DNA of 64,000 nucleotides, taken from NCBI GenBank assembly GCA_017460105.1, contig JAFUBS010000003.1, positions 62,001 to 126,000 on the forward strand, written 5' to 3'. Positions 1-64,000 of this stretch are shown one piece after another (the first letter of the stretch is position 1; every line of letters begins with the position of its first letter). The translations under genes were made by a program, and so were the position numbers. Source of the stretch: Candidatus Saccharimonadota bacterium. Its GTDB lineage: Bacteria; Patescibacteriota; Saccharimonadia; Saccharimonadales; Saccharimonadaceae. The notes under the pieces were generated by a model that saw nothing but the letters and a program-made list of their open reading frames with translations, ran no database searches and was not told the origin of the DNA.

Positions 1-720
1 TCGTCGGGGCTTGGGCAGCAAATGGCTTTGGCGTTTGCGAGGCAAGGTGCTAAGCTTGCGATTTTGGCGCGACGCGTAGAAAGGCTTGAGGATCTTAAAC
101 CGAAACTCATAGAAGCTGGCGCCGAGGATGTACTAGCGATTAAATGCGACGTGACGTCTACGGATGAGATTAATACTGCGGCGAAACTTGTCGAGGATAC
201 TTTTGGGCGTGTTGATATTTTACTGAACTGTGCGGGTTCATCGAAAGACAAAGGCGTGTTGGAGATGACTGATGAGGAGTGGGATTTTACGATTGCAACA
301 GATGAAACCTCAGTGTTTAAAATGACGCGGGCTTTTGCGAATATTATGGCTAAGAATAATTATGGTCGTATCATTAATATCGCATCCATGTATGGATTGG
401 TCGGTAATACCGAAATCCATACTGTGGCATATCATGCATCAAAAGGCGCAGTAGTGAATTTTACTCGTGCCGTAGCGGCAGAGCTTGCGACGAAAGGGAT
501 TACCTGTAATGCGATTTGTCCTGGGTATTTTGAAACAGAATTAACTAAAGCCGTGCTTGACACTCCTCAATTTCAGGAGTTTGCGGCTACGCATGTACCA
601 ATGAAGCGTTATGGCAAACCTGGCGAACTTGACGCGGCAGCTGTATTCTTGGCTTCGGAAGAAGCTTCATATGTAACAGGTTTAATTATGCCAGTCGATG
701 GCGGATATACAGCAATATAA
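1..720 (+). CDS. SDR-family NAD(P)-dependent oxidoreductase, 5' partial
   Basis: Short-chain dehydrogenase/reductase on a Rossmann fold. The reading frame is open from base 1 (SSGLGQQMALAFARQGAKL), so the usual TGxxxGxG nucleotide-binding loop is cut by the window edge and the true start lies upstream. Catalytic residues are visible: Ser in NIASMYG and the YxxxK pair in AYHASKG. An NCAG motif (LLNCAGSS) and a C-terminal VDGG tail are typical of FabG/gluconate-dehydrogenase-like SDRs. The substrate cannot be told from sequence. A GGAG-containing ribosome site follows the stop and leads into rubrerythrin 9 nt later, so the two are probably cotranscribed. Confidence 0.9.
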   Translation, partial: SSGLGQQMALAFARQGAKLAILARRVERLEDLKPKLIEAGAEDVLAIKCDVTSTDEINTAAKLVEDTFGRVDILLNCAGSSKDKGVLEMTDEEWDFTIATDETSVFKMTRAFANIMAKNNYGRIINIASMYGLVGNTEIHTVAYHASKGAVVNFTRAVAAELATKGITCNAICPGYFETELTKAVLDTPQFQEFAATHVPMKRYGKPGELDAAAVFLASEEASYVTGLIMPVDGGYTAI

Positions 721-729
721 GGAGATTAT

Positions 730-1275
730 ATGAAAACAAAGTATGATGGAACTAAAACTTACGAGAATTTGAAGAAAGCGTTTGCGGGGGAAAGTGAGGC
801 GCGTAATAAATATGATTTCTTTGCGTCGAAAGCAAAGAAGGATGGCTACGAACAGATTGCGGCGATTTTTGCAGAGACAGCTCTGAATGAAAAAGAACAT
901 GCGAAGTTGTGGTATAAGGAATTGCATGGTGGTGCCGTGGAGGATACTGAGATCAATCTCGAAGCTGCCGCTGACGGTGAGAACTATGAGTGGACCGATA
1001 TGTATGCAGAATTCGCTAAAGTTGCACGCGAAGAAGGCTTTGAGGAACTTGCCGTAAAGTTTGAAGGTGTAGCAGCGATCGAAAAGACGCACGAAGAGCG
1101 TTATCGCAAATTACTTTCAAATGTTCGAGGCAAGAAAGTGTTTTCAAAGGATGGAGATGCGATTTGGGTTTGTCGTAATTGCGGACACGTAGTGATTGGC
1201 AAAGAAGCTCCGGAAATCTGCCCAGTCTGCGCACATCCGAGAGCATATTTTGAGGTGAAGGCTGAGAACTACTGA
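730..1275 (+). CDS. rbr: rubrerythrin
   Basis: Cytoplasmic non-heme di-iron peroxidase that detoxifies H2O2 in anaerobes and microaerophiles. The N-terminal ferritin-like four-helix domain carries the iron-ligand motifs [21 protein letters not shown] and [11 protein letters not shown]. The C-terminal rubredoxin-like knuckle (about residues 138-175) has two CxxC pairs, CRNC and CPVC. Length 181 aa is normal for the family. It starts with ATG 9 nt after the SDR stop behind GGAGATTAT. Its presence suggests oxidative-stress defence in an oxygen-sensitive cell. Confidence 0.93.
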
Positions 1276-1314
1276 GATATTTGAACCTACAATTCTTGCG
1301 TAACTTCTAAAAGT

Positions 1315-1352
1315 CATGAAAAATAGCGAACTAATGTTCGCTACTTTTCATG
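1315..1352 (+). terminator. hairpin after rubrerythrin
   Basis: A 17-nt inverted repeat with one mismatch (arm CATGAAAAATAGCGAAC, loop TAAT) lies 39 nt after the rbr stop. There is no clean T-run after it, so it may be a processing or 3'-protecting stem rather than a strong intrinsic terminator. Confidence 0.5.
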
Positions 1353-1484
1353 GTGCACCCTAGTGAAAGAAGTTGTAACTAAGCTAGATTATAATATACT
1401 CATTTCAAAAAGTCAGGTATATTTTGGTTATAGCCGTAAAAGGAATTGGATGAAGGTTATTTAAGTTTATAATTTAATTATGTA

Positions 1485-4400
1485 TTGAACAAAAAACATA
1501 AACGTGATAATATATATAGTATAGACATAAACGATGTGGAGATAATAAAAATTGTGCTACTGAATTCTAAGAACAGGTTTTTCTTGGTATGGACAATATT
1601 GTTTGCTACCTTTGTTTATTATTGTCCGTCTGTTTTTGCTGAAGACTTCTCCATTTCTATGACTACTAGTGGAGCAGTAAATATTATTGGTAATGCGGGT
1701 GAAGCAGCAATAGAATCTAGTGATATCCACGTTGCAACTACTTGTAGGTCGGGTTATAATCTGGTGCTAGCTACTTCGACATCAGATAATAATTTGTATC
1801 TAGATGGTATTAAAACAAACGATGCGGAGAGTGCCCACATTTCACCTTCAGATGGCACCACCGCACTTATTGACACTCCCAATACGTGGGGATATTTGTT
1901 GTCTCCCATTGCTCCGACTTCAAATAGCGTCTTCTTGCCAGTATCGTCTGATCCACTAAACCCTTCTATAATTAAGACGGATGATGAGACTGCGTCTGAT
2001 CAAGATATTGACGACAATTTTACTATTTATTATGCAGCCCATATCGGTATAGACTTGACAAGCGGTATTTATAAGATGGTTCCAGAAGATAGTTCGATTT
2101 CTCCGGCGGTAAATGGCGGGCTATCATATTATTTAACTGCTAGTCCCGATTGTTATGCTAATCTAGACATTACTTTTAACAAAAACCTGGATGGCGAAGG
2201 CGGAGAGACGGGCGAGACGGTTAATAATTTTCCAGACAGCTCAGATAATACTAAGGAGTTAGAAAATCATACCCTTACACTGTCCACCAAACGCCCTACT
2301 CGGGATGGTTATATTTTTGAAGAATGGAATACCGAGATGGATGGTACTGGTAAATACTATCAGCCTGGAGATGTTATTCCGATAAATGCAGAAGGTCTTA
2401 CTGGCTCGGTTACTCTTTATGCTATATGGGCGGCCGATTGTCCATCTGGTTATATCTGTTATGATGGCAACCATGCAGATGCGGGTGTTATGCCAAATCA
2501 AGAAGCGCAAGGTGGTAGTACCGTAAGGCTCACTTCTACCAATTACAGTCGTTCCGGCTATGGTTTTGCTGGTTGGAATACTGCTCCGGACGGTACTGGT
2601 ACCCAATACGGCCCGCAACAAAATTTCTCTATGCCTAGTACTGGCGGTGTGAATCTTTTCGCTACTTGGGTAAAAGCATCTGGTACTTTCCAGGCTTGGT
2701 CTGGTGCATCCAATATGAATGTTGGCGAAGTCAAAGCTTTGAGAGACGTTCGGGATGATGAAGTATATGCCGTTGCTAAACTGGCTGATGGTAATATATG
2801 GATGATAGAAAACTTGAGAATAGTTCCAAACGCTGCCAGTTTTTCACTCATTAATACTAATAATCCTACGCAAGCTTTTCTCCAGGCTGTGCCAGGTTCT
2901 TCTTCCTCTGATAATCAGTGTTCTTCTGACAATTCTACCTGTACAGACCAAGTCTTCTATTACACCAATAATATGGACAGAAGTTTAAACCAATCTCCTA
3001 CAGGAAATACAACAGCAAATGCATGGTATAGCTATGGTGTTATGTATAATTGGTATACAGCCACAGCCGGCAATGGTACTTATGATTTTGACAGCACTAG
3101 CGGTCCAGACGAAGACGGTACTGTAGCGGGAGATATTTGTCCTGCTGGTTGGCATTTACCGACTGGTGGTTCGCCTGGTGAATATAATAGTTTATCTACT
3201 AATTTGGGTGGTGTCGGTGGCGCTGGAGCTAATGCCCTTCGTGCTTACCCTAACAATTTTATCCTTTCTGCTGATTTCAACCCTGAAAAAGGTTACCCTG
3301 ACGCTCGTGGTAATCAGGGGCGCCTGTGGTCATCTACCGTTACTAGCGATAATGCTAAATCTTTTCGTATGGGCTATAATGCTTCGGCTATTACTCCTGC
3401 TGGTAGCTGGAACAAATGGGATAATTTTGCGGTTCGTTGTATCTATCAAGGAGGCAACATCCCCTATGTGGATGTAGAAGTTGATTTTGGTGGTCATGGT
3501 ATTACTGATGTAACTTTCTATAATGAAACTTACGGTACGGCAACCGCTACGCCAAACCACCCAGTCGCTCAAATAATTGCGAACGCTCCATACACAATTA
3601 CCGCTACCACCAATGTCGGTTATGAATTAAAAAATTGGGACACGACAATAAATGGTACTTTATTAGACGCCTCTGCAAATCCCACCAATTACACCGTTAC
3701 AGACGAAGCAACTCTTACCGCAATAGGTAGTACTATCCCTACTTTCGATACTACAGTTACACTTCCGGCCAATGTGCTAAGTGTTAGTTTTACTCACCCA
3801 GATTTTCCTACCCAAACTATTGATACGAGTGGCGGTGTTGTTTCTCTGAGACGAGGCGTTCCATATACTATCACGGCTTCTTTTGCGAACGGTTATACTC
3901 TCGATAATTGGATAGCTGGGCCTGACAGTATACTTGGATCAGTTTCATCTAATCCTACTAACTTCACCATCACAGATGACACTACTCTTACTCTGACTAG
4001 TAAAGAAGCAGTACTATCAACCTATACATTACACTATGATGCTGGAGATGGTACGGGCGCTCCAGATGACGATGTAGAGACTAGCTACGATGGTCATTAT
4101 GAATTCGCCATCGACAATACTATTCCATCCCTCTTTGGTTATTCTTTCTTGGGGTGGAGCGAAACCAGTGGTGCCTCTACTGCTACTTATGTTTATGATT
4201 CCACCAATGGCACCTTTATCCCCAACACTGTTACCGTCACCAACTCTGATCCAGAGGCTACTGTTGCCAGCAAGACTCTTTATGCGGTTTACCAAGAGGA
4301 TGTCTGTCCTAGCGATCATATTTGTTATTATGGTAACGGCGCAAATAGTGGATCAATGAACAATCAAGCTGCCTCAAGTAACACTGCTACTACACTAATC

Positions 4401-5639
4401 CCGTCCAATTATGCTAAAGCTGGCTATGGTTTTGCGGGTTGGTTGGCCGCTCCTGCATCGGGCGCAACTCCAGAAACTATTTATGGCCCAAACGCTACGA
4501 TCACAACGCCTGACTTGTCTTCTAGTGGCATGATGCTTTATGCAAAATGGATAAAGAGTACTGGCAACATGCAAACGTGGGGTGGTTGTAGTAGTATGGG
4601 CACCAATAGCGTCATTGCTCTTACTGATACTCGTGATAACGAGACTTATGCCATAGCTAAATTGGCTGATGGTCAATGTTGGATGATTGAAAATATGAGG
4701 TTAGTGCCATCAACCGCCAACATCACAAGCACTAACACCAATAATCCAATAACTGGTTTTGCCGAAGCGGCCGCCGCTTCATCTACTTCTGATGATTTGT
4801 GTGGAGTAAAGGGTGATCCTGACTGTAATAATCAGCTGCAATATAATACTAATAATCTAAACCGTTCTATAACCCAATCTTATAACACTGCTGGTAGAAG
4901 AGTTGCTTGGTATTCATATGGTGTTTATTACAATTGGTACACGGCTACGGCTGGTAATGGAACTACTGATACAGGATTTAACGTCACCGTTAATGGAGAC
5001 CTTTGCCCTGCTGGTTGGCATTTGCCTACTGGGAACAATGGTGATTATGTAGCCTTAAATGCAGCCGTAAGTATTGATAGTGGCGATACTGGTCTTAGAA
5101 ATTATCCAAATAACTTTGTTTGGTCTGGTGACTACAATAAAACTAGTCGCACAAATGGTGGCACTAATGGTCGTTACTGGACTGCCACGAGTTACGGAGT
5201 GGATAGCGCTTATCGTCTCGGTTTCCAGCCTGACAAAATGTCGGTCAATGGGAACTATGAGAAATGGGATGCTTTTGCAGTAAGGTGTGTTCACGGTAGC
5301 GTAGTGGAAAGCTCTCCAGAAACCATCGAGGATGAGCCGGTTGCTTCACCATTACAAACGACGCCTACTCCAGTAGACGACTACAACATTCCGGAAGAAG
5401 TAGAAAGTGTTAATGAAAATAACCAAGCCTCCGATTCTTATGCTACATCGCTAGGCGTGTCCAAACAAATAATGCGATCCACTGAAGAAACAATGCAATC
5501 CACCGAAGAAACCATTGACAATATGCCGGTTGTTATAATTAGTACCGCCGTCGTAGCTGCTGTAAGTGCTATTGGTGCCATTGCTCGTTATCGTAATGAC
5601 GATAATGAGGAAGAGGGTATTGCTGAAACAAAGTCCTAG
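1485..5639 (+). CDS. large secreted/anchored surface protein with two FISUMP domains and Listeria-Bacteroides repeats
   Basis: A 1384-aa cell-surface protein. Residues 31-52 form a signal segment ending CPSVFA, followed by Thr/Ser/Asn-rich extracellular sequence. A Listeria-Bacteroides (InlB-type) beta-repeat around residues 225-315 has the GYIFEEWNT...LYAIWA pattern, and a second lies around 855-935. Two FISUMP-like modules (about 402-655 and 1025-1268) each carry LADG-WMIEN, YSYGV-YNWYTATAGNG, GD-CPAGWHLPTG and AVRC. A C-terminal TM helix (about 1345-1368) is followed by an acidic tail. No LPXTG motif is seen. The start is probably TTG at 1485, since no upstream in-frame ATG precedes the signal segment. 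Probable adhesin or host-contact protein; function is inference. Confidence 0.8.
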   Translation: MNKKHKRDNIYSIDINDVEIIKIVLLNSKNRFFLVWTILFATFVYYCPSVFAEDFSISMTTSGAVNIIGNAGEAAIESSDIHVATTCRSGYNLVLATSTSDNNLYLDGIKTNDAESAHISPSDGTTALIDTPNTWGYLLSPIAPTSNSVFLPVSSDPLNPSIIKTDDETASDQDIDDNFTIYYAAHIGIDLTSGIYKMVPEDSSISPAVNGGLSYYLTASPDCYANLDITFNKNLDGEGGETGETVNNFPDSSDNTKELENHTLTLSTKRPTRDGYIFEEWNTEMDGTGKYYQPGDVIPINAEGLTGSVTLYAIWAADCPSGYICYDGNHADAGVMPNQEAQGGSTVRLTSTNYSRSGYGFAGWNTAPDGTGTQYGPQQNFSMPSTGGVNLFATWVKASGTFQAWSGASNMNVGEVKALRDVRDDEVYAVAKLADGNIWMIENLRIVPNAASFSLINTNNPTQAFLQAVPGSSSSDNQCSSDNSTCTDQVFYYTNNMDRSLNQSPTGNTTANAWYSYGVMYNWYTATAGNGTYDFDSTSGPDEDGTVAGDICPAGWHLPTGGSPGEYNSLSTNLGGVGGAGANALRAYPNNFILSADFNPEKGYPDARGNQGRLWSSTVTSDNAKSFRMGYNASAITPAGSWNKWDNFAVRCIYQGGNIPYVDVEVDFGGHGITDVTFYNETYGTATATPNHPVAQIIANAPYTITATTNVGYELKNWDTTINGTLLDASANPTNYTVTDEATLTAIGSTIPTFDTTVTLPANVLSVSFTHPDFPTQTIDTSGGVVSLRRGVPYTITASFANGYTLDNWIAGPDSILGSVSSNPTNFTITDDTTLTLTSKEAVLSTYTLHYDAGDGTGAPDDDVETSYDGHYEFAIDNTIPSLFGYSFLGWSETSGASTATYVYDSTNGTFIPNTVTVTNSDPEATVASKTLYAVYQEDVCPSDHICYYGNGANSGSMNNQAASSNTATTLIPSNYAKAGYGFAGWLAAPASGATPETIYGPNATITTPDLSSSGMMLYAKWIKSTGNMQTWGGCSSMGTNSVIALTDTRDNETYAIAKLADGQCWMIENMRLVPSTANITSTNTNNPITGFAEAAAASSTSDDLCGVKGDPDCNNQLQYNTNNLNRSITQSYNTAGRRVAWYSYGVYYNWYTATAGNGTTDTGFNVTVNGDLCPAGWHLPTGNNGDYVALNAAVSIDSGDTGLRNYPNNFVWSGDYNKTSRTNGGTNGRYWTATSYGVDSAYRLGFQPDKMSVNGNYEKWDAFAVRCVHGSVVESSPETIEDEPVASPLQTTPTPVDDYNIPEEVESVNENNQASDSYATSLGVSKQIMRSTEETMQSTEETIDNMPVVIISTAVVAAVSAIGAIARYRNDDNEEEGIAETKS

Positions 5640-5644
5640 TACAT

Positions 5645-5685
5645 TAGAATAAAAAAATAGCCCCAAAAGGCATATTTTTATTCTA
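5645..5685 (+). terminator. terminator of the large surface protein gene
   Basis: Near-perfect inverted repeat (TAGAATAAAAAAATAGCC against GGCATATTTTTATTCTA) begins 5 nt after the stop and ends in a T-rich arm. Confidence 0.7.
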
Positions 5686-5814
5686 TGTGCTTAGTAATAT
5701 CAGGCCCTTATACGATTAAAAGATTATGTTTCTCTACCGAAATCTATTTAACTCGGGTCGTAAACTAAGTCATTTATAAATAATAAGGCATTTCCTCCAG
5801 CTGTGTGCATGATG

Positions 5815-5993
5815 TGGTACTGGAAGTAGGACAGTTATTTTGCTTCGCAAAATAACAACGCCGGGCGTCGCCTCAAAAAATCTCAAATAAATTTGAGATT
5901 TTCACTCGGCTCCTACGGCGTCCGAACCTACGGTTCTCGTCCTGCCTCACAATGTCAAAATTAAAATAAGACCCTTCGGGTCTATTTTAATTT
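5815..5993 (-). repeat. structured cassette B downstream of tRNA-Tyr, ending in a degenerate tRNA 3' end
   Basis: Read on the tRNA (minus) strand, this 179-bp unit follows cassette A and ends in an 18-nt copy of the tRNA-Tyr 3' end (5815-5832) with one mismatch. It contains four clear hairpins: 5956-5995 (about 18 bp), 5924-5936 (GAACC/GGTTC), 5877-5902 (12 bp) and 5834-5856 (10 bp). On the minus strand three of them close with GNA triloops (GAA, GTA, GAA). Additional pairing of ACGCCG with CGGCGT would enclose the central part. No ORF is supported. Confidence 0.65.
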
Positions 5994-6055
5994 TGGTGCT
6001 GGAAGTAGGACTCGATTCGAAGAACGAGTCCGTCACATAATGCACCGAATGTTAA
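5994..6055 (-). repeat. structured cassette A directly downstream of tRNA-Tyr with an exact copy of its 3' end
   Basis: A 62-bp unit between the CCA of tRNA-Tyr and a 22/22 identical copy of the tRNA 3' end (5994-6015 matches 6056-6077). On the minus strand it can fold as a minihelix-like structure: GGTGC pairs with GCACC, and GGACTCG pairs with CGAGTCC. It carries no coding sequence. Confidence 0.7.
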
Positions 6056-6140
6056 TGGTGCTGGAAGTAGGACTCGAACCTACGAAGCCCGAAGGCGAGA
6101 GATTTACAGTCTCTTGTCATTGCCACTAGACGATTCCAGC
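6056..6140 (-). tRNA. tRNA-Tyr (anticodon GTA)
   Basis: Class II tRNA with a long variable arm (TCTCGCCTTCGGGCTTCG). Acceptor GCTGGAA pairs with TTCCAGC, the discriminator is A, and CCA is encoded at 6058-6056. The anticodon loop CTGTAAA gives GTA. It lies 85 nt downstream of tRNA-Thr on the same strand and is probably cotranscribed with it. Confidence 0.93.
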
Positions 6141-6141
6141 A

Positions 6142-6224
6142 TGGAGCCGACTGTACAAAGTACATTCTTGCTTCACTCAGAATACGCATTTATCATGCAA
6201 GCATGCTAAATGCATCTTCATTCG
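6142..6224 (-). repeat. cassette downstream of tRNA-Thr with a copied tRNA 3' end
   Basis: The 13 nt closing tRNA-Thr (plus-strand TGGAGCCGACTGT, 6225-6237) recur exactly at 6142-6154, 83 bp further along the transcript. The spacer holds a hairpin with GCATTTA/TAAATGC arms and a small TGTAC-TTT-GTACA stem just before the copied end. It sits between tRNA-Thr and tRNA-Tyr. Confidence 0.6.
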
Positions 6225-6300
6225 TGGAGCCGACTGTCAGGCTTGAACTGACGACCTACGGTTTACAAAACCGTTGCTCTACCAGCTGAGCTAAGTCGGC
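6225..6300 (-). tRNA. tRNA-Thr (anticodon TGT)
   Basis: Acceptor GCCGACT pairs with AGTCGGC, the discriminator is T, and CCA is encoded (6227-6225). The anticodon stem ACGGT/ACCGT encloses loop TTTGTAA, giving TGT. The T-arm has a normal GTTCAAGC-type loop. Confidence 0.93.
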
Positions 6301-6348
6301 GTAGTATTATTATATCATACTTTAGATAAAGTGTGTTATAATTTTTCT

Positions 6349-7533
6349 ATGGATATAGCGTTAATGGTTTTGGGGGTGATAATAATTATTCTTTTGTTTG
6401 TTTTGATATTCAAGAAGCCAGCGAAAGCGGAAAAAACTGAAGACTTCAAAGCGATGGAAGAGCGTTTAATACGGATGGAGGGTCAAGTAAAAGAAATCAA
6501 TCCTTCGATTGACCGTAATTTTCGTGAGAATCGTAAGGAAATTTCTGAAAATTTGCAACGAATGCAGACAAACAACGAGAAGAATCTTGAGCTTCTTCGT
6601 AATGGCAATGAGAAGAAGCTAGAACAAATGCGCACTAGCAATGAAAAAAGTTTGGAACAAATGCGCGAGACTGTTGACGAGAAGCTAAAAGCTTCGGTAG
6701 AAAAGCGCTTCAATGAGAGCTTTAAGTCGATTTCTACGCAGCTGACGCAGGTGTATCAGGGACTGGGCGAGATGAAGTCAATGGCGAATGAAGTCGGAGA
6801 TCTCAAAAAAGTTATGGAGGGTGTAAAAACACGTGGTATCTATGGTGAAGTGCAGCTGGGTGCAATCATCGAAGACGTGCTAAATAAATCTCAATATGAA
6901 GAAAACATTATCACGAAGACTGGTTCTAATGACCGTGTAGAATTTGCAGTAAAAATGCCAGGGAAAGATGAGAACGTCTTTTTGCCAATTGATTCGAAAT
7001 TCCCGGTAGAGAATTACTCGCGTCTGATTGCTGCGTATGATGCTGGCGATAAGGCCGAAATTGCTACTTTCCAGAAAGCTCTAGCAAATGACGTTAAGGA
7101 GCAGGCCAAAAAGATTTCGACTAAATATATTGATCCGCCTAAGACCACGGATTTTGGATTGATGTTCGTGCCAACAGAATCTTTGTATGCCGAGATTATC
7201 CGAATTCCTGGACTTTCTGATGAAATTCGCCAGAAGTATAATATCACGATTGCCTCCCCTTCTACTTTGCCTGTAATGCTTTCTGGTCTTTTGATGGGCT
7301 TCAGGACAGTGGCAATCGAAAAACGTTCTGCCGAAGTTTGGCAGACACTTGGCGCGGTGAAGACTCAATTTGGTAAGTTTGGAGACTTGCTCGAAGGTGT
7401 CCAGAAGAAACTGCAGGAGTCTGCAAACAAGATCGAATCAGCCAAGACTACTTCTCGCCAGATTGAACGCAAACTCAAGAACGTTGAGGAATTACCAGAA
7501 TCGGAGTCGGTAAAATTGATAGGTGAGATATAA
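6349..7533 (+). CDS. rmuC: RmuC family DNA recombination protein
   Basis: Predicted nuclease-fold protein that in E. coli limits inversions at short inverted repeats. Residues 1-20 form a membrane anchor, residues about 30-135 a charged coiled coil with repeated NEKxLEQMR-type units, and the C-terminal two thirds the RmuC domain (GIYGEVQLGAIIEDVL, LPIDSKFPVENYSRL, FGLMFVPTESLYAEI). Length 394 aa. ATG at 6349 is chosen because a GTG at 6331 would lie inside the promoter. TATAAT (6337-6342) ends 6 nt before the ATG, implying a leaderless mRNA. The stop overlaps the next ATG (TAATG). Confidence 0.9.
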   Translation: MDIALMVLGVIIIILLFVLIFKKPAKAEKTEDFKAMEERLIRMEGQVKEINPSIDRNFRENRKEISENLQRMQTNNEKNLELLRNGNEKKLEQMRTSNEKSLEQMRETVDEKLKASVEKRFNESFKSISTQLTQVYQGLGEMKSMANEVGDLKKVMEGVKTRGIYGEVQLGAIIEDVLNKSQYEENIITKTGSNDRVEFAVKMPGKDENVFLPIDSKFPVENYSRLIAAYDAGDKAEIATFQKALANDVKEQAKKISTKYIDPPKTTDFGLMFVPTESLYAEIIRIPGLSDEIRQKYNITIASPSTLPVMLSGLLMGFRTVAIEKRSAEVWQTLGAVKTQFGKFGDLLEGVQKKLQESANKIESAKTTSRQIERKLKNVEELPESESVKLIGEI

Positions 7534-9023
7534 TGAAAAAGAACAAGTTAAGTAATGTTATCAATGTTGACTATACCGTCTTATTCGTTTTGAATGCGGC
7601 TGGAATGATAATGGAGCTCGTTGCATCAAGGCTTTTGTCACCATACTTTGGAAACAGTAATTTTGTTTGGACTGCCATTATCGGCATTATTTTGCTGGCG
7701 GGTAGTCTTGGCAATATTCTTGGTGGTAAAATATCGGTGAAGAAACGCGACAGATTAGTTATCGCATATTTGTTAGCAATTGCATCTATGTGCCTTTCGG
7801 TAATCCCAATGATAGGGAACGGTGTCTTGGAATCGATAAAAGCTTTGAATTTTGGCACTCAGACTTCTGCGGTGATTGGTAGTGTCGTGCTATTCTTGCT
7901 ACCGTCGACTATCTTTGGTATTGTAACGCCGGTAATTATGAAAGATAGATTAGACGCGACTAAGGAGCGCGGTGTTGAATCTGGCAAAATTACTGCGATT
8001 ATTGCAATTGGTAGTTTGGTTGGTACTTTTGCTGGAGGTTTTTGGCTGATTCCGGCACTTGGGACAAATTTAATCTTTGCACTACTCGGCGTTGTGTCAT
8101 TGGTGGTCGCTAGCATGCTTTGGTGGAAGACCAGGCGTGAAGCCCCGAAACTTTTATCTATAGTAATGTTTATTGTGGCACTTGTGCTATCGATTACGTC
8201 ATTTGTGTATATTAATAAGCCCGATGAGACAATTAGTATCGATACGGAGTACGGCAGGATTATCGTAGAAAATGACAATTATAATGGTCAGCTTGTCCGC
8301 TTTTATAAGCAGAGCGGGGCGTATTCTTCGGCGACATTTCTTGACCAGAACAAAAAATACGAACTAGTGTTTGATTATCTAAAAAAGTATGACCAGATGT
8401 TTAAGTATTTGAATATCAAGAATGTAGCGATGATAGGTGGTGCGGCGTATCAATATCCAAAGTATTTCATTTCGCATTTTGAAGATAAGAACTTGGATGT
8501 TATAGAGATTGATCCTGCGTCGACAGAAATCGCGAAGAAATACTTCTTCCTGGATGACTTAATCAATGATTATGGCGATGATAGATTGGGGCTATATAAT
8601 GCTGACGGCCGAGTATTTCTAGACGAGACAGACAAGAAATATGATGCGATTTTGAACGATGCATTTGCCGGAGAAGTGCCGGTAGGAACCTTGGCGACCA
8701 AAGAGGCTGCAAAAATCATCAAATCTAGATTGACTGATGATGGGGTATATATGTCGAATGTCTTGACTTCGCTCGAAGGCGAAAAATCGCGATTCCTACG
8801 CTCAGAGGTAAAGACTCTCGCGGAAGTATTCGACAACGTCTATGTGGTGCCGATCCATAAGAATGTTCCTAAGACGTTGTTTACTAACTGGATGCTGATC
8901 GCTACTGATAATGATTATGCTCCAGCAGACAAAATCACTCTTGAGACTACCGATAAAGATATTGTGCTAACGGATGATTATTGTCCGGTAGATAGTTTGG
9001 TAAAAACAAGCTACCACGACTAA
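7533..9023 (+). CDS. membrane-fused spermidine synthase-like protein
   Basis: A 496-aa protein with about seven N-terminal TM helices (residues 12-230). The C-terminal Rossmann methyltransferase-like domain resembles spermidine synthase (VAMIGGAAYQYPKYF, DVIEIDP, YNADGRVFL, YDAILNDAF). Such fused MFS/SpeE-like proteins occur widely, but the substrate is unproven; aminopropyl transfer is only one option. It is translationally coupled to rmuC through a 1-nt overlap and converges with lepB, overlapping it by 4 nt. Confidence 0.75.
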   Translation: MKKNKLSNVINVDYTVLFVLNAAGMIMELVASRLLSPYFGNSNFVWTAIIGIILLAGSLGNILGGKISVKKRDRLVIAYLLAIASMCLSVIPMIGNGVLESIKALNFGTQTSAVIGSVVLFLLPSTIFGIVTPVIMKDRLDATKERGVESGKITAIIAIGSLVGTFAGGFWLIPALGTNLIFALLGVVSLVVASMLWWKTRREAPKLLSIVMFIVALVLSITSFVYINKPDETISIDTEYGRIIVENDNYNGQLVRFYKQSGAYSSATFLDQNKKYELVFDYLKKYDQMFKYLNIKNVAMIGGAAYQYPKYFISHFEDKNLDVIEIDPASTEIAKKYFFLDDLINDYGDDRLGLYNADGRVFLDETDKKYDAILNDAFAGEVPVGTLATKEAAKIIKSRLTDDGVYMSNVLTSLEGEKSRFLRSEVKTLAEVFDNVYVVPIHKNVPKTLFTNWMLIATDNDYAPADKITLETTDKDIVLTDDYCPVDSLVKTSYHD

Positions 9024-9688
9024 AATGTTCGGATACTATTGAACGGGAATAGTCTGAATGCGACTGGCCCGATGATGCGGCAGAATGGGATTGTACCAAG
9101 TCCATTGCGAGAATCCCAGGAATTGGAGCCTTCGCGGTTGTCGCCAGAGACGAATAGTTCGCCATTCGGCACTGTAACATCTACTTCGCCGGAAGTGTGT
9201 TTCTTGGGGCCGTCAGTGTCGGACTTGCGCCATTCTTCGTCATAAATAAAGCCGTCTGGGTATTCGTCGTTGTAGACTTTCATGATACCGTCTTTTACAG
9301 TGACACGTTCGCCAGGGAAGGCAATGACACGTTTGATGATGTATTGATCGTTGACATTGCTCGGGACGGTACAGGTCATTGGGTTGCTTACGCCTGCCGC
9401 TTTGTATTCTTCGACTTTTTTCTCGTCTTCATTCAAGAATACGATGATTTGGCCGCGCTCTGGAACATATTCTTGACCAGTAAAATGCGCCCAAGAAACT
9501 GCAGCGCGATTGACCACTACGCGATCGTTATTCTGCAAAGTGTTTTCCATACTACTACCGACTACATTATAAGAACGATATATATAAGTATTCAAAACTA
9601 TCGTACAGAGAACAATCACCAGAATGAAAGAGGCCAAACTCAATATATCTTTTAGTAGCGGGTGTTTTTGAAAAAATGTTGGTGTCAT
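9020..9688 (-). CDS. lepB: signal peptidase I
   Basis: Membrane-bound serine protease that removes signal peptides from Sec-exported proteins. One N-terminal TM segment (about 15-37) is followed by the nucleophile Ser in GSSMENTL. The general-base Lys lies in YIIKRVIAFPGE, and box E reads GDNREGSNSWDSR. Length 222 aa. TATAAT (plus 9695-9700) ends exactly 6 nt from the ATG, so the mRNA is probably leaderless. It likely processes the surface proteins of this window. Confidence 0.93.
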   Translation of the reverse strand: MTPTFFQKHPLLKDILSLASFILVIVLCTIVLNTYIYRSYNVVGSSMENTLQNNDRVVVNRAAVSWAHFTGQEYVPERGQIIVFLNEDEKKVEEYKAAGVSNPMTCTVPSNVNDQYIIKRVIAFPGERVTVKDGIMKVYNDEYPDGFIYDEEWRKSDTDGPKKHTSGEVDVTVPNGELFVSGDNREGSNSWDSRNGLGTIPFCRIIGPVAFRLFPFNSIRTF

Positions 9689-9778
9689 TACTTCATTATA
9701 TCACAATGCGTTAGTAGATTATGCTTTTGCGTAAAGATTTTAAGTTTATATTAAAGTATAATCTGCTATAATAGGTGT

Positions 9779-10570
9779 ATGGCTGACTATGTATTAGCAA
9801 GGAAATCTAGAAACATTGCATCAAGTGCTGTTCATGTATTGCTTAATATTTTACTTGGCTTCGCGGCGGTGCTTTCGACAGTGTTTAGCGGAAGTCCTAT
9901 CTTGGGCATTTTACTCGTAGTGGTGTCGAAATGGCGTGTCTTTGCGGTACGCAGTCGTTATTTGTGGATTAATATTAAGTCTAATCTAGTTGATTTGATT
10001 GTCGGGCTAAGCATTGTCCTTTTGTCTTATTTTTCGGGTATTTCTTTGATGCCAGTGCATTTCCTGCTGATTGCTATATATGTCATCTGGCTCTTGTTTG
10101 TAAAACCGTTAACTTCGGAAAACGCCACGCTCGTTCAGTCTCTCGTAGCTGTATTCTTGGGGATTTCTGCAATTTCGATGATGACCGCGACTTCTGATGC
10201 TGTGTGGGCGGTGATTCTATCGTTCTTGGTGGGGTACGCTGGTAGTCGTCACGTTTTGTCGCAGACGGCGAGTAAAGACTTTACGCTTGCGACGTTAGTA
10301 TGTGGTTTAGTATTTGCTGAGGTGGCCTGGCTCTGTCACGCTTGGGGAATATTCTATGATATTAATTTTCCAATTGAGACGGGGATTCGGATTCCACAAT
10401 GTGCAATTATTTTGACGATTTTCGCCTATGCGTATAATTATGCTCGTCAAGCGATGATTATATACCAGGAGGATTTTCGATTCAAGAATATTATCGGTCC
10501 AGTATTATTTAGTGCGGTACTGGTGGGCATCATAGTGATATGGTTTAGTAATCCAATATTTAATATATAA
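9779..10570 (+). CDS. polytopic membrane protein of unknown function
   Basis: A 263-aa protein with about seven hydrophobic segments and almost no soluble domain. I recognise no catalytic motif. TATAAT (9767-9772) is 6 nt before the ATG. The stop is followed 8 nt later by htrA with a clear AAGGAGG site, so the two form an operon, which hints at an envelope role. Confidence 0.7.
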   Translation: MADYVLARKSRNIASSAVHVLLNILLGFAAVLSTVFSGSPILGILLVVVSKWRVFAVRSRYLWINIKSNLVDLIVGLSIVLLSYFSGISLMPVHFLLIAIYVIWLLFVKPLTSENATLVQSLVAVFLGISAISMMTATSDAVWAVILSFLVGYAGSRHVLSQTASKDFTLATLVCGLVFAEVAWLCHAWGIFYDINFPIETGIRIPQCAIILTIFAYAYNYARQAMIIYQEDFRFKNIIGPVLFSAVLVGIIVIWFSNPIFNI

Positions 10571-10578
10571 GGAGGAAA

Positions 10579-11826
10579 ATGAATAAAAAAGAAGAAAAGG
10601 ATGTGGTTTTGGCGCCTGAAGAAAAAGATTCAGACGTCGCGAAAGAGACGAAGGGTGTAGAGAAAGATAAAAATATTTCAGTGATTCAAGACACTAGGGC
10701 TGATGGTAGAACCAAGCCAAACAAGACTGCGATTATACTTTCGAGCCTTGCTCTAGTGCTAGCCGGTACCAGTTGTGTTTTCTCTTTTCTTAGCTACCAA
10801 AAGAGCTCTACGCCTTTGACAATACTGAATAATGGTAGCGATGGCAATGTGGCGGAATTTGTGGAAGGTTCTATCGCCGAGGTCGTAGACAAAGTTTCTA
10901 ATAGTGTGGTTTCAATCGTAACGACTACTAAGTCTAATAATTACTTTGGACAAAGTACATCTGGGTCTGCTGCGGGAACTGGTGTGATAGTGTCTGAAAA
11001 CGGATATATTTTGACCAACAAGCACGTAATCAATGGGGCGTCTAAAATTACCGTGGTGCTTGATGATGGTACTGCGTATGATGACGTTGAGATTGTAGAA
11101 GTCGATCCGTTAAATGATATTGCGTTTCTCAAGATTAAAGATGTAAGTGGTTTGTCGGCAGCAAAACTCGGCGATTCTAAAACTATTTCAGTCGGGCAGC
11201 AGGTGATTGCCATCGGTAACGCGCTTGGAGAATATCAGAATTCTGTTACTTCTGGTGTAATTTCCGGTACTGGCCGTACTCTTACCGCGTCTGATAGCAC
11301 TGGCTCTTCGTATGAGACTTTGAGTGATATGATCCAGACTGATGCGGCGATTAATTCTGGTAACTCTGGCGGACCGCTTGTGAATGCTGCTGGAGAGGTG
11401 ATTGGTATCAATACTGCTACTTCTTCTACGGCGGAGAATATGGGCTTTGCTATTCCAATTTCTAGCATTAAAGGCATGCTGACACAGTTAGTCGAAAGTG
11501 GTTCTGCTGATAGAGCATATATCGGTGTCTACGGCGTTCAGATTACGCCTGCTGCAGCGAAAGAGTACAATTTGCCTGTGAGTGCCGGCGCCTATATTTA
11601 TAGTAGCTCAAGCTACTCTGCTATCATCAAAGATAGTCCTGCGGCGAAGGCTGGAATCAAGGATAAGGATATTGTCACGGCTGTTAATGGAGTGAAGATT
11701 GGTTCTGCCGGTTCGTTGTCTTCGTTAATTGGGGAATATAAGCCTGGTGATACGGTGCAGCTAACAATCATTCGTGATGGTCACGAGATTGCTATTAATG
11801 TGACTTTAGGTGCATACAAAGAATAA
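10579..11826 (+). CDS. htrA: HtrA/DegP-like serine protease with one PDZ domain
   Basis: Membrane-anchored quality-control protease of the extracytoplasmic side. The cytoplasmic N-terminus is charged, and a TM helix spans about residues 52-74. The chymotrypsin-like domain has the triad His in NKHVING (about 149), Asp in NDIAFLKI (about 178) and Ser in GNSGGPL (about 262). A single PDZ domain covers about 315-413. The start has AAGGAGG 5 nt upstream. Its 3' end overlaps the convergent prmC by 32 nt, and its terminator lies inside the prmC coding region. Confidence 0.93.
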   Translation: MNKKEEKDVVLAPEEKDSDVAKETKGVEKDKNISVIQDTRADGRTKPNKTAIILSSLALVLAGTSCVFSFLSYQKSSTPLTILNNGSDGNVAEFVEGSIAEVVDKVSNSVVSIVTTTKSNNYFGQSTSGSAAGTGVIVSENGYILTNKHVINGASKITVVLDDGTAYDDVEIVEVDPLNDIAFLKIKDVSGLSAAKLGDSKTISVGQQVIAIGNALGEYQNSVTSGVISGTGRTLTASDSTGSSYETLSDMIQTDAAINSGNSGGPLVNAAGEVIGINTATSSTAENMGFAIPISSIKGMLTQLVESGSADRAYIGVYGVQITPAAAKEYNLPVSAGAYIYSSSSYSAIIKDSPAAKAGIKDKDIVTAVNGVKIGSAGSLSSLIGEYKPGDTVQLTIIRDGHEIAINVTLGAYKE

Positions 11827-12484
11827 ACCCTCGAGTTTCGATTAAATCGTAGCTTTTAGCATAAGCTACGATTTTTTCGTGTTGGCAAGGGTCGGCCTCG
11901 AGGATGAGGTAGCTGATGTTGAGAGAGGTGGCTTGATCGATTAATTCTTTGATGAGCTTTAGGCCGTGGTCTTCGGCATAGAGAGCTATAGACGGCTCTT
12001 TTTGGAGGGCGCTTTTGTCGAGCCATGGCCACTGCTCGTCGACATAGGGAAGATTTGCTACGACCACATCAGGGGTAGGAATAGTGCCGTCATTGACTTT
12101 TTCGAGTAAGTGTGATATAATAAAAGGTATGGAGATGCCGAATTTATCGGCGTTTTTTCTTGCGATCTTGATTGCTTTGTCCGAAATATCAGTGGCGTAG
12201 ATTTTGGCGTCTGGGAGTTCTAGTGACAATGTGATCGCAATGCAGCCAGAGCCGGTGCCGACGTCCAGTATCGTTGGCTTTTGTGGGAGTTGTCCCTTGG
12301 ACGGTCTGACTCCCGGAAGATATGATTTGCCGGCGAGATTTAGAACTGCATCGATTATTTGCTCGGTCTCGGGACGGGGAATGAGGACGTCTGGCGTCAC
12401 GATAAAATCACGACCGTAGAAATCTTGAGTCCCACGTTCGTAGGCAGGGAGAGTATTGCTATTACTCGGCGAGGGCGCGTTCAT
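11795..12484 (-). CDS. prmC: release factor glutamine methyltransferase PrmC, short form
   Basis: SAM-dependent methyltransferase that modifies the Gln of the GGQ motif of release factors. SAM motif I is [15 protein letters not shown]. The catalytic NPPY motif appears as NLPY, and LIPRPETE is the family signature before motif I. At 229 aa it lacks most of the N-terminal helical RF-binding domain (usual length about 280). It begins inside the 3' end of prfA (23-nt overlap), so the methylase and its substrate are coexpressed. Confidence 0.88.
11845..11877 (+). terminator. htrA intrinsic terminator embedded in prmC
   Basis: AATCGTAGCTT pairs with AAGCTACGATT around a 7-nt loop and is followed by TTTTTT. 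It lies 18 nt after the htrA stop, within the opposite-strand coding sequence of prmC. Confidence 0.8.
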
Positions 12485-13499
12485 TTTTGATGAGTTCTTT
12501 GATGATGTCTTCGATATCGCCGTCCATTACGGCTGGAATATTAGAACGAGAATAATGAATGCGGTGGTCAGTAACGCGGTCTTGGGGGAAGTTATAAGTA
12601 CGGATTTTCTCGGAACGGTCTCCGGTACCGATGAGAGATTTGCGAGCATCCGACGCAGCAGCCATTTCTTCGGCTTTTTTCTTTTCTAGGAGACGAGAAC
12701 GAAGAATGTTCATAGCTTTGATGCGGTTTTGCTGTTGGGAACGTTCGTCTTGCATGGCAACCATAATACCAGTTGGAAGGTGGGTAATGCGGACAGCAGA
12801 ATCTGTCGTGTTGACGCCTTGGCCGCCGTGGCCACCGGAACGATAGATATCAATACGAAGATCCTCCGGGTTAATTACGAGATCCTGCTCGGAGGCTTCT
12901 GGAAGTACTGCTACAGTAGCTGTAGAGGTGTGGATGCGTCCTTGTGATTCGGTCACGGGTACGCGTTGGACGCGATGGACGCCACCTTCGAATTTGAGCT
13001 GTCCGTAGGCGTTGTCGCCACTGATTTTGAAAATGACTTCTTTCATACCTCCGGCTTCGTTCTGATTCTCGGATAGTAGTTCGACTTTTAGTCCATGCGA
13101 TTCGGCATATTTTTGGTACATACGGAATAGTTCGCCTGCGAAAAGTGAGGCTTCGTCGCCGCCGGCTCCGGCACGGATTTCAAAAATGGCCGGTTTGTCG
13201 TCTTCTGGGTCGCGGGGAATTAGTAATTCTTCTAATTGGGTTTTTTTGTTCGGAATTTCGGATTTTAATCTCTCGACGTCTTCCTTTGCGATTTCACCGA
13301 GCTCTGGGTCGCTGGCCAATGTTTCGGCTTCGGCTAAATCCTTTTCGTCTTTTTCTATTTCGGTAGCGAGGTCGATAATTTCGCGTAGCAGATTGGCCCG
13401 TTTGGCCTTGGCGGCAAAATCTGGGCTCGAATACGCATCTGGCGTAGCGAGAAACGACTCTATTTCATCAAGCTCTGCTTTAAACTTTTCTAAATCCAT
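12462..13499 (-). CDS. prfA: peptide chain release factor 1
   Basis: Recognises UAA and UAG stops and triggers peptide release. The GGQ loop is in [19 protein letters not shown]. The codon-recognition region [20 protein letters not shown] is in the expected place. Length is 345 aa. The ATG at 13499 is preceded by TATAAT ending 6 nt away on the minus strand, sharing a palindromic box with tRNA-Val. It forms an operon with prmC. Confidence 0.95.
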
Positions 13500-13501
13500 G
13501 G

Positions 13502-13511
13502 TATAATTATA
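13502..13511. promoter_or_regulatory. shared palindromic -10 box for prfA and tRNA-Val
   Basis: The decamer TATAATTATA contains a TATAAT on each strand. The plus-strand box (13502-13507) is 21 nt before tRNA-Val. The minus-strand box (13506-13511) is 6 nt before the prfA ATG. One sequence could therefore serve two divergent transcripts. Confidence 0.6.
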
Positions 13512-13528
13512 CCATAGTTTATAGCTAT

Positions 13529-13605
13529 GGGGATTTAGCTCAGTTGGCTAGAGCGTACGATTCACATTCGTAAGGTCACAGGTTCAAGCCCTGTAATCCC
13601 CACCA
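13529..13605 (+). tRNA. tRNA-Val (anticodon CAC)
   Basis: Acceptor GGGGATT pairs with AATCCCC, the discriminator is A, and CCA is encoded (13603-13605). The anticodon loop TTCACAT gives CAC. D-arm TTAGCTCAGTTGGCTAGAGC and T-loop GGTTCAAGCCC are canonical. Unlike the Thr, Tyr and Gln genes here, no copied 3' end follows it. Confidence 0.94.
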
Positions 13606-13631
13606 TTTTTTTGTATGATATAATTATCAGT

Positions 13632-14735
13632 ATGAATAAGCCATCAAAATATCAAGATAAGGCTCGGGGGATGATGGTCGGGCTGGCGGTTGGTGATGCG
13701 CTGGGTGCCCTGGTTGAGTTTTTGCCGGAACCATCCGATGTCTATATTAAAGAAATGGGCGAGAAGATTGAACATTTTCATGAAAACTATCGTGCGCCAA
13801 AAGGGGTGTGGACTGATGACACGGAAATGGCACTTTGCATTGCTGATAGTTTGATAGTGAATGAGGGCTATAATTCATACGATATCATGAGGAGATTTAA
13901 GGCTTGGAGCGAAGAAGGATATCGCACATATGATGGTAAGCCGGCCGCGGACGTTGGTCTTCAGACTGCTCGCGCTATTAATGACTTTGCGCGCTATCCC
14001 GTGGTTTCGCTAGATTATCCGAAGACAGATTCGGCTGGCAATGGCGCAATTATGCGGCTCGCGCCGATTGTCATCGCGAATACTTTTCCGGGAAAGAAAT
14101 ACCCCACTTTAGAGGATGGTTTTCAGAAAGGCGCACTTGCAGCCCAGCCAGAAGAAGAGGGTGAATTTATTGATTTAAAAGATATAGAGCCGACTATCGA
14201 GATGGCAGTTTTGTCGGCAAGAGAGACGCATAATTCTATTGCCGCGGAGGCTACTACTGCGCTTTTTGCGACGATGCTCTATTTGGCACTGCATGGTCTT
14301 CCGAAAAGTCACATTGCTTCTTACTGTTCACGCTGGATTTTGAATGATGAGTATGATCGTTTCTATCTCGATAATTTCGGTGATTTAATTGGACGTGCTC
14401 TGGATAAAGATGAAAACAAGTTTTGCAATTTGGGAGGATATATAGTTGATGCTTTTGCCATCTCGCTTTGGGGACTATTATACTTTGACAGTTTTAAGGA
14501 AGGCATGATGGCCGTAATTCGTCTTGGCGGCGATACTGACACTAACGCGGCGTGCTATGGACAGTTAGCCGGAGCTTTCTATGGGTATGAAGCTATCCCA
14601 GAAGAATGGCGCAAAGAAGTGTATCAGGCAGATGAATTGGTGGAAATGGCCGATAATTTGTTAGAGTTGCCAAAATGCCCGATTTTGAAAGCTCGTTTTG
14701 AAGATAGCCAGTATTTCAAAGAAGATAACGAGTGA
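13632..14735 (+). CDS. ADP-ribosylglycohydrolase (DraG-like) family protein
   Basis: Removes ADP-ribose from modified proteins or nucleic acids using a binuclear Mg centre. Family motifs are GLAVGDALGALVEF near the N-terminus, WTDDTEMA (metal ligands) and GGDTDTNAA near the C-terminus. Length 367 aa is normal. ATG at 13632 is preferred over a TTG at 13611 because TATAAT (13619-13624) lies between them and ends 7 nt before the ATG. The target is unknown, and no ADP-ribosyltransferase is seen nearby. Confidence 0.88.
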   Translation: MNKPSKYQDKARGMMVGLAVGDALGALVEFLPEPSDVYIKEMGEKIEHFHENYRAPKGVWTDDTEMALCIADSLIVNEGYNSYDIMRRFKAWSEEGYRTYDGKPAADVGLQTARAINDFARYPVVSLDYPKTDSAGNGAIMRLAPIVIANTFPGKKYPTLEDGFQKGALAAQPEEEGEFIDLKDIEPTIEMAVLSARETHNSIAAEATTALFATMLYLALHGLPKSHIASYCSRWILNDEYDRFYLDNFGDLIGRALDKDENKFCNLGGYIVDAFAISLWGLLYFDSFKEGMMAVIRLGGDTDTNAACYGQLAGAFYGYEAIPEEWRKEVYQADELVEMADNLLELPKCPILKARFEDSQYFKEDNE

Positions 14736-14767
14736 AATATTGACTGATTCGTAGTATAATTGTATAA

Positions 14768-15442
14768 ATGCTAAGTCTAGAGAAGGTCAGTTTTAGAGTA
14801 GGAAAGAAAAATATCCTCCAAGATGTTACTTTTGACGTGCACGATGGAGAATTCCTAGCAATTACTGGCCCGAACGGTAGCGGCAAGTCAACGCTTGCGA
14901 AAATAATTATGGGAATCATTCCTGTTAGCAAGACCAGTAGAATTATTTGGAATAATGAAGATTTGTTGAAATTTGATTTGACGGAGCGAGCGAGGCGAGG
15001 CGTAGCGTTTGCTTATCAGACCCCCGTAAAAATAAAGGGTGTAACCGTGCAGCGTTTATTAGAAATTGCGAGCGGAAAGAAGGATATTTCGGAGTTTTTG
15101 CAGATGGTGGGGTTGGAACCTGACGAATATCTGGAACGTGAGCTAAGTAGCGAATTGTCTGGTGGTGAATTGAAACGAATTGAGATTGCTTCGGTCTTGG
15201 CGCGAGATGCGGATTTGACGATCTTTGATGAGCCGGAGGCGGGGATAGATATTTGGAGTTTTGATAACCTGTTAAAAGTTTTTAAAAAGCTAAAAAATCA
15301 AGGAAAAACTATAATTGTGGTGACGCATCAAGAGCGACTCATGAAAATTGCTGATAGAATTATGATTCTCAAAAGTGGCCACGTAGAGAAAATTGGCGAG
15401 AGCAAGCAAATTCTGAAGGAAATTGGAGACGAAGATGAGTAA
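14768..15442 (+). CDS. sufC: Fe-S cluster assembly ATPase SufC
   Basis: ABC-type ATPase that drives the SufBD scaffold. Walker A is GPNGSGKST and the Walker B end is LTIFDEPEAGID. The signature SGGELKRIEIASVL matches SufC, whose members read SGGExKR rather than LSGGQ. Length is 224 aa. TATAAT (14755-14760) ends 7 nt before the ATG. The 3' end overlaps the following scaffold gene by 8 nt. Confidence 0.93.
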   Translation: MLSLEKVSFRVGKKNILQDVTFDVHDGEFLAITGPNGSGKSTLAKIIMGIIPVSKTSRIIWNNEDLLKFDLTERARRGVAFAYQTPVKIKGVTVQRLLEIASGKKDISEFLQMVGLEPDEYLERELSSELSGGELKRIEIASVLARDADLTIFDEPEAGIDIWSFDNLLKVFKKLKNQGKTIIVVTHQERLMKIADRIMILKSGHVEKIGESKQILKEIGDEDE

Positions 15443-16394
15443 AGCTCGCAAAGATAACGCCGTCGATGAATTTGATTTTAGTGAGATAGAGAAGAAAGCG
15501 CTAAAGGCGGTGGCGGGGCTCTACGAAATTCCGGAAGGAGCTTATAACTTTCGCATTAATGGCAAGGCCGTGAAGCGAAAGTCTACAGCTACGATAGAAG
15601 TGTTATCAAAGGCAAATGGCCGTGGACTAGAAATACATGTAAGGCCCGGGACTAAGAACCAATGTGTACATATTCCTGTAGTAATTAGCTACAGTGGACT
15701 AGAAGAGGTGGTGGAGAATGACTTTTACATTGGCGAGGGCGCTGACGTTACTCTGATTGCGGGCTGTGGAATTTATAATTGTGGTGGACAAGACTCAATC
15801 CATAACGGTATTCATAGGCTGTTTGTGAAGAAGGGTGCGCGAGTGCGCTACCTGGAAAAACATTATGGATTTGGACAGGGCAGTGGGGCAAAAATTCTCA
15901 ATCCGACGACTGAGGTATGGCAAGACGAAGATAGTGAAGTAGTGATGGAATTAGAACAGTTGAAGGGTGTGACGTCGACGAATCGCGTCACGAAGGCTGA
16001 AGTTGGTAAAAATGCGAAGCTGATTATTCGTGAAAAATTGTTAACCCATGGCAGGCAGTTTGCGAATAGCGAGATTGAGGCAAATCTGATTGGCGAAAAC
16101 TCAACTGCCGATATTGTGTCGCGTGCAGTGGCTCAGGATTTGTCGACACAGAAGTTCTGCTCGAAGATTATCGGAGGCAATACTTGTCGTGGTCATTCGG
16201 AATGCGATGCGATAATTATGAACCAGGCAAAAGTTCTAGCCGTGCCATCTCTTGATGCGCAGTCGACAGATGCAGAATTGATTCATGAAGCGGCCATCGG
16301 TAAGATTGCCGGTGAACAAATCATTAAGCTTATGAGTCTGGGGCTCACTAGACAAGAAGCGGAATCTCAGATTGTAAATGGATTCTTGAGTTAA
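15435..16394 (+). CDS. sufB: SufB/SufD-family Fe-S scaffold protein
   Basis: Beta-helical SUF scaffold that assembles Fe-S clusters with SufC. The C-terminal core has HGRQFANSEIE, the repeated CRGHSECDAI region, VPSLDAQSTDAELIHEA and a terminal helix GLTRQEAESQIVNGFL. At 319 aa it is much shorter than E. coli SufB, and only one B/D paralog is present. A homodimeric scaffold is therefore likely, as suggested for minimal SUF (SMS-type) systems. The ATG overlaps the sufC stop region. The cysteine desulfurase lies 45 kb away at 61772. Confidence 0.88.
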   Translation: MSKARKDNAVDEFDFSEIEKKALKAVAGLYEIPEGAYNFRINGKAVKRKSTATIEVLSKANGRGLEIHVRPGTKNQCVHIPVVISYSGLEEVVENDFYIGEGADVTLIAGCGIYNCGGQDSIHNGIHRLFVKKGARVRYLEKHYGFGQGSGAKILNPTTEVWQDEDSEVVMELEQLKGVTSTNRVTKAEVGKNAKLIIREKLLTHGRQFANSEIEANLIGENSTADIVSRAVAQDLSTQKFCSKIIGGNTCRGHSECDAIIMNQAKVLAVPSLDAQSTDAELIHEAAIGKIAGEQIIKLMSLGLTRQEAESQIVNGFLS

Positions 16395-16399
16395 AAAAG

Positions 16400-16416
16400 G
16401 CGAGACTTAGTCTCGC
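16400..16416. terminator. convergent terminator between sufB and the VanY-like gene
   Basis: GCGAGACT/AGTCTCGC stem. On the minus strand it is followed by CTTTTTT, which suits the VanY-like gene. On the plus strand it sits 6 nt after the sufB stop. Confidence 0.65.
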
Positions 16417-16475
16417 TCTTGAGGTGTGACGCATTGCCTGCATCACTCCTTGATGCGTATGCATCTTGTTTGCAG

Positions 16476-17147
16476 TTACTCGCAGGCCATAATTAGACCT
16501 TTGTTCTGGAGGTATTCCTCTAGGCAGAGATTATTGTCCATGATGTAATGGGCAGTTTCTGGTGAACCCACGTAGCGAATCTCATACGGTTCGGCTGCGT
16601 GCCCAGTATATTCTTCTTTGCCTTCAGGATAACGACGAATGAAGCCATAATCGGGTAGAAGTTTGGTAAGTTCCTCGTTTTCGGGGATTTTGCCACCTTC
16701 ACTGAGCCAATACTGGCCGTCGCCATCTGGCAAGTAATCCAGAATAGCAATACTGATGTTTAGTCCAGTATGATGCTCGGAATAACCGGTTTCGGCTTGC
16801 GACGTCATGACGAAATCTCCATATAGCCATCTCTGGCTTTGTTTTGAACGGTAGCCACTGATTAGCCCGATTTTGATATCGTTTTTGCGGGCTTCGGTGC
16901 GTAGGTCGTGAAAGGCCTGGAGTGTCTTGTATTCAAGATACTCTTCGTCGCCGGTGGTGTCTTGCTTAGTTACGGCAAGATCGTCTTTGAGATTCGTCGC
17001 ATACTCTCCTGCGAAATCATAAGGGTGCTCATCATTGACTACTATTAAATAGTCTCGATGATACTGACTTGTGATTTCTGTGGATTTCTGCTCGCAACCT
17101 GCAAATAAGAAACATATAACGCATAAAGTTGCAAAGATATTTTTCAT
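16476..17147 (-). CDS. VanY-like (M15B) lipoprotein with replaced zinc ligands
   Basis: A 223-aa lipoprotein. The signal peptide ends in the lipobox LFAGC (Cys20), so it is probably anchored on the outer face of the membrane. The fold matches D,D-carboxypeptidases of the VanY family (SGYRSKQSQRWLY, GYSEHHTGLN, IRRYPEGKEEYTG, RYVG). The zinc triad normally reads SxHxxGxAxD plus PWH. Here the Asp is Ser (SEHHTGLNIS) and the His is Glu (EPYEIRYVG), so it is probably inactive or altered. ATG at 17147 follows a GGGGGTGG site. Confidence 0.8.
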   Translation of the reverse strand: MKNIFATLCVICFLFAGCEQKSTEITSQYHRDYLIVVNDEHPYDFAGEYATNLKDDLAVTKQDTTGDEEYLEYKTLQAFHDLRTEARKNDIKIGLISGYRSKQSQRWLYGDFVMTSQAETGYSEHHTGLNISIAILDYLPDGDGQYWLSEGGKIPENEELTKLLPDYGFIRRYPEGKEEYTGHAAEPYEIRYVGSPETAHYIMDNNLCLEEYLQNKGLIMACE

Positions 17148-17261
17148 TTTTCCACCCCCAATATCTCTACTATTATTATACCACACTTTTTTAGTTTTGT
17201 AAAAGTAGGCATTTTTAATATCTTATTTGTTGTATTTTTTACATTTTTTAACATAAAAGTC

Positions 17262-17315
17262 TTGAAAATCCATATATGGTGGTGTATACTCGTTCTAAGA
17301 CACTAAATGTAGCGG
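17262..17315 (+). promoter_or_regulatory. nrdD promoter with two NrdR-box-like sites
   Basis: TTGAAA (17262-17267) and TATACT (17285-17290) are separated by exactly 17 nt. A palindromic site with core CCATATATGG (17267-17282) fills the spacer. A second site, ACACTAAATGTAGCGG (17300-17315), covers the start of transcription. Both resemble the NrdR consensus acaCwAtATaTwGtgt and are centred 33 bp apart, close to the usual three-helical-turn spacing. ATP/dATP-dependent repression is inferred; no nrdR gene is in the window. Confidence 0.6.
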
Positions 17316-17402
17316 AAAATAAGCATTACCATCACTGTCTACAATCAATAGGTCATAGATATAATAAATTGAAACTGAAATACATTGAAGGAGGTATATT
17401 TC

Positions 17403-19586
17403 ATGTTCAAAAAAATTAAGAAGCGCGACGGTAAAATCGTAAATTTCAATCCGGAGAAGATTGCTGAGGCTATCGCTAAGGCGGGACTCAAGACTGAAGA
17501 ATTCAAGGCTGATAGAGCCAGAGCTCTCGCTGAGAAGGTTGTGAAGAGGGCTGAGGAAACTTTGAAGACTCGTACGCCGCACGTAGAGCAAATTCAGGAT
17601 ATTGTGGAAGAAGTGCTACTAGAATCTTCATTCAAGCGTACTGCGCGCGAATATATTCAATATCGCCAAGAGCGTTCTCGTATTCGTGAAGCGAAATCGG
17701 ATCTTATGAATATCTATAAGACTATTTCGCATGCAGATGCGAGCGAAGATTCTGACGTCAAGCGTTCTAACGCAAATGTTGACGGCAACTCTGCGATGGG
17801 TAAGATGCTTCAATTCGGCGCTGAGGGGTCTAAGGTTTTTGCTAAAACATTACTTCTTCGTCCTGATATTGCGGCAGCTCACGACAATGGCGATATTCAC
17901 ATTCATGATTTGGATTTTTATGCGACTGGTACGCTTACTTGCTGTCAGAGTGATCCTTTCGTGTTGTTTGAAAATGGCGGATTTAATACTGGGCATGGAC
18001 ACCTTCGTACGCCAAATTCGATTAGTTCTTATGGTGCACTGGCGGCTATCTTGCTCCAGGCCAACCAGAACGAACAACACGGCGGGCAGTCTATTCCGAA
18101 TTTTGATTATGCTTTGGCGCCAGGCGTTAATAAATCGTTCCGTAAGGCCCTCAAGAAGAATTTAGAAAAATACAATAAGTTTACCGGCAAGAAGCTGTCG
18201 CTTGAAGTAAAAGATTCTTATGAGTATGGTGATGACGATAAGTTAAAGAAAGCAAAATGGCCAAAAGAGGTAGTCGAGGCTTCAAACGAAGACGTCAATC
18301 GTGAGACTTTGCAGGCGATGGAGGGATTTGTGCATAACCTCAACACGATGCATTCGCGTGCTGGTGCGCAGGTGCCATTTACATCAATTAACTTTGGTAC
18401 TGATACTTCTGAGGCTGGACGCCTAGTTTCGAAATATTTGCTAGAGGCCACTGAAAATGGTCTTGGCAAGGGCGAAACACCAATTTTCCCAATTTCTATT
18501 TTTAAGGTAAAAGAGGGTGTCAATTATAATCCTGGCGATCCGAACTATGATTTGTTTAAGAAATCGATGGAGGTTTCAGCTAAGCGTTTGTTCCCGAATT
18601 TCTGCTTCATCGATGCGCCATACAATCTGAAGTATTACAAAAAAGGCGACTATCGTACTGAAATTGCGACAATGGGTTGCCGCACTCGCGTATTCGCTTC
18701 GGTATTTCCGGAGTCTGACGGGATTGTAACAGGACGTGGTAATTTGTCGTTCACTACTGTCAACCTAGTACGTCTTGGCATTAAGCATGGTATCGCTCTT
18801 GGCGAACGTAAAGAGGCCGATTGGGATGCTTTCTATACTGATTTAGATGAAAAGATGGACCTCGTAAAAGATGAGCTCTTGGAGCGTTTTGAATTCCAGG
18901 CAAATCAACACGTGCGTAACTTCCCGTTCTTGATGGGGCAAGGTAACTGGTTTGGTAGTGAAAAGCTTGGTTGGAATGATACTTTGCGTGATGTGATTAA
19001 GCACGGAACTTTGTCAATTGGCTTTATTGGCCTTGCCGAAACGCTGGTAGCGATGGTTGGAAAACATCATGGCGAAGATGCGGATGCACGCGAACTTGGC
19101 CTAGATATCATCACTCATATGCGTGAAAAATGTGATGAGTATTGTAAGAAATATAAGCTGAATTTCTCTTTGCTCGCTACTCCTGCGGAAGGCATTGCTG
19201 GCAGGTTCACTAAGATTGATCGCAAGGAATATGGTAAGATTAAAGGCGTAACAGATAGGGATTTCTATACTAACTCATTCCATGTGCCTGTGTATTATCC
19301 GATTTCTGCATTTGAGAAAATCGAGATTGAAGCGCCATACCATAATCTCTGTAATGCTGGGCATATTACTTATATCGAGCTTGATGGCGATCCATCTCAA
19401 AACTTGCCAGCCTTTGAGGCGGTAATTCGTAAGATGCACGATTGCGGAATTGGCTATGGCTCGGTAAACCATCCTGTAGACCGTGATCCGATTTGTGGAT
19501 TTTCTGGCATAATTACAGGTGACAGATGTCCACATTGCGGACGTTTGGAAGGTGATGTAAAGTTTGAGAAAGTTTGCTCTTGTTAA
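17403..19586 (+). CDS. nrdD: anaerobic (class III) ribonucleoside-triphosphate reductase, C-terminus truncated
   Basis: Reduces NTPs to dNTPs anaerobically. Residues 1-95 form an ATP-cone regulatory domain (KRDGKIVNFNPEKIAEAI). The catalytic barrel shows DNGDIHIHDLDF, GHGHLRTPNS, GETPIFPISIFKVKEGVNYNP and MGCRTRV. The C-terminal zinc region has CGFSGII and CPHCGR. The protein then ends FEKVCSC, where homologues continue with RRITGYL and the radical-bearing Gly, so about 35 residues are absent. ATG at 17403 follows AAGGAGG; a TTG at 17385 overlaps that site. The activase gene nrdG follows. Confidence 0.88.
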   Translation: MFKKIKKRDGKIVNFNPEKIAEAIAKAGLKTEEFKADRARALAEKVVKRAEETLKTRTPHVEQIQDIVEEVLLESSFKRTAREYIQYRQERSRIREAKSDLMNIYKTISHADASEDSDVKRSNANVDGNSAMGKMLQFGAEGSKVFAKTLLLRPDIAAAHDNGDIHIHDLDFYATGTLTCCQSDPFVLFENGGFNTGHGHLRTPNSISSYGALAAILLQANQNEQHGGQSIPNFDYALAPGVNKSFRKALKKNLEKYNKFTGKKLSLEVKDSYEYGDDDKLKKAKWPKEVVEASNEDVNRETLQAMEGFVHNLNTMHSRAGAQVPFTSINFGTDTSEAGRLVSKYLLEATENGLGKGETPIFPISIFKVKEGVNYNPGDPNYDLFKKSMEVSAKRLFPNFCFIDAPYNLKYYKKGDYRTEIATMGCRTRVFASVFPESDGIVTGRGNLSFTTVNLVRLGIKHGIALGERKEADWDAFYTDLDEKMDLVKDELLERFEFQANQHVRNFPFLMGQGNWFGSEKLGWNDTLRDVIKHGTLSIGFIGLAETLVAMVGKHHGEDADARELGLDIITHMREKCDEYCKKYKLNFSLLATPAEGIAGRFTKIDRKEYGKIKGVTDRDFYTNSFHVPVYYPISAFEKIEIEAPYHNLCNAGHITYIELDGDPSQNLPAFEAVIRKMHDCGIGYGSVNHPVDRDPICGFSGIITGDRCPHCGRLEGDVKFEKVCSC

Positions 19587-19593
19587 AGATTAT

Positions 19594-20142
19594 ATGGACT
19601 ACAATAAAATTGCAATTGAAAATTTGCGCAATTCGCCACAGCCGCCTGCGGGAAAGATTCGCTTGTCGGGACCGTGTGAGCACGACAATATCGTGAATGG
19701 TGATGGTCTTAGGGCGGTGGTTTGGACGCAGGGTTGCCCGAATCACTGTCCTGGATGCCAAAATCCAGAAACGTGGGATTTTGATGCAGGTGTTTTGGTG
19801 GACATTGACGACGTCTGCAAGAAGTTGGCGACTTTTCCTGGTCAGGCAGGGCTGACGTTTTGCGGCGGTGAACCCATGGTGCAACCAAAAGCATGCAAAC
19901 AAATTGCCGATTTCGTACGCAAAGAGCTGGGGTGGAATGTCTGGAGTTTTTCCGGTTTTACCTATGAACAGATTGAAGCGGCCGGTGGAGATGCTTGGGA
20001 ATTTTTGAAATCACTTGATGCACTAATCGATGGACCATTCATTAGAAGTCAGTTGGATTTTGGGCTGAAATACCGCGGTTCTCGTAATCAACGACTTCTA
20101 CATTTGGAGTACGGAACAGGAAAGATACTTTCTGTTGAATAA
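19594..20142 (+). CDS. nrdG: anaerobic ribonucleotide reductase activating protein
   Basis: Radical-SAM activase that installs the glycyl radical on NrdD using SAM and a 4Fe-4S cluster. The cluster motif CPNHCPGC follows WTQG, and TFCGGEPMVQP is the SAM-binding GGE segment. Length 182 aa from ATG 19594. A TTG at 19564 would add 10 residues and overlap nrdD by 23 nt. Tight linkage to nrdD supports the pair working together, although the expected glycine site of NrdD is missing. Confidence 0.88.
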   Translation: MDYNKIAIENLRNSPQPPAGKIRLSGPCEHDNIVNGDGLRAVVWTQGCPNHCPGCQNPETWDFDAGVLVDIDDVCKKLATFPGQAGLTFCGGEPMVQPKACKQIADFVRKELGWNVWSFSGFTYEQIEAAGGDAWEFLKSLDALIDGPFIRSQLDFGLKYRGSRNQRLLHLEYGTGKILSVE

Positions 20143-20172
20143 CTTGTCGTAGCACTAAAAAGTCGTAGTATT

Positions 20173-20195
20173 AAAACCGCCCGCTAGGCGGTTTT
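20173..20195 (+). terminator. nrdDG operon terminator
   Basis: AAAACCGCC/GGCGGTTTT stem with a 5-nt loop, 30 nt after the nrdG stop. Confidence 0.75.
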
Positions 20196-20234
20196 ATGCT
20201 ACAATGGTAATATAACTTATTTTTGCGGAGGTTT

Positions 20235-21011
20235 ATGAAAACTTTAGTGTTAGGTGCTGGCGCTTTTGGTACTGCGCTCGGGCAGATTTTGACCGAGAAT
20301 GGTCACAAGGCAAAGTATTACGACCCAGTTCTGGGTGTTTCGCTGAAAGATTGTCTTGACGATGTGGAAATACTTGTCTTAGTTGCGCCTTCTTTTGCTC
20401 TATCTGATCTATTGCCGAAATTGCCACATGATTTGCCCATGATTGTTGCTACAAAGGGAATACTTGATACACGGATATTTGAAGATTTTACAGACGTAAT
20501 GGCATTATCTGGGCCGGCTTTTGCGGATGAATTAAAGGCGCACCAGCCGTCCACTTTGACTACTACTGACGAGCGTGTGAAGGAATTATTTGGTACTGAT
20601 TATTTGAGTTTTGATTATACTACTGACATAAAAGGTGTATTTCTCTGTGGTGCATTAAAGAATGTCTATGCGCTCCTCGCGGGGCTTAGGAAATTGGAAC
20701 GAGATACTCCCGACTACGAGAAGAATTTAACGGTTTTTGCGGAAGAAATGAAGGCGCTCCTGTCGGCAAACGGAGCGGAGGCGAGGACTGTGGAGTTAGC
20801 TTGCGGTATTGGTGATCTTAGGCTCACCTGCGGTCTGCCTTCACGCAATTTCGAATTTGGCACAATTTTAGCCGACAATCCGCATGCAAAGCCAGAGAAG
20901 ACCGTAGAGGGACTAAGCGCGCTTCGCAAAATCTCTGAGGGCGCTATTAAGGTGCCGGATTCGGCTATCAATATGAAAGAATTGATCGAAAGGAGTAAAG
21001 AATGGGCCTAA
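20235..21011 (+). CDS. gpsA: short NAD(P)-dependent glycerol-3-phosphate dehydrogenase-like protein
   Basis: Makes sn-glycerol-3-phosphate from DHAP for phospholipids. The Rossmann motif is VLGAGAFGTALGQILTENGH. GPAFADELKAHQPS matches the GPSFAxE family motif. The catalytic Lys is in CGALKNVYALLAGL, and GIGDLRLTC corresponds to GxGDLxxTC. At 258 aa it is some 70 residues shorter than typical GpsA. ATG at 20235 follows a GGAGG site; a TTG at 20223 overlaps that site. It overlaps the helicase gene by 10 nt. Confidence 0.85.
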   Translation: MKTLVLGAGAFGTALGQILTENGHKAKYYDPVLGVSLKDCLDDVEILVLVAPSFALSDLLPKLPHDLPMIVATKGILDTRIFEDFTDVMALSGPAFADELKAHQPSTLTTTDERVKELFGTDYLSFDYTTDIKGVFLCGALKNVYALLAGLRKLERDTPDYEKNLTVFAEEMKALLSANGAEARTVELACGIGDLRLTCGLPSRNFEFGTILADNPHAKPEKTVEGLSALRKISEGAIKVPDSAINMKELIERSKEWA

Positions 21012-24000
21012 ATGCGAAACAGAAGGAAGCGGTTGAGTATCTAGAGGGGCCACTATTGGTCTTGGCTGGCCCTGGTACTGGCAAGACCCAGCTGCTTTCC
21101 GAAAAAGTAACTTATATTTTGCAGCACACTGATACCAACCCGGAGAATATTTTGTGTCTTACTTTTACTGAGACAGGCGCTATGAATATGCGCGAACGCT
21201 TGAAGTCGATTATTGGTAAAGATGGTTTGAAGGTAAATATTGGGACTTATCATGCTTTTGGCTCTGATATTTTGGCACAATATAAAAATTATGCCGAAAA
21301 CTACGATCGACGACTCGACGCCGCTATTGATGAGGTGACTCAATACAAGATTGTGAATAGTTTTCAGGACAAGTTGCCAGGGACAGATATTATTCGCGGC
21401 GATAATGTCAAGGATATCATCAGTGTAATTTCGGAGGCGAAGTCAGCAGGACTAAATGCGGACGATTTGGAATTAATTGCCAAGCAAAATATTGAAGATT
21501 CGAAAGTTTTGTCAGAGGCAATTTCGCCTTTTTTGTTAAAGATTGTGCCGAGGGTTTTTAAAACTTCGTATGATAATGCCTATGCGCCGATTTATAGTTT
21601 TCTTAGTAGTTATGAGAATTTACCTCCTATCACTAAGAACATTGAACGTTCGATTGGCGGGTTGGCGCGAGATTTGAAGGCGGCAATTGTAGAGGCGGAA
21701 AGTACAGAAAAAATAAAACCATTGTCGGATTGGAAAGACAAGTATTTTGAAAAAGACGGAAAGGGCAACTATCGCCTGCGCGATAGGGTAGCCAACAAGA
21801 AATTGCTTAGTATTGCTCATCTAATGCGCGATTATCAGAATTATTTGGTCGAAAACGGCCTTTATGATTTTGATGACATGATTGAGGAAGCGGTAAGGAT
21901 ACTGCGCGAAGATGACGGTTTCCGGATGACGTTGCAAGAGCGGTATCAATTTATCATGTTGGATGAATTTCAAGACACGAACCCCTCTCAGTTTATGATT
22001 GTGAAGCAAATTACTGATTACGAAAAGCCGTTGATTATGGCAGTAGGAGATGACGATCAGGCAATTTATGAGTTCCAGGGTGCGCTCGCGACGAACTTGA
22101 GCGATTTTCAGGAGCATTATTCTGCACACGTGATTCCTCTGGTTGAAAACTATCGCAGCACGCAAGAAATTCTCGATTTTTCACGCGAGATTATTAATCA
22201 GGCACCAGATAGATTTGCCGACAAGATGTTGGAGGCGCACAAGCCCGATCCGGTGCAGTCGCAAATTGAGCGTCGCGAATTCTTGTCATCTGATCAAGAA
22301 TATGCTTTTGTGGCAAATAAGATTAACGAACTTATTCACTCTGGCGTTAAACAGAGCGATATCGCAATCATCTCTTATAAAACTAAATATTTTATGCCGC
22401 TCCTGCCTTATCTGAAGGCGCATCCGGAAATTAAGATTGCTTACGAAAAACGTGATAACTTACTGGAAGACGAAAAAATGCACGAGCTCTTTACAATGGC
22501 GAGATTTGTATACGAGCTAGCGAATCAGCTAAGACCGACGGTGTCGGTGCTCGAGGTGCTTTCGTATCCGTTCTTTGATTTGCCAATGCTTGAAGTAGTC
22601 AAAATGGCAAATAAGGCTAGGGCAGAGCATCGGCCTTTGTTTGAGGCTTTGCTTGATGCTGAGGATGAAAGAATACATACGGTCGCGCAGTTCTTTACAG
22701 ATTTGATTGCAAAGGCATTCAATGAACCGTTGGAGATAGTACTGGACTACTTGATTGGCACTGTAGAGCTGAATGGGTATCGTTGTCCTTTTGTGCAGTA
22801 TTATACGAATCCTGCTAATATTGATGCAGAAAAATCCTCGGAGTATAGTGCTTTTACTTTGTATGAGAATTTGGCATCGCTCAGAGGGAAGCTTAACAAA
22901 CATTTTGGCGAAAAGAAGTTGCGTCTTTCTGATTTAATCTCTATGCTTGATGATTATAATGAGGCGGAAATGCCGCTCAATACTACGAGTCCGTATCGAG
23001 ATGCAGATGAGGCTGTGCAGGTGCTTTCAGCGCACAAGTCAAAGGGGCTAGAGTTTGAATATGTATTTATCATCTCTGCCGACCATACAGCTTGGGGCAA
23101 GGGAAAAGGTAATAACAATTTGCTGGCATTACCGAAGAACCTGATGCAAATTCGTCATACTGGTACTACGGATGGCGAAAAGTTGCGTATCCTCTATGTA
23201 GCATTGACGAGAGCAAAGAGCCATCTATATATCACAAATTCGCTACATGACTTTAATGGTAAGTCGCCGGAGAGATTGGAATATTTCGATGAGAAGTTAG
23301 AAAAAACTGAGGCTGGAGAAATGGTGGTTTCGCCGTTTTTGCCAAATAAATATGTGATATTAGATTATAATGAGGGCGCGCTCGATTCTTCCGCAAAACA
23401 GAGGTCGGCGGATGGGCTGAGGCTCTGGCTGGCGCCATATGTGAAAGCTTCGCCGGATATGCGTGCATTATATAAAGAACGCTTAAAGAATTACCGCCTG
23501 TCGCCTACTTCGCTAACAAGTTTTGTAGATGTTGTATACGCTGGGCCGACAGAATTTATAAAACGACAAATTCTCCATGCTGATAGCGAACCGGAAGACG
23601 AGTCGCTCGCTATGGGAAATTTAATTCACAAGACTTTTGAGGCTGTTACGAATACGAAGCTATCTGATGAGCAGGCTGTGAAATTCTTCCTAGATGAACT
23701 AGAGAAACACGATCTGTCTCCAGAAATTTCTCAGAAGATTCGAGAAAAAGGACCTTCTGAACTTGCAATCTCGCTTGCTGCTTTTGGTGATATTCTGAGA
23801 CAGGGTAAGGCGGAGGTAGACTTTGCGAAAGAGAAACTATCAGTTGAAGGAGTGCCGGTAACTGGAAAGATTGACCATTTGATTATTGACGAGCAGAACA
23901 AGTCCATTGAGATTTACGACTATAAGACTGGCGGCTATCACAAGGAAAAATGGAAGTCACATGCAACGCTTTATAAATATATGCTGCAACTCGGTTTCTA

Positions 24001-24289
24001 CAAGTTGTTACTCAATAATTCACCGAATTATGCAAAATATAAGGTAGAGAGAGCCCATATTTTGTTTGTTTCGCCGGATAAGGACGGTGAAGTATACGAT
24101 AAATTGTACGAATTTAATGATGAAGATGAGAAAGAATTAATTCAGCTGATAAAGGTCGTTTATCACGAAATATCCACGCTTGAATTTATGGATGATGATG
24201 AATTAATGCGTACTCCGGATAATTCTCTTGGAATTAAAGACATTAAAGCTTTTATCGAGCTCATGCTTGCAAAGGTCGTCAAATCCTAG
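21002..24289 (+). CDS. UvrD/PcrA-type superfamily 1 helicase fused to a RecB-like nuclease
   Basis: A 1095-aa DNA-repair helicase-nuclease. Walker A is GPGTGKT (residues 23-29) and motif II is DEFQDTNPSQ (about 321). Motif III region reads GDDDQAIYEFQGA and motif VI reads LYVALTRAKSHLYI. The C-terminal PD-(D/E)XK domain has LIHKTFEAV, GKIDHLIID (about 956) and IYDYKTGG (about 972). The architecture resembles AddA/RecB-like helicases and could substitute for RecBCD/AddAB. An AAAGGAG site precedes the ATG, which lies inside the gpsA 3' end. Confidence 0.9.
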   Translation: MGLNAKQKEAVEYLEGPLLVLAGPGTGKTQLLSEKVTYILQHTDTNPENILCLTFTETGAMNMRERLKSIIGKDGLKVNIGTYHAFGSDILAQYKNYAENYDRRLDAAIDEVTQYKIVNSFQDKLPGTDIIRGDNVKDIISVISEAKSAGLNADDLELIAKQNIEDSKVLSEAISPFLLKIVPRVFKTSYDNAYAPIYSFLSSYENLPPITKNIERSIGGLARDLKAAIVEAESTEKIKPLSDWKDKYFEKDGKGNYRLRDRVANKKLLSIAHLMRDYQNYLVENGLYDFDDMIEEAVRILREDDGFRMTLQERYQFIMLDEFQDTNPSQFMIVKQITDYEKPLIMAVGDDDQAIYEFQGALATNLSDFQEHYSAHVIPLVENYRSTQEILDFSREIINQAPDRFADKMLEAHKPDPVQSQIERREFLSSDQEYAFVANKINELIHSGVKQSDIAIISYKTKYFMPLLPYLKAHPEIKIAYEKRDNLLEDEKMHELFTMARFVYELANQLRPTVSVLEVLSYPFFDLPMLEVVKMANKARAEHRPLFEALLDAEDERIHTVAQFFTDLIAKAFNEPLEIVLDYLIGTVELNGYRCPFVQYYTNPANIDAEKSSEYSAFTLYENLASLRGKLNKHFGEKKLRLSDLISMLDDYNEAEMPLNTTSPYRDADEAVQVLSAHKSKGLEFEYVFIISADHTAWGKGKGNNNLLALPKNLMQIRHTGTTDGEKLRILYVALTRAKSHLYITNSLHDFNGKSPERLEYFDEKLEKTEAGEMVVSPFLPNKYVILDYNEGALDSSAKQRSADGLRLWLAPYVKASPDMRALYKERLKNYRLSPTSLTSFVDVVYAGPTEFIKRQILHADSEPEDESLAMGNLIHKTFEAVTNTKLSDEQAVKFFLDELEKHDLSPEISQKIREKGPSELAISLAAFGDILRQGKAEVDFAKEKLSVEGVPVTGKIDHLIIDEQNKSIEIYDYKTGGYHKEKWKSHATLYKYMLQLGFYKLLLNNSPNYAKYKVERAHILFVSPDKDGEVYDKLYEFNDEDEKELIQLIKVVYHEISTLEFMDDDELMRTPDNSLGIKDIKAFIELMLAKVVKS

Positions 24290-24366
24290 TATAATGTGAA
24301 TGCTAGATATTGCTTTAGGGGTGAAAAGCTGAACAATCTAGTGCACATTAGAAAGGAGGTGACGCG

Positions 24367-24519
24367 ATGGCACGTATTCATTCCATTACTTGGAGCTGTC
24401 CGCGCTGCGGGAGACCGTTTCTGACTGAACAGCAGATGCAGATTCATTATCTGTCCTGTGGTAAATCTTTCTTTCAGGAAGACGCTCTGGCGGTTTGCGA
24501 ATTTCTCGGACTCGAATAG
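24367..24519 (+). CDS. 50-aa putative zinc-finger protein
   Basis: Small ORF with an unusually strong ribosome site (AAAGGAGGTGA, 5 nt before ATG), which supports real translation. The protein reads CPRC (Cys11, Cys14), then His27-xxx-Cys31, a CCHC arrangement that could bind zinc. I do not recognise the family. A TATAAT at 24290-24295 and a leader with an imperfect hairpin (24303-24312 with 24334-24341) precede it, and a good terminator follows. It is a free-standing unit between the helicase gene and rpmG. Confidence 0.65.
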   Translation: MARIHSITWSCPRCGRPFLTEQQMQIHYLSCGKSFFQEDALAVCEFLGLE

Positions 24520-24538
24520 TCCGCGTTCATCTTATTTT

Positions 24539-24570
24539 AGGCAAGAACCCAGATAGGTCTTGCCTTTTTT
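24539..24570 (+). terminator. terminator of the zinc-finger gene
   Basis: AGGCAAGA/TCTTGCCT stem with an 11-nt loop followed by TTTTT. Confidence 0.8.
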
Positions 24571-24599
24571 CTTGTCTTGTGATATTATTGTAGATAATT

Positions 24600-24809
24600 A
24601 TGGCAAAGAAGAATAATACTAAAAGAAAGCTCGTAGGACTTGTGTCCGAAGAATCTGGTGTCCGCGCTTATTACACTAAGAAGAACACTATGAATACTCC
24701 TGACAAGCTCAGCCTCAAGAAGTATGATCCGGTACTTCGTAAGCATGTAGTTTTCACAGAGACCAAGAAGAATCTCGGACGTAACGAAGTCAAAGAGAAG
24801 AAACGCTAA
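24600..24809 (+). CDS. rpmG: 50S ribosomal protein L33
   Basis: bL33, a small basic large-subunit protein near the E site. Its 69 aa carry the family signature [20 protein letters not shown] and [13 protein letters not shown]. It has no cysteines, so it is the zinc-independent form. The start ATG has little room for a ribosome site. A terminator follows directly. Confidence 0.92.
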
Positions 24810-24810
24810 C

Positions 24811-24840
24811 AAAAATAATCCCCGGTGGGATTATTTTTTT
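24811..24840. terminator. bidirectional terminator between rpmG and the GH57 gene
   Basis: AATAATCCC/GGGATTATT stem followed by a T-run on the plus strand and flanked by A-rich sequence on the other side. The last codons of the minus-strand GH57 gene overlap it. Confidence 0.75.
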
Positions 24841-26033
24841 GTGCTGTCTAGGCGATATTCGATGTCGCGTAGGACATTCATATAATACATAAATGATTCG
24901 TATGGCGAAGCGTAGGCTGAGAAATAGGCGTGGACGTCACCATCGTTCCAATACTTGGTGCACATCGAATACGGATGATCCGAGGTGGTCATATAACGCC
25001 ATTCGGATATTAGCTTGTCGTTCTTTGATGCAAGAACATTCTCGCGAAGGGCATAGATTTCTTTCATGGCGGTTTCTTGCATAGCGTTGGAGAGCCAGGC
25101 TGATAAATCGCGTTCGGTGTCGGCCCAGGTAACCGTTTCTGGTATGGAAATTTCGTCGACTGGCACTGTGAGCTCGGCGGCTTCAGAGGTGGTGACGAAC
25201 TTATTGTCGTATTCGGAGAGCCAAGAGCCGATAAATTCGTTCATAAATGCGAAAATTCCGGTGTCTTCCCATTGATGCTCGCCGAAGGTCTCAAAGTCCA
25301 TAAATAGATTAATGAGTGGGCCGCGCAGACAGTCGTCATCAATCCATCTTTGGTATTTTGGCACGGTGAGAGGCCATTCTTTCCATCCGCGATTAGAGAA
25401 ACGAAATGCAATATCGTCGGATAAGCGATAATTCTTGAGCAATAATTTGATATTCTTGGTGCCAGCTGGGCGGTAGACATAATTAGGGCTGCGCCAGCCG
25501 AGAACTTTGTCCCAGCCCTCAGCCAGGATGGCTTTGTAGCCGTGCTCGTCTGCCCAATGAGCAAGGTCGTCATTGTAAGCTAGCTCGGTGTTGCGAAAAG
25601 TAGTAGGAGTCGTGCCAAAACAGCGCTTAATTGCTTCTGAGTGCAGATTGACTTGCGCTTCAAACTCGTCTCGATTATAGAAGAAGGCGAGGGAATGGTA
25701 GTACGTCTCACCGACGATTTCGACCTGTCCGGTCTTAACCATGCGCGCGATTTGGTCGATAAGCTCTGGCGCCCATTTCTCGGCCTGTTCTAGCCATGTG
25801 CCAGTAATCGATAAAGAAAATTTAAAATTTGGATGTAATTTAATATTATGTTCGAGCAGAGCCAACATCGGGCGGTAGCTCTTCTCGGTGACTTTACGAA
25901 AAATACGTTCGTTGCTTTGGCGGCCGTCGTACTTATCTTTGAAATAATCAGACTTATTAGATACATCAAAAATGGAATACTCGCGATAGCGAATCGGCTG
26001 ATGAATGTGTAGATAAAGACAGATTGCTCGCAT
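24831..26033 (-). CDS. GH57 family alpha-amylase/glucanotransferase-like enzyme
   Basis: Retaining alpha-glucan hydrolase or transferase of glycoside hydrolase family 57. Motifs in order are HIHQP, GETYYHS, FRNTELAYND (with the catalytic Glu nucleophile region) and FMDFETFGEHQ (Asp acid/base). Length is 400 aa with no signal peptide, so it acts in the cytoplasm. ATG at 26033 overlaps the stop of the upstream glycosyltransferase by one base (TGATG), giving tight coupling. Such GH57-GT pairs are typical of glycogen-like storage metabolism. Confidence 0.88.
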   Translation of the reverse strand: MRAICLYLHIHQPIRYREYSIFDVSNKSDYFKDKYDGRQSNERIFRKVTEKSYRPMLALLEHNIKLHPNFKFSLSITGTWLEQAEKWAPELIDQIARMVKTGQVEIVGETYYHSLAFFYNRDEFEAQVNLHSEAIKRCFGTTPTTFRNTELAYNDDLAHWADEHGYKAILAEGWDKVLGWRSPNYVYRPAGTKNIKLLLKNYRLSDDIAFRFSNRGWKEWPLTVPKYQRWIDDDCLRGPLINLFMDFETFGEHQWEDTGIFAFMNEFIGSWLSEYDNKFVTTSEAAELTVPVDEISIPETVTWADTERDLSAWLSNAMQETAMKEIYALRENVLASKNDKLISEWRYMTTSDHPYSMCTKYWNDGDVHAYFSAYASPYESFMYYMNVLRDIEYRLDSTKK

Positions 26034-27256
26034 CAATTCCTCTTATGCTTTATCATTTTATTATACACGTTTATACATTTTTCCGCAACTTTATCCCACG
26101 AAATTTTGTTATATTCTTTTTTGACGTTTTCGGTGAGTGTATTCTGCAAAGCTGGATTATTCGCGATGGCGAGAATTTGGTCGGCGAGCTTTTGTCCGTC
26201 CCAAAAATCATATTTGAGTGCAGACCAGATGACTTCTGAGACGCCGGATTGTTTAGTGAGAATAAGCGCGTCGCCATGATGGGCGGCTTCTAGTGCAGTA
26301 AGTCCAAATGGTTCTGAAATCGAGCTCATTACGAATACGTCGGAAATTGTATATATATCACGTAGTCTGTGTCCACGCACAAATCCGGTAAAAATCACGT
26401 TCTTGGCGATTCCGAGTCTCGCTGCAAGGCCGATCAGGTCGTTACGTTCTTCGCCATCACCAGCAAAGACAAATAATACTTTTGGATTCTTTTGGATGAC
26501 CATGGCGGCGGCGTCCATGAGGAATGTAAGGCCTTTTTGGATAGTGAAACGACCGACGGTAGAAACGATGGTCCAACCGTTTTGCTTTAGACTGGAGATG
26601 TAGTTGTAATCGTCATTGTTGAATTCGTACTTCTTGGTGTAGTAAGTCTCGTCTAGAGAGTTGTAAATAACCGTTATTTTGCTGAGAGGAATATGGTATT
26701 TCTCGTGGATGATCCGTTTGGTAGCCTCGGATACAGCAATGATTTCGTCTGCCATCATCAGGCCTTCATACTCAATTTCGTGAATGAGTGGGTTGCCATC
26801 ATGCATGCCGGCGCGGTCGAATTCTGTGGCATGAACGTGGGCAACAAAGGGTATACCGTAGTTTTTCTTGGCAAGAATTCCGGCTTCGAAAGTGAGCCAA
26901 TCATGAGCGTGGACAGCCGCAGGCTTGAAGTCCATGAGGTATTTATTAACGAAATCGCAATACGAATGCTGTACGTCGCGAATAGAAATAAAGCGATTAT
27001 CTTCTCGAGTCGGGATGATTTTTTCTTCGAGCTGGAGGGACGCGTAGGAGCCGCCACCGTATCGATAAATCGGGTCTAAGTGCGTGGCGGATAGAACATT
27101 CATGAAGCTATATTCTTCGTTACTAGATTCGTATGGTACCACAAAGTCGATATCTACATGTTGTCTGGAAATTGCATGCGCCATATTTAGACAGGCAACA
27201 CCTAGACCCCCACTATTGTGAGGCGGAAGTTCCCAGCCTAACATAAGTATTTTCAT
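26033..27256 (-). CDS. GT4/GT5-type glycosyltransferase, glycogen-synthase-like
   Basis: GT-B fold glycosyltransferase, 407 aa. The N-terminal GWELPPHNSGGLGVA resembles the sugar-nucleotide-binding loop of glycogen synthases. HAHDWLTFEAGILAKK and the EX7E motif in SEPFGLTALEAAHHG are typical of this clan. Its coupling to GH57 points to alpha-1,4-glucan synthesis, but donor and acceptor are inferred. A TAAAAT box (plus 27264-27269) ends 7 nt before the ATG. Confidence 0.82.
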   Translation of the reverse strand: MKILMLGWELPPHNSGGLGVACLNMAHAISRQHVDIDFVVPYESSNEEYSFMNVLSATHLDPIYRYGGGSYASLQLEEKIIPTREDNRFISIRDVQHSYCDFVNKYLMDFKPAAVHAHDWLTFEAGILAKKNYGIPFVAHVHATEFDRAGMHDGNPLIHEIEYEGLMMADEIIAVSEATKRIIHEKYHIPLSKITVIYNSLDETYYTKKYEFNNDDYNYISSLKQNGWTIVSTVGRFTIQKGLTFLMDAAAMVIQKNPKVLFVFAGDGEERNDLIGLAARLGIAKNVIFTGFVRGHRLRDIYTISDVFVMSSISEPFGLTALEAAHHGDALILTKQSGVSEVIWSALKYDFWDGQKLADQILAIANNPALQNTLTENVKKEYNKISWDKVAEKCINVYNKMIKHKRN

Positions 27257-27307
27257 CTATTTTATTTTATCACCATTTGTGGTAAAATGGAAGAATATTT
27301 AACAAAA

Positions 27308-27382
27308 AGGGGCGTAGTACAACGGTTAGTATAGCGGTCTCCAAAACCGTAGATATGGGTTCAATTCCTGTCGCCCCTGCCA
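27308..27382 (+). tRNA. tRNA-Trp (anticodon CCA)
   Basis: Acceptor AGGGGCG pairs with CGCCCCT, the discriminator is G, and CCA is encoded (27380-27382). The loop CTCCAAA gives anticodon CCA. UGA remains a stop in this window, consistent with a single CCA-reading tRNA-Trp. Confidence 0.92.
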
Positions 27383-27403
27383 ATTATTTGCTATAATAAT
27401 TAT

Positions 27404-28201
27404 ATGGGAAAAACATACCGAAGACGAATTTTGCAAGATATTCTCTTCGGTTCTTTTATTGCTGTAATTTTAGTGAACATTGGTATCTTTATAGTAAAAT
27501 TGGTCTTTGATGTGCAGCAATTCGAGCCGGAACTTACTGGCTGTATTCCTAGTGAGCTGATTGAGCGAGAAATCGAATATACTGGCACGATATATCTTAC
27601 TTTTGATGACGGGCCCGGGGACTACACTAATTGGTTGCTCGATATTCTGAAAAAATATAATGTGTCAGCTACGTTCTTTGTGACAGGTAATGGTGACGAT
27701 GCGACTATCGCACGTGAATACAAGGAAGGGCATGCGATTGGGCTACATACTTTGTCGCATAACTATTCTTATATATATCGGAGTGTAGATAATTTTTTCG
27801 ATGATCTTTATGCTGTGCAGGATAGAGTTAAGGCTATCACGGGCACAACTTCTATGTTGATGAGATTTCCGGGTGGGAGCTCAAATACAGTTAGTCGCAG
27901 ATATGACGGAGGAAAACATATTATGAGTGCGCTTACGTGGGAAGTAGAAAATCGTGGTTTTACTTATTTTGATTGGGATATATTGTCGGGAGATGCTGGA
28001 GAAACGACTGACACTGGGGAGGTGATAGAACGCGTGACAAGCGCTTTCCATCCGGGCGAAAACGTAGTTTTGCAACATGACATTAAAGATTTTTCAGTGG
28101 CGGCCGTGGAGGAAATTATTAAGTTTGGCAAGGCCAATGGCTATAAATTCGAAAAGTTGACTAATAAATCATTTACGGCACATCATGGTGTCAACAATTA
28201 A
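27404..28201 (+). CDS. membrane-anchored polysaccharide deacetylase (NodB domain)
   Basis: CE4 deacetylase acting outside the membrane on peptidoglycan or other N-acetylated glycans. An N-terminal TM helix (about 12-34) precedes the NodB domain: LTFDDGPGD (metal Asp), HTLSHNY (metal His pair), MRFPGGSSN and FDWDILSGD, with LQHD at the end. Length is 265 aa. TATAAT (27392-27397) ends 6 nt before the ATG, directly after tRNA-Trp. Confidence 0.9.
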   Translation: MGKTYRRRILQDILFGSFIAVILVNIGIFIVKLVFDVQQFEPELTGCIPSELIEREIEYTGTIYLTFDDGPGDYTNWLLDILKKYNVSATFFVTGNGDDATIAREYKEGHAIGLHTLSHNYSYIYRSVDNFFDDLYAVQDRVKAITGTTSMLMRFPGGSSNTVSRRYDGGKHIMSALTWEVENRGFTYFDWDILSGDAGETTDTGEVIERVTSAFHPGENVVLQHDIKDFSVAAVEEIIKFGKANGYKFEKLTNKSFTAHHGVNN

Positions 28202-28242
28202 TCTTGCACCCCACAGTAAAAGTGTGATACAATAAAGTTATT

Positions 28243-28737
28243 ATGGAAGGTAATAAATCTAATCCGCGAGCTTTGTTGGTATTCGGTGCGCCTTGCAGCG
28301 GCAAAACTAGCTTCTCGACTAATTTCGCAAAGAGATTCGATTTGGCTTTTTACGATTTAGATGAGCTTAGAGAATCCAACCGTTTATCGCGTAAAAATAT
28401 TTTATTAATAGTCGAGCTTTTGTCTCGCACGGGCAAAACTCTAATCATTGAAGGCGGTCTTGGCACCGAGAAAGAACGTACTGAGATTAGGAATATCTTG
28501 CGAAATGCAGGCTATACACCGACGCTTATTTGGATTCAGACTGATATCAATACGATTCGTTCTCGACTCAAATTGCGCTATCGCTCTGTCACTAAGGCAC
28601 GTGATATTTATGATTCCTCTGTACAGAAGTTGGAGGCGCCATCCGACTTTGAAAGACCAATTATTCTTTCTGGTAAACATACATTTGAGACACAATGCCG
28701 CCATGTCCTAAAGGGTTTGGCTGATGCGGATAAATGA
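28243..28737 (+). CDS. P-loop kinase-like protein
   Basis: A 164-aa single-domain NTPase. Walker A is GAPCSGKTS near residues 16-24. FYDLDELRES resembles the substrate/Mg motif of shikimate, adenylate and zeta-toxin-like kinases, and the LKLRYRS region may be an arginine lid. The substrate is unknown. It overlaps the following metallopeptidase gene by 14 nt, so the two are coupled. Confidence 0.7.
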   Translation: MEGNKSNPRALLVFGAPCSGKTSFSTNFAKRFDLAFYDLDELRESNRLSRKNILLIVELLSRTGKTLIIEGGLGTEKERTEIRNILRNAGYTPTLIWIQTDINTIRSRLKLRYRSVTKARDIYDSSVQKLEAPSDFERPIILSGKHTFETQCRHVLKGLADADK

Positions 28738-29269
28738 TGATGAATTTGGCGAAGTAATAGTTAAGAAAAGTCCACTTGCCAAAAATATTAAATTTTCAAT
28801 TTCGACTTCTGGGAGATTGCAGATGTCGGTGCCTTCCTATACTTCAAATTTTCTGGCGAAAAGATTTTTGAATACTAATCGCAAGATGATTCGCGAAAAA
28901 CTGCCCGTAAAAGATCCAAGTGAGCAGCGAGCGCGAGATTATCAGAAAAAAGTCTTAATGAAAAAGGCCAAAGAATACTTACCATACCGTTTGGAATATT
29001 ATGCAAAACTCTATGGCTATTCTTATGACAAATGCAGAATGAGCCATGCTAATACGCGATGGGGCAGTTGTTCATCGAATCGCACGATTTCTCTAAATAT
29101 CGGACTAATGAAACTGCCAGAACAGTTGCGTGATTATGTAATTTTGCATGAACTAGCGCATCTTAACCACATGGACCATTCCAAAGCTTTTTGGGCGGAG
29201 GTGGCGTCGCATGATAAAAACTACAAATTGCATGAAAAGCGCCTAAAAATGTTCAATCCAGGTGTTTAA
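28724..29269 (+). CDS. YgjP-like (DUF45) zinc metallopeptidase
   Basis: A 181-aa putative M48-clan peptidase. The zinc motif is VILHELAHLNHMDH with a third ligand region around FWAEVASH. RWGSCSSNRTISLNIGLMKLP is the hallmark of the YgjP/DUF45 family. No signal peptide or TM segment is present. The physiological target is unknown. Confidence 0.85.
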   Translation: MRINDDEFGEVIVKKSPLAKNIKFSISTSGRLQMSVPSYTSNFLAKRFLNTNRKMIREKLPVKDPSEQRARDYQKKVLMKKAKEYLPYRLEYYAKLYGYSYDKCRMSHANTRWGSCSSNRTISLNIGLMKLPEQLRDYVILHELAHLNHMDHSKAFWAEVASHDKNYKLHEKRLKMFNPGV

Positions 29270-29333
29270 TTTTAAACATAATTATATTGTTTTTTATAAT
29301 CCTTGTGCTATAATTAAGTAAAAGGAGTGAGTT

Positions 29334-29822
29334 ATGGAGTTAAAAAAACATTTTGGCATACGAGGTTTTTTGGCATGTTCGTATCTGCTAATCTTCGCTG
29401 CATATTTAGCGTTTGGATTTTTGCCGACGCGGACAGCGGTGGCTTTGCAGGGGCGTTTGCAGATTGGTAGGATTGGTCTCGATACCGTTGTCGTTTCGGC
29501 AACACTAGACGACAATGGGCTTGTTACACCTGACGAGATTCCGGCAACGTATTCCAGAAGTCCGAATCGAACTTTGATTTATGGCCATTCAAGTACCGTG
29601 TTTGAGAATTTGTATTTGTTAAATATCGGCGACGAAATTAGTTACAATGGTAAAGTTTATGTCATCAACGACGTTTCTGTACTCGAAAAAGATGATATAA
29701 ATATGAATAAGGTTCTTGCTGGAAGTGGACGCGATAGTGTCGTACTAATGACTTGTGCTGGCGAGCTATACAATAACGGTGGCGCTTCACATAGATTACT
29801 AATTAATGCCGTAGAGAAATAA
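29334..29822 (+). CDS. sortase
   Basis: Membrane-bound transpeptidase that attaches or polymerises surface proteins. An N-terminal TM helix spans about residues 11-30. The catalytic His is in IYGHSST, Cys in VVLMTCAGE and Arg in SHRLLI. Length 162 aa is compact and closest to class D/E/F types. The promoter TATAAT (29309-29314) is followed by AAAGGAG 6 nt before the ATG, so this mRNA does have a leader. No LPXTG substrate is visible in the window. Confidence 0.85.
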   Translation: MELKKHFGIRGFLACSYLLIFAAYLAFGFLPTRTAVALQGRLQIGRIGLDTVVVSATLDDNGLVTPDEIPATYSRSPNRTLIYGHSSTVFENLYLLNIGDEISYNGKVYVINDVSVLEKDDINMNKVLAGSGRDSVVLMTCAGELYNNGGASHRLLINAVEK

Positions 29823-31787
29823 TTATTTGACTTGCCTTAGGCGGATAGCAAATCCGCCACCGGCAGCCATATAGATATCTAGCGCGTCGGTCCTGCCGAC
29901 GTGCTTTTTGGTAATAGCGATACCAAATGGATTGTCGCGGTAATGAGCGTCTTCGCTGTCACAATAGATTTCTGCTTCGTAGACTTGACTGTCTAGAAAA
30001 TCTAGCGTGATGTGGACACGGCGTTCATTTTCGTCGGTAACGCCACCAATATACCAGTCGCCACTCTCGCGATCTTCTCTTGCTACTATATAATACTCGC
30101 CAATTTCACCAGCAAGTGGTAAAGTTTTAGCAAAACTGGTTGGCACGTCGCGAATGAACTTAAAAACATTCGCAAAACGTTCTTCGTAGATGTAGGGACG
30201 ATCGGCTGCCATTGCCATAGCGGAATAGATTGTGATGAAATACGCTAACTGGCGTGCGAGTGTAGTAGAGATACGTTTGACGTTGTTTGTGATGTCAAAA
30301 ATACCGTTAGTGTAATCCATACCGCCCGAAAGCAAACGAGTGTATGGTAAGTAGCAGGCGTGTGATGGACTGAGAGCCCCACCTTCGTATTCTTGGCCGC
30401 GAGCGCCTTCACGCGTAAGAAGATTTGGCCAGGTGCGTTCGATGCCGGTACCTTTAATCGGCTCATGAATATCTAGACAAATATGCTTCTTGGCGGCTAG
30501 TTCGACAGTCTTTTGGTAATGATTAACGCCGATTTGCGAATGATGCCATTCGCGATGGCCATTTACAGTCATCTTGCTACCAGCGTAGCCAGTCTTGACA
30601 TAATGCACGCCATTCGCAGCATAATAATTGTAGGCGTCTTCTAATTGGTTTTCGTAATTGTCGATGAATCCAACTGTTTCGTGATGTCCGACTATTTCAA
30701 TGTTCTTTGCGGCGGCATAGCGGGCTACTTCTGGCAAGTCGAAATCATTCTCGGCGACAGTGAATTTGTTATGAATACCGTTTTCGAGCCAATCGCCTTC
30801 CCAGCCTTCATTCCAACCCTCGATAAGTACTCCTTGCATACCTAGACGCACTGCTGCATCGATGTACTCTTTGGCGTGCTTCGTGGTGGCACCATGACGT
30901 TCTCCTGGTGCCCATGTCCATTCACCGACGTACATTGCCCACCAGATGCCAATAAATTTGAGAGTCTTTACCCATGAAAAATCACCTTTTGGTGGCTCGT
31001 TTAGACAGTATATAATATGGTTGGTAGTCAGCTCGATTGCGGAATTTGCAATCATAATTACGCGCCATGGAGTCTGAAACGGCAGGGAAACGTGCGCCTT
31101 GGTGCCATCCGACAAGGGCGTAATGTCTGCACAAGCGACGTGGTTATTATTTAGAGCGATATTCATCGAACCATAGTCATAGAGAGCTGCTTCATGAAGC
31201 GACAAGTAGAATCCGTTAGGGGTCTTGAGCGTAAATGGTGTATGCGCGCTGCCTTTAAGACTATGCAAGTTAATCTTTTCGTAATTATATTCATAGCGAT
31301 CTGGTTGGTAGGCTGGTATTTTCCAGACGGTGGAGTTGAGATCGATATTGAATTCGGTTTGCTCATTGGAAATGGTGATGCGCTGGAACTTTGGCTGTGG
31401 TGGTATTTCGTATCGGAACGCCACGCCATCATTAAACACACGAAATCTAACGGTAAAAATACGATTGGGGGCTTCGGATTCAGCTAGATAGAAGCACGAT
31501 TCGTTGTAAGTATTGCCGATATAGCGATTTTCGCCCCAAGGTAGCTCAATAGTCTCTTCGTGACCATGAGTATTGGTACGAATAACCTTGAGATTATTTG
31601 TAAATGGCTCTTCGCCACAGACTAAGAGGCCTAGCCTAGAGCGCGAGACTACACGCTTCTCATCTACAGTGACACTGTAATATAGAGCGCTGTTCTTTAG
31701 TTCAAAAAGGCAGTGGATGCGACCATTCGGAGACAGGATTTCTTTCTTTAGTTCGTCTTTTTTGAAAAAGTTTGCCCACTTAAACAT
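29823..31787 (-). CDS. GH97 family alpha-glucosidase-like hydrolase
   Basis: Calcium-dependent alpha-glucosidase/alpha-galactosidase family 97 (SusB-like), 654 aa. The N-terminal beta-sandwich (about 1-270) includes FNDGVAFRYEIP. It is followed by the TIM barrel with IGIWWAMYVGEWTW, EGWNEGWEGDW, EIVGHHET and DIHEPIKGTGIERTWPN. A C-terminal beta domain closes the protein. It lacks a signal peptide, unlike the Bacteroides SusB enzymes, so it probably works on internal glucan. TATAAT (plus 31794-31799) ends 6 nt before the ATG. Confidence 0.88.
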   Translation of the reverse strand: MFKWANFFKKDELKKEILSPNGRIHCLFELKNSALYYSVTVDEKRVVSRSRLGLLVCGEEPFTNNLKVIRTNTHGHEETIELPWGENRYIGNTYNESCFYLAESEAPNRIFTVRFRVFNDGVAFRYEIPPQPKFQRITISNEQTEFNIDLNSTVWKIPAYQPDRYEYNYEKINLHSLKGSAHTPFTLKTPNGFYLSLHEAALYDYGSMNIALNNNHVACADITPLSDGTKAHVSLPFQTPWRVIMIANSAIELTTNHIIYCLNEPPKGDFSWVKTLKFIGIWWAMYVGEWTWAPGERHGATTKHAKEYIDAAVRLGMQGVLIEGWNEGWEGDWLENGIHNKFTVAENDFDLPEVARYAAAKNIEIVGHHETVGFIDNYENQLEDAYNYYAANGVHYVKTGYAGSKMTVNGHREWHHSQIGVNHYQKTVELAAKKHICLDIHEPIKGTGIERTWPNLLTREGARGQEYEGGALSPSHACYLPYTRLLSGGMDYTNGIFDITNNVKRISTTLARQLAYFITIYSAMAMAADRPYIYEERFANVFKFIRDVPTSFAKTLPLAGEIGEYYIVAREDRESGDWYIGGVTDENERRVHITLDFLDSQVYEAEIYCDSEDAHYRDNPFGIAITKKHVGRTDALDIYMAAGGGFAIRLRQVK

Positions 31788-31822
31788 AAAATAATTATAT
31801 CACACTATGTTATAATATAGTT

Positions 31823-33292
31823 ATGACGAAACGTAGAGAGGGCAAAACGGCTCAGGCATTTACGACGATTCTAGTATTTGTCGTGGTTGCACTGGGTGCT
31901 TTTTTTGGAATACAATTTTTTACTAAGACTGGGATTTTTCGAATTCCGGGTGTAGTGTATTATGCTGAGAGTTTGAATGCTGACGAACTTGCGACGCTGG
32001 AAGGAATTTTTACCGAAGAGGTAGATTTAGACAAGGACGTAACGATTTCGGCAGCGAATTCTTTGGACTACCCGAATCTTGCTGAAGGCGAATTCTTGGT
32101 GTCGGTGCGGGTGCCAGTGACTGATTTTTATAGTCTAGAGACGAATTTTGATGCAGAAAGTGCAGATGCAGCTGTCGCGATGGAAAATTTTATCGAGATT
32201 AATGACCTTGACCATACAAAGAAGCTCTTGTCACTGAACGGACATTATTATTTAACGGAGTTTGACAAGGGTGCCGTGTATCGCGTACTAAAATTTACTT
32301 CAGAAAAATACAATGAGGAAATAGCTCCACTCATCGGCGACACTTTTGCGAAAACTTATCCTAGGAAAGAAACGACGTTAACTTTTGCGCAGACTGGTGT
32401 AACTGCCCTTTCGCGCGGCATGAATGCAAAATTATATCAGGTAGGTGATGCTTCGTATTTTGCAGAGAATATTGGTGAGTATTTGTCGTCATTTGATCTT
32501 ACGCACACGTCGAACGAATCTTCGTTTACGGATTATGCTTCTGCTAGCAACATTTGTTCCGATAAAAGATTTATCGATACTTTAACTGCGATTGGACTTG
32601 ATATCGTAGAGCTAACTGGGAATCACAATGTGGATTGTGGCGCCGTGGCGGCAGAAGAGACCGTTGACACTTATATCGAGAAGGGTATTCGCATGGTGGG
32701 TGGCGGCAAGAATGCCAGCGAGGCGGCCGTACCTCTCCAGATAGATGAGAAAGAGACCAAGATTACTATGCTGGCGTTCAACGAATCTACTGGTGGGGCT
32801 ACATACGGAGAGCGTCCTGGTGCTAATCAGTATTATGAAGAAGTTGCAGAGCAGCAAATTCGCGAGGCGAAAGAACGTGGAGATTTTGTGATTGTAGATA
32901 TCCAGTACTACGAATGTAGTGCGTATGCCTCTGAATATGAAGATCCGATTTGCGATAGGGCGGATTCGGCAGCTGGAGATCAGGTAGGGTTCTTCCGTCA
33001 CCTGATTGATTTGGGTGCAGACGTAGTAGTTGGTACTAGCGCGCATCAGCCGCAGACATATGAACTATATGGTAATGGTGCTATATACTATGGTCTTGGT
33101 AATTTATTCTTTGACCAAGTTTGGTGGCCTGGGACGACTAGGAGCCTTATTCTAGAACACTATTTCTACAATGGCAAATTATTACAAACGAGAATTACTC
33201 CGACTGTATACGACAACAGCATGCAGACGAGGTTGCTTGATGAGGAGACAACGAAATGGTTCCTAGAAAGACTATTAAGCGTAAGGCCCTAA
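31823..33292 (+). CDS. CapA-family (PGA_cap) metallophosphoesterase-like surface protein
   Basis: A 489-aa membrane-anchored protein with an N-terminal TM helix (about 13-34). The C-terminal CapA domain has VELTGNHNVDCG, VVGTSAHQPQTYELYGNGAIYYGLGN and FFDQVW. In firmicutes CapA is needed for poly-gamma-glutamate capsule export. The role here is only inferred to be envelope-related. TATAAT (31811-31816) ends 6 nt before the ATG, divergent from the GH97 gene. It overlaps the next gene by 37 nt. Confidence 0.85.
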   Translation: MTKRREGKTAQAFTTILVFVVVALGAFFGIQFFTKTGIFRIPGVVYYAESLNADELATLEGIFTEEVDLDKDVTISAANSLDYPNLAEGEFLVSVRVPVTDFYSLETNFDAESADAAVAMENFIEINDLDHTKKLLSLNGHYYLTEFDKGAVYRVLKFTSEKYNEEIAPLIGDTFAKTYPRKETTLTFAQTGVTALSRGMNAKLYQVGDASYFAENIGEYLSSFDLTHTSNESSFTDYASASNICSDKRFIDTLTAIGLDIVELTGNHNVDCGAVAAEETVDTYIEKGIRMVGGGKNASEAAVPLQIDEKETKITMLAFNESTGGATYGERPGANQYYEEVAEQQIREAKERGDFVIVDIQYYECSAYASEYEDPICDRADSAAGDQVGFFRHLIDLGADVVVGTSAHQPQTYELYGNGAIYYGLGNLFFDQVWWPGTTRSLILEHYFYNGKLLQTRITPTVYDNSMQTRLLDEETTKWFLERLLSVRP

Positions 33293-34251
33293 AAGAAAAC
33301 GCAACACAAGAGCCCGCCCCGTCACCGCAGGCGGACGGCGCTAATTCTCGCGCTGCCGCGCTCAGAAATACCCTGATAGCTCTTTTTGTTGTGCTACTAT
33401 TGGTGGCCGTAGGCTTTGGGACCTTCTTTGCACTGAAGGCGTTTAATGATTCGTCCGTGGAGCCGGAGACGCCTGTCGAACCCGTAGAGCCAGTTGAGCC
33501 GGTAGAGCCAGAGCCGGAACCTGTACTTCCGGATGCGATTAATTTTCAGCCTGTGGTTGATGAATGGGCGGCGTCGGTAGGAGGGAATCGCAGCGTAATT
33601 ATATATGATCTAGAACGAGGCGAGATTGCCGGACAGTACAATCCGGATGAAGATTATAATACGGCTTCGCTTTATAAGTTGTTTGTCGTTTATGAAGGTT
33701 ATCGCAGATTACAATCTGGAGAATGGAGTGCGGATGATATTGCCGGTGGAACTGGGCGCACCATTCTAGAATGTCTAGACTTGGCCGTTAGAGAGTCTTA
33801 TTCGCCGTGCGCCGAGACTTTGTGGAATTACATCGGACACGAAGAACTAGATAGGATTATTGCGGAAGAATTCGGTATTACAAACTCGGATATTTCGCAT
33901 CTAGTATCGAATCCGCACGATATTTTGAAGATAATGCAGCTATTCTATGAACATCCACATTTCAGCGATGAAGGTTTGGTGGCACGCATGAAGGATTCGT
34001 TCCTTGTCCAGCCTGCGACGACTTATAATTGGCGCCAGGGGTTACCTAGTGGTTTCTCTGAGAATGTAAATGTATACAACAAAGTAGGGTGGGATTATAA
34101 TCCAGATGGTGGCTATTGGAATATTTATCACGATGCGGCGATTGTAGAATTTCCAGAGCTAGACAGGCATTTTGTGGTAGTCGTAATGACCAATCGCGTG
34201 CCATATCAGAGAATCAGAGATTTCGCTAGAATGATAGAAGAAGCAGTCTAG
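33256..34251 (+). CDS. class A beta-lactamase-like serine hydrolase, membrane-anchored
   Basis: A 331-aa protein with a cytoplasmic tail and a TM helix at about 37-62. A Pro-Glu-Val repeat linker (PVEPVEP, about 73-90) leads to a penicillin-recognising domain. The SxxK nucleophile motif is TASLYKLF and the KTG-like box is KVGW. The short linker suits a spacer across the cell wall. It may be a PG-interacting transpeptidase relative rather than a resistance enzyme. The ATG lies inside the capA-like gene. Confidence 0.75.
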   Translation: MVPRKTIKRKALKENATQEPAPSPQADGANSRAAALRNTLIALFVVLLLVAVGFGTFFALKAFNDSSVEPETPVEPVEPVEPVEPEPEPVLPDAINFQPVVDEWAASVGGNRSVIIYDLERGEIAGQYNPDEDYNTASLYKLFVVYEGYRRLQSGEWSADDIAGGTGRTILECLDLAVRESYSPCAETLWNYIGHEELDRIIAEEFGITNSDISHLVSNPHDILKIMQLFYEHPHFSDEGLVARMKDSFLVQPATTYNWRQGLPSGFSENVNVYNKVGWDYNPDGGYWNIYHDAAIVEFPELDRHFVVVVMTNRVPYQRIRDFARMIEEAV

Positions 34252-34284
34252 TCTGGTCTGGGTTTTTGAATAAATAGATAATTA

Positions 34285-36048
34285 TTATTGCACTACCCAT
34301 GGATCGGTGGCGGTGCCGGAGCCAAGGACCGTCGTACCAGAGGAGAGTGAAATGACGGGGCGGACACCGTAAGTGCTGTCGACGAAGCTGTAGTAGAGGC
34401 TGTCACTCGAGAACACGCTGAATCCGCGAGCATTGCCGCTCGAATTGCGGGTGCTCGGCGAGAGCAACCAGAAGTCCGAACCGGAGCGAAGGTATGAATT
34501 GGCATTGTAAGCACTAAATGAGTTATTCCAACCATTACCAGCTAAGGAGGCTTCATCGGCAGTGAGGAGGGCTACTGGGTAGGTAAGCTGACCATTACCA
34601 TTGCCGGCGTTACTAGTGTAGGAGTAGAGATCTACTTTACCACGTGGGCAGGTGAGGGTGGGGGAGAAGGTGGAGGAGTTAGCGTTTCTAATATATGAGC
34701 CGAAGTAGTATGTCTTCATACCGGAAGTGCCGTATGGGACAATAGTGTCTGAGTCTGCAAGTGGAGTGGTCCAGGAAGTACCTGTGTTTAATGTTCTATC
34801 GTTGCAGTAGCCAGCGTCACCTTCTAGTTTATCTGTGTAGGCAGTCATATTAGAACCATACCAGCTTTCTAGGTACTGCTTGATGATGGAAGAGTTAGTA
34901 TTAGCAGTAGTGTAACTGCTATTGGAGCCGAAGATGGTGGAGATAGAAGTGGCAGTAGTAGCGCCTGTAGCGAGATTACTATAAGTGTAGCCTACGGCAT
35001 GGATGTTCTGGTACTGGAGGCCGGTGTAGGGGACGTTGGCGACGGTAGCGGAGGCATTATTAAATGGTGAGGTGGTGAGTTGGGCGCTGGTTGTGGTGTT
35101 GGCACAAGTACTGGTGCCACTATTCCACATACCGTTATACATCATCTTTACGCCACCAGTGGAAGTAGTACGGACTATTCTCCAGCAAGTGTTGTTGGAG
35201 AGTTTTACATAGTTAGGATAGGCGTTGGCAGAGCCGTTAGAGCCATAGGTGCCAGAACCTGCGCTGGTTTCTAGGATACCGCGGTAGAAATAGATTTTCT
35301 GGCTACCATTATTGCTGTCCTGGCCGTCCCATTCAAAGACGCCGGAAGTAGAAGTGTCTTCGATAGAATCAGCGGCGGTAGAAGTAGGGGTAGTAATGCT
35401 AGTCCAAGAGAAGTGGGATGTTGCTGGCTCCGTGTTCTTGCCTTTACTAAGGGCGGCAACACTATCGTAGAGCGAGAATGGTGTAGGTGGCACATAATTC
35501 GCCACCGCCGCAAAGTTAATCTCTAGTTCATAAGCACCAGCAGGCTGTTCTACATTAGCTTTAGCACCAAAAGTAACTGTGCTAGTCTTACTAACTGTAG
35601 GAGCATCAGTAGAATCTAATTGGACATTTGTAGCAAATGGTAGATAGTTAGTAGTAGGGAGTTTGTATCCCCAATGGTTTACAGTAAAGGTACTTTCTGT
35701 GTAACCTCCTGCGAGTGTTTCTAGTGTAGGAATGACAGCAGCAGTACCAGTAGTCTTAGTGAGGTCTGTACTATCAGCAGACATGGTGAGGGTATATCCT
35801 GTAGGATTATTAGTACCTACGGTTACACCTAGGTCTTTAGAACTAAAAGCAGAAGTAGTAGGATTAATGTCTAATACTACAGTATTAGTGGGAACTGTAA
35901 CTACGAGAGAGGATTCTAGGTTTACTTTGTAGTCTACGTTTTTTGCAGAGACAGTATTAGAAATAGCATTAAGAGTAGTGAGAGATATAGCGCCAGACAA
36001 AATACTAACCATTATATATAATGATGTTCTAGTTTTTATCTTGGACAT
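34285..36048 (-). CDS. secreted Thr/Ser-rich surface protein with C-terminal DUF6273-like domain
   Basis: A 587-aa exported protein. The signal segment (about 8-34) is followed by a beta-rich region with GYTLTMSADSTDL. A long Ser/Thr/Asn-rich stretch precedes a C-terminal module ending FWLLSPSTRN and YGVRPVISLSSG, as seen in firmicute DUF6273 surface proteins. No sortase motif or C-terminal TM segment is seen. The codon pattern is heavy in ACT and AGT, like the other surface genes here. An AGAGAGG site precedes the ATG. Function is unknown. Confidence 0.75.
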   Translation of the reverse strand: MSKIKTRTSLYIMVSILSGAISLTTLNAISNTVSAKNVDYKVNLESSLVVTVPTNTVVLDINPTTSAFSSKDLGVTVGTNNPTGYTLTMSADSTDLTKTTGTAAVIPTLETLAGGYTESTFTVNHWGYKLPTTNYLPFATNVQLDSTDAPTVSKTSTVTFGAKANVEQPAGAYELEINFAAVANYVPPTPFSLYDSVAALSKGKNTEPATSHFSWTSITTPTSTAADSIEDTSTSGVFEWDGQDSNNGSQKIYFYRGILETSAGSGTYGSNGSANAYPNYVKLSNNTCWRIVRTTSTGGVKMMYNGMWNSGTSTCANTTTSAQLTTSPFNNASATVANVPYTGLQYQNIHAVGYTYSNLATGATTATSISTIFGSNSSYTTANTNSSIIKQYLESWYGSNMTAYTDKLEGDAGYCNDRTLNTGTSWTTPLADSDTIVPYGTSGMKTYYFGSYIRNANSSTFSPTLTCPRGKVDLYSYTSNAGNGNGQLTYPVALLTADEASLAGNGWNNSFSAYNANSYLRSGSDFWLLSPSTRNSSGNARGFSVFSSDSLYYSFVDSTYGVRPVISLSSGTTVLGSGTATDPWVVQ

Positions 36049-36131
36049 ATGACCTCTCTTATACTTTTATCTATAATAAGTATATATTCTGCTAATGGTT
36101 TCGTCAAGTCCCAAAATTCGTGCGTCAGCGA

Positions 36132-37655
36132 TTATCGCCTCATTTGGCCGCCAGAAGTATTGTAATTGGAATTCGTGTTGCCGATAGTCGTGGTGACGCC
36201 GCCAATCGTGAACGACTGATATTCGCTACCATTGATATATATAGTATATGTCTCGCCAAGTACAAACTCTTCTGTGCCGGCTGCCATGTGATTGAAGGCC
36301 TTGGCAGATGTATGCTCTAATACAGTCTCGCCAGCGGAATTCTTGACAACAATTGCAGTGCCAGCCTTCTGGGCGGAGGTAAAGTAAACACTGATATTAT
36401 TGATGGCAGATGTGGCGCCTAGAGTCTCGGCCATACCAGATGAACCCACAGTAATCACTGTGCCGCCATTGATAGCGATACTGATGCCGGCGTCCAAGGC
36501 GCCATTGCCATTGTTGGTTGGGCCATCTACCGTGACGATGCCGCCGTTGAAATAGATATAGCCATTGCTGTCGATACCATCGCCAGCTGCGTTGACGTAG
36601 ACGTTGCCACCATTCACGATTATTTCGCAATTACTATTCGAATCTACCATTCCACCGACTTTGGATGCCGTAGTGGCGGTATTGTCCGAACTACTGCCAG
36701 CATTGATGCCGTCGTCATTTGCAGCCACCGAAACATCGCCACCATTAATGATAATCTTTGGTGCTTCGAGGCCTTCGTAGCTCTTCGATACTGCTACTTT
36801 GCCATCCTGAATCATCAGGATAGTCTCAGCGTGAATAGCGTCGTCGCCGGCAGCAATTGTGAGGTCGCCGTTTTCGATCAAGATGAAGCCTTTGCCAGCA
36901 GTAGAATAATTGGTGGATTTAATCGCATCTTCTCGTGCGGTTACGTCAAAAGTACCATCTACAATATAGACCGAGTCTTTGCCACGAATCGCATCATCGG
37001 CAGCAGATATATTATATGTACCGCTGATGAACTTCAAATCGTCTTTGCTTACAATGCCATCCTGATAATTGGCAGTGAGGCTCAGGCTGCCGTCGCCCTG
37101 GAAGGTGAGGTCTGCTTTGGAATAAATGGCCCCGTCGACGTCTTCGTCATAATCGGCAGAATACGACGCGCTGTCGCTGAGGGTATTTTCTCCGACTAAC
37201 TCTATCACCAAATCATCACCAGTGAGACAGGCAATCGCTGGGCCGGACGAATTCTTGATAGTGACATTATCTAGAATGATTTTTACGGCATCTTCACTGC
37301 TGACTTTGACAATGATTGCCCCGTCATCCAGTGTGCCCGTAAAATGGTAAATGCCCGGCGTAGTGATAGTATAAGTCTGGGTCAGCTGCACGTCGTAAGT
37401 GGTGTAGCGATTCCAGTTAATCTTTAAATCGCCGTTATCTATATCCATGGTGCTGACGACTTCGCTACTAGTATTGCTACCGGTGTGATTCTGATTGATA
37501 ATAATTGCGACGGTCAGCAGTGCCACTAGTGCGAACGATGCTAATATCCACGCCCAGGCGCCGCCTTTGACGGTCTTCTCAGATTTCGCTCTCTGCGCAC
37601 TGGCATCAGTCACTGACGGAATCTTCGTTACAGGCTCTTTAGTGTTTTCTGTCAT
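36132..37655 (-). CDS. membrane-anchored carbohydrate-binding beta-helix protein (Cthe_2159 type)
   Basis: A 507-aa protein with a cytoplasmic N-terminus and a TM helix at about 34-55. The rest is a right-handed beta-helix with repeated GDDAIHAE, ANDDGINAG and AGDGIDSNG turns, typical of the Cthe_2159 family. ATG at 37655 overlaps the stop of the DUF4956 gene by 1 nt (TAATG) and follows AGAGGA; an upstream in-frame start inside that gene is less likely. It is the last gene of the VTC-DUF4956 operon. Confidence 0.82.
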   Translation of the reverse strand: MTENTKEPVTKIPSVTDASAQRAKSEKTVKGGAWAWILASFALVALLTVAIIINQNHTGSNTSSEVVSTMDIDNGDLKINWNRYTTYDVQLTQTYTITTPGIYHFTGTLDDGAIIVKVSSEDAVKIILDNVTIKNSSGPAIACLTGDDLVIELVGENTLSDSASYSADYDEDVDGAIYSKADLTFQGDGSLSLTANYQDGIVSKDDLKFISGTYNISAADDAIRGKDSVYIVDGTFDVTAREDAIKSTNYSTAGKGFILIENGDLTIAAGDDAIHAETILMIQDGKVAVSKSYEGLEAPKIIINGGDVSVAANDDGINAGSSSDNTATTASKVGGMVDSNSNCEIIVNGGNVYVNAAGDGIDSNGYIYFNGGIVTVDGPTNNGNGALDAGISIAINGGTVITVGSSGMAETLGATSAINNISVYFTSAQKAGTAIVVKNSAGETVLEHTSAKAFNHMAAGTEEFVLGETYTIYINGSEYQSFTIGGVTTTIGNTNSNYNTSGGQMRR

Positions 37656-38326
37656 TAGATATCCTCTTCTAAGACTGGTTGGCTCAGCATTACTTTGAGA
37701 TTGCAATTCTTGACACGGAGTTCGTCGATGAAATCTTTTTCTTTGATGCCACCCTTCAGGCGGACATTATAAGTAAGATCGTAAAGACTCCCCATATTGA
37801 CGGTCTTCATAGTGATAAGGTCGGCGCGGGAGGTGTATTTCTTGAAAATTTCGTTGAATACTTCGGAATAGTCCATATCTTCTGGGATGGTGATGCGAAG
37901 AACGCGTTCTTTCTGATTTGGCTCTAGGAACCTGGTATAACTAAATAGCAGAATCGCAATCACCGCAATAACAGTAATTACGGCGCCGAATAAAATGTGC
38001 CCCATTCCGCAGGCGAGGCCAATCATCATGGCAAAGAATACGCTCAGCAAATCTTTCGCACGGCCCTGTAGGGAACGAAAACGAATGAGCGAGAATGCGC
38101 CGAGGATAGCGATAGAGGTGCCGAGATTGCCGTTGATCATAATCATGACTGCCATCACGAGTAGTGGCAATGTTGCGAGCGTGACGAGGAAGCCTTTGGT
38201 GGTCTGCGAGGTGGCTCGGTGAGTAAATGCTAGTACCATCCCCAGCGCCAGTGCGGCTCCTGCCGCGATTAATGCAGTATTGATTTCCAATCCTGCGGTT
38301 GTTGTGTCAAATATACTATTAAACAT
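37655..38326 (-). CDS. DUF4956 membrane protein
   Basis: A 223-aa protein with four or five TM helices in residues 15-130 and a soluble C-terminal alpha/beta domain (VLRITIPEDMDYSEVFNEIFKKYT). The loop GNLGTSIAILGAFSLIRFRS is a family signature. DUF4956 genes are repeatedly found beside VTC-domain genes, as here. The function is not established. It overlaps VTC by 8 nt. Confidence 0.82.
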   Translation of the reverse strand: MFNSIFDTTTAGLEINTALIAAGAALALGMVLAFTHRATSQTTKGFLVTLATLPLLVMAVMIMINGNLGTSIAILGAFSLIRFRSLQGRAKDLLSVFFAMMIGLACGMGHILFGAVITVIAVIAILLFSYTRFLEPNQKERVLRITIPEDMDYSEVFNEIFKKYTSRADLITMKTVNMGSLYDLTYNVRLKGGIKEKDFIDELRVKNCNLKVMLSQPVLEEDI

Positions 38327-39044
38327 TTGTCTCCTTTCTTAGTTGTTCGTATATTTTGCCAATTTTTGAAAAGCGTGACGGATATACTTGCTCGGCGTCT
38401 AGTGCGTGGACTAACCAGAGCGGCAACACTCCGTGTGCTTTTATTTCCATAATAGTATCATGGTCGTCTTTGAAATATTTGGGGTCTTTCTTGGCGCGAG
38501 TAAACTTTAGGTTGTGAGCCCGGTAGCGAAGGTTGTGGTCGAAGGTGATGCGAAGCCCCTGTTCGCCAATATAACTTTTGCGATTATAATATACTAGGAT
38601 TTTTGGTTCTAGATTGAAGTGACTTATCATATAATCTACCTCGCGGGCGATTTGGAGGTCGCGCGGGGTTTCAATTTTTTGCTCGGCTAGTTCGGTGGCG
38701 GTCTTCTTGTGCGTGGTTAGTTTTTTATAGTCGTTGCGAGTGATTAATACGCGACGCTTGTAGCCGACATTGTATTCTGGACCACGCATTTTGGTCTTGA
38801 TTTCGAGAAATACTTTGTCGTAGCCGCCGTAGGAGCGCGCACGCAGCTTTTGCTTGAACTTGGGATTATCGATAGACTTGATGATTAAGTCGTAATTTGG
38901 AGTGTCAAAATAGATATTAAATACATCGGACTTGTGATATGAGTCTTCATCCATATGTTCGCGAATAGCGCTCAACATATTACGCTCCTGCTCGGAGGTG
39001 ATGAGATATTTTTTCTCAATACGGTCGAATATTTTTGCGTCCAT
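38319..39044 (-). CDS. VTC-domain polyphosphate polymerase-like protein
   Basis: A 241-aa protein with the VTC/triphosphate-tunnel fold, which in yeast Vtc4 makes polyphosphate from ATP. Visible tunnel motifs are FDRIEKKYLIT (ExK-like), FNIYFDTPNYDLI, FKQKLRARSYG and VFLEIKTK, plus KILVYYNRKSY. TATAAT (plus 39051-39056) ends 6 nt before the ATG. With DUF4956 and the beta-helix protein it forms a conserved three-gene set, perhaps building a polyphosphate-containing surface structure. Confidence 0.85.
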   Translation of the reverse strand: MDAKIFDRIEKKYLITSEQERNMLSAIREHMDEDSYHKSDVFNIYFDTPNYDLIIKSIDNPKFKQKLRARSYGGYDKVFLEIKTKMRGPEYNVGYKRRVLITRNDYKKLTTHKKTATELAEQKIETPRDLQIAREVDYMISHFNLEPKILVYYNRKSYIGEQGLRITFDHNLRYRAHNLKFTRAKKDPKYFKDDHDTIMEIKAHGVLPLWLVHALDAEQVYPSRFSKIGKIYEQLRKETNV

Positions 39045-39148
39045 ATCTTTATTATAATATAGATTTTTTAAATGAAACTTAAAAATACTGTGACGATGGT
39101 GTTTATAATTTTAAGATTCATTAAAGTATCGTATAATATAATTATTGT

Positions 39149-39808
39149 ATGAGAATATTATATGTAGAAGATGAAAAATTCTTGGCAGAGGCCGTCATCC
39201 ACCTGCTAAAGAAGAACAAAATAATGGTCGACTGGGCTGAAGACGGAGAGCAAGGGTTAGAGCTCGCCATGAAGCCAAATTACGACGTAATCGTGCTAGA
39301 TATTATGCTGCCAAAACTATCTGGCCTCGATATTTTGAAGACAATTCGCAATCGCGGTGTGAAGACGCCTGTAATTATGCTATCGGCACTAAACGAGGTG
39401 GAAGACAAAATTCGCGGGTTGGAGCAAGGTGCAGACGATTATTTGGCCAAGCCTTTTAAGACAGCTGAGTTGATTGCGCGTATCAATGCTCTGACGCGTC
39501 GCCCGCCAATGGCCGAGGTGGAGAAATTATCTTTCGGAGATTTGGAGTTAGATCTTACCAACCGCACCATCAATGGTGAGGCGCTAACCGATAAAGAGGC
39601 CGAGATTCTAGTAATGCTGATGAAGACTCCGGCGACCGCCGTGACTAAGATGCAGATTCTAGCGCATGTGTGGGGTAATGATTTGGAGTTTGACGAGAAC
39701 TATGTCGAAGTATATATCAGCTACATTCGCAAGAAAATTGCGAAGGTTTCTACCAAAGTTAAAATTAAGACTATTCGCGGTCTAGGGTATAAGATTGTAA
39801 ATGTTTAA
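39149..39808 (+). CDS. OmpR-family response regulator
   Basis: A 219-aa DNA-binding regulator. The receiver domain has acidic pocket VEDE, phosphoacceptor Asp51 in VIVLDIMLPK, Thr/Ser in VIMLSA and Lys in LAKPFK. The winged-helix C-terminus ends KTIRGLGYKI. TATAAT (39137-39142) ends 6 nt before the ATG. It overlaps the kinase gene by 8 nt and is followed by an ABC exporter, a layout typical of envelope-stress or antimicrobial-sensing modules. Confidence 0.93.
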   Translation: MRILYVEDEKFLAEAVIHLLKKNKIMVDWAEDGEQGLELAMKPNYDVIVLDIMLPKLSGLDILKTIRNRGVKTPVIMLSALNEVEDKIRGLEQGADDYLAKPFKTAELIARINALTRRPPMAEVEKLSFGDLELDLTNRTINGEALTDKEAEILVMLMKTPATAVTKMQILAHVWGNDLEFDENYVEVYISYIRKKIAKVSTKVKIKTIRGLGYKIVNV

Positions 39809-40724
39809 AAATCTTCGAAACCGGCTAATTATTATCAATGTAACAATCACGACGGTGGTGCTATTGGTGGTTTTTTCGGCTATTTATATAATATATACAC
39901 GTTCGGCCGATAATAGACCACCAATGCCAAACGAGACACACTTCATCTTTTCGGACGATGTAGAGGACTACGTCGAAGTGTCTATTCGTCAGGAAAAAGA
40001 GACGGCCGCTAGGGAACTACTGATAATGCTGATTGTGTCTGGGTTCGTGATTGATTTCGTCGTGGCTGTGGTGTCGTATTATCTTGCCGAGGAGGCAATC
40101 AAGCCAGTACGTGAGGCGTATGAATCGCAAAAACTCTTTATTGCAAACGCATCGCACGAGATCAAGACTCCACTCGCAGCGATTTCGGCAAATCTTGAGG
40201 CGGCCGACATTCATGGTAACAAGTGGATAAAAAACGTCGAAATCGAAACTGCTAAATTAACTAAACTGAATGCAGACTTGCTGAGCTTAGCGCGAAGCGA
40301 TATCAACCGCGGAGCTGCCGCTGCTGATGCTGACCTGGATGATCTGGCTCGCGAGGTGATTGATAGCTTTGAGTCACGAATGAAAGAAAAAGATTTCTCG
40401 ACAAAAATAACGGTTCATGGAAAAGTAAAAATCAATCGTGAAGATTTTTCGCAGATACTATCGATACTGCTTGATAATGCCGTCAAATACTCGGATAGTA
40501 AGATTCGGCTTAGCTTGTCTAATCACGAGCTGCAAGTATCAAACGATGGAGCGCAGATTAGCGCAAAGGATTTGCCACACGTGTTTGACAGATTTTATCA
40601 GACCGACAAATCTGCAGAAGGCGTTGGACTAGGGCTCTCAATTGCTAAATCTCTTGCTGAACGCAATGGTTGGAAAATTGAGGCAAAATCCGGCAAGTTT
40701 ACGAGCTTTATTTTAAGCTTTTAA
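39801..40724 (+). CDS. sensor histidine kinase
   Basis: A 307-aa kinase partner of the preceding regulator. Two TM helices (about 9-29 and 73-95) enclose a short extracytoplasmic loop of about 45 residues. The H-box is NASHEIKTPLAAI, the N-box ILLDNAVKYSD and the G-box GVGLGLSIAKSLAERNG. The short sensor loop suggests membrane-level sensing or partnership with the ABC transporter rather than a periplasmic ligand domain. Confidence 0.92.
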   Translation: MFKNLRNRLIIINVTITTVVLLVVFSAIYIIYTRSADNRPPMPNETHFIFSDDVEDYVEVSIRQEKETAARELLIMLIVSGFVIDFVVAVVSYYLAEEAIKPVREAYESQKLFIANASHEIKTPLAAISANLEAADIHGNKWIKNVEIETAKLTKLNADLLSLARSDINRGAAAADADLDDLAREVIDSFESRMKEKDFSTKITVHGKVKINREDFSQILSILLDNAVKYSDSKIRLSLSNHELQVSNDGAQISAKDLPHVFDRFYQTDKSAEGVGLGLSIAKSLAERNGWKIEAKSGKFTSFILSF

Positions 40725-40769
40725 TTCTAATGTTATGATTTTCTTAAAAAATCTGTTATAATTATAACA

Positions 40770-43700
40770 ATGTTAGAGTTACGTGGGATAACTAAGAACT
40801 ATATTGTTGGTGGCGTAAAACAAAAAGTTTTGAAAGGCATCAGTATTAATTTTCGTGAGTCGGAATTTGCAGCAATTCTAGGACCATCCGGTTCGGGCAA
40901 AACTACGTTGCTCAATATTATCGGTGGACTCGATGATTATTCTTCGGGCGATTTAAAGATAAATGAGGTTAGCACCAAGCGTTATCGTGACAAAGATTGG
41001 GATTCATATCGTAATCATAGAATTGGATTTGTGTTTCAGAGTTACAACTTGATTCCGCACCAAACGGTTCTGGCGAACGTCAAATTGGCTTTGACACTAT
41101 CGGGTATTTCAAAGCGCGAGGCAAACAGGCGCGCAAAGAAAGCGCTTGAGGATGTGGGTTTGAAGGAACATATCGACAAAAAGCCAGCTCAACTTTCTGG
41201 TGGTCAAATGCAGCGCGTGGCCATTGCGCGTGCGCTAGTAAACGACCCGGATATCTTGCTGGCTGACGAACCTACTGGTGCACTAGATTCTGCGACAAGT
41301 ATTCAGATTATGAATTTGCTTCGTGATATCGCCAAGAAGAAGCTAGTGATTATGGTGACGCACAACCCAGAGTTGGCGGATAAATATGCGTCGCGTATTA
41401 TCACTCTGAAAGACGGCAAGATTATTTCTGATTCACGACCATATGACGGCAAACGTAAAACTAATTTGGATACAGAAGAAGCTGCACGCAAACAGCACAA
41501 GACTAGGATGTCTTTCTTTACGGCTCTAGGGCTGTCTTTGAAGAATTTGTTAACAAAGAAAGGGCGCACTATCCTGGTAGCATTTGCTGGGTCGATTGGT
41601 ATTATCGGCATTGCACTCATTATGGCAGTTTCAACTGGTTTTCAGAATTATATTGATAAGATTGAGGAAGATACACTGGGTTCCTATCCATTGGCGCTTC
41701 AGAAGGAAACTGCAGATATTTCTGGTATTTTGCTGAGTCTCACTGGTGGGGCGGAGGCGGCTCCGGATGATGACAAACTACACGAGAATCAAATGCTGAC
41801 TTCCACGCTGGGGACTGTTTCAAATAATGATTTGCCTGCGTTCATGAAATATCTTGAAGAGCGTGGTGGCGATGTGAAGAACGATATACGTATTATGGAG
41901 AAGGAATATAATGTAGACCCTTTGATTTATACGCGTGATGCGACTGGCGATATCGCCAAAATGAATCCGAGTAATATGTTTACTTCGTTGATCGGTGAGA
42001 CGTCGCTACTTCGTAATTATTCCACGATGACCTCAGTCTTTAGACAATACGAATTAGAGAACTTAGAGAATAATACCGATCTTCTAGCTGGACGTTACCC
42101 AGAGAAATACAATGAAATGACTGTGGTACTTAGTAATAAGGGTGAGATATCAGAGCTTCTTACATATTCGCTCGGTTTTCATGATTCGGATGAGCTGAAT
42201 AAGATTGTCTCCAAGATAATGAGTGGCGAGAAGGTTGAGATTACCAATAAGCCTCTCGAGCTCACATATGATGATTTGATGAAGGTGGACCTCAGATTGG
42301 TACCGGCGACATCAACCTTCAAGTACAATCCGAAATACTCTGTATACGAAGACATGTCAAACGATGAGGATTATATGCGCTCGTTATACGACGAGGCTGA
42401 GAAACTTCACATTGTTGGCGTGGCCGTCATGAATTCCGAAATGGCTACAGGTGGTAGTGGCGTGGCATATTTGCCTTCGCTGATTACGCATATCATTGAA
42501 AAATCTAGTCAGACAGAGATAGTAAAGAAGCAGCTGGCGAATCCAGAACTTGATATTTTCTCAAATAAAGAATTTGGTGAAGAAGGGAATGATTTTAATT
42601 TCCAGTTCTCGGATTTGGTGAGCGTAGATGAAGCGGCGCTGAAGAGAGCATTTGGAGTGAACATTGATCAAAATGCCATTTCGGCAAAGACGTCTGAATA
42701 TATTAATGGTATTTCTAATGACATTACTGCGGATATTACGCCAGTGAAAACTAAATTAGTCGAAAAATTCCAATCCCTTGCAGAGAAATTAAAGTTACAC
42801 ATTGCTGGAGTGGACGGCACCGGTACATTCAAGAAGTCCGAGATTGATAGTGTTGTTGAGAAGTTTATTGCGGAGCAAAGTTTTGACGACTTAGACTATG
42901 GTGTGCCTACCGAGATGTTTGCAAATGTCTATAATGGACTGCTGAAAGGACTACTGACTGCCTATGCAGAGGCTTATGCTAAGGCAATGGAAATGCAAGG
43001 AATTCCATTCGACGTAGAAACCGACCCAATTCCTGTCGTTCCGCTCATTTACGACGGTGTCGCTCAGAAGCTTCCAGAAGTGACAGAAGTGGACGAAGCC
43101 TTCAATTCTTCTGCCGTAATGATTGTAGAAATTATGATGAAGCAAAGCATTCTTAGTAAAGTTGGTTCTCTCGCAACGTATCTTACCAGTAGTTTTGCCG
43201 ATGCGTTCCACGTAGACCAGAGTGCAATCCTTGGCGCATTCAAACTGAACTTTACCGAAGACGAGCTGTCACGAGTTGTTACAGCAATGTTTACCAAGAA
43301 GAAAACTACGCTCGCCACGAATTTATCAATGTTGGGATACCAGGATTTGAACGATCCGACACAGTTATCATTCTACTTTACCAGCTTCGATGGCAAAACG
43401 AGATTCAAGGAATTCTTAGATAATTATAATGAATCGATGCGACAGTCAGGGAATGAAGGCGAGGTAATTGAATATACTGATACGACGGGAGTACTGATGT
43501 CGTCCGTTAAAGTCATTGTCGACGCTGTGTCGTATGTATTGATTGCATTTGTTTCGATTTCGCTAATTGTATCTTCTATTATGATTGGAATTATTACTTA
43601 TATTTCTGTTTATGAACGTACGAAGGAAATCGGAATTCTACGGGCGATTGGTGCTTCGAAGCATAACATTTCGTCGATATTTAATGCCGAAACGTTTATC

Positions 43701-43931
43701 GTGGGGCTACTATCTGGACTATTTGGAATTGGTATTACTTATCTGCTGATTCCGATCATTAATTTCGTGCTCCATATATTTACTGGTGATATACCACTCA
43801 ATGCAATACTTTGGCCGGCAAATGCGGTAATTCTAATTGTACTTAGCGTAGGACTAACATTACTTGGCGGTCTGATTCCCGCACGTGCTGCTGCCAAGAA
43901 AGATCCTGTTGAAGCGCTACGCAGTGAATAG
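40770..43931 (+). CDS. MacB-like ABC transporter, ATPase-permease fusion
   Basis: A 1053-aa exporter or mechanotransmission protein. The N-terminal ATPase has Walker A GPSGSGKT (38-45), signature LSGGQMQR (about 141) and Walker B ILLADEPTGALDS. TM1 lies near residue 267. A very large extracytoplasmic insert (about 290-905) separates it from three C-terminal FtsX-type helices (about 913-1045, with YERTKEIGILRAIGAS). This is far larger than E. coli MacB (about 650 aa). TATAAT (40757-40762) ends 7 nt before the ATG. Adjacency to the two-component pair suggests export of, or resistance to, peptides. Confidence 0.88.
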   Translation: MLELRGITKNYIVGGVKQKVLKGISINFRESEFAAILGPSGSGKTTLLNIIGGLDDYSSGDLKINEVSTKRYRDKDWDSYRNHRIGFVFQSYNLIPHQTVLANVKLALTLSGISKREANRRAKKALEDVGLKEHIDKKPAQLSGGQMQRVAIARALVNDPDILLADEPTGALDSATSIQIMNLLRDIAKKKLVIMVTHNPELADKYASRIITLKDGKIISDSRPYDGKRKTNLDTEEAARKQHKTRMSFFTALGLSLKNLLTKKGRTILVAFAGSIGIIGIALIMAVSTGFQNYIDKIEEDTLGSYPLALQKETADISGILLSLTGGAEAAPDDDKLHENQMLTSTLGTVSNNDLPAFMKYLEERGGDVKNDIRIMEKEYNVDPLIYTRDATGDIAKMNPSNMFTSLIGETSLLRNYSTMTSVFRQYELENLENNTDLLAGRYPEKYNEMTVVLSNKGEISELLTYSLGFHDSDELNKIVSKIMSGEKVEITNKPLELTYDDLMKVDLRLVPATSTFKYNPKYSVYEDMSNDEDYMRSLYDEAEKLHIVGVAVMNSEMATGGSGVAYLPSLITHIIEKSSQTEIVKKQLANPELDIFSNKEFGEEGNDFNFQFSDLVSVDEAALKRAFGVNIDQNAISAKTSEYINGISNDITADITPVKTKLVEKFQSLAEKLKLHIAGVDGTGTFKKSEIDSVVEKFIAEQSFDDLDYGVPTEMFANVYNGLLKGLLTAYAEAYAKAMEMQGIPFDVETDPIPVVPLIYDGVAQKLPEVTEVDEAFNSSAVMIVEIMMKQSILSKVGSLATYLTSSFADAFHVDQSAILGAFKLNFTEDELSRVVTAMFTKKKTTLATNLSMLGYQDLNDPTQLSFYFTSFDGKTRFKEFLDNYNESMRQSGNEGEVIEYTDTTGVLMSSVKVIVDAVSYVLIAFVSISLIVSSIMIGIITYISVYERTKEIGILRAIGASKHNISSIFNAETFIVGLLSGLFGIGITYLLIPIINFVLHIFTGDIPLNAILWPANAVILIVLSVGLTLLGGLIPARAAAKKDPVEALRSE

Positions 43932-43939
43932 TATACATA

Positions 43940-43964
43940 AAAAATGGCCAGCCTGTAGCTGGCC
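43940..43964 (-). terminator. terminator of the coiled-coil protein gene
   Basis: GGCCAGC/GCTGGCC stem with a 5-nt loop; on the minus strand it is followed by ATTTTTT. Confidence 0.7.
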
Positions 43965-44000
43965 TGGGTGGGAGGTGTATTTGATACGATGTGGCAATAA

Positions 44001-44285
44001 TTATTCATTAATGGCGCGTCTGAGTTCGGCGCGAAGCCGGTCGCGCTCTTTTCGAATGAGGTCGACATAACACTCTAGATTGCGCTGGTCATCAAGCGCA
44101 TCTTGGTATTCGGACTCATAATCGAGATATGCTTTGGTGTCAGGCTGAAGCTTTGAAAGGCGTACTTTCATGTGCTCTACCTGTTCGAGATGGCTCTTGG
44201 CCTCGCGTTCGGCTCTAATTACTCTGTCCTCTGCGAGTCCGCAAGCAAATTCTAAATCAGCGTATTTAGACTTTATCGTCATCAT
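44001..44285 (-). CDS. 94-aa coiled-coil protein
   Basis: Small charged protein predicted to be almost all helical (AEDRVIRAEREAKSHLEQVE, then KERDRLRAELRRAIN). The ATG at 44285 is preceded by AGGTAGGTGG. An upstream extension of the frame would read through tRNA-Gln on the wrong strand and is rejected. The function is unknown. It is convergent with the ABC transporter gene. Confidence 0.6.
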   Translation of the reverse strand: MMTIKSKYADLEFACGLAEDRVIRAEREAKSHLEQVEHMKVRLSKLQPDTKAYLDYESEYQDALDDQRNLECYVDLIRKERDRLRAELRRAINE

Positions 44286-44380
44286 TCCACCTACCTTTCT
44301 AAAGTGCCTCCCCCGTGTTAAATATAATACCAAAAAACTGGAATTTGTCGAGAGCTTGTGGTATAATAGTTGTACACCGA

Positions 44381-44455
44381 TGGGGATTCGCCAAGTGGTA
44401 AGGCAGTGGGTTCTGGTCCCACCATTCGGGGGTTCGAATCCCTCATCCCCAGCCA
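44381..44455 (+). tRNA. tRNA-Gln (anticodon CTG)
   Basis: Acceptor TGGGGAT pairs with ATCCCCA, the discriminator is G, and CCA is encoded (44453-44455). The anticodon stem GTGGG/CCCAC encloses TTCTGGT, giving CTG. TATAAT at 44362-44367 is its promoter. A structured cassette with a copied 3' end follows before any terminator. Confidence 0.92.
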
Positions 44456-44646
44456 AGAGAATCTTTGAGAGAAGAAACTAGGAAAGCGAAGCTTTCCGTA
44501 AGACACGAACAGAATGAAAAATTGAGAGTTTGCTCTCATATTTTTTATTCTGTGAGTGGATTAGGGACGAAGTCCCTAGTTTCTTCGTGTAGTGATTATC
44601 CGGCTCGCAGGGGATATAGGGATTCTCAATCCCTCATCCCCAGCCA
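44456..44646 (+). repeat. structured cassette E1 downstream of tRNA-Gln, ending in a tRNA-like minihelix
   Basis: Non-coding unit of 191 bp. The last 18 nt of tRNA-Gln (44438-44455) are repeated exactly at 44629-44646. Inside, GAAACTAG (44474-44481) pairs with CTAGTTTC (44576-44583). That stem encloses three hairpins: GGAAAGC-GAA-GCTTTCC, a longer AT-rich stem at 44511-44551, and AGGGAC-GAA-GTCCCT. The 3' end (44610-44646) folds as an acceptor/T-arm minihelix: GGGGAT with ATCCCC and AGGGATT with AATCCCT, then G and CCA. A terminator follows, so it is probably cotranscribed with the tRNA. Confidence 0.75.
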
Positions 44647-44651
44647 AAACT

Positions 44652-44684
44652 AATAGAAAAGAGGCGTTTGCGCTTCTATTTTTT
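44652..44684 (+). terminator. terminator of the tRNA-Gln/E1 transcript
   Basis: AATAGAA/TTCTATT outer stem with a GCG-TTTG-CGC tip, running into TTTTTT. Confidence 0.75.
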
Positions 44685-44730
44685 ATGCTGCGAAATTATG
44701 GTGTCCTCAAACGAAACAAAAAGTCCAGCC

Positions 44731-44782
44731 TTAGCTGAGCTAAGATGAGGAATCGTACGGTTCTTTGTCCTAGCTCAGCTAA
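44731..44782 (-). terminator. long hairpin after the MMPL exporter gene
   Basis: A perfect 12-bp inverted repeat (TTAGCTGAGCTA/TAGCTCAGCTAA) encloses a smaller GAATC/GGTTC stem. On the minus strand it begins 4 nt after the stop, and GGACTTTTTG follows. The internal segment AGGACAAAGAACCGTACG resembles AGGACGAGAACCGTAGG of the tRNA-Tyr cassette B. Confidence 0.6.
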
Positions 44783-44785
44783 AAC

Positions 44786-47700
44786 TTATTCAGACTTTCT
44801 TCTCAAGATTATTTTGTCGCAAGTTGCAAGAAGTGCAGGCAAAATTAGGAGAATAATAATTGCAGCACAAAGCGTACCCTCAGAGACGGTGACACAGATC
44901 TTTGCGGCAATTGCTGAACCTTGTTTATCGAACGAACCAACAATATAGGTCACAATCACAAGCACTGATGCGCTAGTAATGATTGTCGGAACGGATTTGT
45001 TATAAGACTCAATAAGAGCTTTTTTGATATCAAGTTTCTTTTTACGATGTTCGAGATAGTAATTTGTATATAAGATTGCATAATCGATCGTTGCGCCCAT
45101 CAAGATCGCTTGGACGATAATAATAGCGATAAAATAGACGGAGCTACCAGTAATTGAGAGAATCGACATTGTAATCCAAACTGCAGACTGGATGATGAGA
45201 ATAAGGATTGATGGAATAAGAAGTGACCTAAATGTGAAGGCAACAACAACGAAAATTGAAATCATTGTGAGAATAGTAATGAAGTTCATTTCATCATTAA
45301 AGGTTTTGCTCATTTCATATGCCATTGGCGAGTTACCAATTACGAAAACGTGGGCATTCTCGCTATCAATGTCTGATCTTAACTTTTCGATGAAAGCGAA
45401 TGTTTCTTCGCCCTCTTCAGCAAGTGTGGTGTTTAGGATTGCACGTGAGTGGTTTTTGCCAACAAGAAGTTTTTTCGCATCAGCAATTTTATCATTGGCT
45501 TTTTCGATATCTGCACGTTTATTAACATCAATTTTATCGCTGAAACGATTATCTTTCAGAATTGTGCCGTGGAGATAATTTACGAATTGCTCAATACTCA
45601 TTGTCCAATTATTGTCGTAATGATAAAGCGAGCCATGATACATATAAAGAAGGTCGACAAGATTCTTTTTAAGATTCCCAGAAAGGGAGCTAAGGAGGTT
45701 GAACATCGCTTTTGAGTCGTATGATTCGTTCTCGATTGAGCGATGCATAAGGTCGGTAACAGTTGAAAGAGTTTGACGCTGATCGCCCGAAAGTTCTTTG
45801 CCATATTTTGCGTCATTTACAACCGATTCATTTAAGAAAGCAACAAGGGTCTTAACGCTCATTTTTGAATTTCTATTTATATTTTCAAAATAGTTGAGTG
45901 CGTAAAGTAAGCGAAGCTGATTTTGGTCGAGACCAAAGGTTTCCGCGAGTTCTGAGCTTGTAAATTTCTTATCAGAATTTACAGCGCTCATCACGGTTTT
46001 TGCAAGATTTAACTTAGTCTTAATTTCGGTATTTAAATTTGGAGCAACTTTCTCGTCGTTTTGGTGCGCAAGAATAAAATCGACTAATCCTACAGGCGAA
46101 TTTTTAATTGAAGCGGCTTCGGTTGTAATCTGAGCCATAATAGCATTCGTCGCAGCTTCGATTTGTGGTTGCGCGGCAGCAGTGACCGCAGACACAACAG
46201 TATCTTTTGATGCGGTAGTCACTTGCTCGGTTACAGTTTCCTTGATTGTATTTATGTATGCAAGCTTTTCTTCGTCGGTCATCATGTGGCCAGTCTCAAT
46301 GTAAGTATTTGTAACTTTTTCAGTCACAAGTTCAGTAATTTTGTCTTCAACAAGTGAAGCAATTTTTTCTCTTACTGCGGTTTCAATTTTTGCTTTTGCA
46401 GTATTCTGCATTTCCGTGATTTCATCTATATGATTCAGATACGCTTCGTATTGGAAGATTTTTTCTACGCTAGATTTTTCTACGCCAAAAATCTCTGCAA
46501 GTCCAGCAGCATCGGTCTTAGCATTAATACTGTTTTTATTCAAAAATGGTTGAAGTTGGTTCAACTTTGTTTTTGCAGCTGAAGAAACTTCTTCTGAATA
46601 TTCAGGATCTTTCAAAACTTTGTTATTCATAAAATTCACAAATTCAGAAAGTGTCACTCTTGAATTTGTTACAGCTTTTCCAAGATCAGAATTTCTCTCG
46701 TTATTGCCATAAAGCACCATCACCTTTCTAAGTGAGCCTTCATTCATTTCAAAAATTTCGGCAAGTTCTCCAAGTGATTTTTCCTGGTTCATTTTCGAAA
46801 ACACAACAAAATTTGAAAGTCTTTCAATTTTAGATTTCATATTTGAATCAACGTCATCCTTGAAATTTTCATCATTCATAATAATTTGCTGAATGAAATT
46901 CACGAATTCTTCAAGCGTCATTTTATTAGTTTCGTTTGGATCATAGTAGTGGTAATAGAGAGTTTTGATGAGATAATCATCAACATTCATATCTGCACCG
47001 AGATCGTCGGCTTTTGCTTTTAATTCATCATATTTTTCTGGCTCGCCAATTGTGTTACCGAAGCAGAGCGCTTCTTTGACTTTATCAACATTGTCATAGT
47101 CTTTGCAGATTTTTGCAATGCGAGCTTCATCGGAATTGTCGTAAATAATTGCGATTTGATTTGTTTCATCGAAAATTTCACCAATTTTATTATTGTTTGC
47201 GCCAGTATATTCGATGCCAACATTGCCTTTAAGTATCATTGAGCCAAAGAGAATCAAAAGGAAAACTGGCCCAGCAATATGACGAGTAAAGTTTGCAAAG
47301 CGACCTAGGAAAGTCATATCAAAACGCGGCGCTTTTTTCTTTGAATTCATTATCCATTTATCAAAGAAGAGAAGGAAGGCTGGGAGAGTTGCGAAAATTG
47401 AAATAAGTGAAAGAAGGACGCCTTTAGAAAGGACGAGGCCCATGTCGCGACCAATTGTGAAACTCATGAAGATGAGTACAATAAGACCGACAATAGTTGT
47501 AACAGAACTTGCGGAAATTGAACCGAAAGCATGTGAAAGCGCAGCACGCATCGCCTCTTTCTTGTTACTTTCCTTTTCACGCTCCTGACGGTAACGCTCA
47601 GCAAGCATAATCGAATAATCCATCGATAATGCAAGTTGAAGAATCGCGGCGATAGAATTAGTAATGTGCGAAACACTTGGGAAAATAATATTTGTGCCTT

Positions 47701-48325
47701 TATTGATGAGGACAGCAATTAAAATTGAAGTAAGATAGAGCCATGGTTCAATGAAACTCTCAGACATTAAAGTGATAATGAGCATTGCTACGCCGACAGC
47801 AATCAAAATAATTGTAATATTGAGAACGGAGCCATTTGAAGTCGCAACATCACCTTTTTCGTAGAATGTATAGCGATTTTTTGCTCCCTCTTTCTGGTTT
47901 TTGAGATGGTCATGAATTTCGTTATAAACGTTTTTTGCATTGCCGGCGTCAGCTTCACCTTCGACCTCGATTGAATAAAGCGTATATTTTATGCCATCTT
48001 TTTCAAGGTTGTAATCTTTAGTATCATCATAGTTTACTTTATTGACGCCAGAAACGCTTTCAAAATAATCTTTCATCGAGTCTTTTTCAGAATCATCAAG
48101 ATTTTCAAACATAATTGTATAATTCGAAGTTGCAACATCACCAAATTCTTCGTCCATAATCTTTTTTCCCTGAGTAGTTTCAGAAGACTCCGGCATATAT
48201 TTCATAATATCGTGATTAATTTTGACGTTTTGTGAAACAATGGCAGAGAGCCCGGCGATACCGACCATAACAGCAAGCACTACATAGCAGTGATTCACAA
48301 TAAAATCTGTTATTTTCTTTTTCAT
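44786..48325 (-). CDS. MMPL/RND-family exporter
   Basis: An 1179-aa membrane exporter of the MMPL class. TM1 is near residues 12-30 and is followed by an extracytoplasmic loop. A six-helix RND/SSD block (about 165-385) contains SMDYSIMLAERYRQERE. A very large helical and coiled-coil extracytoplasmic region (about 390-985) follows, then a second block with GATIDYAILYTNYYLEHRKK. Such pumps export lipids or drugs. The gene reads visibly more AT-rich than its neighbours. It is divergent from a TetR regulator, which suggests a transferred pump-repressor pair. Confidence 0.88.
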   Translation of the reverse strand: MKKKITDFIVNHCYVVLAVMVGIAGLSAIVSQNVKINHDIMKYMPESSETTQGKKIMDEEFGDVATSNYTIMFENLDDSEKDSMKDYFESVSGVNKVNYDDTKDYNLEKDGIKYTLYSIEVEGEADAGNAKNVYNEIHDHLKNQKEGAKNRYTFYEKGDVATSNGSVLNITIILIAVGVAMLIITLMSESFIEPWLYLTSILIAVLINKGTNIIFPSVSHITNSIAAILQLALSMDYSIMLAERYRQEREKESNKKEAMRAALSHAFGSISASSVTTIVGLIVLIFMSFTIGRDMGLVLSKGVLLSLISIFATLPAFLLFFDKWIMNSKKKAPRFDMTFLGRFANFTRHIAGPVFLLILFGSMILKGNVGIEYTGANNNKIGEIFDETNQIAIIYDNSDEARIAKICKDYDNVDKVKEALCFGNTIGEPEKYDELKAKADDLGADMNVDDYLIKTLYYHYYDPNETNKMTLEEFVNFIQQIIMNDENFKDDVDSNMKSKIERLSNFVVFSKMNQEKSLGELAEIFEMNEGSLRKVMVLYGNNERNSDLGKAVTNSRVTLSEFVNFMNNKVLKDPEYSEEVSSAAKTKLNQLQPFLNKNSINAKTDAAGLAEIFGVEKSSVEKIFQYEAYLNHIDEITEMQNTAKAKIETAVREKIASLVEDKITELVTEKVTNTYIETGHMMTDEEKLAYINTIKETVTEQVTTASKDTVVSAVTAAAQPQIEAATNAIMAQITTEAASIKNSPVGLVDFILAHQNDEKVAPNLNTEIKTKLNLAKTVMSAVNSDKKFTSSELAETFGLDQNQLRLLYALNYFENINRNSKMSVKTLVAFLNESVVNDAKYGKELSGDQRQTLSTVTDLMHRSIENESYDSKAMFNLLSSLSGNLKKNLVDLLYMYHGSLYHYDNNWTMSIEQFVNYLHGTILKDNRFSDKIDVNKRADIEKANDKIADAKKLLVGKNHSRAILNTTLAEEGEETFAFIEKLRSDIDSENAHVFVIGNSPMAYEMSKTFNDEMNFITILTMISIFVVVAFTFRSLLIPSILILIIQSAVWITMSILSITGSSVYFIAIIIVQAILMGATIDYAILYTNYYLEHRKKKLDIKKALIESYNKSVPTIITSASVLVIVTYIVGSFDKQGSAIAAKICVTVSEGTLCAAIIILLILPALLATCDKIILRRKSE

Positions 48326-48383
48326 TTTATGACCTTTTTAATTTATACCAATGATTTTATATCTGTTCCTAAACTTTTCGAAG

Positions 48384-48431
48384 GACATTTTTTATACAAA
48401 TGTCTAATTTTATACAGATGTATGATATAAT
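48384..48431. promoter_or_regulatory. operator region between the MMPL and tetR genes
   Basis: ATACAGATGTAT (48412-48423) is a perfect dyad around GA, and a near copy ATACAAATGTCT lies at 48394-48405. The latter is nested in GACATTT/AAATGTC (48385-48404). The dyad abuts the tetR TATAAT (48426-48431), so binding there should block tetR transcription. Assignment to this TetR protein is inference from position. Confidence 0.6.
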
Positions 48432-48437
48432 GTTCAT

Positions 48438-48998
48438 ATGAAAAAGTTTAAATATAGTTCAAAAAAGCGTACGCACGAGAAAATTAAAGCGGCTTTTGCC
48501 GAACTTCTTGCAGAAAAGAAAGCACTCAATCGGATCACCGTTGCGGATCTTGCCGCTCGCGCAGAAGTGACACGTGGAACATTCTATGCGCATTATGACA
48601 ATATCTTCGAAGTTGCCGAGGAGCTCGAAAACGACTTTATTTCTATTCTTGATTCATCTGCAGAAAAGATAACATCGGTTGAGGACTATCCGATTTATCT
48701 TCATCAGATTTTTGAATTTTTGGCCGAGCATGAGGAACTTTATCGCCAATTATTTTTAAGTGATGCGCCAATGGTCTTTATCGCTCACCTTAATCACCAA
48801 ATCGAAAAAACTATTAAAGAAATCTTGCGTGAACATTCGATTAATAAGCCAATGCTCGATCTTGATATTGCATTCTTTACGGACGGTGCGACTTACATGA
48901 TTTTGAAATATTTTAGAAATGAAATTTCACTTAGCCTTGATGAGATTGAACAGTATTTGAAACAACGCATTGAAGAAATGTTTCTCGCAACAAAATAG
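48438..48998 (+). CDS. TetR/AcrR-family transcriptional regulator
   Basis: A 186-aa repressor. The N-terminal HTH reads ITVADLAARAEVTRGTFYAHYDN, and the C-terminal helical domain is a ligand pocket of unknown specificity. TATAAT (48426-48431) ends 6 nt before the ATG. It is divergent from the MMPL exporter gene with operator-like dyads between them, so it probably represses both genes until an effector binds. Confidence 0.9.
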   Translation: MKKFKYSSKKRTHEKIKAAFAELLAEKKALNRITVADLAARAEVTRGTFYAHYDNIFEVAEELENDFISILDSSAEKITSVEDYPIYLHQIFEFLAEHEELYRQLFLSDAPMVFIAHLNHQIEKTIKEILREHSINKPMLDLDIAFFTDGATYMILKYFRNEISLSLDEIEQYLKQRIEEMFLATK

Positions 48999-49044
48999 TA
49001 AAACAACAGATCTATGATATAATTAATCTAAAGAGGGTGGTGGA

Positions 49045-49150
49045 TTAACCTTCTGGATTGAAGTTATCTAGTTTATTGCGGATATCTTCCTTGTAGATTG
49101 TTAATGCCTGCTTAATTTGCCCCAGCCAGTGAATCTCAGACTGAAAGGAA
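49045..49150 (-). pseudogene. possible 3' relic of a protein gene under cassette E2
   Basis: On the minus strand a short frame reads SEIHWLGQIKQALTIYKEDI, continues RNKLDNFNPEG and ends in TAA at 49045-49047. It looks protein-like but runs upstream into the structured cassette and has no start. I do not recognise the family. It may be a gene end disrupted by the cassette, or chance. Confidence 0.3.
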
Positions 49151-49316
49151 CTAGGAGAGCGCAGCTCTCCGTAGGATACGAGAAATATAAAAAATACTAG
49201 AGCGAGCTCTAGATTTTTTATATTTCGAGTAGACTAAAGGGACGTAGTCCCTAGTTCCTTCTCTCTTAGATTACCTGGCTCGCTGGGGATGCGGGATCCC
49301 TATCCCACCACCATCC
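49120..49316 (+). repeat. structured cassette E2, relative of E1
   Basis: It has the same architecture as the tRNA-Gln cassette. GGAACTAG (49147-49154) pairs with CTAGTTCC (49251-49258) around three hairpins: GGAGAGC-GCA-GCTCTCC, a perfect 21-bp AT-rich stem at 49182-49226 and AGGGAC-GTA-GTCCCT. An outer stem joins CCCCAGCCAG...AATCT to AGATT...CTGGCT...CTGGGG. Several stem positions differ from E1 by compensatory changes. TATAAT at 49018-49023 could start a transcript. No intact tRNA lies beside it. Confidence 0.7.
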
Positions 49317-49437
49317 TCCTCCTCCGCATACGCACAACGTATGCTATAATCACAGCGATTATCACGAGAATTATCAGTATGAACCAAATCGGCATGATAA
49401 AGATTACTTTTATGCTTTCATTTTTTGGAATATTTGA

Positions 49438-49497
49438 TATAATGTCTTGTGGTGGACGTAGAGTCCGCCTTCGTACTTTAAAAAGGAGGTTGAATGA
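49438..49497 (+). promoter_or_regulatory. hppA promoter and leader
   Basis: TATAAT (49438-49443), then a leader of about 48 nt with a 7-bp hairpin (GGTGGAC/GTCCGCC) and a strong AAAGGAGG site 8 nt before the chosen ATG. Unlike many neighbours, this gene has a conventional leader. Confidence 0.65.
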
Positions 49498-51654
49498 ATG
49501 ATAAGTACAATTGTTTATGTTGCATCACTCGTCATTATTCTCGCGGCCTTCTTTCTGATTAGGCGGAACTTCGTCGACCTTCGCAATCATGATGAGGGTT
49601 CAGCAGAAATGAAGGAACTTGCGGGAATCATCCGTGAAGGAGCTAGTACGTTTATGGGGAGAGAATATCGGGTAATTATCCCGACAGTCATCCTCTTTGC
49701 TGTACTGTATTCGCTCTTTACGGAACGCTTCGCGGGGCTTGCCCTGCTTTTCGGCTCGGCGCTCAACATGACTGCCGTGGAAATCGGTATGAGAGCTGGA
49801 ACTTACGGTAATGTGCGTACCACCAATGCCGCAAGAACCACTAAGGCTCTTAGCCGTACCATGCGCATTGCACTGCTCGGTGGCAGTATTAGCGGTTTTG
49901 CCGTACCGGCCTTTGGCCTGTTTGGCTTCCTAGTCATCTGGTTACTCTCAGGTGGCGCTAATGCTCATGCTGTCGGCAGTGGGTTGCTTGGACTTAATTC
50001 CTGCAATCCTGTCACGATGCGTCTTGGATGTTTCTCGCTTGGCTTCTCGCTGGTTGGCATGTTCAACCGCGTAGCCGGTGGCAACTACACCAAGGCTGCG
50101 GATATTTCGGCCGATATCGTCGGTAAAAATGTCCACAACATGCCAGAGGATGACTCGCGTATGCCTAATACAATCGCCGACTTTATCGGTGACTGTGTCA
50201 ACGACATCGCAGGTAACATTTCTGACCTGGGAGAGAGCTTCGTAGCGACTCCCGTAGCGTGCATCTTGATTGCAATGCAACTCTTCAAAGACGACCCCGT
50301 CATGCTGACGGCAGCTTGCCTTTTCCCGATTATGTTATCGGCCGGTGGACTGCTCAGTAGCTTGATTGGTGTGTCGTCCGTCATCCTGGCGAATCGCAAA
50401 CGTGTGAAGATTGGACCTAACGGAGAGAAATCCATTGTCTCTAGAGAAATTGCAGACCCCAGTGTAGAGCTGGACCTTGCAACGTATCTTTCGGCAATAA
50501 TGGTATTCATTATTGGTCTGGTCGGCGCTTACGTAGTGTTCGGCAAGGGAAACGATGCGTTTAAGTACGGATTCCTTTCGCCTTGGGCCGCGTCAGTGCT
50601 CGGTGTGATTAGCTCGGTTGTCGTGGGTAAGCTTACTGAATACTATACTAGTATGAAGTATGCTCCCGTACAAAAGCTCGAAACAATGGCATACGAGGGA
50701 GATTCCTTTGTAGTCACGGAAGGCGATGCGATTGGTTACCGTTCCACTTTGTGGCCGGTACTCGTCATCGGCATTTCGATGATTCTTGCCTACAGAATTT
50801 GCGGTACTTATGGAATCGCGATTGCCGGTCTGGGAATGCTGAGCTTCGTAGGAACTACGGTTTCTATCGATGCCTTTGGCCCTATCGCCGACAACGCAGG
50901 TGGCATTGCTGAAAGCTGCCACTTAGACCCAGAAATCCGCAAAATCACTGACCAGCTCGATGCAGTTGGCAACACCACTGCGGCGATTGGTAAGGGTAAT
51001 GCCATTGGTTCGGCTACATTCGCGACGGTTTCGCTCATTATGTCTTACATTGGTAGTTATGCGACAGAGGACATTGGCCTCTTGTCCGTCATAGTATACC
51101 TGGTAGTTGGCATCATTGTGGGTGGAGCCCTCGTCATGTACTTCAGTGCGCTGTTGACAGACAATACTATTGTGGCTGCAAAACAGCTCGCTGATGCGGG
51201 TGAAGAACAATTGAGAATTCCTGGTGTGCTTGAAGGTACGGTCAAGCCAGATTGCACCAGCATCATCGAATTGGCTGCGAATAATGCTCTTAAGCATATG
51301 CTCGTGCCATCCGTGATGGCGCTCGTCACTCCGATTCTGTTTGGATTTACGTTTGGACCGAATTTTGTCCTCGGAATCCTCATCGGTAGTACTGCAGTCG
51401 CAGTAGGTCTTGCGCTTTATAATGGTAACTCCGGAGGCGCTTTTGACAACGCCAAGAAGTCCATCGAAATCAAGCGTGCCACGAATCCTGACGATGCGGA
51501 TTTAATCCGCGCTCACAAGGCTTCGGTTACTGGTGACACAGTCGGTGACACACGTAAAGACGTAGTAGGTGTGGCGCTGGACATCTTCATCAAGACGATG
51601 TCTACAGTTTCCAACACTCTCGCTCAACTTTTCGTGGCGTTCCATTTGTTCTAA
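49498..51654 (+). CDS. hppA: membrane-bound ion-translocating pyrophosphatase
   Basis: A 718-aa polytopic pump that couples PPi hydrolysis to H+ or Na+ export. The substrate-binding region is ADIVGKNVHNMPEDDSR followed by IADFIGDCVNDIAGN, a variant of the usual DNVGDNVGDCAGM. The second site has DAFGPIADNAGGIAE and GNTTAAIGKGNAIGSA. The Ala in GNTTAA is the state associated with K+-dependent enzymes. The C-terminus keeps KKSIE and GDTVGDTRKDVVG. About 16 TM helices are expected. The transported ion is not decided here. Confidence 0.93.
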   Translation: MISTIVYVASLVIILAAFFLIRRNFVDLRNHDEGSAEMKELAGIIREGASTFMGREYRVIIPTVILFAVLYSLFTERFAGLALLFGSALNMTAVEIGMRAGTYGNVRTTNAARTTKALSRTMRIALLGGSISGFAVPAFGLFGFLVIWLLSGGANAHAVGSGLLGLNSCNPVTMRLGCFSLGFSLVGMFNRVAGGNYTKAADISADIVGKNVHNMPEDDSRMPNTIADFIGDCVNDIAGNISDLGESFVATPVACILIAMQLFKDDPVMLTAACLFPIMLSAGGLLSSLIGVSSVILANRKRVKIGPNGEKSIVSREIADPSVELDLATYLSAIMVFIIGLVGAYVVFGKGNDAFKYGFLSPWAASVLGVISSVVVGKLTEYYTSMKYAPVQKLETMAYEGDSFVVTEGDAIGYRSTLWPVLVIGISMILAYRICGTYGIAIAGLGMLSFVGTTVSIDAFGPIADNAGGIAESCHLDPEIRKITDQLDAVGNTTAAIGKGNAIGSATFATVSLIMSYIGSYATEDIGLLSVIVYLVVGIIVGGALVMYFSALLTDNTIVAAKQLADAGEEQLRIPGVLEGTVKPDCTSIIELAANNALKHMLVPSVMALVTPILFGFTFGPNFVLGILIGSTAVAVGLALYNGNSGGAFDNAKKSIEIKRATNPDDADLIRAHKASVTGDTVGDTRKDVVGVALDIFIKTMSTVSNTLAQLFVAFHLF

Positions 51655-51661
51655 CTCCTTT

Positions 51662-51695
51662 AACCCTCGACTTTTCGTCGGGGGTTATTTTTTGT
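51662..51695 (+). terminator. hppA terminator
   Basis: AACCCTCGAC/GTCGGGGGTT stem with a TTTTC loop, then ATTTTTT. Confidence 0.85.
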
Positions 51696-51712
51696 GCTAT
51701 AATTGCCTTACA

Positions 51713-52669
51713 ATGGCAAAGAAAGTTTTTACAAAACAAGAGCTCGAAGATTTATCTCCAGGCGAAATAAATAACAAAATCATCTACGAGAACTATTCAC
51801 TACTTAAGACTCTTGGGGGTGAAAAACTGCGAAAAGAAATGGTGCCGGTGGGAAAAGCATGTAATACCGCAATTAATCTTTTTATTACGTCGACTGGACC
51901 AAAGAACGATCCTAAAAAGCATGCCAAGAATGCACGCAAAAAATTAGTAAAAATTCTATCCAAAATTACTCCTGGCGAGTATAAAGGTTTTCCGAAAGAC
52001 AGCGATAAGGGTCTGGTAGTGGGTTTCAACCATCCGTCACTCGGCGAAATTGCCCGCATATTATTAATGAAAGTGGACGTAATGGGCGAAAAGCCAATGC
52101 TGTTTCCAGTTAATTTGCCTTGGTACGAGGCCTTGGCGCCTTTCTACGACAAAATCAAGATGCTTGGCATTATTATTACGCCGACCATTACGCCCTCTAC
52201 CTGGGCAAAGTTAAATATCCCAAAAGAGTCCGAGATGTATAGTGTAGCCAATCGTATAAAGCACGGGTTTCGCGACATGTATACGGATTTGTCACACGAA
52301 ACAATTAAGAATGGCGGGGTAATCTTTGTAGCGCCTTCGGCCACGCGGCAGGCGACAGTCTTCAAGACTCCAGATTGCTACAACGGGACAGAAGAGATTA
52401 TTCCGACCATGTCGTTACTCGCACTCAGACTATATCGTGATTCAGAAATGAATTGTGATTTTCTACCAATGGCAGTATTGCCGCCCAAAAATTATGGTCG
52501 CTCGCTCAATTTCTTCAAGAAATATACCCTGATTCCTGGCGAAACGATGAAGGCCAAGGACATCCGCAAAAAATACTTTGGCGACAAGACGCCAGAAAAG
52601 CTCGAAGGATTTGATTACGAATTTCACAAAAGAATTGCTGACAAATTACCACAAGAATTTTGGTATTAA
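51713..52669 (+). CDS. PlsC-like acyltransferase, divergent
   Basis: A 318-aa protein. GFNHPSLGE resembles the NHxxxxD/E catalytic block of glycerolipid acyltransferases, and VAPSATRQ sits where FPEGTRS normally occurs. There is no clear TM helix. A role in lysophospholipid acylation is plausible but unproven. ATG at 51713 is chosen because upstream codons overlap hppA. TATAAT (51698-51703) lies 9 nt before it. Confidence 0.55.
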   Translation: MAKKVFTKQELEDLSPGEINNKIIYENYSLLKTLGGEKLRKEMVPVGKACNTAINLFITSTGPKNDPKKHAKNARKKLVKILSKITPGEYKGFPKDSDKGLVVGFNHPSLGEIARILLMKVDVMGEKPMLFPVNLPWYEALAPFYDKIKMLGIIITPTITPSTWAKLNIPKESEMYSVANRIKHGFRDMYTDLSHETIKNGGVIFVAPSATRQATVFKTPDCYNGTEEIIPTMSLLALRLYRDSEMNCDFLPMAVLPPKNYGRSLNFFKKYTLIPGETMKAKDIRKKYFGDKTPEKLEGFDYEFHKRIADKLPQEFWY

Positions 52670-52690
52670 TGTGATATAATCATAAAAGGA

Positions 52691-54433
52691 ATGGAAGAAG
52701 AACCGTATTTTTATCATCCACTCGAAAATATTGAAGATATTGATGAATTTGAAGCGGCGGTGGAACGCGTTCATCTAACTAAGGCTGTCAGTGAAGAAAG
52801 GCCTTATACTTATTGGACGATTGAATTATACGATCAGAAGAATGGCATCCGCGGTGGCGGTGGGCTTGGTGTGCTGGCCGCTGATACTCGTAGAGTAGCC
52901 GAGCTGAATGGTGTGCCATTTACGCTAATTACGCCATTTTACCCGTCTGAGGCACATCAAGAAATCGTGGATGGACAAGTGCGCGACATGCATGTAGCGG
53001 TAGATTATCATAATTATGGTTTTAGATTTATCGACAATGTATTTGTTAAATGCTGCGGCAATTTGTGCAAACTCGATGTAATCGAAAAGCGCTTCAAGAG
53101 CACGAGAATTGTGTCGGTCACAGAGCCGAATTTTGGCGAATTATATTCTGGTATGAGTGGGTCAGACCATAGACTGTACCAAGAAGTATCGCTTGGTTTT
53201 GGTGGATATGCAGCGTTGAAACTACTCGGACTAAAGCCTGCGATAATGCAACTAAACGAGGTTGCTACTTTCTTTGCAGCTCTGGCGCGTCTGGACGAGC
53301 TAGCATCGAATGGTATGGATTTCTACGAAGCGGTGGTATATACACGCAAGCATACTTTATATACTAATCACACATTAGTACAAGCGGCCGAGGCTGATTT
53401 CTCACACGAGCAATTCGAGCGTTTTGTTTACCCAAATTTGAAATCACCTGCGGTAAAGAAATGGATTGATGATAAGTTTGATGATGGGCATATAAAGTTG
53501 TCTTCGGTGACGATTGAAATTGCTGAGCTCAGAAGCGGAGTATCAAAACTCCATGCCAGGGTCGCGAATTATCACGATATTGCAGGCAATAAGGTAAAAT
53601 TCAAAGCCGTCACCAATGGTATCGATATGGAAACGTGGGTGCTGCCTGAGATAATGTCTTTCTATAAGAAGGCCGGAATCATTGATGCGACTGATTACCC
53701 GATGCCGAATTTTGCGGAAAAACTCGACGCGCTGGATTCGGATGCGATTCGCAACCTAAAACGCGTAGGTAGAGAAGAATTAAATAAGGTTCTAGCAAAG
53801 CGCAAAGACCAAAATGGCAAAGTTCTACATTTCTCGGAAGATGATTTTGTGTTCGATTTCAAGCGTCGTTTCGTGGATTACAAACGTCCCGAGATGCCTT
53901 TCCGTGAACCGGCGAGGCTACGTTCGATACTAGAGCCAGTCGGAGCACATTATATCTTGGCTGGTCGCATTCATACTGGCGATGATAGGATGACTGCAAA
54001 ACTGAAGTCAGTGTTCGAGACTATTGCGGCTGACGATTATCTTAGTACACATGTTCACTATATTGCTGATTACGATGAAGAGCTTGCATATGGACTGTCG
54101 GTAGGCTCTAATGCTTCAATCAATATTCCGATTGTTGGACTTGAGGCTTGTGGCACTTCGTGGGAAAAGGACATCGCAAACTTGGTACTTCTGATTTCTA
54201 CTCATGATGGCGGCGTAGCGGATTGTTCCAAGAATAATTATCTAAATGTGAGCGGTAACACCGAAGAGGAGGAACTCGAAGAATTATATATTCGTATGAA
54301 CGAAGCGATTCAGATTTGGAATAATGACTTCGACCTAGCCTATACAATTCGCCAGCAGCTAGAGGCATTCCTGCCTGTGATTTCTGGCACCAGAATGTTG
54401 AAAGATTATCTTGACTATTTGTTTGCTATGTAG
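52691..54433 (+). CDS. alpha-glucan phosphorylase (GT35, short GlgP-like)
   Basis: A 580-aa PLP enzyme releasing glucose-1-phosphate from alpha-1,4-glucan. GGGGLGVLAAD is the N-terminal glycine-rich loop. KRRFVDYKRPEM and LAGRIHTGDD belong to the phosphorylase C-domain. The PLP-lysine region is SINIPIVGLEACGTSWEKD followed by ISTHDGG. It matches the short alpha-glucan phosphorylase type rather than full-length GlgP (about 800 aa). With GH57, GT and GH97 it completes a storage-glucan cycle. A TATAAT at 52675-52680 and AAAGGA lie upstream. Confidence 0.85.
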   Translation: MEEEPYFYHPLENIEDIDEFEAAVERVHLTKAVSEERPYTYWTIELYDQKNGIRGGGGLGVLAADTRRVAELNGVPFTLITPFYPSEAHQEIVDGQVRDMHVAVDYHNYGFRFIDNVFVKCCGNLCKLDVIEKRFKSTRIVSVTEPNFGELYSGMSGSDHRLYQEVSLGFGGYAALKLLGLKPAIMQLNEVATFFAALARLDELASNGMDFYEAVVYTRKHTLYTNHTLVQAAEADFSHEQFERFVYPNLKSPAVKKWIDDKFDDGHIKLSSVTIEIAELRSGVSKLHARVANYHDIAGNKVKFKAVTNGIDMETWVLPEIMSFYKKAGIIDATDYPMPNFAEKLDALDSDAIRNLKRVGREELNKVLAKRKDQNGKVLHFSEDDFVFDFKRRFVDYKRPEMPFREPARLRSILEPVGAHYILAGRIHTGDDRMTAKLKSVFETIAADDYLSTHVHYIADYDEELAYGLSVGSNASINIPIVGLEACGTSWEKDIANLVLLISTHDGGVADCSKNNYLNVSGNTEEEELEELYIRMNEAIQIWNNDFDLAYTIRQQLEAFLPVISGTRMLKDYLDYLFAM

Positions 54434-54445
54434 TAAAATATTGAC

Positions 54446-54468
54446 AAGTCTGGTATCAGACTTTTTTT
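54446..54468 (+). terminator. glucan phosphorylase terminator
   Basis: AAGTCTG/CAGACTT stem with loop GTAT followed by TTTTTTT, just upstream of the secE ribosome site. Confidence 0.8.
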
Positions 54469-54482
54469 AATGAAGGAGTAAA

Positions 54483-54875
54483 ATGGCAAAACCAAAGATC
54501 ACCAGAATCAAAGCCGGTGAATCTTCCAAGAAGTCGGAAGAAGAGCAGGCGCCGATTACTCGTAAAAAAGTGGTCGTCGAAGACAAAAAACAAGAAAAGA
54601 AGAAAGCAAAAGAAATCCGTAAAGCGGAAAAAGCCGAGAAGAAGGCCGAGAAAGCAAAGGAAGACAAGAAGACATTCATCCTCTTCCGTCCATTTGTGGC
54701 TTTCGGTAGATATTTGCGAGATTCTTGGCGCGAAATTCGCCAAGTACGTTGGCCGAATCGCAAAGCGACCTGGAAAATGGTTGGCGCAGTGTTAGTATAT
54801 ACGGCACTATTCGTCATCTTTATTTCCTTAATCGATTTGTTCTTTAGATGGCTATTTAGTTTAATTATAAAATAA
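54483..54875 (+). CDS. secE: preprotein translocase subunit SecE
   Basis: Essential small subunit of the SecYEG channel. The conserved C-terminal 60 residues have RDSWREIRQVRWPNRKATWKM followed by one TM helix. The N-terminal 65 residues are a Lys/Glu-rich charged extension not found in short SecE proteins. An AAGGAG site precedes the ATG. It lies 9 nt before nusG, the standard bacterial pairing. Confidence 0.92.
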   Translation: MAKPKITRIKAGESSKKSEEEQAPITRKKVVVEDKKQEKKKAKEIRKAEKAEKKAEKAKEDKKTFILFRPFVAFGRYLRDSWREIRQVRWPNRKATWKMVGAVLVYTALFVIFISLIDLFFRWLFSLIIK

Positions 54876-54884
54876 GGAGTATCA

Positions 54885-55433
54885 ATGGCAGTAAACCGTT
54901 ATGATGACACCCGCGCATGGTATGCAATCTCTACCTACAGCGGATACGAAGACAAGGTAGCTGATTCTATCAATCAGCGTACCGGCACCGTCGAGATGGC
55001 GGACAAGATTTTTGAGGCAATTGTGCCAAAAGAAAAGCAAATTGAGATTAAGAATGGCAAGCGCAAAGTCGTGGATCGCAAAATCTTGCAAGGCTATGTG
55101 CTCGTCGATATGAAGTTGTCTGATGAGACATGGTATATTATCCGTAATACTCCTGGCGTAACTGGATTCATCGGTACTGGCACGCAGCCGACTCCTGTAT
55201 CCGAGAAGGAAATCGCCAAAATCAAGAAGCGTATGGGCGTCGAGGATCCAAAATTCTCCGTCAAGTACGAAATTGGCGAGGTGGTGTCGATTACTGATGG
55301 ACCATTCAAGGGCTTTGATGGTACTGTATCCGAAATTGATGCCGCTAAGGGCAAACTAAAGGTGATGGTATCGATGTTCGGACGTGAAACACCAGTAGAG
55401 CTCGACGCATTACAAGTGAAGCAACTTAATTAA
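54885..55433 (+). CDS. nusG: transcription termination/antitermination protein NusG
   Basis: A 182-aa RNA polymerase elongation factor. The NGN domain starts WYAISTYSGYEDKVADSI and continues through LVDMKLSDETWYIIRNTPGVTGFIG. The C-terminal KOW domain is EVVSITDGPFKGFDGTVSEID. It is cotranscribed with secE. Instead of rplK next on the same strand, a palindromic element follows and rplK is on the opposite strand. Confidence 0.95.
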   Translation: MAVNRYDDTRAWYAISTYSGYEDKVADSINQRTGTVEMADKIFEAIVPKEKQIEIKNGKRKVVDRKILQGYVLVDMKLSDETWYIIRNTPGVTGFIGTGTQPTPVSEKEIAKIKKRMGVEDPKFSVKYEIGEVVSITDGPFKGFDGTVSEIDAAKGKLKVMVSMFGRETPVELDALQVKQLN

Positions 55434-55439
55434 TTTATC

Positions 55440-55548
55440 AATAAAAACTACTATTCGCGACACACTCCTTCGCGCCCGTCGTTACGGGGCTCAGTCGTTC
55501 TTCCGCTCCCCGTTGGTCGCGGAGGGTCACGAATAGTAGATTTTTATT
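55440..55548 (-). repeat. palindromic structured repeat after nusG
   Basis: AATAAAAA plus CTACTATTCG (55440-55457) pair with CGAATAGTAG plus TTTTTATT (55530-55548). On the minus strand the loop region reads GTGACCCTCCGCGAC, then GGAGCGGAAGA and CCCGTAACGACGGGC. This core recurs nearly unchanged after rplA (58768-58883) on the plus strand. It may also act as a terminator for nusG. Confidence 0.75.
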
Positions 55549-55570
55549 GCTTTATCGATTCAGTTGTTCT

Positions 55571-55602
55571 ACAAAAATAACCCCTCGCGGGGTTATTTTT
55601 GT
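55571..55602. terminator. bidirectional terminator at the rplK 3' end
   Basis: ACAAAAATAACCCC/GGGGTTATTTTTGT perfect stem with TCGC loop; T-rich on either strand. Confidence 0.85.
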
Positions 55603-56030
55603 TAGTCGACTACTTCGACGCCCATTGAGCGGGCGGTGCCGGCGACGACTTTGACGGCGGCGTCTAGGTCGTTGGCGTTGAGCTGATCCATCTTCTTGTT
55701 GGCGATTTCTTCGAGCTGAGCGCGGGTAATCTTGCCGACCTTGTCGACGTTTGGCTTGCCGGAGCCTTTGTCAATCTTGATAGCCTCGCGGATGAGGTCA
55801 TCCACTGGCTGACCGAGACAGGTCCAATCAAACGTACGATCTTCGAATACACGGATGTGAACGATTACATTCTTACCCATGAATTCCTTGGTCTTTTCGT
55901 TGAATGGATTGATAAAATCCATCATGTTTAGTCCCCACTGACCAAGGGTCGAACCAACCGGAGGTCCCGCAGTCGCACGACCGCCAGGGATACGAAGTTT
56001 CAAATTACCGATAACTTTCTTTTCTGCCAT
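55602..56030 (-). CDS. rplK: 50S ribosomal protein L11
   Basis: uL11 binds 23S rRNA at the GTPase centre. It has the N-terminal domain LRIPGGRATAGPPVGSTLGQWG and the C-terminal rRNA-binding domain ending GTARSMGVEVVD. Length 142 aa is standard. It is unusual in being on the opposite strand from secE-nusG and separated from rplA by a surface protein gene. A purine-rich AAGAGGAA site precedes the ATG. Confidence 0.94.
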   Translation of the reverse strand: MAEKKVIGNLKLRIPGGRATAGPPVGSTLGQWGLNMMDFINPFNEKTKEFMGKNVIVHIRVFEDRTFDWTCLGQPVDDLIREAIKIDKGSGKPNVDKVGKITRAQLEEIANKKMDQLNANDLDAAVKVVAGTARSMGVEVVD

Positions 56031-56113
56031 CGTTATATTCCTCTTAAAATTAATAGTTTAGAAGCATTTATGTAACAATTATATTGTAACGCTTAGTGGG
56101 GGAAAAGTCAAGA

Positions 56114-57610
56114 CTACTGGAGCAAACAACGGACTGAATAACCGTAGTGGCGATAGCCCATACCCTGGGGAGGGAACACCTTGAACGCATCGACGTAGGA
56201 AAGGTACATATAACTGCGATTACCCCTCGTAGAGGAAAAGAAGTAGCCGTACGCGCCCTGATCGTAGGCCGAGCCTTCGTTGAAGGCGCCAGAGAGGGGA
56301 GTAGAAAGGGCGTTCTTGAAGGCTACAGCTTGGCCTTCGGAAGCGCTACTATATTCATCATATAATGCTTGATATTCTCCACTGCTATCACCAGTAGGCA
56401 TACGCCAACCTGCTGGGCAGATATCTTGAGTGGCGTTTCTGCCGTCTGGGGCAGCATAGTAACCATAACAGTATGAACCTGCAGAAGCGGCACAGTAGTT
56501 ATAGTAGACGCCATATTTATGTGAACCATTGCCATAATTTTTGCTAGAGTCGTCATTTACAGTATCTTTGTCTGCGGCATTGGCTTTGGCTCGGTCATAA
56601 ACATTTGTCGTGCTGTTGGAATCCCACGTAGCAAAGCTTGCTGAGGCATATTGATTTCCAGCACTTCTATTGCCACTGCGAAGACTAGTGAGAGAAATTT
56701 CGGTTGCATTAGTATTGGATGCAGTTAGGGCAGCCATAGTAGTAGAGTCTGTGAGGTCTAGTCTTAGGTTATCTAACATCCACATATTTCCATCCTTCAA
56801 CTTAGACACACAATAAGGCTCTTCGTCACGCGAGTCACGGAGGTAGTAGGCATTTCCTTCTGTAAGTTGGGCCAGGATAGTGGCCTTATTGCTACTGGTG
56901 ATTTCTTGCATGTAAGTGACATCTGGGACTGGAGTATTACAGGAAGTAGGCGGAGTAGGTGGTACTTTTGGTGCCGGCTCGGTACTAGGATGCACAAGTG
57001 TATACTTTACCTTGCCAGTATAAGTACCAGCAGGATGACCTATGGCAATATAGGCACCATACTTGGTAGTAATAGCAGAAGTAGAGGAGGCAGTAGTAGC
57101 TGCATTGTACTCTGCTACTTTGGTGTAGGTAGTAGGGACTAATGATAATGAATCAAAGTTATTAACAATAGTAGGAATAGAAGAGCCAGAGACATTATTT
57201 ACCTGCATAGCCCATTGTGAAGTATTGGAGCTATAACTACCAGTAGCACTGGCAAAGTCATTACCAGTATTAATGTCAGTAGTACCAGTAGTAGTACTAT
57301 GAAGGACATTATTACCAAGAGTATCATCACCAAAGCCTATAGCATAGATAGCATAGCCACCATTATCATTACAAGTAATAGCAACATTAGTTAAGCCTAT
57401 TTCTTTATTATAACCACCAGGAGCTATCGTAGCAGTATGAGCAGAAGAGACAGTACTATCCATAGAACAAGATGCTCCTACAGTTACTACTGCATTCCTA
57501 GACGAAGAGCTAGTAGTAGCTAGTACACTAGGCATAAGGCTAAATAGTCCTAGCATAGTAGTAACACCAATAGACGTGCCTAGGGTTACTTTGTATGGAG
57601 AGATAGACAT
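56114..57610 (-). CDS. secreted FISUMP-domain surface protein
   Basis: A 498-aa exported protein with a signal segment at about 10-32 (ending SVLA). A beta-rich Ser/Thr region follows (about 35-210). After a Pro-rich linker, one FISUMP-like module (about 235-498) carries KLKDGNMWMLDNLRLD, YGVYYNYCAASAG, DICPAGWRMPTGDS and YSVRCLLQ at the end. The same domain occurs twice in the 1485-5639 protein. No anchor is visible at the C-terminus. It splits the rplK-rplA gene pair. Role inferred: surface attachment. Confidence 0.8.
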   Translation of the reverse strand: MSISPYKVTLGTSIGVTTMLGLFSLMPSVLATTSSSSRNAVVTVGASCSMDSTVSSAHTATIAPGGYNKEIGLTNVAITCNDNGGYAIYAIGFGDDTLGNNVLHSTTTGTTDINTGNDFASATGSYSSNTSQWAMQVNNVSGSSIPTIVNNFDSLSLVPTTYTKVAEYNAATTASSTSAITTKYGAYIAIGHPAGTYTGKVKYTLVHPSTEPAPKVPPTPPTSCNTPVPDVTYMQEITSSNKATILAQLTEGNAYYLRDSRDEEPYCVSKLKDGNMWMLDNLRLDLTDSTTMAALTASNTNATEISLTSLRSGNRSAGNQYASASFATWDSNSTTNVYDRAKANAADKDTVNDDSSKNYGNGSHKYGVYYNYCAASAGSYCYGYYAAPDGRNATQDICPAGWRMPTGDSSGEYQALYDEYSSASEGQAVAFKNALSTPLSGAFNEGSAYDQGAYGYFFSSTRGNRSYMYLSYVDAFKVFPPQGMGYRHYGYSVRCLLQ

Positions 57611-57772
57611 GGTGATTAATTGACCTTCATTTCATTATAATTATCTACTTATTATAATAGCAATAGCGGAATGAAATGGCAAGTGTTTACTTTTGGATTT
57701 TTTCTGGTATAATATATAGCAGTAAAATAATGTGTGGGAGGATTAATCCGCTAGTACCACAGAAAGGAATCT

Positions 57773-58756
57773 ATGGCAGATAAAGAAGATATCGCCAAGA
57801 AAATCGAAGAAGTAAAGGCTGATGTGGCTGAGAAGGTCGCAGAAGTCAAAGAAAAAGTCGAAGAGGCTCGTGAAGATGTTTCCGAGAAAATCGCTGAAGC
57901 AACCGAGGATGCAAAAGAGAAATTTGCCAAGGCTGGCAAGAAGTCCAAGAAGCACATCGAGGAAGTAAAAGCCGAGATGGAACGCCAGGCTCGTAAACTA
58001 GAGCGTGCAGCCGAAGAAGCTGCTGGCGACAAGCCAAAGGGTGCCAAGCCTGTGACTCGTCCACGCATTGAACGCCGTGGCAAGAAATACCAGGAGGCCG
58101 CAAAGTTGGTCGAAAAGGGCAAAGTCTACACCTTGAAGGATGCGATTGAACTCGCTATCAAGACTAACCCTGCTAAGTTTGACGCTGCACTCGAGGCACA
58201 TGTACGCCTAGGCGTAGATCCACGCCAGGCCGACCAAAATATTCGTACCACTCTAGTACTCCCAAATGGTAATGGCAAGACCGTGCGTGTAGCCGTATTT
58301 GCTCCTGCTGATGTTTGCAAGGCTGCTAAGGCTGCCGGCGCTGATATCGCCGAGGATGAAGAGTTCTTGAAGCAACTAGAGAAGGGAACGATTGATTTTG
58401 ACGTGCTTATCTCTACTCCACAATACATGCCAAAGCTCGGTAAGTTCGCTCGCGTGCTTGGTCCTAAGGGACTGATGCCAAATCCAAAGGCTGGCACCGT
58501 AACGATGGATGTCGAGAAGGCTGTGAAGGAAGCAAAGGCTGGTAAGGTAGAATACCGTGTAGATAAGCAGTCAATTGTCCATATCGGGCTAGGCAAAGTT
58601 TCGTTTGGTGCAGACAAGTTGCTCGAGAATGCCAATGCGTTCTTTGATTCTCTCAAAGCACAAAAACCAGCATCAATCAAAGGTTCATTCGTAAAGTCAG
58701 TATATATCACGACTACGATGGGGCCATCGATTGAGATTGAGAACCTGTATAACTGA
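57773..58756 (+). CDS. rplA: 50S ribosomal protein L1 with a coiled-coil N-terminal extension
   Basis: uL1 forms the L1 stalk at the tRNA exit site. Residues about 105-327 are the normal domain (KYQEAAKLVEKGKVYTLKDA, GPKGLMPNPKAGTVT, SFVKSVYITTTMGPSIEI). Residues 1-100 are an extra, highly charged Lys/Glu/Ala helix (DVAEKVAEVKEKVEEAREDV), absent from E. coli L1 (234 aa). The leader holds GTGGGAGGATTAATCCGC and a CCAC that could pair with it, possibly a translational operator. AGAAAGGA precedes the ATG. Confidence 0.92.
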   Translation: MADKEDIAKKIEEVKADVAEKVAEVKEKVEEAREDVSEKIAEATEDAKEKFAKAGKKSKKHIEEVKAEMERQARKLERAAEEAAGDKPKGAKPVTRPRIERRGKKYQEAAKLVEKGKVYTLKDAIELAIKTNPAKFDAALEAHVRLGVDPRQADQNIRTTLVLPNGNGKTVRVAVFAPADVCKAAKAAGADIAEDEEFLKQLEKGTIDFDVLISTPQYMPKLGKFARVLGPKGLMPNPKAGTVTMDVEKAVKEAKAGKVEYRVDKQSIVHIGLGKVSFGADKLLENANAFFDSLKAQKPASIKGSFVKSVYITTTMGPSIEIENLYN

Positions 58757-58767
58757 TTTTGTTTAGT

Positions 58768-58883
58768 GCATTAAAAAAGCACTATTTGTGACCCTCCGCG
58801 ACTAACGAGGAGCGGAAGAGCGAAGCTTCACCCGTAACGACGGGCTGAAGCGAGCGTGTCACGAATAGTGCCTTTTTTAATGC
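58768..58883 (+). repeat. palindromic structured repeat after rplA
   Basis: Outer arms 58768-58792 and 58858-58883 pair over about 25 bp (GCACTATTTGTGAC with GTCACGAATAGTGC). The core contains GCTTCA-CCCGT-AACG-ACGGG-C-TGAAGC. It shares the core of the nusG element in the opposite orientation, with 3 differences in the first 37 positions. It starts 12 nt after the stop and ends in a T-run, so it can terminate transcription. Confidence 0.75.
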
Positions 58884-58914
58884 CTCTCCCAAATATTTGT
58901 GATATAATGTGCTT

Positions 58915-59481
58915 ATGAATGAAATGTTTGCAGGATTAGAGCAGTGGCAATTAGTACTATTTATTATAGTTGGTGCGCTGTTATTATTATTTGGTTATCG
59001 GATTAAGAAAGCAGCCTTTTTCTTGATATGGTTTGCGATTGGTTTTCTCTTGATGAGGAACGTAATGCCATGGATTAATCATAATTTTCCAGATATCGCC
59101 AGCCAGCAGACGTGGCAATTCATCCTGCCAATTGGCGGGGGCGTGCTCGCCGCGATGTTGGGATTTACAGTGGAGAAACTTTGCGTTGGCGGGATTTGCT
59201 TCGGCCTAATTATGATGGCGGCCATCCAGCAGTTTGGTACCGAGATGAATGTTATTGTAATTGCCGCAGTACTCGGCGTACTCGCGGCAGGTGCTGCCGT
59301 AATGACGATGAAACCAGCGACCATCGTTGCGACATCATTCGCTGGTGCTTTCTTGATTGTTTCTTCACTACCGTATTTGATAACCATGAATAATTTCGAC
59401 GATTATCGTCTTGCGGTTATTGCCGGGGCTACCGTAATTGGCTCTATCTGCCAATTCTTTACCACCAAACACATTAGCTAG
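58915..59481 (+). CDS. polytopic membrane protein of unknown function (DUF4203-like)
   Basis: A 188-aa protein with about seven TM segments in a Gly/Ala-rich pattern (VLAAMLGFTVEKLCVGGICFG), reminiscent of DUF4203/TMEM198-like proteins. No catalytic residues stand out. ATG at 58915 is chosen over GTG at 58909 because TATAAT (58903-58908) ends 6 nt before the ATG. Confidence 0.65.
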   Translation: MNEMFAGLEQWQLVLFIIVGALLLLFGYRIKKAAFFLIWFAIGFLLMRNVMPWINHNFPDIASQQTWQFILPIGGGVLAAMLGFTVEKLCVGGICFGLIMMAAIQQFGTEMNVIVIAAVLGVLAAGAAVMTMKPATIVATSFAGAFLIVSSLPYLITMNNFDDYRLAVIAGATVIGSICQFFTTKHIS

Positions 59482-59572
59482 AGCGTTATATTGACTTTTT
59501 CTGAATTTTAGTGTATAATTATAAGAAGTACTTTAAGAGTGTTCTTTTTTGAGTTATTAGGGAGGTGGAACA

Positions 59573-60508
59573 ATGGAAAATGTTGAAATAACTCTAGAAG
59601 AAATTGAAAAAGCTCTCGATGATAATACCGAAGAGTCTAGAGAATTTGCAGTCAACGCTGGTCGCGGTCGAAAAGATCTCTCCAAAGAGATTTTTATGCG
59701 CCTCGTGTCAGTTTGTTACGACAACCCAAGATTGAAGCTTGTCGATTATTACTCTCCGGTGCTCGTGACCTATGATTGGGTACGAAAATACATCCGAGAC
59801 GGTAGCGACAAGCAGCGTTTCTTGGCAATTGCATTTTGCTTGGGGCGCGAAGATGTGCCAATTGAGATTTTGGAATACTGCCTCAACGATTGCGATGCAA
59901 AGTTCAATCAGCTAGCGTTCTGTATTCTTGAGACATCGTACGTACCATATCGCAAATTGCTAGAATGGGCCGAATCCGAGAATCTTAATTTTCAGATTGG
60001 CGCACTTCGATGCCACAAGAATAGTCGTTTTCTCGATTACGAAGTGGCAGAGAAAGCCTGCGGCGCTTTTGGCTGTTTGCCAGGTGAGCTTCGCGATGAA
60101 CTTGCGAAGAAGATTTGCGCGCCGATACCGGTGCTCAAGAAATGGTTCGACTCTGAAGACCTTGATTTGAAGAGTCTCGGCATCAGCGTCTGCGATAATA
60201 TGAAATGCGTAGACTGGTCACTGGTCGGATATGGCATTCATCATGAGCAGCCAGACGTCAACCAGGCGATGTATCGCCTTTGCGCTCGTTTCGGAGCGCC
60301 ACGTAGAACCGTGGAATTCTGGTTAGTGCGCGGTGGTGAAGAATACACAACCGCTGCACTTGCCGCTTATTCTAAGATTGGTGGTGCGCCGCAGAAATTA
60401 ATCGAACGAATTTTGACTAATTTCACCGGTACGCCGCCTACTATGCGCTACTATGCGCAAAAGATTTACGACAATCATCTTTATATAGATGACACCAGCA
60501 CTCTTTAA
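59573..60508 (+). CDS. HEAT/armadillo-like helical repeat protein, unknown function
   Basis: A 311-aa soluble protein made of successive helical pairs with units of about 25-35 residues (RFLAIAFCLGREDVPIEILE, FNQLAFCILETSYVPYRKLL, FQIGALRCHKNSRFLDYEVA). It resembles leucine-rich-repeat-variant or HEAT solenoids used for protein binding. No enzyme motif is seen. A strong GGGAGGTGG site and an upstream TATAAT at about 59514 give it a leadered mRNA. A good terminator follows. Confidence 0.65.
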   Translation: MENVEITLEEIEKALDDNTEESREFAVNAGRGRKDLSKEIFMRLVSVCYDNPRLKLVDYYSPVLVTYDWVRKYIRDGSDKQRFLAIAFCLGREDVPIEILEYCLNDCDAKFNQLAFCILETSYVPYRKLLEWAESENLNFQIGALRCHKNSRFLDYEVAEKACGAFGCLPGELRDELAKKICAPIPVLKKWFDSEDLDLKSLGISVCDNMKCVDWSLVGYGIHHEQPDVNQAMYRLCARFGAPRRTVEFWLVRGGEEYTTAALAAYSKIGGAPQKLIERILTNFTGTPPTMRYYAQKIYDNHLYIDDTSTL

Positions 60509-60515
60509 TGTACTT

Positions 60516-60536
60516 GCCCGCGAAAGCGGGCTTTTT
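60516..60536 (+). terminator. terminator of the helical-repeat gene
   Basis: GCCCGC-GAAA-GCGGGC followed by TTTTT. Confidence 0.9.
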
Positions 60537-60562
60537 CTTGTGAACTAAGATTTGAATGCACC

Positions 60563-60586
60563 AAAAATCCGCTCTTAGAGAGCGGA
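60563..60586 (-). terminator. rplJL operon terminator
   Basis: On the minus strand, TCCGCTCT-CTA-AGAGCGGA followed by TTTTTGG, 31 nt after the rplL stop. Confidence 0.85.
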
Positions 60587-60616
60587 CTTGGTAACAATTA
60601 GCTAATTCTATGCTTA

Positions 60617-60991
60617 TTAAGCGAGTTCTACAGTAGCACCAGCTTCTTCGAGAGCTTTCTTCATAGCCTCGGCGTCAGCCTTAGCGACCTTTTCCTTGAC
60701 AGTAGCAGGAGCGCCGTCAACGATAGCCTTGGCTTCGCCAAGACCAAGTCCGGTAGCTTCCTTAACAGCCTTGATGACTGCAATCTTTTGTGCGCCTGCA
60801 TCCTTCAAGACGACGTCGTATTCAGACTTTTCGTCAGCGGCAGCAGCGCCGTCAGCAGCACCAGCAGCTACAGCGACAGCTGCAACTGGCTCGATGCCAT
60901 ATTCATCTTTCAAAACAGTTTTGAGTTCGTTAACCTCAAGCACGGTCATATTGACGAGCTGTTCGGCCAACTTTTTAATATCAGTTGCCAT
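60617..60991 (-). CDS. rplL: 50S ribosomal protein L7/L12
   Basis: bL12 forms the stalk that recruits translation GTPases. It has an N-terminal dimerisation helix ([20 protein letters not shown]), an Ala/Gly hinge ([14 protein letters not shown]) and a C-terminal domain with [20 protein letters not shown]. Length is 124 aa. ATG at 60991 is used; the frame extends upstream through the intergenic hairpin, but GGAC and AAAGGA signals favour this start. It follows rplJ on the same strand, and no rpoB follows. Confidence 0.94.
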
Positions 60992-61014
60992 AAATAATTG
61001 TCCTTTCATTTGCC

Positions 61015-61092
61015 GACGGGTCCTGCCGACTGCTGTCCTCCCCCAAAATTGATTACAATTTTGGGGGTCCCCCTCCGCAGTCGTCACCCGTC
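61015..61092 (-). promoter_or_regulatory. nested stem structure between rplJ and rplL
   Basis: Three coaxial inverted repeats: GACGGGT/ACCCGTC (61015-61021 with 61086-61092), GACTGC/GCAGTC (61028-61033 with 61077-61082) and CCCCCAAAATTG/CAATTTTGGGGG (61040-61051 with 61056-61067). It could set the L10:L12 ratio by processing or attenuation, since several L12 copies are needed per L10. Confidence 0.65.
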
Positions 61093-61107
61093 AGCTAATA
61101 TAATATA

Positions 61108-61608
61108 TTATTTGGTTGCTTCCTCTGCATGCTTTTCCAATCCAGAAACAACACCGTTGATGCCAGAGAGGAGGGTATCCACCACCTGGGCGATGAGTTC
61201 GTTCTTGGTAGGTAGAGAACCGAGAGTCTTGACTTCGTCGGTAGAGAGATTTTCGCCTTCGGCGTTGAAACCACCGATTAGCTCCATTTGAGCGTGAGTC
61301 TTGGCGAATTTGGTCAATACCTTAGCAGCGTCAAAATCCTCGTCGGTGCCCATTGCGTAGAGAAGTTGGCCGGTAAGATTAGAAGCGTCAGTGTCTTTGT
61401 AAGCGGCGATTTCTTTCATCGCAACTTTAACTAGACGGTTCTTGACGACCTTAATCTTTACGCCAGCTTCGCGAGCTGAGCGACGGAGCTCTTCGAGTTC
61501 TTTGACGGTGAGGCCTTGGTATTTGGCATAGACTACCATCTTGGAATCTTTGAGAAGCTCAGTAAGATCTGCAACCAATGTGTTCTTTTTATCCTTTGAA
61601 ATTGCCAT
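61108..61608 (-). CDS. rplJ: 50S ribosomal protein L10
   Basis: uL10 anchors L12 dimers to the ribosome. The N-terminal domain reads LTELLKDSKMVVYAKYQGLTVKELEELRR and KVVKNRLVKVAM, and a helical C-terminus binds L12. Length 166 aa is standard. It is preceded by an L10-leader-type RNA and followed by rplL. Confidence 0.94.
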   Translation of the reverse strand: MAISKDKKNTLVADLTELLKDSKMVVYAKYQGLTVKELEELRRSAREAGVKIKVVKNRLVKVAMKEIAAYKDTDASNLTGQLLYAMGTDEDFDAAKVLTKFAKTHAQMELIGGFNAEGENLSTDEVKTLGSLPTKNELIAQVVDTLLSGINGVVSGLEKHAEEATK

Positions 61609-61611
61609 AAA

Positions 61612-61735
61612 AAGTTCCTTTGGTTAATTAATATTGAAAATTAGCTAATTGTTAATTTTCGTCACCAAATAAATACAAGATTTGTCCTCGGTGGCATGAT
61701 TAAGTGTAAACACCGCCACTGTCTTTGGTAACTTT
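61612..61735 (-). promoter_or_regulatory. ribosomal protein L10 leader
   Basis: On the minus strand the 5' UTR of rplJ reads AAAGACAGTGGCGG and then, after a loop, TGCCACCGAGGAC. This matches the known L10 leader (GACAG...GCCACCGAGG-type pairing) through which L10-L12 represses its own operon. The TATAAT is at plus 61740-61745. A second hairpin in AT-rich sequence lies nearer the start codon. Confidence 0.8.
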
Positions 61736-61771
61736 ATACATTATAGCACAGGTGTGTGATATAATCAAGTC

Positions 61772-62932
61772 ATGAATGATTTTGACTATTTAGGTGAGGG
61801 GGAGGTGTATCTAGACGGAGCTTGCCAGAGCCTACGTCCGCGCCCGGTGATTGATGCACTGAATAAATATTACACCGAGCACAATTCTTGTGGAGAGCGT
61901 GTAAAATACAAATGGGGACGCGTCACCGATGAAAAAGTAGAAGAGACGCGCGAGAAGGTGCTTAAATTCGTTAAACTATCCCCACGCAAGTACACTTGTT
62001 CGTTTACCCTAAATACGACTTATGGCATTAATTTGATTTTGTCGCAGCTACGGGCTGATTGTTTTGCAAAAGTAATGACGAGCGAGATTGAGCACAATTC
62101 ACCATTTCTCGCAACGATTGCTTTTAGCGAGAGAACAGGACTGCCACGTGAGGTGATGAAAAGGAACGAGGACGGGACCATTCTGGTGTCCGACTACGAC
62201 TTTACTGATGCGGTCGTAGTAGTAAACTGCGCTTCTAACTTTGACGGACGGAAACTATCAAATATTTCGGAGCTGTGCAAGGCCGTACACAAGGCAGGTG
62301 GAATACTAATTATTGATGCGGCGCAGGCGATGGCGCATTCGGCTGATGTGCTACGTGGAGTAGAAGTGGATGCGATTTGTTTCTCGGCACATAAATTATA
62401 TTCAGCGTCACTTGGCGTAATCATTTGGCGAGATGACCTGCTAGACAAGATGACTTATGGATTCGTCGGTGGTGGAATGGTGGACGATGTAGAACTTGAT
62501 AAGTATGTCGCTTCGGCGGAAGGGAAAGAGCATCGCTATACGCGGTTCGAGTCAGGTCTTCAGGCCTGGGGCGAGATTGTAGCACTCGGCACGGCGCTTG
62601 ATTGGATTAACGGACTAAAGAAGTCCGATTGGAAGAGGCTTGAGAGTTTGTCGGAAGACTTGTACGAATTCTTGAATGCTTCCGACAAAGTCCACATGGT
62701 AAATCACGAAGCGAATCCGACCATGTCATTCTATGTGGATGGGCTAGATTCGCATCTCTTAGGCGAGGCGTTGTCACGCGAGAATATTATGGCTAGGACT
62801 GGATATTTCTGTGCGCATTATTATCTGGATCACGTGCTAGGATTGCCGCCACTGGTAAGATTCTCGCTCGGATTCCAGACAAGAGAATCAGATATCGAGA
62901 AGGTAAAGAAAGTACTGGGAAAGATTATTTAA
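61772..62932 (+). CDS. sufS: cysteine desulfurase (SufS-like)
   Basis: PLP enzyme supplying sulfur for Fe-S assembly. The PLP lysine is in CFSAHKLYS. DAAQAMAHS holds the cofactor-binding Asp, and the persulfide Cys is in ARTGYFCAHYYL, matching the SufS RTGxxCA motif. Length is 386 aa. TATAAT (61760-61765) ends 6 nt before the ATG. It is the likely sulfur donor for the SufC and scaffold proteins at 14.8-16.4 kb. Confidence 0.88.
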   Translation: MNDFDYLGEGEVYLDGACQSLRPRPVIDALNKYYTEHNSCGERVKYKWGRVTDEKVEETREKVLKFVKLSPRKYTCSFTLNTTYGINLILSQLRADCFAKVMTSEIEHNSPFLATIAFSERTGLPREVMKRNEDGTILVSDYDFTDAVVVVNCASNFDGRKLSNISELCKAVHKAGGILIIDAAQAMAHSADVLRGVEVDAICFSAHKLYSASLGVIIWRDDLLDKMTYGFVGGGMVDDVELDKYVASAEGKEHRYTRFESGLQAWGEIVALGTALDWINGLKKSDWKRLESLSEDLYEFLNASDKVHMVNHEANPTMSFYVDGLDSHLLGEALSRENIMARTGYFCAHYYLDHVLGLPPLVRFSLGFQTRESDIEKVKKVLGKII

Positions 62933-62974
62933 CTTTCTCCACAAAAATAATAATTATGTTAAAATAAGTTTATT

Positions 62975-64000
62975 ATGGTGTGTATTGCAGCGTTTATAAT
63001 ATTGGCTTTAATTGGCGTATTCGTCGCTATTATTTCGATTTTCAAGCCAGAAGTCGGCAAAAAGTATCTAAAAATCTTTAAGAAGTCCTGGGGATGTCTC
63101 TGGAAGAAAGTTCGTTTGCAAAAATGCGAAACGGGATTCAAGGAAGACGTCAAGAATACAATTCTTAGTCGCGTAATTGTAAAACACCCGAAATGGGTAA
63201 AGCCACTGTCGGTAGTGATTGAGATTGTGTCGGTGATTATTGTGGTGGTTGCCGTATGGGCAATTCTTACAGCGATTAAGTCTTTGCTCGCGCTTTGGGC
63301 ACTCGGCACCTGCAACGTAACGAAACCTGCAGCTTGCTCTTTTGGTGCCGAAGTCTGCTCGATTGACGAACAAGAGCCAGATAGTTTCTGGGGCGGAATT
63401 GGTAGATGGTTTACTGAATGGCCGGAGATTTTTGAGGCGATTCCAGACAAATTCAAAGAATATAAGGCTGAAGATTATAACTTTAACTATATCGACGGCA
63501 ATCCTGACATTGCCGACAAGCCAATACTGGTAGATATCCTAGACCCGGGCTGCTCAGTTTGTTTGACGTCTTATAATAATCAGCGCAATGCTGGCGTGTT
63601 CGAGAACTATTCGGTGCGCATTGTGCCTTATGCGATCCAAGACGCGGACGGAAATTACAAGTTCAAGAACTCTGCACTAATAGTAAAATATATGTTCGCT
63701 GCGGAGCAGATGCGAAGTGGTATCGCAATTAAATTGCTTGATTATATCTTTACGCGCAAGAATCATGATGGCTATATTTATCAAACGATGTTCAATGAGG
63801 ACTACTCGGAAGAGCAGGCTAGAGCAAAACTAGAGCAGTGGCTCGGCGAGTTGGATTTTGATGAAGAAGCGATTGAAGAAGTTCGCAAGATTGTCGATTA
63901 CCCAGAAATCGCTGACAAGATGCAAAAGAATCGCGAAATTGTCGAGAGCGAGTTGCATGCCAAGGGTATCCCTACAACAATATACGATGGCAAAAAGCAC
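62975..64000 (+). CDS. membrane-anchored thioredoxin-fold protein (DsbA-like), 3' partial
   Basis: Open frame of at least 342 codons running off the window. An N-terminal TM helix (about 2-22) and a second (about 75-100) precede an extracytoplasmic domain. ILVDILDPGCSVCLTSYNNQ carries a CSVC dithiol after a beta strand, and the end GIPTTIYDGKKH resembles the cis-Pro loop and following strand of DsbA-like oxidoreductases. It probably introduces or shuffles disulfides in exported proteins. The ATG at 62975 has a TAAAAT box 9 nt upstream. Confidence 0.7.
   Translation, partial: MVCIAAFIILALIGVFVAIISIFKPEVGKKYLKIFKKSWGCLWKKVRLQKCETGFKEDVKNTILSRVIVKHPKWVKPLSVVIEIVSVIIVVVAVWAILTAIKSLLALWALGTCNVTKPAACSFGAEVCSIDEQEPDSFWGGIGRWFTEWPEIFEAIPDKFKEYKAEDYNFNYIDGNPDIADKPILVDILDPGCSVCLTSYNNQRNAGVFENYSVRIVPYAIQDADGNYKFKNSALIVKYMFAAEQMRSGIAIKLLDYIFTRKNHDGYIYQTMFNEDYSEEQARAKLEQWLGELDFDEEAIEEVRKIVDYPEIADKMQKNREIVESELHAKGIPTTIYDGKKH

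Follow-up and report, generated by a model that had tools for sequence, protein, structure and literature searches.

The stretch analysed here, a window of 64,000 nucleotides from a Candidatus Saccharimonadota genome, carries a plus-strand gene for tRNA-Gln(CTG) (44381-44455) whose encoded CCA ends at 44455 and whose 3' end is the putative insertion site of a non-coding element of 191 nt (44456-44646, +). This element, referred to below as a mini-cassette, extends from the CCA of the tRNA to the CCA of a copy of the tRNA end; the boundaries of the family were set from two identical copies in a related genome (G158). The source genome is a fragmented and incomplete assembly (649 kb in 13 contigs, 88.5% complete). 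The initial annotation had noticed that the last 18 nt of the tRNA are copied exactly, and the repeat is even longer: a 20-nt block, AATCCCTCATCCCCAGCCAA, is identical at 44437-44456 and 44628-44647, and we estimate the probability of such a repeat arising by chance inside 200 bases at about 1e-10.

The mini-cassette opens with a 5' arm (44456-44470, +) which, together with the preceding GCCA, pairs with nucleotides ~44591-44605 across the cassette junction. It is followed by a four-way-junction core (44471-44586, +) that consists of an outer stem and three arms and is delineated by covariation in 45 copies. Arm 1 (44481-44497, +) and arm 3 (44564-44576, +) are hairpins with a C(GAA)G closing, and arm 2 (44499-44562, +) is interrupted by GA/GA internal loops; its tip (44523-44538) resembles a terminator and is followed by a T-run (44540-44546), the terminator-like pattern being present on both strands. 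Downstream of the core, an anti-arm (44602-44624, +; GGCT-CGCA-GGGGAT-AT-AGGGATT) forms a bulged, imperfect complement of the tRNA 3' end, and the tail (44628-44647, +) reproduces the 3' end of tRNA-Gln without a mismatch and extends one A beyond it. The rebuilt acceptor/T-arm pairing that had been proposed for this region is real and involves GGGGAT..ATCCCC and AGGGATT CTC AATCCCT. The stretch 44456-44684 folds far better than its shuffled counterparts as RNA (z -8.3), and the element also out-folds shuffles as DNA (z -9.8). No recombinase gene is present in its 191 nt, the only ORF being an unsupported one of 62 aa.

Outside the mini-cassette lies a second terminator-like site (44660-44684, +) within a segment of 4.48 kb (44647-49128) that encodes an MMPL transporter (44786-48325, -) and a TetR regulator (48438-48998, +) and ends with CCCCAGCCA. 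A second mini-cassette of the same family with a decayed tail (W2; 49129-49319, +) follows directly. Elsewhere in the window, an L10 ribosomal protein leader (Rfam RF00557) is located at 61625-61746 (-).

DNA searches recovered W2 and a third copy behind tRNA-Ser(CGA) elsewhere in the source genome, along with further copies in relatives. The covariance search suggested by the initial annotation, carried out with a model built from five copies, returned 45 strong matches, all from one genus of rumen and gut Saccharibacteria. If weak matches are included (E<=0.01), 126 of the 174 genomes of this genus contain at least one, and outside the genus weak matches alone were obtained. Exact matches to the anti-arm occur eight times among 84,980 species genomes, all of them in Candidatus Saccharibacteria and most from ruminants, and three patterns searched against IMG/VR gave no exact match that would indicate viral carriage. 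As far as searched, the family appears to be confined to the Saccharibacteria lineage, and the open-access literature yielded no description of such elements in this group. Of the 45 strong copies, 41 lie behind tRNA-Gln(CTG) or tRNA-Ser (GCT, TGA, GGA or CGA), all in one orientation, and either right after the CCA or one other small cassette further on.

The fold of the core is well conserved throughout the family. Across the 45 copies 92.6% of the cells pair and compensated changes are found in 39 of 49 pairs, counts that are biased towards the model because the alignment was fitted to it, albeit with a large margin: the covariation score is 0.574 vs 0.187 for shuffled alignments and ~0.1 when the pairing is slid. 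Arms 1 and 3 are each closed by a C(GNA)G-type triloop in 41 of the 45 copies, with the middle base free, and the GA/GA internal loops of the long arm recur in 30. C(GNA)G triloops are very stable in DNA. In predicted folds the plus strand forms the structure slightly better than its complement, the differences between strands being small.

The anti-arm is tailored to the tRNA behind which the mini-cassette resides. Its bulge reads CGCA in the tRNA-Gln copies and often CTCT in the tRNA-Ser copies, it pairs best with its own resident tRNA group in 31 of the 41 tRNA-anchored copies, and in 27 of the 41 this pairing beats shuffled sequences at p<=0.01. The 5' arm plus GCCA is likewise matched to the arm ending in TGGC, with a mean energy of -6.16 for true partners and -4.94 +/- 0.20 for permuted ones (0 of 300 permutations as good); because this pairing is specific to its own partner, the cassette junction falls within a covarying stem, which is predicted to form in the inserted state, where the CCA comes from the tRNA itself, as well as after excision as a circle. 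Comparable tails are found behind various tRNAs and belong to several cassette types. A hit-enriched sample of 167 tRNA loci yielded 52 distinct tail copies, of which 42 pair with the preceding arm at 9 or more of 18 positions and 37 pair better than shuffles at p<=0.05. The view of the cassette as a structured segment whose tail copies the tRNA end is supported by folding, by covariation and by the pairing of the arm with the copy. The tail copy differs from the resident tRNA at no more than one of 18 positions in 24 of the 41 copies and is decayed in the remaining 17; since decay is this frequent despite the pairing, the tail is more readily seen as a site of recombination than as an RNA end that is being maintained.

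Several observations bear on mobility. In G158 two 100% identical copies reside behind tRNA-Ser(GGA) and tRNA-Ser(CGA), 12 kb apart; their identity stops at the final CCA and the flanks beyond differ. This pair could also be explained by gene conversion via the shared tRNA 3' ends. In another relative (G115) an island of 7.5 kb with a tyrosine integrase is enclosed by 250-bp repeats, each made up of the 3' half of a tRNA-Ser together with this element. The segment 44647-49128 is 99.3-99.7% identical in G127, although identity falls to 75% in the gene that precedes the tRNA; the segment is bounded by AGCCA at both ends, and in G127 it begins after the AGCCA of a different tRNA-Gln. Beyond CCCCAGCCA, four related genomes show four different continuations. 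On the evidence of these sequences, the 4.48-kb segment is a recent transfer between species, delimited by the same CCA boundary as the mini-cassettes. W2, 4.7 kb downstream of tRNA-Gln, and a copy in G006, 15.8 kb downstream of tRNA-Gln, are both on the strand of that tRNA and have no adjacent tRNA of their own. They are best read as older insertions displaced within an array; insertion at non-tRNA sites was rejected in favour of displacement because both copies share this position and strand.

Copies of tRNA 3' ends are not restricted to tRNA-Gln and tRNA-Ser: in the source genome they accompany 5 of 31 tRNAs, and control 13-mers gave almost none. Behind tRNA-Phe (L159 13741-18365, contig G000:C3 of the source genome) two gene segments with a common leader and trailer, one of them encoding a PIF1-like helicase, are followed by a 57-nt hairpin cassette. 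Within the window, two further small cassettes lie behind tRNA-Tyr (region 5815-6056, -), whose 3' end is copied at +62 and +241 (one mismatch); of these cassettes the second is of a different structured type that contains GAACCGTAGGTTC. In the region 6142-6225 (-), the last 13 nt of tRNA-Thr are copied at +83, ending just before tRNA-Tyr. An array behind a tRNA-Gln(TTG) (L041, in G010) has copies at +76, +154, +613 and +694 and includes a cassette with an ORF of ~100 aa. It appears from these arrangements that tRNA CCA ends anchor cassette arrays of both mini- and gene cassettes, beside the islands of serine recombinases. The end of the 4.48-kb segment (49051-49128) is a conserved C-terminal coding fragment, WLGQIKQALTIYKEDIR.., cut exactly at the CCA, and many genomes carry one or two instances of it at the borders of cassettes. 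An attC-like hairpin was considered for the conserved 80-nt trailer of the gene cassettes and rejected, since in one minus-strand frame (WLGQIKQALTIYKEDIRQRL..) most of its variation is synonymous. The trailer more plausibly encodes the C-terminus of a protein whose gene, possibly that of the recombinase, would be complete only in the circle; searches for an intact gene matching the trailer or the C-terminal fragment found none.

Taken together, we consider it probable that the element is a non-autonomous, structured, non-coding mobile mini-cassette inserted at the CCA end of the tRNA by site-specific recombination. Insertion would take place immediately behind the CCA of tRNA-Gln, and since the repeated block stops precisely at the CCA, the tRNA would be left undamaged. 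Anti-arm, loop and tRNA-end copy would together constitute the recombination site that moves with the cassette, and the four-way-junction core would form its conserved body, which may at the same time provide the tRNA with a terminator-like hairpin. Later insertions at the same CCA would push older cassettes outwards and thereby give rise to arrays of mini- and gene cassettes, and an excised circle would carry the junction ..CATCCCCAGCCA|AGAGAATC.. The family, its structure, site and orientation, the arrays and the transfer of the neighbouring gene segment can be read from the sequences themselves; from these we infer that a recombinase active close to the CCA moves the mini-cassette itself, in a process for which the folded form of one DNA strand may be important. 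The genomes compared are fragmented metagenome assemblies; among them no excised circle was seen, no otherwise identical genome had a precisely unoccupied site, no recombinase was tied to the mini-cassettes, and G127, the comparison without the element, also differs in its tRNA and upstream region.

Two proposals concerning the enzyme and the strand refine this explanation rather than compete with it, and their probabilities overlap with its own. The first, which we regard as possible if tentative, resembles an integron: one strand of the excised circle would fold, the junction stem would mimic the target, and a tyrosine recombinase would exchange the strand with the double-stranded tRNA end. 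The order of the tail (outer box, bulge, inner box, variable loop, inner box, outer box) is that of attC, the CCA|5' arm junction is paired and covarying, and the GNA triloops with their free middle base, the GA/GA loops and the slightly better folding of the plus strand all point in the same direction; the attC-like placement of the junction and the triloops in particular make such a folded-strand mechanism attractive by analogy, and we would grant it a minor share of the likelihood. The source genome moreover encodes a 285-aa Xer-like protein besides a XerC/D-like one, these being the only two Phage_integrase proteins in an assembly of 88.5% completeness. However, neither is an integron integrase (TIGR02249 scores of 129 and 84 bits vs a cut-off of 265), no GTTRRRY core boxes were noticed by eye, the strand differences are small, and an RNA of the same fold would covary alike.

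According to the second proposal, large serine recombinases, whose own islands exploit these tRNA ends, would act in trans to mobilise the mini-cassettes. Such recombinases are present in the source genome, and PF07508 proteins occur in 87 of 170 genomes of the genus, several of them directly behind tRNA-Gln. At tRNA-Leu(GAG) of the source genome a Resolvase/Recombinase/zinc-ribbon serine recombinase (L168 13558-15188, contig G000:C9) has a frame that runs into the 3' end of the tRNA, with a likely right border copy 2968 nt from it, and recombinase frames enter the 3' ends of tRNA-Val, Asn, Trp, Leu and Gln in relatives. The CCA boundary is also common to the gene cassettes, but their tails (..TTAATGCCTGCTTAATTTGCCCCAGCCA) resemble those of the mini-cassettes in the last ~9 nt only, and serine recombinases are not known to need either the 17-18 nt of identity or the folded structure. 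We regard this proposal as possible but not likely.

Target-site duplication, whereby a transposase or Cas1-like integrase copies ~18 nt of the tRNA end, would account for the fact that most tails match the resident tRNA exactly, and for the 24 of 41 that agree with it at 17 or 18 positions. However, the tails at two loci (L117 and L081) mismatch the resident tRNA, indicating that the tail travels with the cassette; gene cassettes bring their own tails; and the anti-arm within the element is tailored to the tRNA. We therefore regard such duplication as very unlikely.

The initial annotation had pictured one transcript holding the tRNA, a branched structure and a second acceptor/T-arm stem that ends in GCCA; that such a transcript would carry a functional second CCA end for tRNA-processing enzymes is not supported. 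The strong, RNA-compatible covariation and the location of the element on the strand of the tRNA would suit a processed structured RNA of this kind. The cassette does not simply precede the tRNA terminator, however: the tip of its own middle arm and the adjoining T-run resemble a terminator and lie upstream of the minihelix, the site at 44660-44684 being a second one. Because the terminator-like hairpin precedes the tail, transcripts from the tRNA promoter probably stop inside the element, as judged from the consensus pattern. ARAGORN and Rfam returned no tRNA, tmRNA or other curated RNA match at the minihelix or cassette, and the counter-evidence that had been named in advance, relatives with broken minihelix stems, is partly seen, the copy being decayed in 17 of 41 relatives. 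In view of the upstream hairpin and the decay of the tail, an RNA role for the latter is unlikely and the functional RNA as a whole improbable; of the selection for a foldable 3' end that had been suggested, the link to integration is upheld by the evidence for mobility and recognition by tRNA processing is not.

A retroelement using the tRNA as primer (the anti-arm can start with TGG) is dismissed, as priming of this kind would leave a reverse complement, which the body is not, and the sole reverse transcriptase found in the source genome reads as part of a diversity-generating element, and an IS200/IS605 or REP-type element is dismissed for lack of a Y1 transposase in the 88.5% complete source genome (no PF01797 match). 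The reverse transcriptase locus (L140 799-2797, contig G000:C7) also holds a short gene resembling Avd, encodes a variable protein rich in repeats and is probably a diversity-generating retroelement.

Saccharibacteria, with their tiny genomes, live on other bacteria as far as is known. Little is understood of how they acquire genes, and tRNA-end anchors for both kinds of cassette would account for the local turnover of genes and give experiments a defined target. A more far-reaching idea, to which we assign a low probability, is that of an integron-like system without an integron in which tRNA 3' ends would act as array entry sites and mini-cassettes would recombine via a single strand folded into a stem that imitates the end of the tRNA. 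The mini-cassettes also offer a clean test of whether the body that a mobile element conserves can be a folded DNA strand instead of coding content.

Among known systems, MITE-like non-autonomous elements are short, non-coding, foldable and present in many copies. The mini-cassette shares all of these properties, but it is very site-specific (tRNA CCA) and lacks the classic terminal inverted repeats and short duplications. In Candidatus Methylopumilus, additive flexible genomic islands are marked by repeats of the last 20 nt of tRNA-Lys; the part of that account considered here describes similarly variable arrays marked by tRNA-end repeats, but at one tRNA and without mention of structured mini-cassettes (PMC10872708). 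At the ssrA gene of Dehalococcoides, tandem genomic islands are associated with the serine recombinase DsiB and 20-bp repeats of the 3' end of the RNA gene; the repeats of an RNA-gene end, the tandem arrangement, the islands without a recombinase and the recombinase gene that reads into the end of the RNA gene, as into tRNAs here, all have parallels in our data, whereas those are gene islands and the present element comprises 191 non-coding nucleotides that contain a conserved four-way junction as well as a tail that folds (PMC3146451). Of the hallmarks of tRNA islands of serine recombinases, the mini-cassette has the direct repeat of the RNA-gene end at its far border and lacks an internal recombinase gene. 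Integrons differ in that no IntI, attI or GTTRRRY box was seen here, in the anchoring to tRNA ends and in the structured nature of the non-coding body itself (PMC8946536). Like integron cassettes, however, the cassettes described here form arrays, each ends in an imperfect palindrome with the junction in a stem, and, as in attC sites, the structure of the mini-cassette is conserved better than its sequence (PMC8946536).
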